This document shows, piece by piece, positions 1 to 47,731 of a DNA stretch of 47,731 nt. The translations under genes and the position numbers were made by a program. Every line of letters starts with the position of its first letter. Position 1 is the first letter of the stretch. The notes below the pieces were generated by a model, which was not told where the DNA came from, ran no database searches, and saw only the letters and a program-made list of their open reading frames with translations. The stretch is from Armatimonadota bacterium. Its GTDB lineage: Bacteria; Armatimonadota; UBA5829. Location: positions 1 to 47,731 of the forward strand of contig JAPLCU010000188.1 in the NCBI GenBank assembly GCA_026392045.1. The letters are read 5' to 3'.

Positions 1-50
1 AACCACTGAGACGCTGAAAGGAGATGAAGGGGATGAAACTGGGATTTGGG
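1..50. repeat. Dispersed intergenic repeat (copy 1)
   Basis: The stretch starting AACCACTGAGACGCTGAA and ending near GGGATTTGGGG reappears in slightly different form at about 5855-5902. Neither copy is in a plausible gene. It marks the left edge of a repeat-rich intergenic tract. Confidence 0.7.
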
Positions 51-93
51 GGGTAGCTTGGAGACAGATGTTGGGGGTTGGGTTGGGAAGGGA

Positions 94-121
94 GCTTCGG
101 GACGAAAAACAGTCCCGAAGC
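94..121. repeat. Palindromic hairpin repeat, GCTTCGGGAC family
   Basis: A perfect 10-bp inverted repeat (GCTTCGGGAC / GTCCCGAAGC) encloses an 8-nt A-rich loop. A second copy with the same arms and a 9-nt loop, in the opposite orientation, is at 42272-42300. This shows it is a dispersed element rather than a local terminator. Confidence 0.8.
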
Positions 122-189
122 ATAGAAAACAACTTCAACCGGTGTGCTTGACTGTTGTCCCTATAGATTGTTAGATAGTGCGCCCGGAG

Positions 190-238
190 GTTTCGGGATT
201 TCCATTCCGCCTGCGGCTTCATTCAAATCCCGAAACAC
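190..238. repeat. Palindromic repeat, CGGGATTTCC...AAATCCCG family
   Basis: An imperfect palindrome with arms TTTCGGGATTT and AAATCCCGAAA and a central CCGCCTGCGG hairpin. Related copies are at 13844-13887, 44758-44801 and 45566-45607 (inverted), with a divergent one at 32379-32435. All are intergenic. Confidence 0.8.
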
Positions 239-250
239 CGAAAATCAAAA

Positions 251-375
251 GGCTCAGCGGGAGCTTCGCCCTCCCCAACACCCAACACCCAACACCCAAC
301 ACCCAACACCTAACACCCAACACCCAACACCCAACACCCAACACCTAACACCTACACCTAACACCCAACACCCGA
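251..375. repeat. GGCTCAGCGGGAGC element plus heptamer array (CCCAACA)n
   Basis: A 26-bp element (251-276) is followed directly by about 14 copies of a 7-bp unit (AACACCC with CCTAACA variants). The same 26-bp element abuts heptamer arrays at 10892, 22692 and, inverted, 25505. The array stops just before the stop codon of the DUF1385 gene, so it forms that gene's 3' flank. Confidence 0.9.
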
Positions 376-379
376 AAGA

Positions 380-1384
380 TTATACCAGCTCTGCTTCTGA
401 TTCTCTGCGCTCAGATTCTCTTTCGAGCACACATTCAAGTGATCTTATGGCCACTTCGATCATCTCCGGCTCGGGTTCGCGCGTTGTGATCCTTTGCATC
501 AGAAGACCGGGGAATGTCATTAGCTTGGTAGCAAATGAATCTTTGTATTTTCCAGCAAATTTGATTACTTCATACGCGATTCCCGCAATAAACGGAAGCA
601 AAGCGAGCTTGTATAGCCATCTTATAAAACTGCTGGCGATAGTTGCGTTGGTCAGGCTGCCGAGTGGAAGATAATCGGTGATTGCAGCCATAACCACTAT
701 ACTCGTCACCAATACCACCAAAAGAAAGCTGGTGCCGCAGCGCACATGCACTTTGTTATACCTTTGGACGTTTTCAACCGTCAGCTCAACGCCTGCTTCA
801 TAGGCGTTAATTGTCTTGTGTTCTGCTCCATGATATTGAAATACACGCTGAATGTCTTTCATTAGAGAAATCAATAAGATATAGCCCACGAATAGGCCAA
901 TCTTAACAAGCCCCTCTATCGCGGTCAGCTGCCATTTGACATGAATTGAGTGCCTGAGCAGCTTTGCAGCGAAAATTGGCACCAGGAAGAAGATCGAAAG
1001 ACCCAGCAGTAAACCCATAATCATTATGGCGCTTATGGCTATATCGTTAATTTTGCCGGATTTCTTTTCTGTTTGTGATTCACTTGGTTCCGAGGTTGCC
1101 GCTTGAGGTTCTGCTTCGGTTGCATCTGCCATTGCGATGTTTGCCGAATACATCAGCGCTTTTATGCCAAGCGCCATAGAGTCTATCATCGCGAGCGTTC
1201 CGCGCAAAAACGGCTTGTTGAGCCATTTGAACTTGCCTAGAATGGACTCGACATCTTCTTTGGTGGTGACGATTTCGCCGTTGGCTTTCCTGACCGCGAT
1301 TCCAAAGTCTTTGGGACCGCGCATCATAACGCCCTCAATTATCGCCTGGCCGCCATAGTGGAACTTCTCTTTACATTCAGCCAA
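380..1384 (-). CDS. DUF1385 family membrane protein (YqhQ-like)
   Basis: The protein begins with the family signature YGGQAIIEGVMMRGP, and continues with several hydrophobic segments and the conserved stretch FQYHGAEHKTINAYE. The function of the family is not established; it is an inner-membrane protein usually encoded beside rpmE and prfA, and rpmE is the upstream neighbour here (about 90 nt). I place the start at a TTG (1384) because AGGTG lies 5 nt upstream, giving 334 residues. A longer TTG-initiated frame reaches 1405 but lacks a ribosome binding site. The C-terminus is highly charged (ESERRESEAELV), and the stop codon touches a heptamer array. Confidence 0.88.
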   Translation of the reverse strand: MAECKEKFHYGGQAIIEGVMMRGPKDFGIAVRKANGEIVTTKEDVESILGKFKWLNKPFLRGTLAMIDSMALGIKALMYSANIAMADATEAEPQAATSEPSESQTEKKSGKINDIAISAIMIMGLLLGLSIFFLVPIFAAKLLRHSIHVKWQLTAIEGLVKIGLFVGYILLISLMKDIQRVFQYHGAEHKTINAYEAGVELTVENVQRYNKVHVRCGTSFLLVVLVTSIVVMAAITDYLPLGSLTNATIASSFIRWLYKLALLPFIAGIAYEVIKFAGKYKDSFATKLMTFPGLLMQRITTREPEPEMIEVAIRSLECVLERESERRESEAELV

Positions 1385-1475
1385 AAAAGCACCTGTCAAA
1401 AACAAAGGAAGCGCCTGATTACACGCGAATCACGCGGTTCAGATCGCTTCCTCAATTGATCTTTCTAATGATTGA

Positions 1476-1694
1476 TTATTCTTCTTCAGTCTTGTTTTTC
1501 ATGCCATACTTGGCAAGGAATTTCTCAACACGGCCCTCAGTGTCTATGAGCTTATGCTTGCCCGTAAAGAACGGGTGGCATGCTGAGCAGATTTCCACGC
1601 GGAGGTTTCCGACTGTGGTTCTGGTCTCGAATGCGCTGCCGCAAGCACATGTCACCGTGGCTGTCTCATATTTAGGATGGATTTCCGCCTTCAT
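1476..1694 (-). CDS. rpmE: 50S ribosomal protein L31, zinc-binding type
   Basis: A 72-residue protein starting MKAEIHPKY, with Cys16, Cys18, Cys36 and Cys39 in the C+ (zinc-ribbon) arrangement of L31. It contributes to the intersubunit bridge of the ribosome. The frame is open to 1733, but ATG 1694 is preceded by AAAGGTGAG at good spacing and matches the normal length of the family. A sigma70-type promoter lies upstream at 1748-1777. The DUF1385 gene follows and is probably cotranscribed. Confidence 0.96.
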
Positions 1695-1747
1695 TATCTC
1701 ACCTTTCCGGTATGTAATTACAATGTGACTCAAAATGTTGACAGTGA

Positions 1748-1777
1748 ATTATACCATAATAGATTCGCGCCTTGCAA
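1748..1777 (-). promoter_or_regulatory. Predicted sigma70 promoter of rpmE
   Basis: On the minus strand TTGCAA (1772-1777) and TATAAT (1748-1753) are separated by 18 nt. The -10 box is preceded by TGG, an extended -10. It would start an mRNA with a leader of about 45 nt before rpmE. Confidence 0.6.
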
Positions 1778-1954
1778 CAACTTGTGCAAAGTTTGCTTTA
1801 TCTATCCGGTAGACACTCAACTATTTGCCAGCTTCACAGGCTGATTTGAGATTTAGTTGTGCTCGATTGCCAACTTTTCCTGGCCAGAGACTCGTATTTA
1901 TAGTATAGCGCCATTTTTGGCTGATTTATCGCTGATTGGAGGGAGAAACGGTAT

Positions 1955-3532
1955 ATGAAGCAAAACTCAATGCCTGAAAGACTAGGCTTTGCTGGTGATG
2001 ATTTTGAGTATATTGAAGAAGAGGGCGCTCCTTGTCCTCCGATTAAAATAGCCAGACCCCATAGGTCTTGGCGTTCCATTGTGATGTCCAATTGGCAGCG
2101 CGGCGCAAAGCTCTTGGCCGCGGGTCTCTTAGGGTTAGGCATTTATAGCTATGTAAGCGCTCCGCCCGTGGTTCAATTTATTACTGTAAAAACAGTAGAT
2201 GCCACTCAAACCCTTGGCGCCACCGGTAAGGTGCGCGGCGAACGAGTGGCCGATCTGGGGTTAGACAGCGCCGGCGTGATCAAGAGAATATATGTTCATG
2301 ATGGTGATATGCTTCAGGCTGGTCAGCTAATGATTTCGCTGGATACGAGCATTATGGAGCAGCGGGTTGCAAGCGCTCGATCATCGCTCGACAGCGCTAT
2401 CGCCGAACATGCTAAAGCAAGCAGAGGATCGCTTCCATCCGAGATTGCGCGCGCTCAAGCTGAACTCTCTCAGGCGCAGTCGGTCGGGCAGGCTAAATTA
2501 GAAGAATCTCAGGCACGCTACAGGCACCTAAAAGCCGGCGCTCGCAGCCAGGAGATTTCCGCAGCTCAAGCAGACCTGCAAAGCAAGAGTGACCTTCTCA
2601 GAAAAGCAGAAACTGATCTGAAACGCAACCAAAAGTTGGTGTCCCAAGGCGCTATGGCGCGGGCAAGTCTGGATTCGGCCCAAACCGACGTCGAAACCGC
2701 TAATTCCGCAGTTTTCGCCGGGCAGGCGCGAGTGGATCTTCTTAAAGAGGGCGCGACCTCCGACGAGCTTGCTGAGGCCAATGCGGCAGTTGCCGAAGCC
2801 AAAGCGAGCAGAGATACTTCGGTTAGAGCTTCGCGTGAAGCGCTAAATACCCTCTTGGCTTATCCCCGAGATGAGGACGTTCGGGCAGCTCAAGCTAAAG
2901 TTGAGCAAGCTCAAGCTGAGCTTATGGCCGAGATAGGTTCCAGGGCAAAATCTAATCTTCGTGCCCCGTTTGACGGCGCTGTCGCGGATATTGCGGTCGA
3001 GGAGGGGCAGTCCATTTCTCCCGGGCAAAAGCTTGTCACGTTCCATGAGATCAGCAGGCCAATTATTGAGGTCGAAACTGATGAAGAGAACCTCAGCGAT
3101 TTAGCCATCGGTCAGATAGCAATTGTTACCGCCGACGCATACCCAGGCAAAAGTTTCAAGGCCGCTCTATTTGATATGGGTTCAATGGTTAACCCGGATC
3201 GCGGAACGGTCCAGATAAAACTTCGCCCGATGGAAAGAGTGAGTTGGCTTAGACCCGACCTGACCGTGGATGTGAATATAATCACCAAGAAATCCGTTCG
3301 AAGCATTATGGTTCCGCCGGATGCGCTCACCAGAAATCGCGGAGAGACCGCCGTGCTGGTCATTCGCGATGGAGTTGGTGTGCTGGTGGCGATAAAAACC
3401 GGCGCTATGGGGCATGAGGGGATTGTGATCAATGGAGGATTGCGGGATGGCGATAAGGTCGTGCGCAATGCTGGCAGAGTGAAGCCGAATGGGCGTGTTC
3501 GCATGGCTCAAGGGAACCAAGATAGTGAATAA
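1955..3532 (+). CDS. HlyD/MacA-like periplasmic adaptor (membrane fusion protein)
   Basis: A 525-residue protein with a cytoplasmic N-terminus of roughly 45 residues, one membrane segment (LLAAGLLGLGIYSYV), a first half-lipoyl/barrel region, a long Ala/Gln/Glu-rich coiled-coil hairpin (about residues 130-320), then the returning lipoyl strand (NLRAPFDGAVADIAV) and beta-barrel and membrane-proximal domains. GGAGGG lies upstream of the ATG. In this family the adaptor links an inner-membrane ABC transporter to an outer-membrane channel. The next two genes encode the permease and ATPase, so this is a MacAB/DevBCA-type exporter. No outer-membrane TolC-like gene is in the window, and the substrate is unknown. 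Confidence 0.9.
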   Translation: MKQNSMPERLGFAGDDFEYIEEEGAPCPPIKIARPHRSWRSIVMSNWQRGAKLLAAGLLGLGIYSYVSAPPVVQFITVKTVDATQTLGATGKVRGERVADLGLDSAGVIKRIYVHDGDMLQAGQLMISLDTSIMEQRVASARSSLDSAIAEHAKASRGSLPSEIARAQAELSQAQSVGQAKLEESQARYRHLKAGARSQEISAAQADLQSKSDLLRKAETDLKRNQKLVSQGAMARASLDSAQTDVETANSAVFAGQARVDLLKEGATSDELAEANAAVAEAKASRDTSVRASREALNTLLAYPRDEDVRAAQAKVEQAQAELMAEIGSRAKSNLRAPFDGAVADIAVEEGQSISPGQKLVTFHEISRPIIEVETDEENLSDLAIGQIAIVTADAYPGKSFKAALFDMGSMVNPDRGTVQIKLRPMERVSWLRPDLTVDVNIITKKSVRSIMVPPDALTRNRGETAVLVIRDGVGVLVAIKTGAMGHEGIVINGGLRDGDKVVRNAGRVKPNGRVRMAQGNQDSE

Positions 3533-4778
3533 GTTCGAGCTAAAAGTAGCGTGGCGGCATCTTCTGACCAGCCACGGTCAAACCGAGCTGACAGTGGGTG
3601 CGGTTGCGGTAGGCGTGCTGCTGGTCGTGTTTTTGTCTTCGCTCATCAACGGCCTGCAGGTTGGGCTTGTTGAGGATGTTGTGGGATCGATTCCGCACGT
3701 CATCGTCGAGGCCGCGTCTCATGAAGCAAAACCTCTCTGGCAAATGCCGGGTAATGGCGGAAACGCTGGCGCTGTTATCACCAAGGTCGAGAAAATGTCC
3801 TCCCAGAAACAAAAGATCAGCGAATGGCGGCGAATGTGCGAGACAATAAGCATGATTCCTGGCGTTCAATCCGCTGCGCCGTCGGCTGTGGGCAGCGGAT
3901 TTGCGAGTAGAGGCGCTAAGAATGTCGGCGCTGTTATATTTGGCGTTGACCCCGCCGAAGAGCTGAAAGTGAAGTCCTTTGCGGCGCGATTTGTGCAGGG
4001 CGATTTCAGTAAAATCGATCAACAAAACGTGGCGATAGGTATTAAAATGGCCGATGATTTAGGCGCGAATATCGGCAGCCGGATACGTGTTACATCCAAC
4101 GAAGGCGTAACGCAGACATTCAGGGTGGCGGCGCTATTCGATATGGGTATCGAGAACGCTAACGAGGCCTGGGTGTATGTCGGGCTTAGCGCGGCCCAGG
4201 GAATGCTTAAGATTGGCAAAGACATTACGACTATTAACGTGAGGGGACGCGATTTGTTCTCGGCGAATAGAATCGCGAACCAGATCAGAACGTTCACCTC
4301 GTTGAAAGTTTCGAGCTGGATGGAATCCAACAAGGCTTTTCTGGACACTCTAAAGGCTCAAAACTCCGCCGCGCTTATTATTCAGACGATGACCCTGCTG
4401 GCGTCGGCGTTTGGCGTTGCGAGCGTGATGATAGTGTTTGTCGTTCAGAAATCGCGAGACATCGGCATTCTCAAGAGCATGGGCGCTACTGCTACACAGA
4501 TTCAAAAAATCTTTATGCTCGAAGGTCTTGGAGTGGGGGTTGGCGGAGCGCTTCTTGGTTCCGCGATTGGGACTGGGCTGTGTTTCATCGTTCAAAACAC
4601 ATTTCTCCCGGGCGAAACATTCGGCGGCAAGCCCGCGACTCTTGTGCCAATGGCATGGGACTTTAAGTATGTAATGGCGGCTTCGCTTGTTGCCGTGGTT
4701 GTTGGGCTAATGAGCAGTGTGATACCTGCTCGGCGCGCGTCGAAACTTGACCCCGTGGAGGCGATACGGCATGGATAA
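3525..4778 (+). CDS. ABC transporter permease, FtsX/MacB-like
   Basis: The start is best placed at GTG 3525 (MNKFELKVAWRHLL), 8 nt inside the adaptor gene and preceded by AAGGGAA. The 417-residue protein has one N-terminal membrane segment, a large periplasmic domain (about residues 45-270) and three C-terminal membrane segments, the order of MacB/LolC/FtsX permeases. The C-terminus carries the family motif PARRASKLDPVEAIRHG. It overlaps the ATPase gene by 8 nt, so the three genes are translationally coupled. Confidence 0.92.
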   Translation: MNKFELKVAWRHLLTSHGQTELTVGAVAVGVLLVVFLSSLINGLQVGLVEDVVGSIPHVIVEAASHEAKPLWQMPGNGGNAGAVITKVEKMSSQKQKISEWRRMCETISMIPGVQSAAPSAVGSGFASRGAKNVGAVIFGVDPAEELKVKSFAARFVQGDFSKIDQQNVAIGIKMADDLGANIGSRIRVTSNEGVTQTFRVAALFDMGIENANEAWVYVGLSAAQGMLKIGKDITTINVRGRDLFSANRIANQIRTFTSLKVSSWMESNKAFLDTLKAQNSAALIIQTMTLLASAFGVASVMIVFVVQKSRDIGILKSMGATATQIQKIFMLEGLGVGVGGALLGSAIGTGLCFIVQNTFLPGETFGGKPATLVPMAWDFKYVMAASLVAVVVGLMSSVIPARRASKLDPVEAIRHG

Positions 4779-5514
4779 GCGCAAAATGCCCGTTGTAAAG
4801 ACCGTCGGCATATCTAAAAGATACGGCGAAGGAGTCGGCACTTGGGCGCTTAGGGGAGTCAATTTTGATGTGGCACCGGGTGAGTTTGTTGCGATTGTCG
4901 GCGCATCGGGTTCGGGTAAGAGCACCCTGCTTAATATGATCGGCGCCCTCGATCAGCCCACATCCGGCGCAGTATATATAAACGGCCAGAACACATCATA
5001 TTTGGACGAAAACGCCCTCGCAGCGCTCAGAGGCGACACGCTGGGTTTTATATTCCAGTTCCATTATTTGCTCAATGAGTTCAGCATTCTCGAAAATGCC
5101 CTGATGCCTTTCTCGATTCGAAAGGGCGGGCCGAGCCGCGATGACAGGCAGTGGGTGGAGGAGTTGTTCTGCCGGGTTGGGCTGCAGGATAGCATGCACT
5201 GCCGTCCAAAGCAGCTCTCAGGTGGTCAGCAGCAGCGCGGCGCGATTGTGAGGGCGCTTGCAAATCGTCCAAAAGTAGTTCTCGCCGATGAACCCACCGG
5301 CAACCTCGACAGCCGCAACGGCGCTATGGTTTTCGACTTACTTAGAGAGTTAAACACGACATTCGGCACAGGATTTGTGCTTGTTACCCACGATGACAGG
5401 CTCGCGCGCGAGGCTGCGCGAATAGTGGCAGTCGAAGACGGCAGAATAGTCGCCAATTACTGCGTGGAAGAAGTTGAGAGAGAAGCGTCTCAATTGCGTC
5501 ATTCCGAGAAATAG
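4771..5514 (+). CDS. ABC transporter ATPase, LolD/MacB type
   Basis: A 247-residue ATPase with Walker A GASGSGKST (residues 44-52), the Q-loop in FIFQFHYLL, signature LSGGQQQRGAIVRAL, Walker B VVLADEPTG followed by NLD, and the His switch in VTHDD. ATG 4771 overlaps the permease stop codon by 8 nt. It powers the adaptor/permease encoded just upstream. The subfamily normally drives mechanotransmission across the periplasm rather than transport through the membrane. Confidence 0.95.
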   Translation: MDKRKMPVVKTVGISKRYGEGVGTWALRGVNFDVAPGEFVAIVGASGSGKSTLLNMIGALDQPTSGAVYINGQNTSYLDENALAALRGDTLGFIFQFHYLLNEFSILENALMPFSIRKGGPSRDDRQWVEELFCRVGLQDSMHCRPKQLSGGQQQRGAIVRALANRPKVVLADEPTGNLDSRNGAMVFDLLRELNTTFGTGFVLVTHDDRLAREAARIVAVEDGRIVANYCVEEVEREASQLRHSEK

Positions 5515-5852
5515 CAAAATCACTGTATATTTCCCCCAATAGTTTTTCTCCACAAAACGAACTCATCGCTGAGGTGAATTGAGCGTGAGTTCGTTCCTTC
5601 CAAATAGCGAAATTTGGCGAGCAGAAGAGCGGGAAGGAACGCTGCGCCCCAATTTTGAATTATGAATTCTGAATGAAGGGATAGGCTCGCATTACAAATG
5701 CCTCTCATGATTATAAGACGGCGAGAATGCCGTTCTTTGGCCTAATTTCTGGTGTATTTCAGTTAAATCTTGTTCACACATTAGGGAACAGGTTACAGGG
5801 AACAGGGAATAGAAGGGAATGGAGGGGCAGTTTTGATGATGGGCTTGAGCTC
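5515..5852. other. Intergenic region with stem-loop and 7-bp period repeats
   Basis: No gene is visible. At 5556-5595 there is a long stem (ACGAACTCA / TGAGTTCGT, extended by CGCT/AGCG with one bulge) without a T-tract. It could end the ABC operon but is not a canonical terminator. At 5652-5678 ATTTTGA, ATTATGA and ATTCTGA form a 7-bp period repeat, and at 5784-5820 GGGAACA-type heptamers form another. Confidence 0.7.
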
Positions 5853-5950
5853 CTGAACCACTGAGACGCTGAAGGGAATGAGGGAATGACACGGGGATTT
5901 GGGCTTTTATCTGTGTGGTGGGCGGTTTCGGGAAAGGGGTTTCCCGAAAC
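5853..5950. repeat. Dispersed repeat copy 2 and 26-bp palindrome
   Basis: 5855-5902 repeats the sequence seen at positions 1-50. 5925-5950 is the palindrome GTTTCGGGAAA-GGGG-TTTCCCGAAAC (11-bp arms, 4-nt centre). Other full copies of the palindrome are at 13746, 13787, 25562 and 32799. These elements sit just upstream of the first methyltransferase/nuclease island. Confidence 0.9.
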
Positions 5951-6036
5951 AACTAAAACAAATAATAATGCTTGACAAGCAACCCTTGTCCAAGTTAAAG
6001 TATCGGAAGGCTAGCACTTTACAGGAGAAGCGAATT

Positions 6037-7074
6037 ATGCCATCAGTCATAGATTTGTTCTGCGGAATCGGCGGATTGACGCACGGATTCGTAAAAGAGG
6101 GTTTTGACGTAATTGCCGGTATTGATGTTGATGCGTCCTGCAAATATGCTTACGAAGAGAATAATAAAGCAGAGTTCATCCTCGAAGATGTTCATGAGTT
6201 TACTGCCGAGGATGTAAATGCACTCTACCCCAAAGATGATTTGAAGATACTTGTCGGTTGCGCGCCCTGCCAACCCTTTTCCCGCTATACGAACCGCAAG
6301 ACAGAAGATAAAAAATGGCAATTGGTAGGTGCATTTGCTAAACTTATAAGCGAAGCCCAACCGGATATTGTATCAATGGAGAATGTCCCAGAACTTGCCA
6401 AGCATTCTGTTTTTCAGGATTTCCTCCACACCCTAGACACCCTCGGTTACAAAAAATCGTGGAGCTTAGTCGAATGCGTGGATTATGGGATACCTCAAAC
6501 CCGCACGCGTTTAGTGCTGTTTGCATCAAAACTGGGACCAATCGAGATTATTAAGCCGACTCATTCACGCTCGAAATGGCGAACGGTTCGACAGGTAATA
6601 AGAAACCTTGAGCCACTCAGTGCTGGTGAATTCAGCAAGAAAGACCCAATTCACTGCGCGAGTGCGCTAACTGAGCTCAATATGAGACGTATAATGGCTA
6701 CCCCTGAAGGCGGGAGCTGGAAAGATTGGGATGAAGAACTAATTCTTGATTGCCACAAAAAGGAGACGGGGAAAAGCTATCCAAGCGTATACGGCAGAAT
6801 GAAATGGGATGATCCGGCTCCTACAATGACTACCCAATGCAATGGGCTTGGCAACGGACGCTATGGACATCCCGAGCAAAATCGTGCGATTTCGCTTAGA
6901 GAAGCAGCGCTTATACAAACTTTTCCCAAGAGCTATCGCTTTATTGAACCTGGGAAAAAAGTAGTAATCAAGCACCTTGCAAGGCATATAGGAAACGCTG
7001 TCCCCGTAAGGCTTGGACAGATAATTGCAAAAAGCATCAAAAAGCATCTGGAGACGTATAATGGCATGTTATGA
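6037..7074 (+). CDS. DNA (cytosine-5-)-methyltransferase, Dcm-like
   Basis: This 345-residue enzyme transfers a methyl group from S-adenosylmethionine to C5 of cytosine in a short DNA site. It shows motif I (VIDLFCGIGGLTHGF, residues 4-18), the catalytic motif IV GCAPCQPFS with Cys78, motif VI ENV (115-117), motif VIII QTRTRLVLF, a target-recognition region, and motifs IX-X ending in ARHIGNAVP. I chose ATG 6037 because AGGAG lies 9 nt upstream and motif I starts at once. The longer open frame to 5899 only reads through a palindromic repeat. It overlaps the GHKL gene by 14 nt, so it is the first gene of a three-gene operon. The target site cannot be read from the sequence. Confidence 0.95.
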   Translation: MPSVIDLFCGIGGLTHGFVKEGFDVIAGIDVDASCKYAYEENNKAEFILEDVHEFTAEDVNALYPKDDLKILVGCAPCQPFSRYTNRKTEDKKWQLVGAFAKLISEAQPDIVSMENVPELAKHSVFQDFLHTLDTLGYKKSWSLVECVDYGIPQTRTRLVLFASKLGPIEIIKPTHSRSKWRTVRQVIRNLEPLSAGEFSKKDPIHCASALTELNMRRIMATPEGGSWKDWDEELILDCHKKETGKSYPSVYGRMKWDDPAPTMTTQCNGLGNGRYGHPEQNRAISLREAALIQTFPKSYRFIEPGKKVVIKHLARHIGNAVPVRLGQIIAKSIKKHLETYNGML

Positions 7075-9055
7075 ACTAAAAGTTGATCTGAATGCACTGA
7101 ATCACCTCGGCATCGGCCTTTATAGCAATATACCGGCAGTAGTATCAGAGGTCGTCGCTAACTCCTATGATGCAGATGCTACTGAGGTTGATATTCTTAT
7201 AGACCAGGTCAATAAAACAGTATCCATACAGGACAACGGCTGTGGCATGACAGAAGATGACATAAACAAGAAATACTTGACTGTAGGATATGATAAACGT
7301 AAGAATGAGCCCGGACTGACGCCGCGTGGTCGAAGTCCAATGGGGCGTAAAGGGATTGGTAAGCTATCACTGTTTTCCATAGCAGATGTCATTGAAGTTC
7401 ACAGTGTGAAGAGAAATGCAGAAGCCGATATTCTGGAGAAGAATGGGTTCATCATGGATGTCAGCGGTATCAAACAATGCATCGAAGATGGCCAAACATA
7501 TAGACCATCACCAGTTGATGCGAAAATGATTACCATAAACAAAGGAACCCGGATCACTCTGCGCAATCTGCGTCATGGAATGGCCACAACAGAAGGTTTC
7601 TTAAGAAAGCGTTTGGCTAGGCGTTTTAGTGTAATAGGCACAGAACACGACTTCAATGTGCAGGTTAATAAGCAGCCAATAGACATTCGAGACAGAGACT
7701 ACTTCATGAAGATTGAGTACATTTGGTACTTAGGTAATGAAAGCAATAATTACGCTGATCTATGCTCCAATAAAAAACATGCAGAACAAATTAGTGGCAT
7801 TATAGATTCAGGCAAGGGATATTTGGTAACGGGGTGGGTTGGAACGTTCGATGAACAGAAAAGCATTGATGATGACAATAACACAATTGTAATCATGGCG
7901 CGCGGGAAACTCATACATGAGGACATCCTCAAGGACATAAAAGAAGGCGGTGTCTTCTCGAAGTATCTTATAGGAGAAATCCACGCCGACTTTTTAGACA
8001 TGGATGAGAGAGAAGATATTGCAACGAGCAACAGACAAAGCCTTAGGGAAGACGACGAACGTTTTCAAGCACTGAAAAAATTCATTCAAGGAAACATTCT
8101 TAAAGAAATACAGAAAGTATGGCGCGAGTGGCGTGTGAAAGATGCAGAAAAGAAAGCCAAGGAGAACCCCAAAATCAAGGAATGGTTTGAAAGCCTGCCG
8201 AAAGACCACAAGAAGTATGCTCGGGATTTGTTTGAACGAATTGAATCGTATCCCATTGCCCACAAGGGTGCAAAGGCTGAGCTTTATAGGAATGCAATTG
8301 TGGCTTTTCAAACGCTTGCAATGCGAAATTCCTTGACAGCATTGGATAAAATACAATCCCAAGCCGACTTAGAGGCATATATTAGTATCTTTGATGACTT
8401 GAGGTGGATTGAAGAGGTGCACTATTATGACATTGTTCGGGCTAGGCTAGATGTGTTGGAGAAGTTCGAGAATATTGTTGATGCCAATGCCAAGGAAAAG
8501 GTCTTGCAAGATCACATCTATAAGTCCCTTTGGCTGCTTGATCCGTCTTGGGAGCGTGCGACGACTGACAAAAGAATAGAGGAGAAGGTAACAACTGAGT
8601 TTGGTAAAATTAGTGCAGGGCTCACGAAGGAAGAGGCGAATGGGCGAGTCGACATTCGTTATAAAACTGCATACGGGAAACATGTTATCATTGAACTTAA
8701 GAAATACGGATACAAAGTAAATGCTCATGACCTAGCTAAACAAGTAGGAAAGTACAATTCGGCGTTAAAAAAGTGCCTTGCGGAAAGGTTTCCGGGTGTT
8801 CCACAAGTTATTGAATGCATTTGCATCATTGGAGAAAAACCGCAACCACACGATGATCCCGAAAAGGTCACTAGAATTCTTCGGGCAGAAGATGCACGTT
8901 TCGTAACATATGATGGATTGATTCAGCAGACACAAGATAACTACCGGCAATACTTAGAGGTCAGCGAAAAGATGTCGAAGTTCCGTGACTTGGTTGATAG
9001 CATAAGTGCCGTGGATGACCAGAATTCAGATAGCGATGGACAAATTATCGTCTAA
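7061..9055 (+). CDS. MORC/paraMORC-like GHKL ATPase with C-terminal PD-(D/E)XK-like nuclease domain
   Basis: A 664-residue protein. The N-terminus is a Bergerat-fold ATPase: N-box SEVVANSYDADA (Glu30, Asn34, Asp37), G1 box DNGCGM (58-63) and G2 box GRKGIGKLS. This resembles Hsp90/MutL/MORC rather than histidine kinases, as there is no phosphoacceptor His domain. An S5-like middle region and a helical region follow. Near the C-terminus VDIRY (Asp531) and IIELKK (Glu545, Lys547) form a D...ExK pattern typical of restriction-endonuclease folds. GGAGA precedes ATG 7061, inside the methyltransferase gene. Prokaryotic MORC and paraMORC proteins are known from restriction-modification neighbourhoods. 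I infer an ATP-driven DNA-sensing nuclease partnered with the methyltransferase and Vsr. Confidence 0.8.
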   Translation: MACYELKVDLNALNHLGIGLYSNIPAVVSEVVANSYDADATEVDILIDQVNKTVSIQDNGCGMTEDDINKKYLTVGYDKRKNEPGLTPRGRSPMGRKGIGKLSLFSIADVIEVHSVKRNAEADILEKNGFIMDVSGIKQCIEDGQTYRPSPVDAKMITINKGTRITLRNLRHGMATTEGFLRKRLARRFSVIGTEHDFNVQVNKQPIDIRDRDYFMKIEYIWYLGNESNNYADLCSNKKHAEQISGIIDSGKGYLVTGWVGTFDEQKSIDDDNNTIVIMARGKLIHEDILKDIKEGGVFSKYLIGEIHADFLDMDEREDIATSNRQSLREDDERFQALKKFIQGNILKEIQKVWREWRVKDAEKKAKENPKIKEWFESLPKDHKKYARDLFERIESYPIAHKGAKAELYRNAIVAFQTLAMRNSLTALDKIQSQADLEAYISIFDDLRWIEEVHYYDIVRARLDVLEKFENIVDANAKEKVLQDHIYKSLWLLDPSWERATTDKRIEEKVTTEFGKISAGLTKEEANGRVDIRYKTAYGKHVIIELKKYGYKVNAHDLAKQVGKYNSALKKCLAERFPGVPQVIECICIIGEKPQPHDDPEKVTRILRAEDARFVTYDGLIQQTQDNYRQYLEVSEKMSKFRDLVDSISAVDDQNSDSDGQIIV

Positions 9056-9500
9056 ACAACGCAGCTGGCTAATGTCGCGTGTGAAAGGAAAAGACACAGT
9101 ACCCGAAAAAGTTGTCAGATCGCTTCTGCACAACCTCGGTTATCGCTTCCGCTTACACAGAAAAGATTTGCCCGGCAGCCCTGATATGGTGCTTCCCAAA
9201 TATAACACAGCCATATTTGTGCATGGTTGTTTTTGGCACAGGCATAAAGGTTGTCCAAAGACTACCATGCCAACAGCTAATTATGAATACTGGGAAAAGA
9301 AGTTTTCAGAAAACATAGATCGTGACACACGAAAAGAGCGAGAACTAAGGCAGCTTGGATGGCGTATTATCATTGTGTGGCAATGCGAAACTGCTACAAA
9401 GCGACTTGGATTACTCGCGGATCGTCTGAAAGCAGAGCTAAAGCTGGAACAAGTTTCCCGAAACACCGAACAAAGTTCCAATCTGAAACCTATCACCTAA
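9036..9500 (+). CDS. vsr: Vsr-family DNA mismatch endonuclease
   Basis: A 154-residue protein. In the family, Vsr nicks 5' to the T of T:G mismatches formed when 5-methylcytosine deaminates. The match is clear: DKLSSKQRSWLMSRVKGKDT, then PGSPDMV with the catalytic Asp50, and VHGCFWHRHKGC with the two His and the zinc-binding Cys region, followed by WEKKF. It overlaps the GHKL gene by 20 nt (start at ATG 9036; no strong ribosome binding site, so translational coupling is likely). The last 15 or so residues are encoded by a palindrome half-site and by ACCTATC heptamers, so the native C-terminus has probably been replaced by repeat DNA. Confidence 0.93.
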   Translation: MDKLSSKQRSWLMSRVKGKDTVPEKVVRSLLHNLGYRFRLHRKDLPGSPDMVLPKYNTAIFVHGCFWHRHKGCPKTTMPTANYEYWEKKFSENIDRDTRKERELRQLGWRIIIVWQCETATKRLGLLADRLKAELKLEQVSRNTEQSSNLKPIT

Positions 9501-9522
9501 AACCTATCACCTACAACCTATG
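9488..9522. repeat. Heptamer array (ACCTAtc/aaa)x5
   Basis: Five consecutive 7-bp units: ACCTATC, ACCTAAA, ACCTATC, ACCTACA, ACCTATG. The vsr stop codon lies in the second unit. Downstream, TATAAT at 9596-9601 is a plausible -10 box for the next gene. Confidence 0.85.
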
Positions 9523-9641
9523 AAAATCACTTAAGATTGCAGATATGGAAGAATACCAAGGAAATTCATGTTAGTAAGTCGAAGCTATTATCGTGTATAA
9601 TGGTAATGCACATCAGGCAGGTTGGAAGGTAAATTGAGTAA

Positions 9642-10400
9642 ATGAGCCAGGATATCACAGCATTTGATGAGATAGCTAATGACATAGCATCATACGCCGG
9701 CGATTATGGCGGGGATATTCAGCGCCATATAGTAGCCCCTGCTATGTTGGATGTGATAGGTCCCGTGCAGGGCAAGCAGATACTTGATCTGTTTTGCGGC
9801 GCTGGTTACCTTTCGCGTCGTCTTTCTGCGCTTGGAGCAAATGTTACGGCGGTGGATAGCTCAGAGCGGCTGATAGGCATTGCCGGTGAAATCAAAGATA
9901 GAGAACACGATTTTATTCATTATGCTGTTGCCGAATCGACTGATCTCTCGGTGATCGAGGACAGCGCCTTCGATGATATCGTATGCAACATGGGTCTGAT
10001 GCTTACCAAGGACCTCGCCGGGACCATAGCCGAGCTTGCCAGGCTCGTGAAGCTGGGCGGCCGGTTTATATTCTCCGTGCTTCATCCGTGTTTTACCATG
10101 CCCGATGCCTGCTGGATAAGCAATGCAGACAGCAAGGATATGTATATGTCGGTTGACCATTATTATAATGAAAACTGGTGGGCATCTGATCTGGCGTCAA
10201 GTATTCGAGGCGGTCAGAAGAAAATCAAGCATCGAACGCTATCCAGATATGTGAATGCGCTTGGAGCGCGCGGGTTTACGGTGCGCAGAATTATCGAGCC
10301 AAGGCCAACCCTGGATGTGATAGCCCGCAAACCTCATCTTGAAGCATACAACAGACTTCCGGTGGTGATGATTGTGGAAGCTGTCTTTCCATATCTATAA
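9642..10400 (+). CDS. Class I SAM-dependent methyltransferase
   Basis: A 252-residue Rossmann-fold methyltransferase with motif I ILDLFCGAGYLSRRL (residues 47-61), acidic motif II around VTAVDSS, and the motif IV region FDDIVCNMGLML. The acceptor substrate is not apparent. GGAAGG lies about 13 nt before the ATG, and TATAAT 41 nt upstream fits a promoter. The short gene at 10402 follows without a gap, so the two probably share a transcript. Confidence 0.85.
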   Translation: MSQDITAFDEIANDIASYAGDYGGDIQRHIVAPAMLDVIGPVQGKQILDLFCGAGYLSRRLSALGANVTAVDSSERLIGIAGEIKDREHDFIHYAVAESTDLSVIEDSAFDDIVCNMGLMLTKDLAGTIAELARLVKLGGRFIFSVLHPCFTMPDACWISNADSKDMYMSVDHYYNENWWASDLASSIRGGQKKIKHRTLSRYVNALGARGFTVRRIIEPRPTLDVIARKPHLEAYNRLPVVMIVEAVFPYL

Positions 10401-10401
10401 G

Positions 10402-10773
10402 ATGAAAATAACGACGCAAATCCTCAAGATTGCAGCCATTGCGGCAGGTCTGCTTTTAATTGGCCTGATTGTATGCCCGAACCTGCCTGGGCTCGGGAAG
10501 GTAAACCCCAATCAGCTCTTGCTTGAAGCTAAGGCAACTCAGAAGCGCGCCAAGGGCGTAATTTGTCAACTCCCAAAAGACACTTCCGGTTTTACTCCTT
10601 TGGTAGAGGGCAAAGACACAATCGCGGGCCACGAGGCTTGGACGCTTCGCCTGAAGCCTAAAGCAAAGCGTTTACCCTGGAGCCAATACTGGATCGACGA
10701 AAAAACAAAGGCTGTTGTGGCGTTTCGGAAATGGGACGGGCACAACAATATGGTTCGGTCGGGGAAGCTGTAG
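10402..10773 (+). CDS. Small membrane-anchored protein, RseB/LolA-like C-terminus
   Basis: A 123-residue protein with one N-terminal hydrophobic segment (IAAIAAGLLLIGLIV) that could be an uncleaved anchor or a signal peptide. The remainder (AGHEAWTLRLKPKAKRLPWSQYWID and AVVAFRKWDGHN) resembles the beta strands of outer-membrane lipoprotein-sorting/RseB-like domains but covers only part of such a fold. The ATG begins 1 nt after the upstream stop codon. The function is not identified. Confidence 0.65.
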   Translation: MKITTQILKIAAIAAGLLLIGLIVCPNLPGLGKVNPNQLLLEAKATQKRAKGVICQLPKDTSGFTPLVEGKDTIAGHEAWTLRLKPKAKRLPWSQYWIDEKTKAVVAFRKWDGHNNMVRSGKL

Positions 10774-10982
10774 GAACAGGGGACAGGGAATAGGGAATAG
10801 GGAATAGGGAATAGGGAACAGAAGGGAAAGTCTGATATTACAAAGGTGTTTCGTCCTCCCCAAAACCCTCCTCAACCGCCAACCCCCCCAAGGCTCAGCG
10901 GGAGCTTCGCCCTCCCCAACACCTAACCCCCATCACCTAACCCCCAACACCTAACCCACAACACCCATCACCCATCCCCCAT
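10771..10982. repeat. Composite repeat tract: GGGAATA heptamers, 26-bp element, ACACCTA heptamers
   Basis: 10771-10828 holds about eight 7-bp units (GGGAATA/GGGAACA). 10892-10917 is the GGCTCAGCGGGAGC element, and 10918-10982 is a second array (ACACCTA, ACCCCCA, TCACCTA) that also has a 7-bp period. The first array starts inside the stop codon of the preceding gene. No gene is visible from 10774 to 11050. Confidence 0.9.
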
Positions 10983-11050
10983 TTGTTTGACTCTTATTCG
11001 TCTCAGGGAACTATCTCCGTGGTGCGTATATGATTACGGGGAGGTAAGCG

Positions 11051-11281
11051 GTGAGTGTTCAGGACGAAGCGCTTGCGGGAATGGTGAGCAATGCCTTTAT
11101 GCAGGACAAACGCGTTAGCGGGCAAGCTATTGCAGCGCGTGTTGTGGATGGAGATGTGTTTCTCAAGGGTATTGTGGATACTGAGGAGCAGAAGGCGCTC
11201 GCGGTGATGATAGTTCACGGTGTTGCCGGAGTCAGGCATGTAAATGGTGATGAGCTGCGTGTTAGAGAGGGCATGGAATGA
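11051..11281 (+). CDS. BON domain protein
   Basis: A 76-residue single BON domain: VFLKGIVDTEEQKALAVMIVHGVAGVRHVNGDELRV is the alpha/beta core with the conserved central Gly (read as separate elements). There is no signal peptide or membrane segment, so unlike OsmY it should be cytosolic. GTG 11051 is preceded by GGGGAGGT at 5-7 nt. Its stop codon overlaps the start of the GH94 gene (ATGA), so the two are translationally coupled. BON domains usually bind membranes or act as small ligand-binding modules. Confidence 0.8.
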   Translation: MSVQDEALAGMVSNAFMQDKRVSGQAIAARVVDGDVFLKGIVDTEEQKALAVMIVHGVAGVRHVNGDELRVREGME

Positions 11282-13707
11282 GTTACGGTCATTTCTCTGA
11301 TGATGGAAGAGAATACATTATAACTCGTCCCGATACCCCTCGTCCCTGGGCGAACTATCTCACCAATGGCCGATACTGCGCAATTTGCTCTCAGACCGGC
11401 GGCGGGCATTCGTTTTTCGAGACATCGGGCTATAACAGGATAACCCAGGCGGTTCCTTCGCAGGTGGTTATGAGAGACCGTCCCGGCAGATATATCTATC
11501 TTAGAGACGCTGACACCGGCGAGTATTGGAGCGCGACCTGGCAGCCGGTATGCGGTAAATATGACAGCTTCGAAGCCAGGCATGGGGTGGGCTACACCTC
11601 GGTTTTTTCATCGGTGAACGGCATCGAGAGCCACATCACTTATTATGTGCCCCCGCGAGATGATGTTGAGGTTTGGATGGTCAGTCTTGCGAATCGGACC
11701 GATAAGCCTCGAAGAATTCAGGCTTTCCCGTTCGTAAAATGGGACCTCGCAAACTACGCTTACAATGCAGTCGAAGCCAATTTCTCGATACTTTTCAACG
11801 AAAGCTGTGTAGAGGACGAAATTATCTTCGCCAGCACTCGCTTTTGGAATATCACCTCTGGCGCCACAGGCAATCCTAATACGAGGTGGGATAAATGGGC
11901 GTTCATGTCCAGCAGCGCGCCGCAGACCGCTTTTGATTGTTTTGAGGAAGAGTTCACGGGTGTTTACAGAGATTATACGAACCCGATTGCAGTAGAGCGC
12001 GGGCAATTGAGCAATTCTAAGGGCGATGGCTGCGATATTCTCGGCGCGTTTCAGCATGATTTTGTGCTGCAGCCCGGTGAAGAAGTACGTTTTGTGGTGC
12101 TGGTGGGAGTAGTTTATCATAAAAAAGACGCTATAAGTCTCAGACAGCGTTACGATGATTGGGAAGAGGCCGAGCGGGGGCTTATGGAGGTCAATAGATA
12201 CTGGGAGAGCTATCTATCTCGAACTACCGCCCAGACCCCCAGCATTGAATTTGACTATACATTCAATACATGGAACAAATATCAGGCATGGGTCACGTCG
12301 CGTTGGAGCAGAATGGACTCATATTATCTCGGTGGAAGCTCGATAGTTGGGCATAGGGACAGCTGGCAGGATATGCTCGCCATTCTTCCAAACGATCTCG
12401 ATTGGGCACGAGAGCGCGTGATTTATTTGCTGGAACATCAGTTCCCGGATGGAAGCGCTCTGCATAATTGGGACCCGCTCACCAATATTGGCGCTAAGAC
12501 GGGCCATTCAGACGATACTATGTGGCTGGTTCTTGGGGTCTTGGAATACTTGAAAGAGTCGGGTGACCTGGTTTGCCTGGATGAAGCCGTGAGGTATTAT
12601 GATGGCGGTTCTGAGACAATTCGGCAGCACATGATTCGCGCTATCGATTATACTCTTGCGCACATGAGTGAGCGCGGAATTCCGTTGATTATGGCTGCAG
12701 ATTGGAATGACGGGCTTGATTACGTGGGCCGGCAGGGTAGGGGTGAGAGCGCGATGGTTGCTGCGCACCTCGCATGGATGCTGCGCGAGGTGGCATCGCT
12801 GATGTGGTTTGTTGGCAGCGATGCTCTGGCTCAGAAATATGTGGAAGAGCATGGCAAGCTCGTAAGGAATATCAATCAATATTTATGGGATGGCGAATGG
12901 TATATCAGAGGCACGCGGGATGATGGGGAGTCGTTTGGGTCATCCAGGAACATAGAGGGGCGCATATATCTAAATGCCCAGAGCTGGATGGTCATGTCTG
13001 GCTCCGCGTCGAAAAACCGTGCCTTGCGCGCTATGAACTCGGTCAAGAAACATTTGGATACTGACTATGGACCTGCGCTGTTCTTACCTGCATATCGAGA
13101 ACCCGACCCCAAAATGGGCATAATTACGCGGTTTGCGCCTGGAACCAAAGAGAATGGCACGATATTCTGCCACCCCACCTGCTGGGCGATTATGGCCGAG
13201 TGCATTCTTGGGCGGGGAGATCAGGCGTATGAATATTGGAAAAAGGTCTCATTTGCATTCAATGGGCAGCGGCCTGAAACCTACAAAGTGGAGCCTTATG
13301 TATACTGCGAATATATCCACGGCCCGGATTCGCCTTACTACGGCCAGGGAGAGTTTACCTGGACAACAGGCACGGCAGCGTGGATGTGGAAAGTCGCAAT
13401 CGATTGGATATTAGGTGTTGGAGCGGAAATACGGGGGCTGTTGGTGGACCCATGCATTCCGAGCGAATGGGATTCTTTTAAGGTGATAAGGCATTTCAGG
13501 AGAGCAAAGTATGAAATAGAGGTGGAAAACCCGGATCACGTGTGCCAGGGTGTCCGCGAGGTATATGTGGATGGCTCACGGCATTGCTCGCATCTGCTGC
13601 CGGTTTTCCCTGCCGGAGAGACTCATCAAATCAAAGTGATAATGGGCGAGCCCACCGGCGCAATCGAACAACCGGAAGAAATGGTGGCTGATAAGCTGCC
13701 GCGATAG
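11278..13707 (+). CDS. GH94 glycoside phosphorylase (cellobiose phosphorylase family)
   Basis: An 809-residue protein with the full architecture of the family once called glycosyltransferase 36: an N-terminal beta-sandwich (GHFSDDGREYIITRP, WANYLTNG), a linker, an (alpha/alpha)6 barrel starting near WNKYQAWVTSRWSR, and a C-terminal jelly roll (IKVI... end). The motif ADWNDGLD (Asp475-Asp478) holds the general acid, probably Asp478. These enzymes phosphorolyse beta-linked disaccharides such as cellobiose to glucose-1-phosphate. There is no signal peptide, so it acts in the cytosol. Whether the disaccharide is cellobiose, chitobiose or another one cannot be decided. Confidence 0.92.
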   Translation: MSYGHFSDDGREYIITRPDTPRPWANYLTNGRYCAICSQTGGGHSFFETSGYNRITQAVPSQVVMRDRPGRYIYLRDADTGEYWSATWQPVCGKYDSFEARHGVGYTSVFSSVNGIESHITYYVPPRDDVEVWMVSLANRTDKPRRIQAFPFVKWDLANYAYNAVEANFSILFNESCVEDEIIFASTRFWNITSGATGNPNTRWDKWAFMSSSAPQTAFDCFEEEFTGVYRDYTNPIAVERGQLSNSKGDGCDILGAFQHDFVLQPGEEVRFVVLVGVVYHKKDAISLRQRYDDWEEAERGLMEVNRYWESYLSRTTAQTPSIEFDYTFNTWNKYQAWVTSRWSRMDSYYLGGSSIVGHRDSWQDMLAILPNDLDWARERVIYLLEHQFPDGSALHNWDPLTNIGAKTGHSDDTMWLVLGVLEYLKESGDLVCLDEAVRYYDGGSETIRQHMIRAIDYTLAHMSERGIPLIMAADWNDGLDYVGRQGRGESAMVAAHLAWMLREVASLMWFVGSDALAQKYVEEHGKLVRNINQYLWDGEWYIRGTRDDGESFGSSRNIEGRIYLNAQSWMVMSGSASKNRALRAMNSVKKHLDTDYGPALFLPAYREPDPKMGIITRFAPGTKENGTIFCHPTCWAIMAECILGRGDQAYEYWKKVSFAFNGQRPETYKVEPYVYCEYIHGPDSPYYGQGEFTWTTGTAAWMWKVAIDWILGVGAEIRGLLVDPCIPSEWDSFKVIRHFRRAKYEIEVENPDHVCQGVREVYVDGSRHCSHLLPVFPAGETHQIKVIMGEPTGAIEQPEEMVADKLPR

Positions 13708-13745
13708 TCGTGGGAGTGAAGCTTATGCAGTTAGCCTTTTAAGTT

Positions 13746-13965
13746 ATTTCGGGAAACCCCTTTCCCGAAATCTATATGCTTCGGCAGTATCGGGAAAAGG
13801 GTTTCCCGATACAACAAAATACCGAACGTAAGGTTAGTTCTTCCGGGATTTCCATTCCGCCTGCGGCTCCATTCAAATCCCGAAATACCGAAATACCGAG
13901 CGCCCTCACCCCAGCCCTCCTTCGACAGGCTCAGGATGTACCTCCCCCAGGAGAGGGAGCTTCTA
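13746..13965. repeat. Repeat cluster after the GH94 gene
   Basis: Two copies of the 26-bp palindrome (13746-13771 and 13787-13812, the second with TATCGGG arms), one CGGGATTTCC...AAATCCCG palindrome (13844-13887), and a copy of the CTTCGACAGGCTCAGGATG / CTCCCCCAGGAGAGGGA repeat (13908-13961) whose inverted copy is near 32594-32660. No gene is visible here. Confidence 0.9.
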
Positions 13966-14040
13966 ACGCTGATAGTTGGTTTTAGTGCGATTGCCCGATG
14001 CAACCAAAGTTGTGCTTGTAAAGTGTATCATCTCCTGCTA

Positions 14041-14114
14041 GAATTACATCGGGCGAGATTGCAAATCTGCCCGAACGGGAATTACATTGGGTGAGATTGC
14101 AAATCTGCCTGAAC
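14041..14114. repeat. Two tandem copies of the GATTGCAAATCTGCC repeat
   Basis: Two 37-bp units, each reading ATTACATCGGG...GAGATTGCAAATCTGCCCGAAC with few changes. The inner GATTGCAAATC forms a short inverted repeat. Single copies are at 22660-22682 and 34212-34240, again in intergenic DNA. Confidence 0.85.
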
Positions 14115-14180
14115 TTTTTAGAGCGATTGTGCGACATAACGGCATAAGAATGCGTTGTTATGGGGATAGGAAGGCGAAAT

Positions 14181-14636
14181 ATGTTTAAGTCATACGACGA
14201 AATGCTTGAGGAGCTTGAACGTGAGATGAGACGCGTGTCAGATGATGTCCTTTTGCAGATGTTTCGGATTTCCACCACATCCGGCGAGGTTTGGTCGCCA
14301 AGGGTCGATGTATATGAGACCGCGGAGGCCGTAGTTGTAAAAGTTTGCGCTGCCGGATTGGATTCTAATCAGATGGAGCTTACCATCTCAGGTGATAACC
14401 GATTTATGACGCTGCGCGGAGTGCGGGTGGAGGCTGATGAAGATAAGTCCAGTAGAATCAGATATCACCAGTTGGAGATTTATTATGGACCTTTTGAGCG
14501 GATAATTCCATTGCCGGCGGATGTTCCGGTGGATCGCGATAAGCTGGCTGCCGCTTACAAGGATGGGTTTCTTAAAGTGGTGTTCCCGAAGGCGGAGAAG
14601 AAGCGTATCTCTAAGAAGATCGATATAAAAGAATAG
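14181..14636 (+). CDS. Small heat shock protein, Hsp20/alpha-crystallin
   Basis: A 151-residue holdase. The alpha-crystallin domain spans roughly residues 40-135 (WSPRVDVYETAEAVVVKV, LTISGDNRFMTLRG, and the A-x-x-x-G-x-L element AAYKDGFLKVVFPKAE). A short C-terminal extension ends IDIKE. ATG 14181 follows AGGAAGG, and an upstream ATG at 14160 has no such site. lon follows 70 nt downstream in the same direction, a sensible pairing of a protein-holding chaperone and a quality-control protease. I see no CIRCE or other heat-shock operator. Confidence 0.9.
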   Translation: MFKSYDEMLEELEREMRRVSDDVLLQMFRISTTSGEVWSPRVDVYETAEAVVVKVCAAGLDSNQMELTISGDNRFMTLRGVRVEADEDKSSRIRYHQLEIYYGPFERIIPLPADVPVDRDKLAAAYKDGFLKVVFPKAEKKRISKKIDIKE

Positions 14637-14705
14637 AATAATCCGGCGTTGTGCCGATATGTTGGCTTAGCGCGCGCCCATGCGGTTTCGCGCTTGGAGG
14701 TGACT

Positions 14706-17144
14706 TTGGAAGAGAAAATAATCGAGACGAAAGAAAGACCTTTCGAGTTTGAGGGTGAGGGTTTGGGTGAGAGATCAATAGCCATTCCTGAAGAGCTCAG
14801 TCTTCTGCCCATCAAGGACACGGTGCTCTTCCCGATGGTGGTGATGCCGTTGATCGTGTCCCGAGAGAGCTCCATGAGACTTGTGGATGATGCGGTTGTA
14901 AGCGATAATCGCATTATTGCGCTTGCTACTCTGAAGGATCCGAGTATCGAGCACCCGCAGTTTTCGGATATTTATGAGGTGGGCGTTGCAGCCGCAATTC
15001 ATACCATGCTCCGTTTGCCGGAGCACCAGAGGCTCATCGTGCAGGGGCTTAAACGTGTGAAGTTTACGCAGTGCGTTCAGAACGACCCGTATATTAGAGT
15101 CAAGGTTGAAGAAATGCCGGAGATTCGGGATTGGACGGACGTTGAAGAAGTTGAAATAGAGGCGCTGCGGCGGAATGTGGGGTCTGCTTTTCAGAAGGTT
15201 GTAGCTTTGTCTCCCGCAATGCCGGATGAGCTTCAGAATATCGCCAATAGCATAACCAAGCCGGGAGTTTTGGCCGACACCATCGCGCTTCATCTGCCTA
15301 TAGAATTGGCGGAGAAGCAGATGCTGCTTCAGACGCCTGGGACGCGGGAACGGCTCCGCAGCTTGCTCGCGATTTTGATTCGTGAGGTTGAGGTGCTGGA
15401 GCTTGGCAGTAAGATTCAGTCTCAGGTTCATTCAGAGATGGGGAAGATGCAGCGGGAATATTATCTTCGCGAGCAGCTTAAGGCGATCCATCGAGAATTG
15501 GGCGATGGGGATGAGCGCTCGGTCGAGGTTGAAGAACTCAAGACAAAAATCGCTGAGGCGCGCATGTCCGAGGAAGCCGATAAGGAAGCTAATCGTGAAC
15601 TGGAACGCTTGCGGCATATGTCGCCCTCCGCTCCTGAGTATACTGTTTCGCGGACCTATATAGACTGGCTTGTTAGTCTGCCTTGGGAGACCTACACGCA
15701 GGACAATCTGGACATTAGACAAGTTCATGAAGTGTTGAATGAGGATCACTATGGTCTGGATAAGGTGAAAGACCGAATTTTGGAATATCTGTCTGTGCGG
15801 AAGTTTAAGCAGGAAGGCGAAACAAGACACCCGATTTTGTGCTTCACAGGACCTCCCGGCGTTGGAAAGACCTCGCTTGGCAGATCGATTGCGAGAGCGC
15901 TCGGGCGCAAGTTTGTCAGGATGAGCCTGGGTGGAATTCGTGATGAGGCTGAGATCAGAGGGCATAGGCGCACATATGTCGGTGCGCTGCCTGGTCAGAT
16001 CATTCAGAACATCAAACGGTCAGGATCGCACAATCCTGTGTTGATGCTGGATGAGATCGACAAGGTGGGTACGGATTTCCGCGGCGATCCGTCATCGGCG
16101 CTGCTCGAAGTGCTTGACCCAGAGCAGAACTCGTCATTCAGAGATCACTATCTGGAGGTGACCTTCGATCTCTCCAAGGTGATGTTCATAACCACCGCGA
16201 ATGTTCTCGATACGGTATTGCCGCCGCTGCGCGACAGGATGGAGGTTCTTGAGATAGCCGGTTACACGGAAGAAGAGAAACTCGAAATCGCGAAACGACA
16301 TCTAATTCCGAAGCAACTTGAAGAGCATGGGCTTAAGAAGATAAAACATATAAGCTTCTTGAAGGAAGGCATTCTCGAACTCATTCGCGGATATACTCGT
16401 GAGGCTGGCGTGCGAAATCTTGAGAGGCAGATCGCGTCTATGTGCCGCAAAGCTGCAAGGGAGTTTGCCGAGGGACGAACCAAGCCGGTGAAGATCAACA
16501 AGGCACAGGTGCACACTTACCTTGGCGCTCCGAGGCACACTTTCGAGGAACTGGCTGATAGAACGAGCGAACCTGGGATTGCCGTGGGTTTGGCGTGGAC
16601 ACCTGTTGGCGGCGATGTGTTATTCATCGAGGCGACAAGAATGGAAGGCGGCAAGAATCTGACCATTACGGGTCAACTCGGCGAAGTGATGAAAGAATCC
16701 GCCCAAGCCGCGCTGAGCTATGTGCGAAGCCACGCAGTGGAACTTGGAATTGCTTCTAATTTTTATGCCAAGTCTGATTTGCACATTCACGTGCCTGCGG
16801 GCGCTATACCCAAGGACGGGCCTTCGGCAGGCGTGACTATGGTCACTGCCATTGCGTCTCTCCTGAGCGCTAGAAAAGTGAGGCCGCGTCTTGCGATGAC
16901 CGGTGAAATTACCTTGCGGGGTAAAGTGCTGCCGGTTGGGGGCGTTAAGGAGAAAGTGCTCGCTGCGCACAGGGCAGGGGTCGAAACCATTATTGTGCCT
17001 AAGGAAAACCGTAAGGACGTTGATGAGGATGTTTCGCAGGATGTTAGGAACGAGATCAAGTTTGTTTACGTGGAAGATGTCGCCCAGGTTTTGCAGGAGG
17101 CGCTTCTTCCGAAAGAGGAAAAAATCGGCAGGCGGCGGAGCTAA
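14706..17144 (+). CDS. lon: ATP-dependent protease La (Lon)
   Basis: An 812-residue AAA+ serine protease for misfolded and regulatory proteins. In order: N-terminal LON substrate domain ([16 protein letters not shown]), coiled region, AAA+ module with Walker [10 protein letters not shown] and Walker B VLMLDEID, sensor residues, and protease domain with the Ser707-Lys750 dyad ([25 protein letters not shown]). The 43-residue Ser-Lys spacing equals that in E. coli Lon. The start is TTG 14706, 5 nt after GGAGG; the frame is open upstream to 14649 but without a ribosome binding site. Confidence 0.96.
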
Positions 17145-17190
17145 TTGCCGATTATTCAGGCAGAATGCAGAGCCTGGCCTCACAAAAATG

Positions 17191-17220
17191 TTGACAATGC
17201 GAGGCTGGCTACTGTAAAAT
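17191..17220 (+). promoter_or_regulatory. Predicted promoter of tRNA-Leu(GAG)
   Basis: Consensus TTGACA (17191-17196), an 18-nt spacer and TAAAAT (17215-17220) place the start about 5 nt before the tRNA. Confidence 0.7.
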
Positions 17221-17231
17221 ATAGTGCGTTG

Positions 17232-17317
17232 GGGGATGTGGCGGAATGGCAGACGCGCTTGGTTGAGGGCCAAGTGGGAGTAATCCCGTGGAAGTTCGAC
17301 TCTTCTCATCCCCACCA
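17232..17317 (+). tRNA. tRNA-Leu (anticodon GAG), CCA encoded
   Basis: The acceptor stem pairs GGGGATG with CATCCCC. The anticodon arm is CTTGG-TTGAGGG-CCAAG with anticodon GAG, a long variable arm follows as expected for Leu, and the T-arm loop is TTCGACT. CCA is encoded at 17315-17317. The gene lies directly before the second methylase/nuclease cassette. Confidence 0.96.
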
Positions 17318-17335
17318 AAAACAAGAACGTTAAAT

Positions 17336-18502
17336 TTACCGATTGCCTTTTGCTTGGTTATGTGTTGTACACAGCATTTGGCAATTCGTAATGTCAGTTA
17401 TACCGCCCTTACTCCATGCAGCTACATGATCAGCGTCCATGTCTTTTAAATTCCAGATTTTTGCTTTATTGGCATCATGCCCAAGAGCACAAAGCGGACA
17501 GTTAGATTCTTTTGCCTTCTCAGCGTTAGTGGTTTGTGCCTTGTATGCCGATATTCTGGTTGCTTCGTCAAAAACGCGGACAACCAGCAATTTTGTATCG
17601 TCAGAGCCGCCGAGAATATATTCAAAAATACCTCTGCGATTTTTGACATACGGATCAGCGTAAAGCTTTTGTACTTCGGCTGATACCTGCGCAGGATTAT
17701 ACGCCTTCGTATGATACGTTTCGTAAAGACGCCCCCACTCAAGCCCGCGCATCTCGCTTTCAACGTCAGTAAATACTCCAGAAACCCAATCAATCACGCT
17801 GTTGAAATATAGTTTTAATTCATTGATATTGTTATCAAAGCGATGATGGCTCATATAGTCGCCGATCTTGCCTTTGCTTACCCAATCCAACGCGCGTTCC
17901 AAAAACTCCTGTCGGTTGGCGCTGCCCGATATATACGCGCTCCATTTTTGAATGTTGGCGTTTTGGCTATTACTAAATTCTTCCTTGCCGAGTGTTACAA
18001 AGGGTCCTGAATACACTGCATTGAGCAACTCTTGAGGTTTAAGTGGAATTCCAGCGATATTGATTGTTTTGAACCATTCTTTAATTTCGCTTTCTGTTCC
18101 TTCACACTCATAAATGAGCAGATTCGTTTCCCATATCTTGGCTTTCTTATCTTGTGCCATACCGCTAAAATACTGCATACCGCTTTCATCTTTGATGGCG
18201 AATTTGCCTGTCACAAACCGACCAAGACTGGTGATGCGCTGCTGTCCATCTAAGACTTCAAGACCGCTCCCATTTACTTTATTAAAATAGATCAATCCTA
18301 TTGGGTACCCTTTGAGGACTGATTCAATGACGGCCATTTCTTTTTTTCCGCCGTCAGACGCATAAATATAATTGCGTTGGTATTCTGGTTGAATAGTCAG
18401 TTTACCAGATAATCCAAACAAACCTTTGCCTTCAAGTTCGTTATAGACAAATCCTTCGCAGATATCTTTGACAGTAAGGTTAGTGTTTAAAAGCGTTTTC
18501 AT
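17336..18502 (-). CDS. DUF262-HNH protein (GmrSD-like nuclease)
   Basis: A 388-residue protein. The N-terminal DUF262 domain (ParB/sulfiredoxin-like NTPase fold, the GmrS half of GmrSD) shows QPEYQRNY (38-45) and DGQQRITSL (85-93). The C-terminal HNH nuclease has CPLC (335-338), DADH with Asp/His around 356-359, and [10 protein letters not shown], a zinc-finger-supported betabetaalpha-metal site. ATG 18502 begins 1 nt after the stop codon of the adenine methyltransferase gene, so the two form an operon. GmrSD enzymes cut modified DNA. The tight pairing with a methyltransferase suggests this one is either restrained by, or directed by, the partner's methylation. A longer frame to 18556 lacks support. 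Confidence 0.9.
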
Positions 18503-18503
18503 A

Positions 18504-19625
18504 TTATTTTTCCATTCTATTGTGTTTAATGAGTAACCGCTTGTAAATATTAACACCGTTTACAGCAACTGACATACTTATAGTATTATCCCAGCCTTCT
18601 GGTCTTCCAAAGTCATAAGAACAGCCAACAATTTCAAACTGCTCAGGATTGTATTTATCTAAAAAAGTAATCGGCACGCCCATTACACCTTTATAGTCAC
18701 TTGGTATTGCATCAGTAAAAGGCACTTCTATTGCCTCGTAATTGTCATATTTACAATATGCTTTTTTACCCTTAATTTCTTTATGCTTGCTATACTTCAA
18801 ATTGTCTTCCATAGTCATAAGCGGCAATGGTTGATGACGACGTCCGTGGTCAAGATTAGTAAGCCACAAGCAATTATTAGTAGCAACAATTCTATCTCCA
18901 TTTTCATCTATTCTAGCTTCTGTTCCGTACAAGTCATAGGCTTCAGGAACAATGAATCCAGAAATCCATCTTCCCATCCCATTGCCAAGCCATGCTTCAT
19001 TGTTTTGAATTTTTTGGAATACTTCTTTATAAGTTATGCAATTAATATTGCCGATAATCAAAAAATATATGTTATAATCAAAAAGTTGTTTGACATACTC
19101 TCGAAACAAACTGAACGGCGGATTTGTTATCACGATGTCGGATTTTTTGAGCAAATTCACACACTCATCACTGCGAAAGTCACCGTCGCCTTCAAGCGGT
19201 GTCCATTCGTTATGTTTGTTTGCCTTTAACTGCATGGCGACATCATTCAAGTTGAACTCGCCGTCGCCGTCTAAGTCGCCCACTTCATTGATAATAAATT
19301 TGTTGGCGGTTATCTTGGGGCGGCCTTTTGATTTCGTGAGAGTCGCGTCATTGCCAAACAAACCTAGTTGCGTATTGGCTACAGGCGAGGGTTTGTAGCT
19401 GGTGGTGATAAGCTGTTTTAATCCAAGATTGTTGAAATTGAGAACGAAATAGCGAAAAAAATTGCTCTCGTAAGGATCGTCGCAGTTGCAGTAAACAACC
19501 TGACCTCGGAATACATCGGGGTCATATTCCAGGTACGCCTCAATCTCTTTCTGAATATCGCTGTATTGGGTATAAAACTCGTCGTTCTTTGCCTGTTTTG
19601 CATTTGTAAGATTGCTGTTTGCCAT
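18504..19625 (-). CDS. Adenine-specific DNA methyltransferase, EcoRI-methylase family
   Basis: A 373-residue protein matching the M.EcoRI family along its length: [19 protein letters not shown], a GDGDFRS segment, and the catalytic motif IV TNPPF (167-171). Such enzymes make N6-methyladenine. A short Asp-rich stretch [12 protein letters not shown] (118-128) looks like an EF-hand loop, but I believe similar sequence occurs in relatives. No strong ribosome binding site precedes ATG 19625. It is the first gene of a two-gene cassette with the DUF262-HNH nuclease, and an IS3 remnant lies 15 nt upstream of its start. The target site is unknown. Confidence 0.92.
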
Positions 19626-19640
19626 AACTTATTTTATTGT

Positions 19641-19755
19641 TGACCTGCGCAGCTTAAATTGTTCACATTGTTTCTAAGCTGCCGCCTTTAACTTGTATTG
19701 CGCTTCAAACTCATCCGGCTCATATAGCCCAGAGTCGAATGAAGTCTTACTCTCC
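19641..19755 (-). mobile_element. IS3-family remnant: 3' end of transposase OrfB plus terminal repeat
   Basis: Read on the minus strand, one frame gives RLHSTLGYMS and the next gives PDEFEAQYKLKAAA then a stop (TAG at 19674-19676). Together these match the usual C-terminus of IS3-family OrfB (R-hydrophobic-HSxLGYxSPxEFE), with one nucleotide missing between the halves. Past the stop, the sequence to 19641 begins TGACCTGCGC on the plus strand, as expected for an IS3 end starting TG. The rest of the element is gone. An alternative is that the 27-codon open frame MESKTSFDSG... is a real small gene, which I consider less likely. Confidence 0.55.
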
Positions 19756-19776
19756 ATTATAGCATAACTTGTTCTT

Positions 19777-19853
19777 TCGGTAACAAGTTTCCCGAAATAC
19801 CGAATATCAGACTTTCCCTTCTATTCCCTGTTCCCTGTCACCTGTTCCCTATA
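19777..19853. repeat. Palindrome half-site and GGGAACA heptamers (inverted)
   Basis: Contains TTTCCCGAAA (half of the 26-bp palindrome), then about five 7-bp units that read GGGAACA, GGTGACA, GGGAACA, GGGAATA, GAAGGGA on the minus strand. The same ordered series of units occurs at 5784-5820 (with GGTTACA), so it moved as a block. Confidence 0.8.
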
Positions 19854-19855
19854 AA

Positions 19856-19941
19856 TGGTGGGCGAGGTGGGAGTCGAACCCACATGAGCTTACGCTCGGA
19901 GGATTTTAAGTCCGCTGTGTCTGCCATTCCACCACTCGCCC
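19856..19941 (-). tRNA. tRNA-Leu (anticodon TAA), CCA encoded
   Basis: The acceptor stem pairs GGGCGAG with CTCGCCC, the loop CTTAAAA has anticodon TAA, there is a long variable arm (CCGAGCGTAAGCTCATG), a T-loop TTCGACT and an encoded CCA. The anticodon stem (GCGGA/TCCTC) has one C-T mismatch, so it should be checked for function. Its promoter is at 19952-19980. Confidence 0.94.
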
Positions 19942-19951
19942 AGCACATGTC

Positions 19952-19980
19952 AGTGTACCAAAACGAGTAACCTCTGTCAA
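19952..19980 (-). promoter_or_regulatory. Predicted promoter of tRNA-Leu(TAA)
   Basis: On the minus strand TTGACA (19975-19980), a 17-nt spacer and TACACT (19952-19957) lie 10 nt before the tRNA. Confidence 0.7.
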
Positions 19981-20064
19981 CCGAAAATATATTTATTGCA
20001 GAGCTGGTTAAAAAGACTAGTGCGTGGTATAATGAAGTATCTTATTAGTTAAGGGGCTTACGCA

Positions 20065-20628
20065 ATGTCTGTGGAGAATGATGGCGCGGTCAGAGACACG
20101 GCGGAATACGCGGAGATGGTGGCGGATTTCTTTGTGGAGTCCATTCGTAAGGCGGCCACAAAGGCTATGGCAGGCAACTACCATGGCGAGGAAATCACGC
20201 CATCGTTGATGGAAGTCCTGCAGCATATATATTTGCGGGGGGCGTCGGCCATGCGTGAAATCGCGGCGGCTATGGAGATTAGCCTTTCGGCAGCAAGCCA
20301 GTTGGTGGAACGGCTCGTGAAGAAGGGGCTTGTTACGAGAAGAGAGGATGCGTCCGATAGGCGTTTGACCTGCATCGAACTCACAGAGTCCGGCAGTTGT
20401 GTCGTCAAAGCTATGCGTGAACGCCGTTCGGCATGGTTCAATGCCATTGTGAGCGCGATGCCGCAGGCTAATCAGAAGTGTTTTCTTGAGGGTCTCGAAA
20501 GTTTTTTGCAGGTGTCCCTGGCCGATGAGGAGAACTTAGATAGGGCGTGTATTAAGTGCGGTATGGAGCACGTGTCGTCCTGTGTGATCAGCAAGATCAA
20601 GATAGAGCGGGCAGAGTCCCGAAAATAG
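20065..20628 (+). CDS. MarR-family regulator with C-terminal cysteine cluster
   Basis: A 187-residue winged-helix protein. The DNA-binding part is AMREIAAAMEISLSAASQLVERLVKKGLVTRREDASDRRLTCIELTESG (taken as helix-turn-helix plus wing with the family DxRRxxI/L element). After the dimerisation helices comes Cys162-x2-Cys165-x7-Cys173 with His169, an unusual tail for MarR proteins and able to hold a metal or Fe-S cluster. iscU and nfu follow directly, so I infer a SufR/IscR-like regulator of Fe-S assembly. TATAAT at 20028-20033 is a candidate -10 box for its own promoter. Confidence 0.85.
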   Translation: MSVENDGAVRDTAEYAEMVADFFVESIRKAATKAMAGNYHGEEITPSLMEVLQHIYLRGASAMREIAAAMEISLSAASQLVERLVKKGLVTRREDASDRRLTCIELTESGSCVVKAMRERRSAWFNAIVSAMPQANQKCFLEGLESFLQVSLADEENLDRACIKCGMEHVSSCVISKIKIERAESRK

Positions 20629-20664
20629 TGATAGTGTATAATATTGAATGAGGGAGTGGTTAAT

Positions 20665-21099
20665 ATGGATCAGGCTTATAGCTCAAAAGTTATGGAGCAT
20701 TTTGCGAACCCGCGAAATGTTGGAGAGATACCGGATGCGGACGGCATCGGGAAAGTGGGCAATGCCATTTGTGGGGATATCATGAATATGTATATCAAGG
20801 TTGAGAACAATATCATCACGGATGTTAAGTTCAAGACCTTTGGATGCGGCGCGGCGATAGCCACCAGCAGCATGTCCACTGAGATGATAATGGGCAAGAC
20901 TATTGAAGAAGCGCTTGAGCTTACCAATGACGCCGTTGCCGAGGCTCTTGGCGGTCTGCCTAGAGTGAAAATGCACTGTTCGGTGCTTGCCGAGCAGGCC
21001 GTGCGAAGCGCGATTGACGATTATCTGAAGAAGACCACCGGTAAGGGTATTGAAATGAAGCGTGATGAAGAGCTTCACCACTGTGTGATCGAGAATTAA
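20665..21099 (+). CDS. iscU: Fe-S cluster assembly scaffold, IscU/NifU N-terminal type
   Basis: A 144-residue scaffold on which [2Fe-2S] clusters are built. The three ligand cysteines are Cys36 (in AICGD, with Asp38), Cys61 (FGCGAAIATSS) and Cys105 (VKMHCSVLAE), nearly the same positions as in E. coli IscU. I placed the start at ATG 20665 because GAGGGAG lies between it and an upstream in-frame TTG. TATAAT at 20637-20642 could give it its own promoter. No cysteine desulfurase (IscS/NifS) is in the window. Confidence 0.95.
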   Translation: MDQAYSSKVMEHFANPRNVGEIPDADGIGKVGNAICGDIMNMYIKVENNIITDVKFKTFGCGAAIATSSMSTEMIMGKTIEEALELTNDAVAEALGGLPRVKMHCSVLAEQAVRSAIDDYLKKTTGKGIEMKRDEELHHCVIEN

Positions 21100-21116
21100 T
21101 TTTAAGGAGCATAATA

Positions 21117-21365
21117 ATGACGCAACAAACAAACACCGATCTGCGCGATAGGGTGCAGGCAGTTCTTGAGCAGGTAAGACCAAATCTTCAATCGGACGGC
21201 GGCGACGTCGAGCTGGTTGATATCGTGGACGGAGTCGCAAAAGTAAGGCTTCAGGGCGCTTGCCACGGTTGTCCGATGGCTTCAATGACCCTACAGATGG
21301 GTATTGAGAGAGTAATCAAAAGCCAGATACCGGAAATAACGGCCGTGGAGAAGGTAGAGGACTAA
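21117..21365 (+). CDS. NifU C-terminal/Nfu-type Fe-S carrier
   Basis: An 82-residue Nfu domain: VRPNLQSDGGDVELVDI and the cluster-binding Cys49-x2-Cys52 in GACHGCPMA. Dimers carry a [4Fe-4S] cluster to apoproteins. TTTTAAGGAGC sits before the ATG and a strong intrinsic terminator lies 45 nt after the stop, so it ends the MarR-iscU-nfu unit. Confidence 0.95.
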   Translation: MTQQTNTDLRDRVQAVLEQVRPNLQSDGGDVELVDIVDGVAKVRLQGACHGCPMASMTLQMGIERVIKSQIPEITAVEKVED

Positions 21366-21410
21366 AGCTGACCATCCGGGACTAATTGGTTGATTTGTAA
21401 TGCAAAGAAA

Positions 21411-21436
21411 CCCCGATTTAATCGGGGCTTCTTTTT
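21411..21436 (+). terminator. Rho-independent terminator after nfu
   Basis: Stem CCCCGAT (21411-21417) pairs with ATCGGGG (21421-21427), followed by CTTCTTTTT. It closes the Fe-S assembly unit. Confidence 0.9.
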
Positions 21437-21825
21437 CGCGTCTTAATCCTCAGCTGGCGGCGCTAGTTGAACCGCCCTAAAGATTGATGGCCCGGACGCT
21501 CGGGCAGTTTTGGGGAGTCCATATTTGAATCGTCGGGTGACCGGTAGTCCACAAGGTAGTTTCTAAAAGAATCCCACCATTACGGATGTGTTACCAAAGC
21601 CAATATCCCGCGTGCTCATTAAGGATTATCCCCGATGCTTGAGCGGCAAACGGTAGTTTATTTTGTGCTCTCATAAATATTTTGCCACGCAATTGCACCA
21701 GGTATACCTGGTAATTATGCCAGTAATTGCAAAGAATATGCAGGTATTCCTACCGTTGCCGCAGAAACAAGTTAGTGATGCGCAGGTTTCGGCAGATATA
21801 CAGCTGCAATAAAAGGTGGTAATTT
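21437..21825 (+). other. Structured 390-nt intergenic region before the nitrilase gene
   Basis: No protein gene of normal size. Stem-loops include GGCGG...CCGCC (about 21457-21477), GCCCG-GACGCT-CGGGC (about 21491-21506) and a perfect ACCAGGTATACCTGGT palindrome (21697-21712) nested in GCAATT...AATTGC. A 31-codon open frame (ATG 21717 to TAA 21812) ends at the nitrilase ribosome binding site AAAGGTGG. I could not match it to 6S RNA, SRP RNA, RNase P or a riboswitch I know. It may be a small RNA or a long regulated leader. Confidence 0.4.
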
Positions 21826-22635
21826 ATGAATAACATAAAAGTAGCCGCTTACCAGATGCAGGTAAGCAATGATATAGAAGCCAACTTCGCCAAAATTAAA
21901 GCGGGAATCGAGCGGGCTGCGGGATCTGGCGCTAAAATTATCGCTCTTCCTGAGTGCGCGCTGCCGGGTTACCCATCATATTATGGCATCACATCTAGTG
22001 ACATCAATCACGTGCGCATAGCTGAGCTCAACGCTGAAGTATGTGATGTGGCTGCGGCGAATAATATCTGGGTGGCGCTGGGGACAATTGTCATGAGCTC
22101 AGAGGGTCTGCTGAACTCGGCGCTGGTGATCGCTGACGATGGCAGTATTGCAGGCAGATACGATAAGCTTCACCTGATGCCCGAAGATAAAAAAATCTTT
22201 GCGCCTGGGGTTGGCGCATACACGTTCGATATGGAAGACGATGTCCGGTTCGGCGTGTTGATTTGCTACGATATCCGTTTCCCGGAGCCGTTCAGGTATC
22301 TTCGCGAGCAGGGCGCGCAGTTTATAGTGGTCATTCTCAATGCCTGCAACGGGGACACGTGGAAGATACCTGTCCTCGAAGGCGCATTCCGCACGAGGGC
22401 TTCGGAGAACAGCTGTTATATCGTGGCAGCAAACGCAGCCGGGCCGTTGCAAATGGCGACCTCAAGGATATGTACGCCGCTTGGTCTCGACCTGGCATCA
22501 GCCAATCAGGACCGCGAGGAAATGCTTATCTCTGATCTGGACCTAACGAAAACCGACTCCGGCTATTTCTTCGACCGCAGGCTGGATCAGTTCAAAATCT
22601 GGGCAAACTTCGAGTCGTTGGTAGGGGATGATTAA
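21826..22635 (+). CDS. Nitrilase-superfamily C-N hydrolase (amidase-like)
   Basis: A 269-residue enzyme with the complete Glu-Lys-Cys triad: Glu43 in LPECALPGY, Lys114 in YDKLHLMPE, Cys147 in LICYDIRFPE. The family hydrolyses amides, carbamoyl groups or nitriles through a thioester on the Cys. The branch with this triad context is mostly omega-amidase or N-carbamoylputrescine amidase-like, and the precise substrate is not readable. AAAGGTGG precedes the ATG. It stands alone between a long structured leader and a repeat tract. Confidence 0.88.
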   Translation: MNNIKVAAYQMQVSNDIEANFAKIKAGIERAAGSGAKIIALPECALPGYPSYYGITSSDINHVRIAELNAEVCDVAAANNIWVALGTIVMSSEGLLNSALVIADDGSIAGRYDKLHLMPEDKKIFAPGVGAYTFDMEDDVRFGVLICYDIRFPEPFRYLREQGAQFIVVILNACNGDTWKIPVLEGAFRTRASENSCYIVAANAAGPLQMATSRICTPLGLDLASANQDREEMLISDLDLTKTDSGYFFDRRLDQFKIWANFESLVGDD

Positions 22636-22655
22636 TCACGAAAGCACGACCAGAA

Positions 22656-22750
22656 CGGGCTGGATTGCAAATCCGCCCGAACGAGGTTAATGGCTCAGCG
22701 GGAGCTTCGCCCTCCCTTCTATTCCCTGTTCCCTAATCCCTATTCCCTGT
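22656..22750. repeat. Repeat tract: GATTGCAAATC element, 26-bp element, TTCCCTA heptamers
   Basis: 22660-22682 is the GATTGCAAATCCGCCCGAAC repeat, 22692-22716 the GGCTCAGCGGGAGC element, and up to 22750 a TTCCCTG/TTCCCTA array with 7-bp period. The order element-then-array is as at positions 251 and 10892. Confidence 0.85.
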
Positions 22751-22768
22751 TCGCGGTTTACCGCGAAC
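22749..22768. terminator. Perfect hairpin containing the lipoprotein stop codon
   Basis: GTTCGCGGT and ACCGCGAAC form a 9-bp stem with a 2-nt loop. The TAA stop codon of the minus-strand lipoprotein gene (22758-22760) lies at the tip. There is no T-tract on either side, so intrinsic termination is uncertain. Confidence 0.45.
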
Positions 22769-23483
22769 TAACCGTCTGGACTTCAATCGTCCAAGACTCG
22801 ATGTCGAGGTCGGGGTCTGATAGCATTAGGTTGGGGGCGTCGATGTCGGTGTCTGTGTAGACGCGGTCGATGGTAGTGTCCACGTTGACAAAGTCCTGAC
22901 CGCTGGGGCCGAGGCCGTCTATCTGGCGAGGAACCACCAGCTCATTGAGGTCCGGAAATGCATTTGTAGTGATAAAGTTGATGTTTAGCTGCCTGATCTG
23001 ATCAGCGGGAATCGCAGCGGTTGCTATCTGGCTGAAATCGATAATAAATCTGATGGCGGATCCGCCGTCCAGCAGTTCATAGATGATTAGAGGTTGCGGC
23101 GAAGTGAGATTAAGGAAATAACTTCCGGGCAGCACGCCGTATAGATTTCCTTGCGGATTTGCGGCATCATATTGGATAAAAGATGTTAGGCCGATGCTGT
23201 GTTGCGCGTCTTGAGACGTCACCCAAACTGTACCGCTGTATTCCGGGTATAGCGCCATCAGAGGCCCGGTGTTTGGGTTTGCATCGTTATCTATGGCAAT
23301 GAAATAGTGCCGTGCGATTTTTGGGTCGAACTGGTCTTGCGGCGCTATCTGACCGCGCACCTTGAGGGTGAGCACAAGCTGCTTGCCGGTGGTAGTGGGA
23401 GTTGTCGGAAACTTGGCGCATCCGATTAGCGTAAATATAATGGCTGTGGCAATGAGTAAAATTGTTGTCCGATAAATATTCAT
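22758..23483 (-). CDS. Putative lipoprotein of unknown function
   Basis: A 241-residue protein starting MNIYRTTILLIATAIIF with lipobox LIGC, so it should be cleaved, lipidated and exported. The rest is beta-rich and begins with a KQLVLTLKVRGQI strand; it includes IAIDNDANPNTGP, as seen in bacterial surface proteins with repeated beta domains, but I do not recognise a family. ATG 23483 is preceded by GAGGT; the open frame upstream to 23651 runs through lnt on the other strand and is ignored. It is divergent from lnt, with only 28 nt between the two starts. Lnt would complete lipoprotein acylation. Confidence 0.75.
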   Translation of the reverse strand: MNIYRTTILLIATAIIFTLIGCAKFPTTPTTTGKQLVLTLKVRGQIAPQDQFDPKIARHYFIAIDNDANPNTGPLMALYPEYSGTVWVTSQDAQHSIGLTSFIQYDAANPQGNLYGVLPGSYFLNLTSPQPLIIYELLDGGSAIRFIIDFSQIATAAIPADQIRQLNINFITTNAFPDLNELVVPRQIDGLGPSGQDFVNVDTTIDRVYTDTDIDAPNLMLSDPDLDIESWTIEVQTVSSR

Positions 23484-23511
23484 GAGCTTAACCTCAATTA
23501 TAGCGTAAATA

Positions 23512-24999
23512 ATGAAAAAACGTAATCTCTGTCTTGCAATAATTTCTGGAATCATAATGGCCCTGGCGATGCCGAAGCCGGGAATATGGCCGCTCGCCTG
23601 GGTTGGGCTGGCGCCGTTATTTGTGGCAATGCGCGCAAGCGCTCCTCGCACGGCCGCCCTTTATGGTTTCGTGATGGCGGCGGTATACTTCGGCATTATT
23701 TGTTTTTGGCTGACTATTTTTGGGTATCTGCCGTGGTTTGCATCTGTTCTTGTGCTTATGGCAGTGCCGGCGGCTGTTTTCGCGGCCGTTTCAAGCAGAC
23801 TAATGCCGAATAAGATTGGACTCTGGGGATATATCGCCGTGCCTGCTGTGTGGACAGCTATGCAGTGGATGCGCTCGTTGGGTCCGTTGGGCTTTACCTG
23901 GGGCAGCTTTGCGCATCTGCAGGCCAATGTGCCGAGTATTGTTCAATTGGGCTCAGTTACAGGCCCCTGGGGGATAGATTTTCTGATATGTCTCTTTAAC
24001 CTCGCGCTTGCAAATGCGATATTTCCTGCCCCGGCCAGGCGCCGGTTCGCTCCGATTGCCGCTGCTTCAATAATCGCGCTTGCCGTGATAGCGGGAGGCA
24101 ATTTAGCTATCGAATCGGCGCCAAAGCCTAAGACCGGCGCAAATATCGCCATCATTCAAGGCGACTTGCCCCATGAGGTTGATATATCGCCTGAGTATCT
24201 CACAATTGCCTACAGGCGTTACGCCGATATGACACGCAAAGCCTCAGCGAGCGGCGCCGATATTGTTGTGTGGCCGGAAACCGCTCTGCCTGTGCGAATA
24301 ACCGGCGCTTGGGATTCATTGGTAAGCGATACGGCGAGAAAGAACCGAGTAAATTGCATCATTGGCGGGTTAGATCCTTCGAGCGATCCTTATGAACCGA
24401 GAAGCTATAACGCCGCGCTATTCTATGACAGGCTCGGGCGCAAGACGGGGGCTTACCACAAGGTTCATTTGGTGCCTTATGGCGAATATGTCCCACTTCG
24501 CAAGCAAATGCCCTGGTTGGAGCGCTATGGCGTGCGGCCCGTTGATGTGCTGCCGGGGAAGTCATTCTCGGTAGCGCCGACAGAGATGGGCGGGGTGGGG
24601 GTCAGCATCTGCTTCGAATCGCTTTTTCCTCAAATATCGCGATTAGAGACACGAAACAGCGCCTCGATGCTCATCGTTATGACCAACGATTCATGGTTCC
24701 TGCAAACACAGGCCGCGCGCGGCCATTTGATGATGGCTAAACTGCGAGCTGTCGAAAACAGGCGCTATTTGATAAGAGCGGCAGGCACGGGCATATCCGC
24801 AATAATTGACCCTTACGGAAGATCGGTGACCGAACTGGACATATTTAGAAGCGGCATCGTTTCAGGACGAATCTCGCCCTTGCACACATTCACGATATAC
24901 ACGCGCATAGGCGACACATTTGCCTATGCCTGTGTATTGGTCGCGCTGTGTGCATTGGGTATCAGCTTGCGCCGCTCATGCAAACCCTCAGTGGGTTAG
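23512..24999 (+). CDS. lnt: Apolipoprotein N-acyltransferase
   Basis: A 495-residue inner-membrane enzyme that adds the third acyl chain to lipoproteins. About six N-terminal membrane helices (to around residue 200) precede a periplasmic nitrilase-like domain with the triad Glu256 (VWPETALP), Lys317 (YHKVHLVPYGEYVP) and Cys367 (SICFESLFP), and a final membrane helix. The spacing matches E. coli Lnt (267/335/387). Its presence supports a diderm host. The last 4 nt overlap the convergent small gene. Confidence 0.95.
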   Translation: MKKRNLCLAIISGIIMALAMPKPGIWPLAWVGLAPLFVAMRASAPRTAALYGFVMAAVYFGIICFWLTIFGYLPWFASVLVLMAVPAAVFAAVSSRLMPNKIGLWGYIAVPAVWTAMQWMRSLGPLGFTWGSFAHLQANVPSIVQLGSVTGPWGIDFLICLFNLALANAIFPAPARRRFAPIAAASIIALAVIAGGNLAIESAPKPKTGANIAIIQGDLPHEVDISPEYLTIAYRRYADMTRKASASGADIVVWPETALPVRITGAWDSLVSDTARKNRVNCIIGGLDPSSDPYEPRSYNAALFYDRLGRKTGAYHKVHLVPYGEYVPLRKQMPWLERYGVRPVDVLPGKSFSVAPTEMGGVGVSICFESLFPQISRLETRNSASMLIVMTNDSWFLQTQAARGHLMMAKLRAVENRRYLIRAAGTGISAIIDPYGRSVTELDIFRSGIVSGRISPLHTFTIYTRIGDTFAYACVLVALCALGISLRRSCKPSVG

Positions 25000-25208
25000 T
25001 TGCCTTTTTTTGCAGCGGCCTCTTTGCGCGGCTTCTTCGTAAAAACGCTTTCAGGAAGCCATACGTTCAACGCAGCTTCTGTCTCCTCATTTCTCTCGAT
25101 CACAGTCGTGATCTCATCAGTCCTCTTTGCCAACTTCAGGGCGCTGTAGACCGATAACCCCGCCAAAAACACCAATGCGCTGATAATTCCTATAGCCACA
25201 TCTGCCAT
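24996..25208 (-). CDS. Small single-pass membrane protein
   Basis: A 70-residue protein: an N-terminal hydrophobic helix (VAIGIISALVFLAGLSVY) and a charged cytoplasmic tail ending in KKPRKEAAAKKGN. A very strong AAGGAGGA lies before ATG 25208, which is why I take it as real despite its size. It converges on lnt (4-nt overlap). The family is not recognised. Confidence 0.7.
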   Translation of the reverse strand: MADVAIGIISALVFLAGLSVYSALKLAKRTDEITTVIERNEETEAALNVWLPESVFTKKPRKEAAAKKGN

Positions 25209-25289
25209 TATTCATTCCTCCTTGCCCGAGACTCTATCAATGATTTTCCCAAGGAATGAAGAGTGGAAACGCAGACCGAGAGAATGTAG

Positions 25290-25530
25290 GTGTTGGGTGT
25301 TGGGTGTTGGGTGTTGGGTGTTGGGTGTTGGGTGTTGGGTGATGGGTGTTGGGTGATGGGTGTTGGGTGTTGGGTGTTGGAAGTTGGGTGTTGGGTGATG
25401 GGTGATGGGTGTTGGGTGATGGGTGATGGGTGTTGGGTGGTGGGTGTTGGGTGTTGGGAGTTGGGTGTTGGGTGAAGGGAGAAGGGGGTTGGGTGTTGGG
25501 TGTTGGGGAGGGCGAAGCTCCCGCTGAGCC
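25290..25530. repeat. Long heptamer array (GTGTTGG)n with 26-bp element, inverted
   Basis: About 31 units of 7 bp (GTGTTGG, with GTGATGG and GAGTTGG variants) run from 25290 to 25508. The inverted GGCTCAGCGGGAGC element closes it at 25505-25530. This is the complement of the array at 276-375. Because 7 is not a multiple of 3, all reading frames stay open; these ORFs are artefacts. Confidence 0.95.
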
Positions 25531-25561
25531 GTTTGATTACTTCGGTATAGATGTTGAAGTT

Positions 25562-25587
25562 GTTTCGGGAAACCCCTTTCCCGAAAC
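25562..25587. repeat. 26-bp palindrome GTTTCGGGAAA-CCCC-TTTCCCGAAAC
   Basis: A perfect copy with 11-bp arms, just downstream of the hemA stop codon. Confidence 0.92.
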
Positions 25588-25596
25588 CCCAGCAAT

Positions 25597-26958
25597 CTAT
25601 GTTCGGGTGGATTTGTTGCTTCGGATGCATACAACCGAATCCGCCGCAGGCGGAAAATCCCTTCCCGGCTCTCCGCTCTCCGCTCTCTGCTCTCCGCTGC
25701 CTTCTTTGATCCCGAAGATATCTTGCACAATATCCAGCTTACTGCTGCTGTCATTGGCGGCATAGTCTTTCATTCGTAAAATTGGGTCGTGGGTGAGCTT
25801 TGTTACAGCAGACTTTATCGCTTTGCGTACGCATTCGCGGTCCTTTTCCGATAGGTGAGCGAGCTTTGCCGAGCACTTTTCCCATTCGGATATGTATACT
25901 GAGTCAAACTTGGCCCTGAGCTGCCTTATGACCGGCACAGCTTCAAGCGCCTTTAAGCCGACCATAAAAGCGGTGGTTTCTTCTTCAATGATCTCGTTGA
26001 CCTTGCCCACTTCCGCCTCTCGGTCAGATCGGCTGCGCTGCACCAGGAATTGAAGATCATCTATGTTGTAAAGGAAAACACTCTCAATTTCGGCTACCTC
26101 GGGCTCAACGTCACGCGGCACTGCAATATCAATTATGAAGATCGGCGAGGTCTGGCGGACGCTCATTACCCGCTGCATAAGCTCTTTGGTTACAATCGGC
26201 TCATTGGCGGATGTGGAAGTTATGAGCACGTCTACTTTGCAGAGCGCCTCCTCGATGTGGGCAGCATCGATCGCTTCGCCGTCCAGTTCTTTAACTAGCC
26301 GCCTCACCTTTTCGGGCGTGCGGCTGCAGATGAAGACTTTCTCGATACCATTCTCTTTGAGATGTTTTGCGGCAAGACCGCTCATTTTTCCTGCGCCCAA
26401 TAACAGCGCTTTGTGCCCTCTGAGGCTGCCGAACACGAACTTCGCCAAATCGACCGCCGCCGCTCCTATCGAGAACGACCCGCACGATATTGAGGTTTCA
26501 GTCCGCGCGCGCTTGCCGACTCCTATCGCGTGCTGGAAGAGGCCATCTAAGAAAAAATCGGTGGTTCCGTGTTCACTGGCGATGCAGTAAGCGCTGCGTA
26601 TTTGGCCGAGTATATGCGTTTCGCCAAGCGCCATCGAGTCCAGCCCGCATACCACTTCAAACAAGTGGCGAATTGCGTGGTGGCCTGTTTTTCGATATAC
26701 GGTGTATTCCAGATCGTTTAGCGGAATGCCGCTGTATTCGCTGAGGAACTTGAGAAGTGTTTCGTCATCACCTTTCGCGCGAGTCACGGCGTAAATTTCC
26801 AATCTATTGCAGGTGGAAACCATGCACGCCTCTGAAATGCAGGCATGCTGCTTCAGAGCGCTCAGCATCTCACCCATGCGGCATTCATCGACCGCCAGGC
26901 ATTCCCTGACATCCACTGACGCTGTATTATGGTTAACCCCTACAACAACTAAATGCAA
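25597..26958 (-). CDS. hemA: Glutamyl-tRNA reductase
   Basis: This 453-residue enzyme reduces glutamyl-tRNA to glutamate-1-semialdehyde, the first committed step of C5 tetrapyrrole synthesis. The catalytic Cys50 lies in STCNRLEIY, followed by GLDSMALGETHILGQIR, the NADPH-binding LLLGAGKMSGLAAKHL, and the dimerisation domain. The normal family sequence ends near VQDIFGIKEG. The final 35 or so residues (SGEQRAESGEPGRDF...) are encoded by four CTCTCCG heptamers (25669-25696) and a palindromic repeat, so the tail is repeat-derived. It overlaps the siroheme gene by 10 nt at the end of the ccm-hem operon. Confidence 0.95.
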   Translation of the reverse strand: MHLVVVGVNHNTASVDVRECLAVDECRMGEMLSALKQHACISEACMVSTCNRLEIYAVTRAKGDDETLLKFLSEYSGIPLNDLEYTVYRKTGHHAIRHLFEVVCGLDSMALGETHILGQIRSAYCIASEHGTTDFFLDGLFQHAIGVGKRARTETSISCGSFSIGAAAVDLAKFVFGSLRGHKALLLGAGKMSGLAAKHLKENGIEKVFICSRTPEKVRRLVKELDGEAIDAAHIEEALCKVDVLITSTSANEPIVTKELMQRVMSVRQTSPIFIIDIAVPRDVEPEVAEIESVFLYNIDDLQFLVQRSRSDREAEVGKVNEIIEEETTAFMVGLKALEAVPVIRQLRAKFDSVYISEWEKCSAKLAHLSEKDRECVRKAIKSAVTKLTHDPILRMKDYAANDSSSKLDIVQDIFGIKEGSGEQRAESGEPGRDFPPAADSVVCIRSNKSTRT

Positions 26959-27566
26959 CTTAACGCAGTCTCCCTTGCTTCCTGGTCTCGCCCGTCTCTA
27001 AGCAGGTCGAGAACTTCAGAGTTGTCAATGACGCGGTTCATCGCCGCTTCCCGCTCAGTTTGAGTTGGGTAGAGTTCTTTTACCCGTTCTCGCATTTCGC
27101 CAAGCAGAGCAATATACGGGGCGTATTCTTCGCCGAATATGTTTTCTAACTGATTCTTGATTTTCTTGCTGAGAGCAGGGCCCTTGCCGGAAGTGGTCAC
27201 TGCAATCATCAGGTCTCCTCTGCGCAAAATTGCCGGCACAATAAATGAGCAGAGCTCAGGGTCATCCACTACGTTAATGGGAATGCCCTTTTCGGCGGCC
27301 TCATGCGCGATTATGCTGTTTACTTCGCGGTTGCCTGTAGCCGCGAACACCAGGGCATAACCATCAAGGTCGCCCGGTTGATACACGCGGCGAACAACAA
27401 TCACATTTTTGAGAGCTTCTATGCGCTTATCTACTTCCGGGCTGATGAGTTTCACCCGGGATCCAGCGTCCACGAGAGCCTGAGCTTTTCTATATGCGAT
27501 CCCGCCGCCGCCAATAACCAGGCATGGCTTATCGGTCAGGTCAATTATTATCGGGTAATATCCCAT
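26949..27566 (-). CDS. Precorrin-2 dehydrogenase/sirohydrochlorin ferrochelatase (Met8/CysG N-terminal type)
   Basis: A 205-residue protein: YYPIIIDLTDKPCLVIGGGGIAYRKAQAL is the NAD-binding start (split here as PIIIDL, the Gly-rich loop GGGGIAYRKAQ), followed by FAATGNREVNS, NVVDDPELCSFIVPA and TTSGKGPALSKKIK, all diagnostic. It converts precorrin-2 to sirohydrochlorin and, in bifunctional members, siroheme. It overlaps ccmF by 26 nt and hemA by 10 nt, so heme and siroheme supply is tied to cytochrome c maturation in one operon. Confidence 0.93.
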   Translation of the reverse strand: MGYYPIIIDLTDKPCLVIGGGGIAYRKAQALVDAGSRVKLISPEVDKRIEALKNVIVVRRVYQPGDLDGYALVFAATGNREVNSIIAHEAAEKGIPINVVDDPELCSFIVPAILRRGDLMIAVTTSGKGPALSKKIKNQLENIFGEEYAPYIALLGEMRERVKELYPTQTEREAAMNRVIDNSEVLDLLRDGRDQEARETALSCI

Positions 27567-29592
27567 AGTTTTTTGTCCGATATTCTCGGAACCGCCGCCA
27601 TGTGGCCATTAATCCGCCGAGAATGATTAACGCAGTTCCAATCCAGAGTAGTGATATAAACGGCTTCCAGCTTACCTCAATTATAGCTCTTTCTGCAAGC
27701 CCTGGGCCTTCAACCGCAAGATTAACGCCTGCGTTGGCGCCCATTTCCTGGCCTTCGCCAGTTTGCACAAATTCGTCGAATATAAGCGTGTAATCGCCAA
27801 CAGTAGCTGGATGGCCTTCAGCGACGGTTATTTCCCGCGCATCCTGTCCCGGAGCCTGATATTGCAGAGTAACTTCACGTTTTTCTACATTCATTCCAAG
27901 GAGCGTTACATAGGCCTCGGTCGCTGGAATCTGAGCAGGCAAAGACATCCATCCATCTTTGGTAAGCGAGGCGCTGGGTGTAATCTTTATATCCGCAGGC
28001 GATACATATAGATCACCTGTGAAAAACGAGAATATTCGCGGTTTTCTAAGCATGCCGCGATTCGTATTCACGATTTCTAAAGGTATCTTTATTTGGTGAT
28101 CGTTGTGTTTGGCCCACACAATAAGGGTATCAGTTGTGTCTGATGTTTTCTCTCTGCTTACATAGGTGAAATCATAGCCCATCGCGCTGCTGGATGATCC
28201 TCCCATAGGCAACTGCAGCTTTTCGGTCTTGCTCAATGAGGAGAATGCAATACCGAGCATCATCATCAGCACACCGATATGCGCAACATGCGAGCCGGAT
28301 TTCCAGCTCGATTTGCTAAAACTAAAGCTAACAGGACTATTGCCGGTTCGGCTCCAGCTTATGAAAGATGAAATCAGAATCGCAAGCGCCGCCACAAAGC
28401 CAATCGGTTTGCACATGTTGTTGTAGAACTCTGGCTTCACACCAACTTTCGTCAGCAGTGGGAGCGATGTGCCTATCAGCGCCACGCCAGCGAATAGAAT
28501 CATCACTATAACGCCAACTACAACAATGAAATCCTTGCTCACCGGTTGTAGTGGCTTCGCGTCTGGCTTGATTGATTTCCAGGCGAGCAGCGGCAAGTCG
28601 TTGCAAATTATCGCGTAGAAAATCAAGAAACCCAGCAGATAAGCGTAAGCGCCAAGATCAGAGAATGAGTGAACCGAGATTTTTGAAAGCGCCCCGCTGC
28701 GAGTAAGAAATGTCGCATAGATAACCAACAGGAATGTTACAAGCGCCAGTATCACATTTGACCAAGCCATTCGGCCTTTGTAGCGCTGCATTACAAGTCC
28801 ATGCACAAGCGCCGTGCCGGTGAGCCACGGAACAAGCGAGGCGTTTTCTACCGGGTCCCAGCCCCAGTAGCCGCCCCATCCAAGCACTTCATAAGACCAA
28901 ACCATACCTAGAATCAGTCCGGCACTGAGTGAGACCCAGCCGAACACGGCCCATGGAAGAGCCTTATTCGACCATTCGCGCAAGTCGCCCTTAATTAGAG
29001 CCTGCACGACTATCGCAGCCGGTGCCAGCAGAGCAGCGTAACCCAGGAATACTATAGGCGGGTGAATTGCCATCCACGGGTTTTTAAGGAGAGGGTTCAG
29101 CCCCTGACCGACCATCTCCGGCAGGTATTCAGCAAACTTGCGGAATGGATCAGCCACAACCAGCAGAACCAGAAAGAACGTTTGGATGGAACACCAGAAA
29201 GCCATTGTTGCCGGCGCGAAGACGGCTCTCTTGCGTATTAGCATCAGACCGATTATGCCGCTGAATAGCGTCCAAAGCAGCAAAGAGCCTTCTTGCCCCG
29301 CCCAGAATGAAGAAATGCGATAGAGCAGTTCGTCCTTCGGGCCGCTGTAATCGTAAATATATGCCACATCATAATGAGAAAGTGAGAGGATTTGTTGCAT
29401 CAGATGAACAGACGCAAATCCGACAAATATCGTCGACGCAAAATACACATAACCGGCGATTTTGTTTATAACATGATCGTGATCATCTCGCTTAGCTGCT
29501 GCGCTTATGACGTAGATAACCAATGACACTACCGCGCAAAAGAGAGCAATGTAAATGGAGAGATTATCGAGACTTATAGTTATAGACTGCAA
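27541..29592 (-). CDS. ccmF: Cytochrome c maturation heme lyase subunit CcmF
   Basis: A 683-residue polytopic protein with the WWD-type heme-handling motif (YWGWDPVENASLVPWL), many membrane helices and a large periplasmic region before the last helix. CcmF attaches heme from CcmE to apocytochromes. It starts with TTG 29592, 7 nt after the ccmE stop, with TAGG upstream. Its partner CcmH (and CcmG) is not encoded in this operon or elsewhere in the window. Confidence 0.94.
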   Translation of the reverse strand: MQSITISLDNLSIYIALFCAVVSLVIYVISAAAKRDDHDHVINKIAGYVYFASTIFVGFASVHLMQQILSLSHYDVAYIYDYSGPKDELLYRISSFWAGQEGSLLLWTLFSGIIGLMLIRKRAVFAPATMAFWCSIQTFFLVLLVVADPFRKFAEYLPEMVGQGLNPLLKNPWMAIHPPIVFLGYAALLAPAAIVVQALIKGDLREWSNKALPWAVFGWVSLSAGLILGMVWSYEVLGWGGYWGWDPVENASLVPWLTGTALVHGLVMQRYKGRMAWSNVILALVTFLLVIYATFLTRSGALSKISVHSFSDLGAYAYLLGFLIFYAIICNDLPLLAWKSIKPDAKPLQPVSKDFIVVVGVIVMILFAGVALIGTSLPLLTKVGVKPEFYNNMCKPIGFVAALAILISSFISWSRTGNSPVSFSFSKSSWKSGSHVAHIGVLMMMLGIAFSSLSKTEKLQLPMGGSSSSAMGYDFTYVSREKTSDTTDTLIVWAKHNDHQIKIPLEIVNTNRGMLRKPRIFSFFTGDLYVSPADIKITPSASLTKDGWMSLPAQIPATEAYVTLLGMNVEKREVTLQYQAPGQDAREITVAEGHPATVGDYTLIFDEFVQTGEGQEMGANAGVNLAVEGPGLAERAIIEVSWKPFISLLWIGTALIILGGLMATWRRFREYRTKNYGILPDNN

Positions 29593-29599
29593 TATAAAC

Positions 29600-29974
29600 C
29601 TACTTGCCTTCGTATTTGGATGGGCACTTCAGCAGCACCTGATCTGCGTGGAAATCAGAATTTTTGTAAACACCGCGAACGACAGCCTTAGGAGCAGTAT
29701 CGAAGTTTTGCGGTTTGACGCCTTCAAACCGCACGCAGAGCGTTTCGCCATTTTTATCTTTCATGAAGAATGTGAGTTCTTTGCCATCGGCGCTGTATTT
29801 GGCCTTACCGGGGACTATTGCCCCAATAAACTGAACCGAGCTTCCAGCAGGCGCGGATTTCACTTCCGCAACTGTCTCAACATACGGCGATTGCGATTGC
29901 ATCATTTCACGGGCGCCCATTCCAATAAATGCAAGAATCAGCAACGCGCCTATAACATAGACCAGTTTATTCAT
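29600..29974 (-). CDS. ccmE: Heme chaperone CcmE, Cys-type (CxxxY) variant
   Basis: A 124-residue protein with an N-terminal anchor helix (VIGALLILAFIGMGA) and an OB-fold periplasmic domain (VQFIGAIVPGKAKY, LTFFMKDKNGETLCVRFEG, AVVRGVYKNSDFHADQVLLK). The usual heme-binding HxxxY is CPSKY here, so the covalent heme ligand would be Cys. A Cys-type CcmE working without CcmG and CcmH is known from Desulfovibrio. The start is ATG 29974 after GAGGGGAAAG; the frame extends to 30010 without support. Confidence 0.92.
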   Translation of the reverse strand: MNKLVYVIGALLILAFIGMGAREMMQSQSPYVETVAEVKSAPAGSSVQFIGAIVPGKAKYSADGKELTFFMKDKNGETLCVRFEGVKPQNFDTAPKAVVRGVYKNSDFHADQVLLKCPSKYEGK

Positions 29975-30000
29975 TGCTTCAGCTTTCCCCTCACTTGTCG

Positions 30001-30078
30001 TGAGTACCACGTCATTCTGAACTTGTTTCAGAATCTACTCCTTCGGCACCTGGACCCTGAATCGAGTTCAGGGTGACG
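30001..30078. repeat. Dispersed hairpin repeat between ccmE and ccmD
   Basis: Contains TTCTGAACTTGTTTCAGAA and CCCTGAATCGAGTTCAGGG, two hairpins typical of dispersed intergenic repeats. It interrupts an otherwise gap-free operon (about 110 nt between ccmD stop and ccmE start). Confidence 0.65.
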
Positions 30079-30083
30079 AGTAT

Positions 30084-30188
30084 TCATTGTTTCAGTTTTC
30101 CTACCTTGGAGTCGATTCGCCAAAGATAAACAAATACTCCAACCCACACGATTAACGGCGCTGCTGCCAGCGCAAGCATATTATCCAA
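30084..30188 (-). CDS. ccmD: Small CcmD-like heme exporter subunit
   Basis: A 34-residue protein with one membrane helix (LIVWVGVFVYLWRI) and a positively charged tail (DSKVGKLKQ), the size and shape of CcmD, which helps release holo-CcmE from CcmABC. I chose TTG 30188 because AAGGAGG lies 7 nt upstream; it overlaps the ccmC stop by 8 nt. An in-frame ATG at 30179 gives 31 residues. Position between ccmC and ccmE fits. Confidence 0.8.
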   Translation of the reverse strand: MDNMLALAAAPLIVWVGVFVYLWRIDSKVGKLKQ

Positions 30189-30867
30189 TTCTAACCCTCC
30201 TTGCGGCCATTATATACTCCGCAATACGAACTTGAAGTCTAAACATCCAGATAAAGAGCACAATATAACCAATCGCCGCGCACGCCAGCGCAATTTGGTA
30301 TTCAGGCGATAGATGCGCCGATTTCGGGTGCAGGCTCGGCAGCATACGAGGCAATATAATCACGAGAAACGGCATTATAAGCCCTGCCAAAATGTTATAA
30401 GCCGCGCTGATTTTGGCCCGCGCAATCTGCCCGGGTATGCATGATCTTAACGTGAAATATGCGGCATATACCATAATCAGCATGAGTATTGACGTTTGTT
30501 TTGGGTCCCAGTTCCATGTTTTTCCCCACTGCGCCTGAGCGAATATCATGCCGGTGACGGTGGCGAGCGCTGTGAAGAGGAAACCCAACCCAGCGGCGAT
30601 GGCGGATTTTTCGTCACTCATAATCTTGCCTTTACTCAGAAAGGCAATCGCATAGATAGCTGAGATTATATACGCGATCACCGCAACTATCGCGCATGGG
30701 ATGTGAAATATTACCATCCTTGCTGCGTCAGGAGACGCGAAACCCTGTGCAGGCGGCACAAAGAGGAACGTCCCAATTATAACAGCCGACATCCAAACGC
30801 CAAGCCCTACCCGTAGAGCTAAAGGCATTGTGGTATCTGTTCTTAACGACTGATTATTGTCTAACAT
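30181..30867 (-). CDS. ccmC: Heme-handling protein CcmC
   Basis: A 228-residue six-helix membrane protein with the WWD-type motif WGKTWNWDPKQTS and conserved His residues in the flanking loops (FHIPCA; LHPKSAHL). CcmC loads heme onto CcmE. AGGA lies before ATG 30867. It follows ccmB by 26 nt. Confidence 0.94.
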   Translation of the reverse strand: MLDNNQSLRTDTTMPLALRVGLGVWMSAVIIGTFLFVPPAQGFASPDAARMVIFHIPCAIVAVIAYIISAIYAIAFLSKGKIMSDEKSAIAAGLGFLFTALATVTGMIFAQAQWGKTWNWDPKQTSILMLIMVYAAYFTLRSCIPGQIARAKISAAYNILAGLIMPFLVIILPRMLPSLHPKSAHLSPEYQIALACAAIGYIVLFIWMFRLQVRIAEYIMAARRVRIG

Positions 30868-30893
30868 TAATGCATATTCCTATACAGCATTGT

Positions 30894-31622
30894 CTAATCT
30901 TCCCAGATAAACTTGAACAGCATTAGACTTGCCGTTATTATCACTCCGCTGAATGCGATCAGCGTTCTTATATCACTTGCGGCGCTTATTGCGCCTCTGG
31001 CGGCCATTGCGATATTTGTGCCGTGTATCGATATCACGAGAGCCGGAATCAAAAGCGGGAAACATATTACAGCAAAAACAGCTCCCTTGGTGGCTGCTTT
31101 TGCAACCATCGCTGCGGCAGCAGTTGCTCCGGCGCTAAGTCCAAGCCCGCCTATTAACAAAATGCATATAAACTGCCCCCAATTGCCAACAGATGAGCCC
31201 ATAAACATAATAAACAAAGGCGCCGTAACACATTGCAGGGCAATGACCAGTGCCCAGTTGAAAGCCAATTTGCCCAGATAAACGCTTGCGGGGCGCGCCG
31301 CGAGCCTCAGGGTGGGGGCGGTATTAGTTTCCTCTTCCCTCACGAAAGACCTGCTCAACCCCGACATTGCCGAGAAATATATCACGAGCCACAGCAGAGT
31401 GGAGGAAACTGCGCTGTTGCCGCCATAAGCCTGTAAAGTAAACGATACCGCAATAGCGCTCGTTATGGCAAATAGCAGTATAGCGCTGAGCGCGCTTTTG
31501 ACCCTGAACTCGCATTTGATGTCTTTAATCAATACGGCTAAAGCACATCGCAGAATGTCCATTAGTTGAGGCGCTTTCGGCATCGAGGAAATGGCAGGGT
31601 TTGGTTTGGAATTGACGCTCAC
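30894..31622 (-). CDS. ccmB: Heme ABC exporter permease CcmB
   Basis: A 242-residue membrane protein with about six helices and the family sequence FSAMSGLSRSFVREEETN followed by LRLAARPASVYLGKLAFN. It is the permease partner of CcmA. The GTG start overlaps the ccmA stop (GTGA). In known systems CcmAB hydrolyses ATP to free holo-CcmE from CcmC. Confidence 0.93.
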   Translation of the reverse strand: MSVNSKPNPAISSMPKAPQLMDILRCALAVLIKDIKCEFRVKSALSAILLFAITSAIAVSFTLQAYGGNSAVSSTLLWLVIYFSAMSGLSRSFVREEETNTAPTLRLAARPASVYLGKLAFNWALVIALQCVTAPLFIMFMGSSVGNWGQFICILLIGGLGLSAGATAAAAMVAKAATKGAVFAVICFPLLIPALVISIHGTNIAMAARGAISAASDIRTLIAFSGVIITASLMLFKFIWED

Positions 31623-32239
31623 TGCCTGCCTCCCAAATCAAGAGTTTTCTGCCCGAGAGCTGCCTCTTGAACATCGTTGGTGGCGATTATGACCATCCCC
31701 CGCCTCATTTGAGCCTGGATCACCTCATTGAGCATGGAAATGCCGTCTTCATCCAGATTCGTAGACGGCTCATCCAAAAGCAGAAGCAGAGGTTCATGCA
31801 ATAAAGCTGCCGCGAAACATGCTCTTTGCCTCAAACCTGATGACAATTCTCTCACAGGATCATTGCCCCGGTTCGCAAGCCCGACTTGCTCTAAGACCTC
31901 GCCAATTCGGTGTTTTCCTATTCCAGCAGACCTGGCGGTTGAGAGGAATTCGAGGTTTTCGCGCGCAGTTAATTCGCCATAAAGTCGCACATCGGGAGCC
32001 GCCAATCCAACCACATCTCGCAGGTTCTCGCGGGCAATGGAGCTGCCGTCAACAGAGACCGTAACGCAACCATCTATCGGCGTAACAAGCCCTGCAATAA
32101 TGCGCGTGAGCGTGGATTTACCAGATCCATTGCAGCCAGTTATGGACATGCATTTTCCATCAAACTGGAAACTCACAGATTGGAAGACCAGGCGCTCATT
32201 ATATTCATGCGTGAGATTTGACAAACTTAGCGATATCAA
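31619..32239 (-). CDS. ccmA: Heme ABC exporter ATPase CcmA
   Basis: A 206-residue ATPase with Walker A GCNGSGKST, signature ELSSGLRQRACFAAAL, Walker B LLLLLDEPSTNLD and a shortened C-terminus typical of CcmA. TTG 32239 is the start, 6 nt after GAGGAG. It is the first gene of the minus-strand operon ccmABCDEF-siroheme-hemA. Confidence 0.92.
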   Translation of the reverse strand: MISLSLSNLTHEYNERLVFQSVSFQFDGKCMSITGCNGSGKSTLTRIIAGLVTPIDGCVTVSVDGSSIARENLRDVVGLAAPDVRLYGELTARENLEFLSTARSAGIGKHRIGEVLEQVGLANRGNDPVRELSSGLRQRACFAAALLHEPLLLLLDEPSTNLDEDGISMLNEVIQAQMRRGMVIIATNDVQEAALGQKTLDLGGRQ

Positions 32240-32378
32240 GGCCGCTCCTCATTATCCATGCACATCAATTATCGCATTACGAAGCATGAGCGTCAAGCTC
32301 ATGTTGGGGGAATGGGTGGTCTGATGGTCTGATAGTCCGATGGCGGGGAAGGGGAATCTGCTTTTCCGGGGCTTGATA

Positions 32379-32824
32379 TTTCGGGATTTCGGAATGCACT
32401 ATGCTGTCAGGCTTGATGAAACCAAAATCCCGAAACATCGAAATCAGAAACAGACGAAAAAAAGACATTTGACAAGCAGCCATTCATAGGATAAACTCCT
32501 ATTAGTTCATTGTATTATTGTGTGTTGAATCGCGGATGTCGCGTCCTTCGAGAGCCTCAGGATGGTACGCGGATTTCGCGAAAGGGGAGGGTAATTCCCT
32601 CTCCTGGGGGAGGTACATCCTGAGCCTGTCGAAGGAGGGTTAGGGTGAGGGCGCAGGATTGTTGAATAGCGAATGTGGTCGGCGGAGCCCTTTCGCGTCC
32701 TTCGGACCTTCCGCGAAATTCGCGATTCAAAGGCGGGGAGAAGGAGAAGAAGCATGGCTCAATCTGGTGAGTCGATAAAAGGATACGATTTTTAAGTTGT
32801 TTCGGGAAACCCTTTTCCCGAAAC
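32379..32824. repeat. Repeat-rich intergenic region upstream of ccmA
   Basis: No gene is visible. Elements: a divergent CGGGATTT...AAATCCCG palindrome (32379-32435); long inverted repeats around GAATCGCGGATGTCGCGTCC (about 32525-32550) and GGACC...GCGAAATTCGCGATTC (about 32700-32728); the CTTCGACAGGCTCAGGATG repeat inverted (32594-32660); and a 26-bp palindrome (32799-32824). The ccmA promoter should lie in 32240-32380, but I cannot name a convincing one. Confidence 0.8.
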
Positions 32825-32845
32825 ATTGCGCCCTTCCTTTCGTGT

Positions 32846-32851
32846 TATAAT
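32846..32851 (+). promoter_or_regulatory. -10 box (TATAAT) directly before the radical SAM gene
   Basis: TATAAT ends 6 nt before ATG 32858, so transcription should begin at or next to the start codon. There is no ribosome binding site, consistent with a leaderless mRNA. No clear -35 box; the 26-bp palindrome ends 21 nt upstream of the box. Confidence 0.55.
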
Positions 32852-32857
32852 TAACTC

Positions 32858-33682
32858 ATGCCAGCGCCGCGTGAAATTGAAGCTAAATCAGCGCTTTCCA
32901 AGTCCGGCTTATCGGATTATTGCGTGAATTGCTATGTCGGGTGTGCTCATCGCTGCGTCTATTGCTATGCCAGATTTATGCAGCGGTTCTCGGGGCATCA
33001 GGAGCCTTGGGGGCAGTTTCTGGATGTTAAAATTAATGCGCCCGAGGTTCTGAGAGGCGAAGTAAAGCGAAAGAAGCCCGGGCAAGTGTTTGTGAGCTCG
33101 GTTTGTGACGCTTACCAGCCTGCCGAAATACGTTATAAAGTGACCCGCGAGTGCCTGAAGATCCTCGTCGATTCAGGTTTTCACCCCAGCATCCTCACCA
33201 AAAGTAAGCTCGTAACCCGTGATTTTGATATTATGGAGGGGCACGCCAACTGCCAGGTCGGCTGCACCCTTACAACAATGGACGAGCAGCTTCGTTTCAG
33301 GATCGAATCCGGCGCGTCACCCACCCGCGAGCGCATCGCTGCGCTGGAGGAAGCCTGCTTGCGAGGAATCAAAGCCTGGGCGTTTCTCGGGCCATTTATG
33401 CCGGGCCTTTCCGACACAGACGAAGCCCTGGAATTGCTAATTTCCGCCATCGCCCCGCTGCCCCTATCGCACATCGTCGCAGATAAGCTCAACCCCAAAC
33501 CGGGCCTGTGGAACGATATGCTGCCATTTCTAAAGCGATATTATCCCGACCAAATAGAGGCTTACCGTCAGTTTTTCTTCGATGAGAAGGAGAAATGGGC
33601 CTATCGGGAGAATCTAAGGTTAAGGTTGAGGTCGATTGCCGAGGCTTATGGGGTTGCGGATAGGCTTGAGACGGTGTTTTGA
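32858..33682 (+). CDS. Radical SAM protein, SPL-like family
   Basis: A 274-residue protein with CxxxCxxC in GCAHRCVYCYARF, the site of the [4Fe-4S] cluster that cleaves S-adenosylmethionine. Further family elements are VFVSSVCDAYQP, LVDSGFHPSILTKS and FLGPFMPGLSDT. It groups with the spore photoproduct lyase-like radical SAM family, where most members have no known substrate. It lacks the extended domains of true SplB. The transcript is probably leaderless. Confidence 0.88.
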   Translation: MPAPREIEAKSALSKSGLSDYCVNCYVGCAHRCVYCYARFMQRFSGHQEPWGQFLDVKINAPEVLRGEVKRKKPGQVFVSSVCDAYQPAEIRYKVTRECLKILVDSGFHPSILTKSKLVTRDFDIMEGHANCQVGCTLTTMDEQLRFRIESGASPTRERIAALEEACLRGIKAWAFLGPFMPGLSDTDEALELLISAIAPLPLSHIVADKLNPKPGLWNDMLPFLKRYYPDQIEAYRQFFFDEKEKWAYRENLRLRLRSIAEAYGVADRLETVF

Positions 33683-33754
33683 TCGAATGAATGTCACCCC
33701 CGCGCGTCAAACGTGCCTCTTTCATAGGTAATCCGAGATTGAGAAGGCGATGAG

Positions 33755-34210
33755 ATGAGATTTCTTGCCGATGCGATGCTTGGGAAACTGGCGAAATGGC
33801 TGAGGATGCTGGGGTATGATACTGTCTATATCCCAGATGCGGATGATGACGACCTCGTGCGCATTGCGATCAACGAAGACCGCATTCTTCTGACACGCGA
33901 TCTGCCCCTCTGTGACCGACGCATTGTGCGCTCGCGCTGCGTTTTTGTGAATTGGGGAACGACCTCTGAGCAGGTGCGGCAGGTTTTCAAGAAGCTCGGC
34001 CTGCAGTTTTCGGAGGAAACGCTATTCACCCGCTGCACCGTCTGCAACGGCGAAATAAAGCCGATCTCCAAGGAGAAAGTGGCCAGCCGCGTGCCGCCTT
34101 ATGTCTACCGAACGCAAGAAAATTTCGGCATTTGTGTGAATTGTGATAGGATATACTGGCGCGGGACACATGTGGAGCATGTGCTGAAGGCGCTTAGCGA
34201 ACAGAAGTAA
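33755..34210 (+). CDS. Mut7-C RNase domain protein with zinc ribbon
   Basis: A 151-residue protein. Residues 1-80 form a PIN-like Mut7-C domain (MRFLADAMLGKLAKWLRMLGYDT, with ILLTRDLPL carrying the acidic residues; longer strings abbreviated), followed by a treble-clef zinc ribbon with CTVC and CVNC pairs. Family members are predicted RNases. GAGAAGGCGATGAG precedes the ATG. It is 72 nt after the radical SAM gene and in the same direction. Confidence 0.85.
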   Translation: MRFLADAMLGKLAKWLRMLGYDTVYIPDADDDDLVRIAINEDRILLTRDLPLCDRRIVRSRCVFVNWGTTSEQVRQVFKKLGLQFSEETLFTRCTVCNGEIKPISKEKVASRVPPYVYRTQENFGICVNCDRIYWRGTHVEHVLKALSEQK

Positions 34211-34211
34211 A

Positions 34212-34240
34212 CGGGCCGGATTGCAAATCCGCCCGAACAA
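34212..34240. repeat. GATTGCAAATCCGCCCGAAC dispersed repeat
   Basis: A single copy that begins 2 nt after the Mut7-C stop codon. It matches the copies at 14041-14114 and 22660-22682. Confidence 0.8.
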
Positions 34241-34287
34241 TTAGTGGAGATTCAGATGCTAGACGCAAAAAGGAGTCTTGATAAATA

Positions 34288-36666
34288 ATGCAATGGCAGG
34301 CGAAATGGATTTGGGCGAAGGAGCATTCGGAAACAGCGAATTGCTATATCTATGCGCGCAGAGAGATCGATCTTCCTGCGGTTTCTGATGCCGTCCTAAG
34401 CATTGCCTGCTGCTCAGAATATAGGCTTTTCGTGAATGGTCAATGCGTTGGCAGGGGCGATGCTCGCAGCGGCCCCTCGTTTTTTATGTATGACCAATAC
34501 GATGTTAAGCGATTTCTGCGCCCCGGCTGCAATGTGGTGGGCGCTATTTGCTATAACTATGGAGTGGACACATTACAAGTTCCGTGCAGACCCGGCGGCC
34601 TGCTGCTGCAAATCGATGTTCCCAATAGTCCTGAGCCGATACTTGTGTCGAATAATCACTGGCGGGTGAAGCTCGCTTGTGATTGGGATTTTGATTCCAT
34701 GCGAATGTCTTCGAGCATTGGTTTTCAAGAAATATACGATTCTCACGCGAAGCCTGTGGGCTGGAATGTGGTGAGTTTCGATGACAGGTTATGGGAAGAG
34801 CCCGAGGTTCTTGGATTGCCGGAAGCCGTGCCCTGGGGCGAATTGATCTTAAAGCAGTCCCCGAATCTGGTTGAGATAGAGGCAGGGCCAAAAAAAGTTG
34901 TTAGCTGGGGGATTGTGACCAGCAATGATTCAGATGACATCAACCCCGCCACGCGAATGAGCAGGCAGACCACCGAGCCAAAGCCGGGAGCGATAAAATA
35001 CCCTCAGAACCTGATTCACGGCGCAGGGGAAGCGACCATCATCAACCCCGGCGCGGAAGTTTTCGTGGCGCTGGATTTTGGCCGAAAGGTCGTTGGATTT
35101 CCGAAGATCCGGGTGCGCGATGGCGGCCATACGGTGATGGATGTAGGATACTGCGACGAATTGGATGAGCATGGTCGCGTGAATCCCACCCGCGATGGCA
35201 TCGCCCAAGCCGATAGATTGATCGTGCACGGCGGTCGGCAGGAGTGGCAGACTTTTGGTCGCCGCGCTTTCAGGTATATGCAGCTCAATTTTCGAAATAT
35301 GGAGTCTGCGGTGCATATCGAGAGCGTTGGTGTGTGCAAAACGGGTTATCCTGTGAAGCAGGCTTGGAGTTTCGAGTGCTCCGATAATCGGCTAAACGAT
35401 ATCTATATGGCAAGCGCGAATGCCCTGAGCCTGTGTATGCAGGATTCTTATGAGCGCGACCCCTTGCAAGACCCCGGCAGTTACCCGTCGGATGCTCGCG
35501 TTAAGGCTCTAGCAAATTTTTACAGCTATGTGGATTTTGATCTTGCTGCCAGTGATATTCGGCGTTTTGCGCGGCTCCAGAACTCGGATGGATCGCTCGA
35601 TATTCCTGCGCGCGCGGGTCATCGCTTCAATAACCCGGGGCAAGCGCTTGGTTGGGCGCTGATGCTGTATGATTATTATCTATACAGCGGCGATCGGCTG
35701 ATTGTTGAGGAGCTATACTCCAATCTGAGCCTGCTGCTTGATAACTATCTCACTTCGCGGGAAAACGAAGATGGCCTTCTGGTGAACACGGCGGGCGCGG
35801 CGATTGCTCGATGGAACGCAATGTATTATCAAGCGCTGCGCGATGCTTCGAAGCTTGCAGTTGCTGCCGAAAACTTCGATGACGCGCAAAAGTGGAACGC
35901 CAGGGCTGTGAACGTCCTCAGGGAGTTCAATGTAAGATTCTGGAACGAGGAATTGTCATCCTATACAGCCACGCCAGGCGGGGAAGGGAGCGCTGCTGCG
36001 AATGTCTTCGCCGTTGCATTCGGATTAGCGGGCATGGAGCGCTGCAGCCTGGTCAAAGATCAAGTAAGAGAGAGCGCTTTGCGGCTTATGCCCGGTTTTG
36101 GGCTGTATGTTTTGCAGGCGATGGCTAAGCTCGATTTGGTTTCAGAAGCTCTTGAGACGATCATCGCCGCTCGAAGCATCGCATCTGCATATTTCCTGCC
36201 GTCTGAAGTTCTGGGCGTTAAGGCATCTACTCCGCAGTCGCCGGTTGTTGTTATCCAGCCCAAAACAGGAGGCTTGGACTGGGCCAGGGGTGGTTACAAT
36301 TTACCCACAAGCCTTATGGAGATCGAATGGAGTAGGGCGGATGGCAAGTTTTCCATAGATATCAACGCCGCAGACGGGTTTATAGTCGCGCTGCCTGCTG
36401 GTGAATTTCGGAACCCGGTTATTCATGAAATCGATCTCACACCCGAGACCCCCGAGCGCAAGGCTCGCAAGACCTATGGCTGGGGCGACGTGATTTGGAG
36501 CAGGGACAAGGAAAGAGTCCCTTACCTCGATTGGCTGGAATCACAGGAAACGGAGCCGCCAGATCATTATCAGCAGAAGATTCGGTTGGATCTGCAGGGC
36601 GAATATGTCTGGGTGCGAGAGCCGGTAAGCAATCACGTTCGATATGTGGTTCACGAAGACTTGTGA
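34288..36666 (+). CDS. GH78-like alpha-L-rhamnosidase family protein
   Basis: A 792-residue protein. The N-terminal jelly roll (SIACCSEYRLFVNGQCVGRG, YDVKRFLRPGCNVVGAI) matches Bac_rhamnosid_N, the next sandwich domain (LDFGRKVVGFPKIRVRDGG, FGRRAFRYMQLNF) the rhamnosidase concanavalin-like domain, and the (alpha/alpha)6 barrel starts near SYERDPLQDPGSYPSDARV. In typical GH78 enzymes that segment reads CPxRERLGWxGD; here it is changed, so I cannot confirm rhamnosidase activity. No signal peptide. AGGAG lies 12 nt before the ATG. Confidence 0.82.
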   Translation: MQWQAKWIWAKEHSETANCYIYARREIDLPAVSDAVLSIACCSEYRLFVNGQCVGRGDARSGPSFFMYDQYDVKRFLRPGCNVVGAICYNYGVDTLQVPCRPGGLLLQIDVPNSPEPILVSNNHWRVKLACDWDFDSMRMSSSIGFQEIYDSHAKPVGWNVVSFDDRLWEEPEVLGLPEAVPWGELILKQSPNLVEIEAGPKKVVSWGIVTSNDSDDINPATRMSRQTTEPKPGAIKYPQNLIHGAGEATIINPGAEVFVALDFGRKVVGFPKIRVRDGGHTVMDVGYCDELDEHGRVNPTRDGIAQADRLIVHGGRQEWQTFGRRAFRYMQLNFRNMESAVHIESVGVCKTGYPVKQAWSFECSDNRLNDIYMASANALSLCMQDSYERDPLQDPGSYPSDARVKALANFYSYVDFDLAASDIRRFARLQNSDGSLDIPARAGHRFNNPGQALGWALMLYDYYLYSGDRLIVEELYSNLSLLLDNYLTSRENEDGLLVNTAGAAIARWNAMYYQALRDASKLAVAAENFDDAQKWNARAVNVLREFNVRFWNEELSSYTATPGGEGSAAANVFAVAFGLAGMERCSLVKDQVRESALRLMPGFGLYVLQAMAKLDLVSEALETIIAARSIASAYFLPSEVLGVKASTPQSPVVVIQPKTGGLDWARGGYNLPTSLMEIEWSRADGKFSIDINAADGFIVALPAGEFRNPVIHEIDLTPETPERKARKTYGWGDVIWSRDKERVPYLDWLESQETEPPDHYQQKIRLDLQGEYVWVREPVSNHVRYVVHEDL

Positions 36667-36728
36667 TATCTCCCGCGGTTAGGATATGAGGCCGGATGGT
36701 AATATCCATTATCAGGAGGTGTGCTGCG

Positions 36729-36935
36729 ATGTTCAAGAGTTTTTGGGCTGGACTGCTGCTGGGCGGCGCGATAGGAGCAGCGCTTGGCATGTTTCTAGCC
36801 CCCGCGCCTGGGCGAGAAAGCAGAAGTAAAGTGACAGAAGCCGCGCAGTCGGCTTCCGGCAAGATAACAAAGTTCGGTAAACGCGTGCATTGGAAAGCCC
36901 ATGATGCACTTAAGGCCATAAAGCAGGCGATTTAG
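36729..36935 (+). CDS. YtxH domain small membrane protein
   Basis: A 68-residue protein: one Gly/Ala-rich membrane helix (FWAGLLLGGAIGAALGMFLA) followed by PAPGRESRSKV and an amphipathic tail, the YtxH/GvpP-like pattern. The start is ATG 36729, 8 nt after AGGAGGT; the frame extends to 36696 without support. The function of this stress-associated family is unclear. A heptamer array starts 5 nt after its stop codon. Confidence 0.8.
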   Translation: MFKSFWAGLLLGGAIGAALGMFLAPAPGRESRSKVTEAAQSASGKITKFGKRVHWKAHDALKAIKQAI

Positions 36936-36939
36936 TTTT

Positions 36940-37280
36940 TAGTGGAGAGTGGAAAGTGGAAAGTGGAAAGTGGAAAGCGGAGAGTGGAAAGTGGAAAGCG
37001 GAAAGCGGAGAGCGGAGAGTGGAGAGTGGAGAGCGGAGAGTGGAGAGTGGAAAGCGGAGAGTGGAGAGTGGAGAGCGGAGAGTGGAGAGTGGAGAGTGGA
37101 GAGTGGAGAGCCCGGAAGGGATGATGCGCATCAGTTTTGAATTATGAATTATGAATTATGAATTATGAATTATGCGTTTCCAACTAGAAATGCTGAGCAC
37201 CAAACTCGCCATGCTGAGGCCCCCACTTCGCCATGCTGAGCGCCCACTACGCCATGCTGAGGCTCTCGAAGCATGAGCAG
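36940..37280. repeat. Heptamer arrays (GTGGAGA)n and (AATTATG)n plus CGCCATGCTGAG repeats
   Basis: 36940-37112 contains about 25 units of GTGGAGA/GTGGAAA/GCGGAGA. 37134-37174 has about six units of ATTATGA. 37190-37280 has four spaced copies of a GCCATGCTGAG motif about 25-28 nt apart. No gene is visible in 36936-37352; the ORFs here are products of the 7-bp period. Confidence 0.92.
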
Positions 37281-37352
37281 CATGATAACCTTTCAAATCC
37301 AACCTTGATTTCGGCGTTTTCTGTTTAGCGTTAGGCTGGTTAGTTTCGGGAT

Positions 37353-37964
37353 TTATTGGGGTGGGTGGTTACTTCTGTTATTTGCGGTTGAATAATATGC
37401 GCTCCTCAAATGCCGAAGGGCCGAAGCATAAACATTTATCCCGCCGTCATATCCAATCGGGTCGCGAGTGAGCCAGCGGCCTTCGGTCGGGTCGTAGTAG
37501 CGATAAGAGCACAGAATCAGGCCGGATTCATCGGTGTAATAGCCAACCTGCCCGCCGTAGCCGAAAGGCGTTGGGTTGGTGTCCGAGCCTTCGATTATAT
37601 TGCCATAGGCGTCGTATCCAACATTGGCGACCACATCGCCACTGTCGTCTTGAACCTGCGACACATTGCCCAGCGGGTCGAACGTATAAAAGAAATGATG
37701 GTTCTCGCCCTCATCGCGAGAAATCAGCCCAGTTGGGACGAATGTGTTGATCGCGATGACGGCTCCATTTTCGGCCAATTCGCAAACAGGCACCCCGCCT
37801 GCATACAAGAAGTAACGCTTAGTCGCCGAACCGATCCTCTTCCACGCCCTAAGCCCATCAGCACCATAACCGAAAGTCATCGAACCGAATGCGGTCATCT
37901 GGTTGTCGGCATTGAATGTCGCGCTCGTGCCGTTGTAGGTAGTTGGATTGCCGTTGTGATCGTA
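37353..37964 (-). pseudogene. Truncated RHS core module 1
   Basis: An RHS-repeat core of about 200 codons: FGYGADGLRAWKR, GLISRDEGENHHFFYTFDPLGNVSQV, YDAYGNI, and the closing DESGLILCSYRYYDPTEGRWLTRDPIGYDGGINVY. The reading frame starts abruptly after a TAA (37965-37967), with no ribosome binding site and none of the large N-terminal RHS shell. After INVY the expected CGGNPVGRLDPSG is lost and an unrelated 24-residue tail follows, so the toxin tip is missing. It is the most decayed of three related modules in the cluster. Confidence 0.8.
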
Positions 37965-38222
37965 TTAGGTTCAGCAATAATAAGTTGTCAATGTGCCATA
38001 TAAATACTGAACGCTGCTTTTGAGCAGATGTCTTAATAAATAGGGGACTGTCCACCATTTATTAAAACTCATCAATAAGGTCAAGATCTTGTGCTGCGCG
38101 GCAGCAGTGAACGCCAATTCTTTTTCCATTGTCTTGCGGATGCATCTGCCGATGTTCGAGAGATAGTGTTGAAGTCACTGCTGCCGAAACAACCAAACCT
38201 CAAGATGCAGCCATTTTCGTTT
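37965..38222. other. Spacer between RHS module 1 and the next immunity gene
   Basis: Contains ACATTGACAA (minus strand, 37985-37994), shared with the 5' edge of the other two RHS modules, and a hairpin with AATAAAT/ATTTATT arms around GGACAGTCCCC (38036-38064). One minus-strand open frame of about 50 codons (starting MEKELAFTAAAQHK) could be a decayed immunity gene or toxin tip but has no recognisable family. Confidence 0.5.
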
Positions 38223-38477
38223 CTACTCGTAAACTCTTGCTGCCATTAGCACATTTGCGATTACGTTCCAGTCTGGTTCTTCTGGAATTGGCAAGCCCTG
38301 ATTTACATAATAACCGTCCATATCTTCTACAAATGCTGCGAGTGCATTCAGAAACAGTGATATGTTGCAGTTATCCCACGATTGCGGATCTGCCACGAAG
38401 TTGGCAGCTAACTCCCGCACAAATGCCACAAAGCGCGCACGGTTGTTTATTGAATCTACATGTTTACAATTAAGCAT
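38223..38477 (-). CDS. Candidate immunity protein for RHS tip 2
   Basis: An 84-residue soluble acidic protein: FVRELAANFVADPQSWDN, FLNALAAFVEDMDGYY, and the end EPDWNVIANVLMAARVYE. This pattern is familiar from small proteins next to polymorphic toxins (DUF7660-like), though I cannot check it. The ATG shares one base with the RHS stop codon (TAATG), as usual for toxin-immunity pairs. It would bind the RHS tip encoded directly upstream. Confidence 0.75.
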   Translation of the reverse strand: MLNCKHVDSINNRARFVAFVRELAANFVADPQSWDNCNISLFLNALAAFVEDMDGYYVNQGLPIPEEPDWNVIANVLMAARVYE

Positions 38478-39634
38478 TATTGACCTCTCACACGAATTGA
38501 TGTGCCACCGTTTGTGGTAGTAAATTTCCAGCCCTCATTATTAGTAATTTCTTCTGGCGTAGCCATTCGCGCCCTTATAGCCACACCAGCTCTCCGAAAC
38601 GCTTCCAGTCTGCGATTATCTAATGTATACAAATCTTCTCCACTATTTACCAATCTGATTGGATCTATTTGGCGTGCTGTAATGGAACCATTCCTCAGCG
38701 ACCCTGCAAGGTCATCAATATTGCCATATGCTGGATTTCTAAAGCTATACGAGCAGGTATTCTGACTAAATCGGATTGAAAAGGGATCACGCAGCCCCCG
38801 CGCCCTATTGACTATTCCTCCCACAACTCCAGATATTGCTCCCAAGGCGCTCGCGCCAGCTGTATTTACGCTAACATAGGCACCGAGTGCTACATCATAT
38901 GCGGTTCCGACTCCCGCTGCAATCTCGCCGCCAGCGACAAGCACTACACTACCACCAACTATTGCAACCCCGGCCTTACCGCAAGACCAAGCAGCCTGCC
39001 AACCAGAGCCTTTGCCCATCTCACATTTCGCGTAATCGCAACCAGCCTGCTGCGCCATCCCGCCAAGAACCGGTACTTTGCTTCCCCACTCGCCGTTAAG
39101 CCAGCCATCATACCACGCAAGTCCACTCGGATCCAGCCTCCCAACCGGATTCCCACCGCAGTAAGCATAAACATTTATCCCGCCGTCGTATCCAATCGGG
39201 TCGCGGGTGAGCCAGCGGCCTTCGGTCGGGTCGTAGTAGCGATAAGAGCACAGAATCAGGCCGGATTCATCGGTGTAATAGCCTGCCTGACCACCGCAGC
39301 CGAAGGGCGTTGGGTTAGACTCCGATTCTGCCAGGGGAGTGCCGTAGGCATAATATCCCACATTGGCGACCACATCGCCGCTGTCGTCTTGAATCTGCGA
39401 CACATTCCCCAGCGGGTCGAAAGTGTAGAAATAATGGTTCTCACCCTCATCGCGAGAAATCAGCCCGGTCGGCCCGAATGTGTTAATCGCGACCACATTC
39501 CCCGAAGAATCCATCTCGCAAACAGGCATCCCGCCTGAATACAGGAAATACCTCTTATCCCCCTCCCCGACCTTTTTCCAAGCCCTAAGCCCATCAGCCC
39601 CGTAACCGAAAGTCGTCGCGCCGAATGCGGTCAT
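38477..39634 (-). CDS. Orphan RHS core module 2 with C-terminal toxin-like tip
   Basis: A 385-residue protein. Residues 1-165 are the RHS core, ending in the conserved INVYAYCGGNPVGRLDPSG. Then come a hydrophobic Gly/Ala-rich segment (VAIVGGSVVLVAGGEIAAGVG region) and a C-terminal domain with LYTLDNRRLEAFRRAG and WKFTTTNGGTSIRVRG. That tip recurs in polymorphic toxins and has a ParB-like DNRRL core; its activity is not known to me. RHS similarity starts some 55 nt before the ATG, right after a TAG, so there is no N-terminal shell or secretion part. The partner gene follows with overlap. Confidence 0.85.
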   Translation of the reverse strand: MTAFGATTFGYGADGLRAWKKVGEGDKRYFLYSGGMPVCEMDSSGNVVAINTFGPTGLISRDEGENHYFYTFDPLGNVSQIQDDSGDVVANVGYYAYGTPLAESESNPTPFGCGGQAGYYTDESGLILCSYRYYDPTEGRWLTRDPIGYDGGINVYAYCGGNPVGRLDPSGLAWYDGWLNGEWGSKVPVLGGMAQQAGCDYAKCEMGKGSGWQAAWSCGKAGVAIVGGSVVLVAGGEIAAGVGTAYDVALGAYVSVNTAGASALGAISGVVGGIVNRARGLRDPFSIRFSQNTCSYSFRNPAYGNIDDLAGSLRNGSITARQIDPIRLVNSGEDLYTLDNRRLEAFRRAGVAIRARMATPEEITNNEGWKFTTTNGGTSIRVRGQ

Positions 39635-39734
39635 CTGGTCAGCGGCATTGAACGTTGCGCTTACGCCGTCGTAGGTCGTAGGGTTGCGCTATATTGGATT
39701 GTCAATGTGCAATTAATGCAGAAATAGTTAGCTG

Positions 39735-40055
39735 TCAGAATAGATATTGTATAGCGCCGCGAATCAGGTGATACAAACAATAAGCAACGCCTAGCACCCC
39801 AATGACTACGTATAGAGGTCCAAGATATCGGGAACCGCGAACGAACTCTGGTGAGGCTTCGCCCGAATGCCTCATCCAGTCAACCAAAGGTCGAATGATG
39901 GCTGGCAGTTTCTCTACGAACTCTTTGCTCTGCTCTAGTTCTTCTTGATTTTTTCTGTAGATATCCTCAGCGTGCAACATTCGTATCCCATAAGACAGAC
40001 AACTCAGACACACAACTAAACCCATAAATAGAGCACCTACATCGTCTGTTGTCAT
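39735..40055 (-). CDS. Two-helix membrane protein, candidate immunity for RHS tip 3
   Basis: A 106-residue protein with membrane helices at the start (GALFMGLVVCLSCLSYGI) and end (YVVIGVLGVAYCLYHLI) and a charged middle part. It sits directly after the tip ORF at 40137-40709, where an immunity gene is expected. No family is recognised. Confidence 0.6.
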   Translation of the reverse strand: MTTDDVGALFMGLVVCLSCLSYGIRMLHAEDIYRKNQEELEQSKEFVEKLPAIIRPLVDWMRHSGEASPEFVRGSRYLGPLYVVIGVLGVAYCLYHLIRGAIQYLF

Positions 40056-40136
40056 TTTTACCTCTTCTCATCTACAAGAATTGTGTGCGTCAGCACAAGG
40101 CTGGGCAGCGTAGCACTTACCGTAAACTTCTCCAAT

Positions 40137-40709
40137 TTACCTGCTCGGATTTGGCATTCTCCAATCAAAAACTGTGCTGTAACTTACATTTGGCGTTGAC
40201 CAACCCCACTCCGTTGCATAACCCGTGCCGCACCCCGGATTTACCGGACGGCCTTCTGTTCGACCCAGTGTCAAGAACCCGCCAGCACTCACAGTTGCGT
40301 TTGTCGAGAACTCTGTTAAAAAACTGTCGAGCTGTTCGGCTCTATTGCTATGGCTTGCCCAGTCGTACTCATACCACCCTGCCGTTACACTAACTCCTGG
40401 TGTGCCAACGTACGCACCACCACCAGCGTACCACCGACCATTTCGCCAATCCCCTACCAATTGACCGGAGAAGCCACTATCAAATTTACCTTCTATAAAT
40501 ATTTTTGTCCAGTTAGGCACATTCCAATTAACTGCGACGTAATCGGGAGCCAACAAGCTGTAGTCTCCAGTGCCTGCTGCCCAGCCAACCCTCTCAGCTC
40601 CTCTGGAAAACGTAGGAAAGTTATCGTACGCCAATCGCCCCGATTGCCAATCATTCCTGAGACCGCGTATAAACTCATGTCCAATCTGTCGGGCGTGCAT
40701 TACGTCCAT
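40137..40709 (-). CDS. RHS C-terminal tip 3, out of frame with its core
   Basis: A 190-residue ORF starting MDVMHARQIGHEFIRG, then a Trp/Gly/Tyr-rich beta part (WRNGRWYAGGGAYVG, VSVTAGWYEYDW) and an end PNVSYSTVFDWRMPNPSR. No family is recognised. It begins 10 nt before the stop of RHS core 3, in the -1 frame at CTAAAATGG. Joined to the core it would be the variable tip after DPSG. Either the junction is a frameshift mutation, a programmed slip, or the tip is translated alone by re-initiation. Confidence 0.6.
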   Translation of the reverse strand: MDVMHARQIGHEFIRGLRNDWQSGRLAYDNFPTFSRGAERVGWAAGTGDYSLLAPDYVAVNWNVPNWTKIFIEGKFDSGFSGQLVGDWRNGRWYAGGGAYVGTPGVSVTAGWYEYDWASHSNRAEQLDSFLTEFSTNATVSAGGFLTLGRTEGRPVNPGCGTGYATEWGWSTPNVSYSTVFDWRMPNPSR

Positions 40710-41329
40710 TTTAGATCATTGATCGAGTAAAACCCACTCGGGTCCAGCCGCCCCACCGGGTTCCCACCGCAGTAAGCGTATACATTTATCCCGCCGTCGT
40801 ATCCAATCGGGTCGCGGGTTAGCCAGCGGCCTTCGGCGGGGTCGTAGTAGCGATAAGAGCACAGAATCAGGCCGGATTCGCGATCTTTGTAGTAGCCCGA
40901 TTGCCCGCCGTAGCCAAACGGCGTTGGGTTGGAAGTTGAGCCTTGGATCGGCGCTCCGTATGCATCGAATGTCATGCTGGCGGCAATCGTGCCGTTATTA
41001 TTCTGAATCTGCGCAACATTGCCGCGTGGGTCGAATGTAAAGAAATAATGGTTTCCGCGCAAACCCAACGCCTGATTCGTGCCCTCGCTCCTCGAAATCA
41101 GCCCTGTTGGCCCGAAGGTGTTAAGGGCAAGCACATTCCCGCTTGAATCCAGCATGCAGACAGCCTGCCCGCCTTCATACAGGAAATACCTCTTATCCGC
41201 CTCCCCAACCTTTTTCCAAGTCCGAAGCCCGTCAGCCCCGTAACCGAAAGTCGTCGCGCCGAATGCGGTCATCTGGTCAGCGGCATTGAACGTTGCGCTC
41301 GTGCCATCATTATGTTGTGTAATGACCAA
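40700..41329 (-). CDS. Orphan RHS core module 3
   Basis: A 209-residue core (TFGYGADGLRTWKKVGE, LISRSEGTNQALGLRGNHYF, SYRYYDPAEGRWLTRD, INVYAYCGGNPVGRLDPSG) ending after 10 more residues (YSINDLKWT). It starts at a TTG following in-frame TGA and lacks the long RHS shell and any export domain. The tip continues in the -1 frame. Confidence 0.8.
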   Translation of the reverse strand: MVITQHNDGTSATFNAADQMTAFGATTFGYGADGLRTWKKVGEADKRYFLYEGGQAVCMLDSSGNVLALNTFGPTGLISRSEGTNQALGLRGNHYFFTFDPRGNVAQIQNNNGTIAASMTFDAYGAPIQGSTSNPTPFGYGGQSGYYKDRESGLILCSYRYYDPAEGRWLTRDPIGYDGGINVYAYCGGNPVGRLDPSGFYSINDLKWT

Positions 41330-41396
41330 TGACTCTATTCAATTGTCAATGTTCTAAAGCAGAGAGTTGTCTCTGAAATTTCGACTTACCATTAGC

Positions 41397-41663
41397 CTAC
41401 AGACGTTTCCGTATAATATATAGAGGAATGAGCCAATGAACAACAATATGTAGGTAAAGGCAATATCCCAAAACAACACGCGGCGGCAAGAGTGACACAA
41501 ATGAGAGCAGAATGCAAATGACATAAAACATCCACATAATTGGAAAGGGTATCGGAGATGGGCCATACCCACGCTTGTTTCTAGCAATCACGAGAATTAA
41601 GCCGACGATTTCCAGATATGTTGTAAACCCCAATATAGCTAAGAGAATTATTGTTGCTATCAT
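41397..41663 (-). CDS. Small polytopic membrane protein in the RHS cluster
   Basis: An 88-residue, very hydrophobic protein with about three membrane helices (IATIILLAILGFTTYLEIVG, IMWMFYVICILLSFVSLL, VVLGYCLYLHIVVHWLI). It lies between immunity-like genes and RHS core 3. It may be an immunity protein for a lost toxin or a pore-forming partner. Family unknown. Confidence 0.5.
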   Translation of the reverse strand: MIATIILLAILGFTTYLEIVGLILVIARNKRGYGPSPIPFPIMWMFYVICILLSFVSLLPPRVVLGYCLYLHIVVHWLIPLYIIRKRL

Positions 41664-41723
41664 TTTAACTCCAAACTACTGCGCTGGCGGCACTAAGCAT
41701 AAGAATGTGAATGGGATAACCCA

Positions 41724-42119
41724 CTAGGTATCGTCAACAGACCAATTTGTAAAGTCACCAAGCAATAACTGTCGATAATTATGAACAATCATCTGCATTT
41801 GTCTATCGACTTCAGAACGCACGAATCCACTACCAACCATTTTTTCATCAATTTGTATAGTGGCATACCGGATTTCAGGGTCGGCGGAGATTGGTCTGAT
41901 TGAGCAACCAACATCCATTTTATAATGCCAGAATGTTATTTCACAGTATTGCAGTTCTACGGTATATTGAATACCGTCATATTCCTTGCGTATGCCTTTG
42001 TAACCAAACTCTGAAAACTTCTGAACTGCAAACTCTTTAACTACCGCGTAAAGGCAAGTATCTTTGAACATACTTCTTAACTGTCTCCACAAACCTTGTA
42101 AATCAAGTCCTGTTTTCAT
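41724..42119 (-). CDS. Hypothetical protein, candidate immunity gene
   Basis: A 131-residue soluble protein (KDTCLYAVVKEFAVQKFSEF, DGIQYTVELQYCEITFWHY, GSGFVRSEVDRQMQMIVHNYRQLLLG). No family is recognised. AGGGG lies about 10 nt before ATG 42119. It starts 15 nt after the end of a decayed tip (42135-42271), the normal place of an immunity gene, so it probably outlived its toxin. Confidence 0.65.
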   Translation of the reverse strand: MKTGLDLQGLWRQLRSMFKDTCLYAVVKEFAVQKFSEFGYKGIRKEYDGIQYTVELQYCEITFWHYKMDVGCSIRPISADPEIRYATIQIDEKMVGSGFVRSEVDRQMQMIVHNYRQLLLGDFTNWSVDDT

Positions 42120-42134
42120 ATCGGTTATCCCCTT

Positions 42135-42271
42135 CTACCACGGAAACCCCCGTTGGGCAAGCCACTCCATCTCTTTCTCAAAGGTGTTTGCCGCCTGTGT
42201 TGGATCGCTGCCAAAAAATATTGTTGTGCCTGACCTGCTATAAATCAACGACAACCATAGTCTATTTGTAT
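42135..42271 (-). pseudogene. Remnant of an RHS C-terminal tip
   Basis: A frame without start codon, open from the palindrome at 42272, reads LWLSLIYSRSGTTIFFG, SDPTQAANTFEKEMEWL, AQRGFPW and a TAG stop. It looks like the last 45 residues of a toxin tip cut off by the GCTTCGGGAC palindrome. An adjacent gene in the position of an immunity gene is intact. Confidence 0.5.
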
Positions 42272-42300
42272 GCTTCGGGACTGTTTTTTCGTCCCGAAGC
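42272..42300. repeat. Palindromic hairpin repeat, GCTTCGGGAC family (copy 2)
   Basis: Arms GCTTCGGGAC and GTCCCGAAGC, 9-nt loop TGTTTTTTC; inverted relative to 94-121. It marks the breakpoint of the decayed tip. From here to 42519 no gene is visible. Confidence 0.85.
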
Positions 42301-42519
42301 TGGTTTGTTGACATTATATTCTATTACTTCCAATCAAACTCGTCAATGCATTAGTTTATGCGGGTAATGCCGGCAGCCAATAATGCGGCAAGATTCATCA
42401 AACGCCAATTCCCGCATATTGCGCTCTTTAGCATCGTTTAGGGCATTTGGGCACGGGGTACATCAATAACAGGCAGAAAACAGGGTCCATAGCCTCAAAG
42501 TAAAGGAGGCGCAAAGGCC

Positions 42520-43479
42520 ATGGCAATATCAAAGCGGCTCTATTCCATTCTCATTGTGGGGATGGTGCTAATGAGCGTTGCATATATCGCAAGTGCAGAC
42601 GGCGAGCCATGTCCCATCACCGCCGATGTGGGCAGCAATTGGCTTGCCACCGGTACCATCACTCAAGTGAATGGTCCCAATTTCACTATGCTCGGAAAAG
42701 ACAATAAAGAATATGATGTTAAGGGTGAAAACTCGCAGTTTGTGGCTAATGATGCCGATGGGAGCAAGTATCCTCCTAAAGTCGGCGATGTTGTGAGAGT
42801 GTTTGGCAAAGTGGGCGAAGGTTGTCGCATAGTTGCATCGAGGGTGCGGCTGTTTACATCGGAACCCGCTGCGACCGCAAGCGGACCGCAGAAACAAATC
42901 AGAATAATAATCGAGAAACAGCCGACTGAGCCGGCCAAAACCGTTGAGCTGCCGCCTAAGATCGAGCAGTGTCCACCGGATTGGCAGGGCAGCGGTCTAG
43001 TGATGGATATCGATTATACAGGTCGAAAGCTCAAAGTGCGCACTTCAAACGGAGCATTTACGGTGAATATCGCGAACGCCACGCTCACCAATGGCGGGCA
43101 AAGCATCAGGCTGGTCAGCGTGAACAGCGGCGATGCAGTGCGGGTTTCGGGCAATATCGTTGGAGTCAAGGAAATTGATGCTCAGAATGTGAGCATTATG
43201 CGCAGCAGGGATGACATGCTGGGGGCTCTCCCGCAAACGCCAATCAGCATACTCGGCACAATTCTGAGTGTTGATCAGGTTTCGATGACGTTTACAATGC
43301 GCACCGAAACCGCAGTGCTGTCGGTGCTGGCAGATAAAGACACCATTCTTCAAAACCAGATGAAATGTGCCACTTTTGCGGAGCTAAAGCCCGGAGTGAG
43401 AGTTAAGATGAGCGGTTACGGCAACCTGGCCAACGGCTTCGTGGCGCATCATATTCAGATAATCAGTATCGCTCGTTAA
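42520..43479 (+). CDS. Exported protein with three OB-like (DUF5666-like) repeats
   Basis: A 319-residue protein with a signal peptide (LYSILIVGMVLMSVAYIASA) and three related beta-barrel units: ATGTITQVNGPNFTMLGKD...VGDVVRVFGKV, GSGLVMDIDYTGRKLKVRT...SGDAVRVSGNI and ILGTILSVDQVSMTFTMRT...PGVRVKMSGYG. Each has the V-x-G-x-I...G-D-x-V-x-V-x-G pattern of DUF5666. A Pro/Lys-rich linker lies near residues 115-150. AAAGGAGG is 11 nt before the ATG. A strong bidirectional hairpin ends the gene. Function unknown; probably periplasmic or secreted. Confidence 0.8.
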   Translation: MAISKRLYSILIVGMVLMSVAYIASADGEPCPITADVGSNWLATGTITQVNGPNFTMLGKDNKEYDVKGENSQFVANDADGSKYPPKVGDVVRVFGKVGEGCRIVASRVRLFTSEPAATASGPQKQIRIIIEKQPTEPAKTVELPPKIEQCPPDWQGSGLVMDIDYTGRKLKVRTSNGAFTVNIANATLTNGGQSIRLVSVNSGDAVRVSGNIVGVKEIDAQNVSIMRSRDDMLGALPQTPISILGTILSVDQVSMTFTMRTETAVLSVLADKDTILQNQMKCATFAELKPGVRVKMSGYGNLANGFVAHHIQIISIAR

Positions 43480-43484
43480 GGAAT

Positions 43485-43516
43485 AACTTGAGGCCTTCAT
43501 AAGAAGGCCTCAAGTT
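43485..43516. terminator. Bidirectional terminator hairpin
   Basis: A perfect 14-bp stem (AACTTGAGGCCTTC / GAAGGCCTCAAGTT) with an ATAA loop, between two convergent genes. GATTTGT follows on the plus strand. Confidence 0.85.
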
Positions 43517-43528
43517 GATTTGTCGGTT

Positions 43529-44529
43529 TTAGATTTTCGACCCATATTCCAACGCTTCCTCAAACAGCGCTTCAAGGCTTTGCAGGGAGCAGTCGCCGTT
43601 TATGCCGTTTCCTGCGGTGAAGATCAGTTTTCCATTCGGGCGCTGGAATGTATCGATCATGTATCGCACTTCCGCGCGGACTTCTTCGGGCGTACCCCAC
43701 GGAATTACCTGCTGCACATCGAAGCCAGCCCATATACAAATATCCTGACCGTATTTCGCCGCGATTACTTTCTCGTCCATCGTGTGCTTTTGAATGGGGT
43801 GGATGACATCCAACCCGATTTCGACGAAGTCCGGCAGGAAATGCTCGATGTTTCCGCAAGCGTGCAGCCACAAATGCATGCCGAGTGAATGGGCCTTTTC
43901 TATCATCTCTTTGTAGTATGGCTTAAAGAACTCCCTGAAGATATTAACCGAAAAAAACGGTCCCGTCTGCATTCCTATATCATCTGAGATCATAACGCCA
44001 TGGCAGCCGTGTTCTTTCGCCGCGCGTTCAATTACTACCAGGTAAAAATCCGTCAGCTTCCTGAAGAGCTTGTGCACGCAATCCGGGTCGGTGTAGTAGT
44101 CCATCAAGGCGTTGGTCATTCCCCTGAGCATCCAATGCCGCTCGAAAAGGCAAAACCAGAATTGTGCGAGGTTGTAGCGGCCGTCATGCGGCTTAGCCCA
44201 CTTCAGCAGATCGGGATAATTGGGGTCGGGAAAATCAGCGAGAATGCCATCGAGCTGCGCCCAATCGTTTATCACTACAATTTCATCCAAGCCCAAGACA
44301 CCGTCGCTTTTCGGTTCATCGAAGTTCGCCCAGCGATATGACGGGTCGAGATATCGCTCGGATATCGCTTCAGCATTTCGCGCACAGCATCCTCGCGGTC
44401 CCCGAAAGTATCAGGATGGACCCACATATGAACAAAAATAGGCACGCGCGGCGCAGCCTTTTTGCCGTTGATAACATCAATCACTTCCTGGCTGGAAAGG
44501 GGTGAATATTTCATTTTGTATTGCTCCAT
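43529..44529 (-). pseudogene. URO-D family methyltransferase-like gene, frameshifted
   Basis: The N-terminal frame (KYSPLSSQEVIDVINGKKAA, PIFVHMWVHPDTFGD, LKRYPSDI) continues in another frame as DPSYRWANFDEPKSDGV and then GLDEIVVINDWAQLDG through HLWLHACGNIEHFLPD, IHPIQKHTMDE and FTAGNGINGDC to the end. One missing nucleotide near 44330-44345 would restore a gene of about 330 codons. The family includes uroporphyrinogen decarboxylase and many cobalamin-dependent methyltransferases; no corrinoid protein gene is nearby. The start is ATG 44529 or 44514. It could also be a sequencing or assembly error. Confidence 0.8.
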
Positions 44530-44740
44530 GCGCTTCTTTTCGATCATACTATTACATAGAGTTACACACTTGATGCTCATATCCCTGCCAGGAGCAGAGT
44601 TTCGGTTAGATATTTTGGGTTTGCGCTGTATCGGACGCGGCATATACTCGCCTTTTTGCGTATGCTGTGGAAATGGCTGTCTGCACTGCGTTGGCAGATT
44701 TGCGCGTTCAAGAGTTCCCGAAGTGAGCGGCGTTTTCCTC

Positions 44741-44827
44741 TTAGCGTTAGGCTGGTTAGTTTCGGGATTTCCGTTCCGCTGACGCTCCATTCAAATCCGA
44801 AACACCTAAAACCCTTTTCCCGAAACT
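44741..44827. repeat. Composite repeat: TTAGCGTTAGGCTGG, CGGGATTTCC palindrome, palindrome half-site
   Basis: The sequence TTAGCGTTAGGCTGGTTAG followed by TTTCGGGATTT also occurs at 37325-37354. The class CGGGATTTCC...AAATCCG follows, then CCCTTTTCCCGAAAC (half of the 26-bp palindrome), which is repeated with the next gene end at 46917-46935. Confidence 0.85.
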
Positions 44828-44833
44828 GCGCGT

Positions 44834-45517
44834 TTACCACCGCCGTTTCCTAAATCCAAACATCGCCAATGGCGCGATTCCCATCCCAAGAACCGCGAGC
44901 GAAGATGGTTCGGGGACGGGCGCGAATACGGTCATGTGAAACCTGGTGCCTTGCAGGGGGTCGGTGACCACTGGAATAGGCAGCGAGAGATCGGTTCGAA
45001 CGGTCAAGTCCAGCCAAAAATCCATTGAACCCGTATAGTTGCAGGATTCAGGCACATAATCCAGCACAAGATGCCCCATATAGCCTGCAGGCGGAGGGAG
45101 GTATGGGTCATTTGGTGAATATATCGCAACGCGATTTGCCGTGGTAGGCGTTATATTCTGCGCCCACAGGTAGAAGCCTGACCAGGTTCGGCTCTCCCCA
45201 GCGGCAATTGGCGTCTTTTCAAAATCACCACCGTAGAATCCGGACGGACCATCCCAGTCAGGACCGTACTCCTTGTAATAATCCAATATGATGACTTTAT
45301 AGCTTGGATTAATATACATACCCGTTCCGCCATCATATCCATCGTGTGCCCACGGAGCTATACCAATTAAGGAACCCATTGCGCTTCCATTACCAATCGT
45401 CGATAAACCGATATTCCAATTATCGGCAGATTGTGCTAAAGCGGGGTCAGCGCTATACACAACAAGTAAGAAACCTAAGCAAAGCAAGTGCACGAGCCAT
45501 ACATACTTTTTAATCAT
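44834..45517 (-). CDS. PEP-CTERM sorting domain protein 1
   Basis: A 227-residue exported protein: signal peptide (HLLCLGFLLVVYSADPALA), a beta-rich body (YINPSYKVIILDYY, WSGFYLWAQNI, GHLVLDYVPESCNYTGSMDF), and a C-terminal sorting tail VPEPSSLAVLGMGIAPLAM ending FRKRRW. PEP-CTERM tails are removed by exosortase at the cell envelope. The start is ATG 45517, after AGGAA within the upstream in-frame ATG at 45532. It is a tandem duplicate of the gene at 45667-46362. Confidence 0.88.
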   Translation of the reverse strand: MIKKYVWLVHLLCLGFLLVVYSADPALAQSADNWNIGLSTIGNGSAMGSLIGIAPWAHDGYDGGTGMYINPSYKVIILDYYKEYGPDWDGPSGFYGGDFEKTPIAAGESRTWSGFYLWAQNITPTTANRVAIYSPNDPYLPPPAGYMGHLVLDYVPESCNYTGSMDFWLDLTVRTDLSLPIPVVTDPLQGTRFHMTVFAPVPEPSSLAVLGMGIAPLAMFGFRKRRW

Positions 45518-45565
45518 AATTTCGTTCCTCATTCCTCAGTTTTTATGGGTAATTTTGGTTTTTCG

Positions 45566-45607
45566 GGATTTGAGTGGAGCCGCAGGCGGAACGGAAATCC
45601 CGAAACC
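45566..45607. repeat. CGGGATTTCC palindrome, inverted copy
   Basis: TTTCGGGATTTGAGTGG, a GCCGCAGGC centre and GGAAATCCCGAAAC; inverted with respect to 190-238. It lies between the two duplicated PEP-CTERM genes. Confidence 0.8.
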
Positions 45608-45666
45608 TCCCGCCTAACAGATTAATCCCGAAATTGCAGCCTCATCCATTCCCAGCCATCAGACTA

Positions 45667-46362
45667 TCAGGCCATTTTGCTACTTCTCCGTCTCCTAATC
45701 CCAAAAGCCGTCAATGGCGCAAGCCCAACTCCAAGAGCAGCGAGCGAAGATGGTTCGGGGACGGGCGCGAATACGGTCATGTGGAACCGGGTTCCATTCA
45801 GGGGGTCGGTGACCACTGGAATAGGCAGCGAGAGCTCGGTGCGTACCGTCAAGTCCAGCCAGAAATCCATCGAGCCTGTATAGTTGCAGGATTCAGGCAC
45901 ATAATCCAGCACAAGATGCCCCATATAGCCTGCAGGCGGAGGGAGGTATGGGTCATTTGGTGAATATATCGCAACGCGACTTGTAGCATCAGGCGTTATA
46001 TTCTGCGCCCACAGGTAGAAGCCTGACCAGGTTCGGCTCTCCCCAGCGGCAATTGGCGTCTTTTCAAAATCACCACCGTAGAATCCAGTTGGACCATCCC
46101 AGTCAGGACCGTGCTCACGGTAACATAGTAATTCAGTGACTTTATAGCTTGGATTAATATACAGACCCGCTCCGCCATCATACCCATCGTGTGCCCGCGG
46201 ATCAATACCAATTACTGAGCCTCCTCCTCCACCAGTACCTTTAGTCGACAACAAAATTATCCACTTATCGGAAGACTGCGCAAAAGCAGGAGCAGCGTTA
46301 TACGCGATAAGTAAGAAACTTAAGCAAAGCAAGTGTACGAGCCATACATACTTTTTAATCAT
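45667..46362 (-). CDS. PEP-CTERM sorting domain protein 2
   Basis: A 231-residue protein nearly identical in long stretches to protein 1 (GGDFEKTPIAAGESRTW, YSPNDPYLPPPAGYMGHL) including its upstream region (TCCTCATTCCTCAGTTTTTA in both). It has a signal peptide and tail VPEPSSLAALGVGLAPLTA with the basic end RRRRSSKMA. The variable patch near residues 45-60 (KGTGGGGGSVIGI) distinguishes it. ATG 46362 is chosen by analogy with gene 1. Confidence 0.88.
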   Translation of the reverse strand: MIKKYVWLVHLLCLSFLLIAYNAAPAFAQSSDKWIILLSTKGTGGGGGSVIGIDPRAHDGYDGGAGLYINPSYKVTELLCYREHGPDWDGPTGFYGGDFEKTPIAAGESRTWSGFYLWAQNITPDATSRVAIYSPNDPYLPPPAGYMGHLVLDYVPESCNYTGSMDFWLDLTVRTELSLPIPVVTDPLNGTRFHMTVFAPVPEPSSLAALGVGLAPLTAFGIRRRRSSKMA

Positions 46363-46387
46363 AATTTCGTTCCTCATTCCTCAGTTT

Positions 46388-46915
46388 TTATGGGTAATTT
46401 CCGGGGTCACTTTCATACGCTCCCATATCTGTGTAAAGATCACCGGGGCGTTCATGGCCCGTAATATCGAACTCTGGCACATTGTTGTTGTACGTTCTGC
46501 TCTGTCCGTGATTTGGGTCTTGCAGCAATAGCGAGTTGATGTCCAACCAATAGCTGCCATTACTGATATTGGCAAACAAAGGATTGAGATAGATAACTCT
46601 AATGCCTAAGTTGCAAACCCCTCCTGTATCAGTCGCATAGTTGTCACCACTGGTTCCCGGCCAAGCATCACAATACGACACGTCTGCTTCACCATATTCT
46701 GTGCAAGCCACACTGTTCCCGTAAAGTGCCATATTATCATAAAAGATGTTATTTACAACAGAAACAGGCGACGTTGAGCCTTTCACTTGTATCGCTCCGC
46801 CGTAAGCGGCGGGCGTAATATTCGCCCACTTGTCCCCTGTTTCAGAAAAAGCGCCTGTCCCCACCCAGTTCTCAACAAATGTATTGTTGACAATCGTGGT
46901 TGGGGATCCCAACAC
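46388..46915 (-). pseudogene. C-terminal fragment of a parallel beta-helix/choice-of-anchor protein
   Basis: About 175 residues: beta-helix coils (TTIVNNTFVENW, PVSVVNNIFYDN), then DINSLLLQDPNHGQS and the end EFDITGHERPGDLYTDMGAYESDPGNYP (shown in part). The frame begins inside repeat DNA (a GTG in TTAGGTGTTGGG), so the N-terminus with its signal peptide and helix start is lost. The break lies exactly where the 3' flank of the next PEP-CTERM gene (46917 on) begins. Confidence 0.75.
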
Positions 46916-46943
46916 CTAAAACCCTTTTCCCGAAACTGCGCGT

Positions 46944-47606
46944 TTACCACCGCCGTTTCCTAAATCCAAACATAACCAACGGCGCAATTCCCATCCCAAG
47001 GGCTGCGAGGGAAGATGGTTCGGGGACGGGCGCTGTGACAATTACATGCATGCGCGTTCCTTCGAGCGGGTTTGTTGTTACGATGGTCGGCATCGTGAAA
47101 TTGTTGCTCTTTCCCAAATCCAGCGCAAAACTCATTGGTCCATCCCAGTTGCATTCCGCAGGCACGTAATCAAGCACAAGCTGCGCGGTGTAGCCTACTG
47201 GAATTTGATCGAAGTCACCGGTGCCAGTGTGAAATAGCACACGATTTGGTGTAGTTAAGACCTTGTTTTTTGCCCAGAGATAGATATTGTCGTAGGTTTT
47301 GCTTTGACCCGGAGTGAAAGGACCCTTGTGACCACTAGTAGAAAAGCCAGTTTCAGCCTCCCACCCATCTACGCCATTTTCGTAATACTTCAGACAAAAC
47401 ACAACGCTATCCCAATAGCCTAGGTCGAGCCCGCGAAAGCCCACGCCTGACGGGTTGTCCTCTGCCCACGGAAGGGAACCTATTCCCATGCCAACCCCGC
47501 CTCCCACCCCAAGAGCAGTGGTCCAATTTGTTGATTTGAATGCAGCTGCGTTGGATGCTGTGCATAAAAGAATTAGTAGAACTATAATGTAAAGTATGCG
47601 TTTCAT
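46944..47606 (-). CDS. PEP-CTERM sorting domain protein 3
   Basis: A 220-residue exported protein: signal peptide (ILYIIVLLILLCTASNAAA), body homologous to proteins 1 and 2 but divergent (LGYWDSVVFCLKYYENGVDGW region, YLWAKNKVL, AQLVLDYVPAECNWDG), tail VPEPSSLAALGMGIAPLVM ending FRKRRW. AGGGGG lies 9 nt before the ATG. The tail-coding DNA and 3' flank are nearly identical to those of protein 1. Confidence 0.88.
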   Translation of the reverse strand: MKRILYIIVLLILLCTASNAAAFKSTNWTTALGVGGGVGMGIGSLPWAEDNPSGVGFRGLDLGYWDSVVFCLKYYENGVDGWEAETGFSTSGHKGPFTPGQSKTYDNIYLWAKNKVLTTPNRVLFHTGTGDFDQIPVGYTAQLVLDYVPAECNWDGPMSFALDLGKSNNFTMPTIVTTNPLEGTRMHVIVTAPVPEPSSLAALGMGIAPLVMFGFRKRRW

Positions 47607-47630
47607 ATTGCAATTCCCCCTAGTGTAATA

Positions 47631-47731
47631 CTAACGTTCATCATTCTCATAGCAACCCATATCCGTGTAGCTATCATTGCCAGGACGCGAAAACCCTTCA
47701 ATATCTGTAGACGGCGCTGGTGAGTTGCTTG
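47631..47731 (-). CDS. Beta-helix/choice-of-anchor protein, C-terminus only (cut by the window edge)
   Basis: The last 33 codons on the minus strand read SNSPAPSTDIEGFSRPG, then NDSYTDMGCYENDER and TAG (47631-47633). RPGxxxYTDMGxYE matches the end of the fragment at 46388-46915, so this is a second member of the same family, directly upstream of PEP-CTERM gene 3. The rest lies outside the window. Confidence 0.7.
   Translation of the reverse strand, partial: SNSPAPSTDIEGFSRPGNDSYTDMGCYENDER

Follow-up and report, generated by a model that had tools for sequence, protein, structure and literature searches.

A very probable Type II restriction-modification operon of the BbrUII/HgiDII (paraMORC3) family, with an overlapping vsr gene, in an Armatimonadota bacterium

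Introduction

The paraMORC3 class of proteins was predicted from sequence by Iyer, Abhiman and Aravind, and was described in 2008 as having a GHKL-S5-RE fold arrangement, an E-D-ExK motif and restriction-modification (R-M) neighbourhoods that contain Dcm and Vsr (PMC2292703). The BbrUII/HgiDII systems are represented by HgiDII of Herpetosiphon and BbrUII of Bifidobacterium breve UCC2003. Their methylases, M.HgiDII and M.BbrUII, are both of the m5C type, and M.HgiDII acts on GTCGAC (PMC5867850). B. breve UCC2003 cannot do without its BbrI, BbrII and BbrIII methylases, from which the authors inferred that the partner nucleases are active; nuclease activity had earlier been shown just for BbrIII, and the in vitro activity of BbrII was not demonstrated by these authors (PMC5514069). 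We have taken the BbrII of that study to be BbrUII. In the literature that we searched, no report on the contribution of the ATPase in the BbrUII/HgiDII enzymes was found.

A GHKL ATPase joined to a nuclease is also present in VcSduA, a GHKL-type (type I-D) Shedu protein (Nat Microbiol 2025), 

Here we describe a three-gene locus in a 47,731-nt contig of an Armatimonadota bacterium (JAPLCU010000188.1, assembly GCA_026392045.1), hereafter called the window. We consider it very probable that the trio is an ordinary Type II R-M operon of the BbrUII/HgiDII (paraMORC3) family, which was acquired horizontally and has GTCGAC as its probable target. The locus adds a member to an R-M family that already has a name and in which Vsr is optional; it does not constitute a new defence architecture.

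Results and discussion

The middle gene matches the BbrUII/HgiDII restriction enzymes over its full length

The trio occupies positions 6037-9500 of the window, where genes for a C5 methylase, a GHKL ATPase-nuclease and Vsr follow one another on the + strand with consecutive overlaps. The first gene (6037..7074, +; ATG start, 345 aa) encodes a C5-cytosine DNA methyltransferase, the M subunit, which is M.HgiDII-like. The second (7061..9055, +; ATG start, 664 aa) encodes a Type II restriction enzyme of the BbrUII/HgiDII family having the paraMORC3 architecture, and the third, the V gene (9036..9500, +; ATG start, 154 aa; TIGR00632, PF03852), encodes a Vsr T:G mismatch endonuclease. The methylase and restriction-enzyme genes overlap by 14 nt (7061..7074, +), and the restriction-enzyme and vsr genes by 20 nt (9036..9055, +). 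These coordinates and overlaps agree with those in the preliminary description of this DNA, where the three genes had been read as one operon. All three are full length and their active-site motifs are intact.

The methylase matches PF00145 (E 1.4e-64), PADLOC MTase_II (E 2e-93) and TIGR00675 dcm (140 bits against a cut-off of 100.65), and has the PCQPFS, ENV and GNAVP motifs. It is 52% identical to the counterpart that is paired with a homologue of the nuclease in the haloarchaeon Halobaculum.

For the GHKL protein, we observed a match to NF050001, "BbrUII/HgiDII family restriction enzyme", of 744.8 bits against a cut-off of 550 (E 9e-224), which extends over residues 4-648 of the protein and over profile positions 1-659 of 659. 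The protein also matched PADLOC REase_II (PDLC03419, E 1.3e-101). Because the NF050001 match is full length and well above the cut-off, and because PADLOC assigns the protein to REase_II, we identify the middle gene, at the level of sequence, as the predicted cognate restriction enzyme of the trio methylase. It was thought earlier that this ATPase-nuclease, placed between methylase and Vsr, might act as a sensor of unmethylated DNA or mismatches. That role is not retained, since NF050001 names the protein as the restriction enzyme itself. The broader proposal of a restriction system is borne out by the same two matches together with the C5 methylase alongside.

With the paraMORC3 proteins the window protein shares the GHKL ATPase, the middle domain, the C-terminal RE fold with E-D-ExK and the R-M neighbourhood with Dcm and Vsr, and no difference was found. 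With the BbrUII/HgiDII systems of Herpetosiphon and B. breve it shares the 745-bit full-length enzyme match and an adjoining C5 methylase; relative to these, the window operon adds an overlapping vsr, a gene found near just a minority of the relatives (see below).

The enzyme joins a GHKL ATPase to a PD-(D/E)XK nuclease domain

The GHKL (Bergerat) ATPase domain was delimited to approximately residues 1-200 (7061..7660, +) by a HATPase_c_3 match (E 2.3e-18), by conserved motifs and by Foldseek. The motifs comprise an N-box (E30/N34), D58-x-G60-x-G62 and G95-x-K97-G98-x-G100-K101. In a 41-member alignment of the family (A3), E30, N34, D58, G60, G62, K97, G98 and G100 are invariant, and K101 is present in 40 members. 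An AF2 model of the whole protein (mean pLDDT 83, pTM 0.71) gave Foldseek matches to Hsp90/TRAP1 and to MORC2 over ∼450 alignment columns, the likeness to MORC2 (9cdh) being a match at the level of the fold only.

The C-terminal nuclease domain (residues 466-664; 8456..9055, +) was defined from conservation, an AF2 model and Foldseek. In alignment A3, E479 is conserved in 39/41 members, D531 in 40/41, E545 in 39/41 and K547 in 36/41, and these four residues correspond in the aligned sequences to the E-D-ExK signature reported for paraMORC3. Glu30 and the D...ExK residues had been named in the preliminary description and are upheld by this alignment; E479 had been overlooked. Membership of the paraMORC group of Iyer, Abhiman and Aravind, also proposed there, is supported by the combination of the GHKL domain with an RE-fold nuclease carrying E-D-ExK.

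When modelled alone, the C-terminal domain (AF2, pLDDT 87.7) showed a helix-strand-strand-helix-strand core. Its best Foldseek matches among solved structures were EndoMS/NucS (5gke, E 6e-4) and Shedu SduA (8ps5, E 1e-3), followed by FokI, EcoO109I and BstEII; these E-values are weak and the fold is consistent. The model thus gives the domain a PD-(D/E)XK nuclease fold, similar to those of EndoMS/NucS and Shedu SduA. Structure prediction of the C-terminus had been proposed as a check of the suspected nuclease tail; the fold is recovered in the model, and the tail is supported by residue conservation, the AF2 model and the Foldseek matches.

The resemblance to SduA raises the question of whether the GHKL-nuclease is instead a Shedu-like anti-phage effector, acting independently of methylation as VcSduA would, with the methylase and Vsr as mere neighbours or modulators. 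The two proteins share the GHKL ATPase, the PD-(D/E)XK nuclease and the catalytic Glu and Lys, proteins of this overall architecture were formerly annotated as paraMORC3 (PMC12137116), and the nuclease domain resembles SduA structurally, as noted above. Moreover, the most frequent match of the family's C-terminal domains is Pfam SduA_C, found for 23/37 members at E<=0.1 (best E 8.7e-6). However, the window protein itself scored below the SduA_C cut-off (E 0.0048; 17.5 bits against 27), had no match to PADLOC SduA and is far above the NF050001 cut-off. VcSduA is a single protein with DUF4263 and acts alone (PMC12137116), whereas the window protein, in which DUF4263 is below the cut-off, is paired with a C5 methylase, as are nearly all its relatives. 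We therefore regard a Shedu-like effector as quite unlikely here and favour the cognate restriction enzyme.

The methylase is a near-constant neighbour of the nuclease, and Vsr an optional one

We collected the loci of relatives from plasmids, phages, genomes and IMG/VR, and clustered the nuclease at 90% identity, which left 71 non-redundant relatives. Methylase and Vsr were sought in the fetched flanks by tblastn; as some flanks were short, both counts are lower bounds. A C5 methylase was present in the fetched flank of at least 67 of the 71, and Vsr was near at least 22 of the 71, either upstream or downstream and in either orientation. The relatives having the methylase span archaea, Deinococcus, Rhizobium, Burkholderia, Campylobacter, P2-like phages and IMG/VR contigs. 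The pair carries the annotations "BbrUII/HgiDII family restriction enzyme" and DNA cytosine methyltransferase in P2-like prophages of E. coli. The order seen in the window, methylase-nuclease-Vsr, is also found in loci L005, L111, L149 and L159, among others, so that the search for the trio in other genomes, which had been suggested as a check, did recover the same gene order. The methylase-nuclease pair is hence the conserved unit, and the three-gene arrangement is genuinely recurrent.

NF050001 was above its cut-off also in a Rubrobacter plasmid and in an E. coli phage. On a plasmid of Rubrobacter marinus (L036) there is a homologue of full length (49% identity), and the flanks fetched there contain no C5 methylase; beside it lie genes for a DEAD/DEAH helicase, for a PD-(D/E)XK protein and for a further restriction endonuclease. 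In two plasmid hits (H51 and H55), close relatives of the C5 methylase lie at or beside a gene for a MAE_28990/MAE_18760 family HEPN-like nuclease, which suggests that the C5 methylase can pair with a different effector.

The vsr product matches PF03852 (E 1.8e-30) and TIGR00632 (144.9 bits against a cut-off of 97.85), and aligns to E. coli Vsr (1cw0) with E 3e-28. D50, F66, W67 and H68, which include the catalytic Asp and His, are conserved in 23/23 of the Vsr proteins neighbouring the family. By these profile and residue matches the window Vsr is canonical. As in the Dcm/Vsr very short patch repair system of E. coli K-12, the locus has a C5 methylase and a canonical Vsr with clear homology to 1cw0; the window differs in that the restriction-enzyme gene sits between methylase and vsr.

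This position had led to the suggestion that Vsr may be part of the effector. In such a scheme the GHKL protein would recruit Vsr as a second nuclease, in the manner of the cooperation between MutL and Vsr. The overlap of vsr with the nuclease gene is consistent with translational coupling, the order methylase-nuclease-Vsr recurs in the loci named above, and both MutL-Vsr cooperation and Vsr in paraMORC neighbourhoods were discussed by Iyer et al. (PMC2292703). Yet Vsr was not found near 49/71 relatives, its position and orientation vary where it does occur, the window Vsr is canonical, and Vsr accompanies C5 methylases that have other partners (PMC6789123; PMC8011034). We consider an effector role for Vsr very unlikely, and the earlier suggestion is not sustained. 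As the methylase was found near 67/71 relatives and Vsr near just 22/71, we take Vsr to be an optional repair partner and very probably not the effector.

A working scheme for the operon

In the mechanism that we envisage, the C5 methylase would mark the sites of the host's own DNA, probably GTCGAC, and the GHKL-nuclease would bind incoming DNA at unmethylated sites and cut it by means of the PD-(D/E)XK domain at its C-terminus. Together, the ATPase and middle domains are likely to make up a dimeric clamp, gated by ATP, that permits cutting; for the window protein, such gating is proposed by analogy. Vsr would nick the T:G mismatches that arise from the deamination of 5-methylcytosine, so that host sites are not lost. 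A bolder version, to which we give little credence, is an ATP-dependent, clamp-closing Type II enzyme that uses the Vsr of its operon as MutL does, with restriction and deamination repair physically coupled in one complex.

The locus adds one host to the restriction enzymes that join an Hsp90/MutL-like ATPase with a nuclease. The BbrUII/HgiDII family is a good place to ask about ATP-gated Type II enzymes and about their relation to GHKL-type Shedu defence.

The probable target is GTCGAC

The target-recognition stretch of the window methylase is closely similar to that of the Halobaculum partner. Because of this similarity, in two methylases with 52% identity overall, the sequences suggest a specificity common to members of the family, and the target of the operon is probably GTCGAC, the site of M.HgiDII.

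We also considered site avoidance as a support for this assignment and rejected it. In 745 kb of the bacterium's own genome, GTCGAC occurs 103 times against 121.5 expected from a Markov model; the ratio, 0.85, is weak, and the site ranks 31st of 64 palindromes. It is thus slightly under-represented without strong avoidance, and the genome gives no support to GTCGAC. The weak avoidance fits either a recent acquisition or a different site; a recently acquired R-M system would also show little site avoidance (PMC4687349). The absence of strong avoidance of the presumed site would also fit a degraded or inactive R-M remnant. Against this, none of the three genes is truncated and all keep their active-site motifs intact, and we hold a remnant to be highly improbable.

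The operon was acquired horizontally

NF050001 was above the cut-off in 3/291 genomes of the phylum, namely the genome of the window and two others; the other searched genomes of the same taxonomic family had no copy above the cut-off. Weak NF050001 matches in 269/291 genomes were not counted, and only the three above the cut-off were taken. These weak matches are mostly short and fall on profile positions 22-65, as expected for the N-box of the MutL ATPase. A single-sequence search of the genome contigs gave just one partial, weak match, and that of the viral sequences gave none.

The trio genes have a GC content of 42-45%, lower than the 49.5% of the genome. In a genome of the same taxonomic family (G243), the order of permease, ABC transporter and SAM-methyltransferase genes is kept and the trio is absent; ∼790 bp separate the ABC transporter and SAM-methyltransferase genes there, against 4.1 kb in the window. 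The intergenic DNA of the two is too divergent for the exact insertion boundary to be resolved. The patchy distribution, the lower GC content and the syntenic relative without the trio together support horizontal transfer.

Horizontal movement had been proposed earlier from the repeats flanking the locus. The movement itself stands on the distribution, the GC content and G243; the repeats are dispersed genome-wide and were set aside as evidence. Units of GGGAATA, CCCAACA and GTTTCCCGAAAC recur elsewhere in the window and in other contigs, and the segment enclosed by the GGGAATA pair contains a gene that relatives have as well. Tandem repeats of 7 bases with several units are seen at 274-373, 10773-10974, 25289-25507 and 36941-37110, and occur at many places in the window and the genome. 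A dispersed, hairpin-like GTTTCGGGAAA...TTTCCCGAAAC repeat lies just upstream of the trio (5926-5956), and half a copy of it lies inside the 3' end of vsr (9453-9470). The core TTTCCCGAAAC is also present elsewhere in the window and in 11/60 other sampled stretches.

Other R-M-like genes in the same genome

The window contains a second apparent Type II R-M pair at 17336-19625 on the - strand, also with overlapping genes. It consists of an EcoRI-type adenine methyltransferase (PF13651, E 6e-125) and a partner with a GmrSD_N/DUF262 domain (PADLOC REase_II PDLC03418, E 4e-80). This pair lies ∼8 kb from the trio, which points to a small cluster of defence genes.

On another contig of the same genome (C24, ∼39 kb), a gene at L002:1417-3318 encodes a GHKL protein that resembles a histidine-kinase fusion, with two Bergerat-like regions recognised by eye. 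This gene directly overlaps one for an adenine-type DNA methyltransferase (PADLOC MTase_II), and the GHKL protein is possibly a member of the HEF_HK/RR-like group described in PMC8011034.
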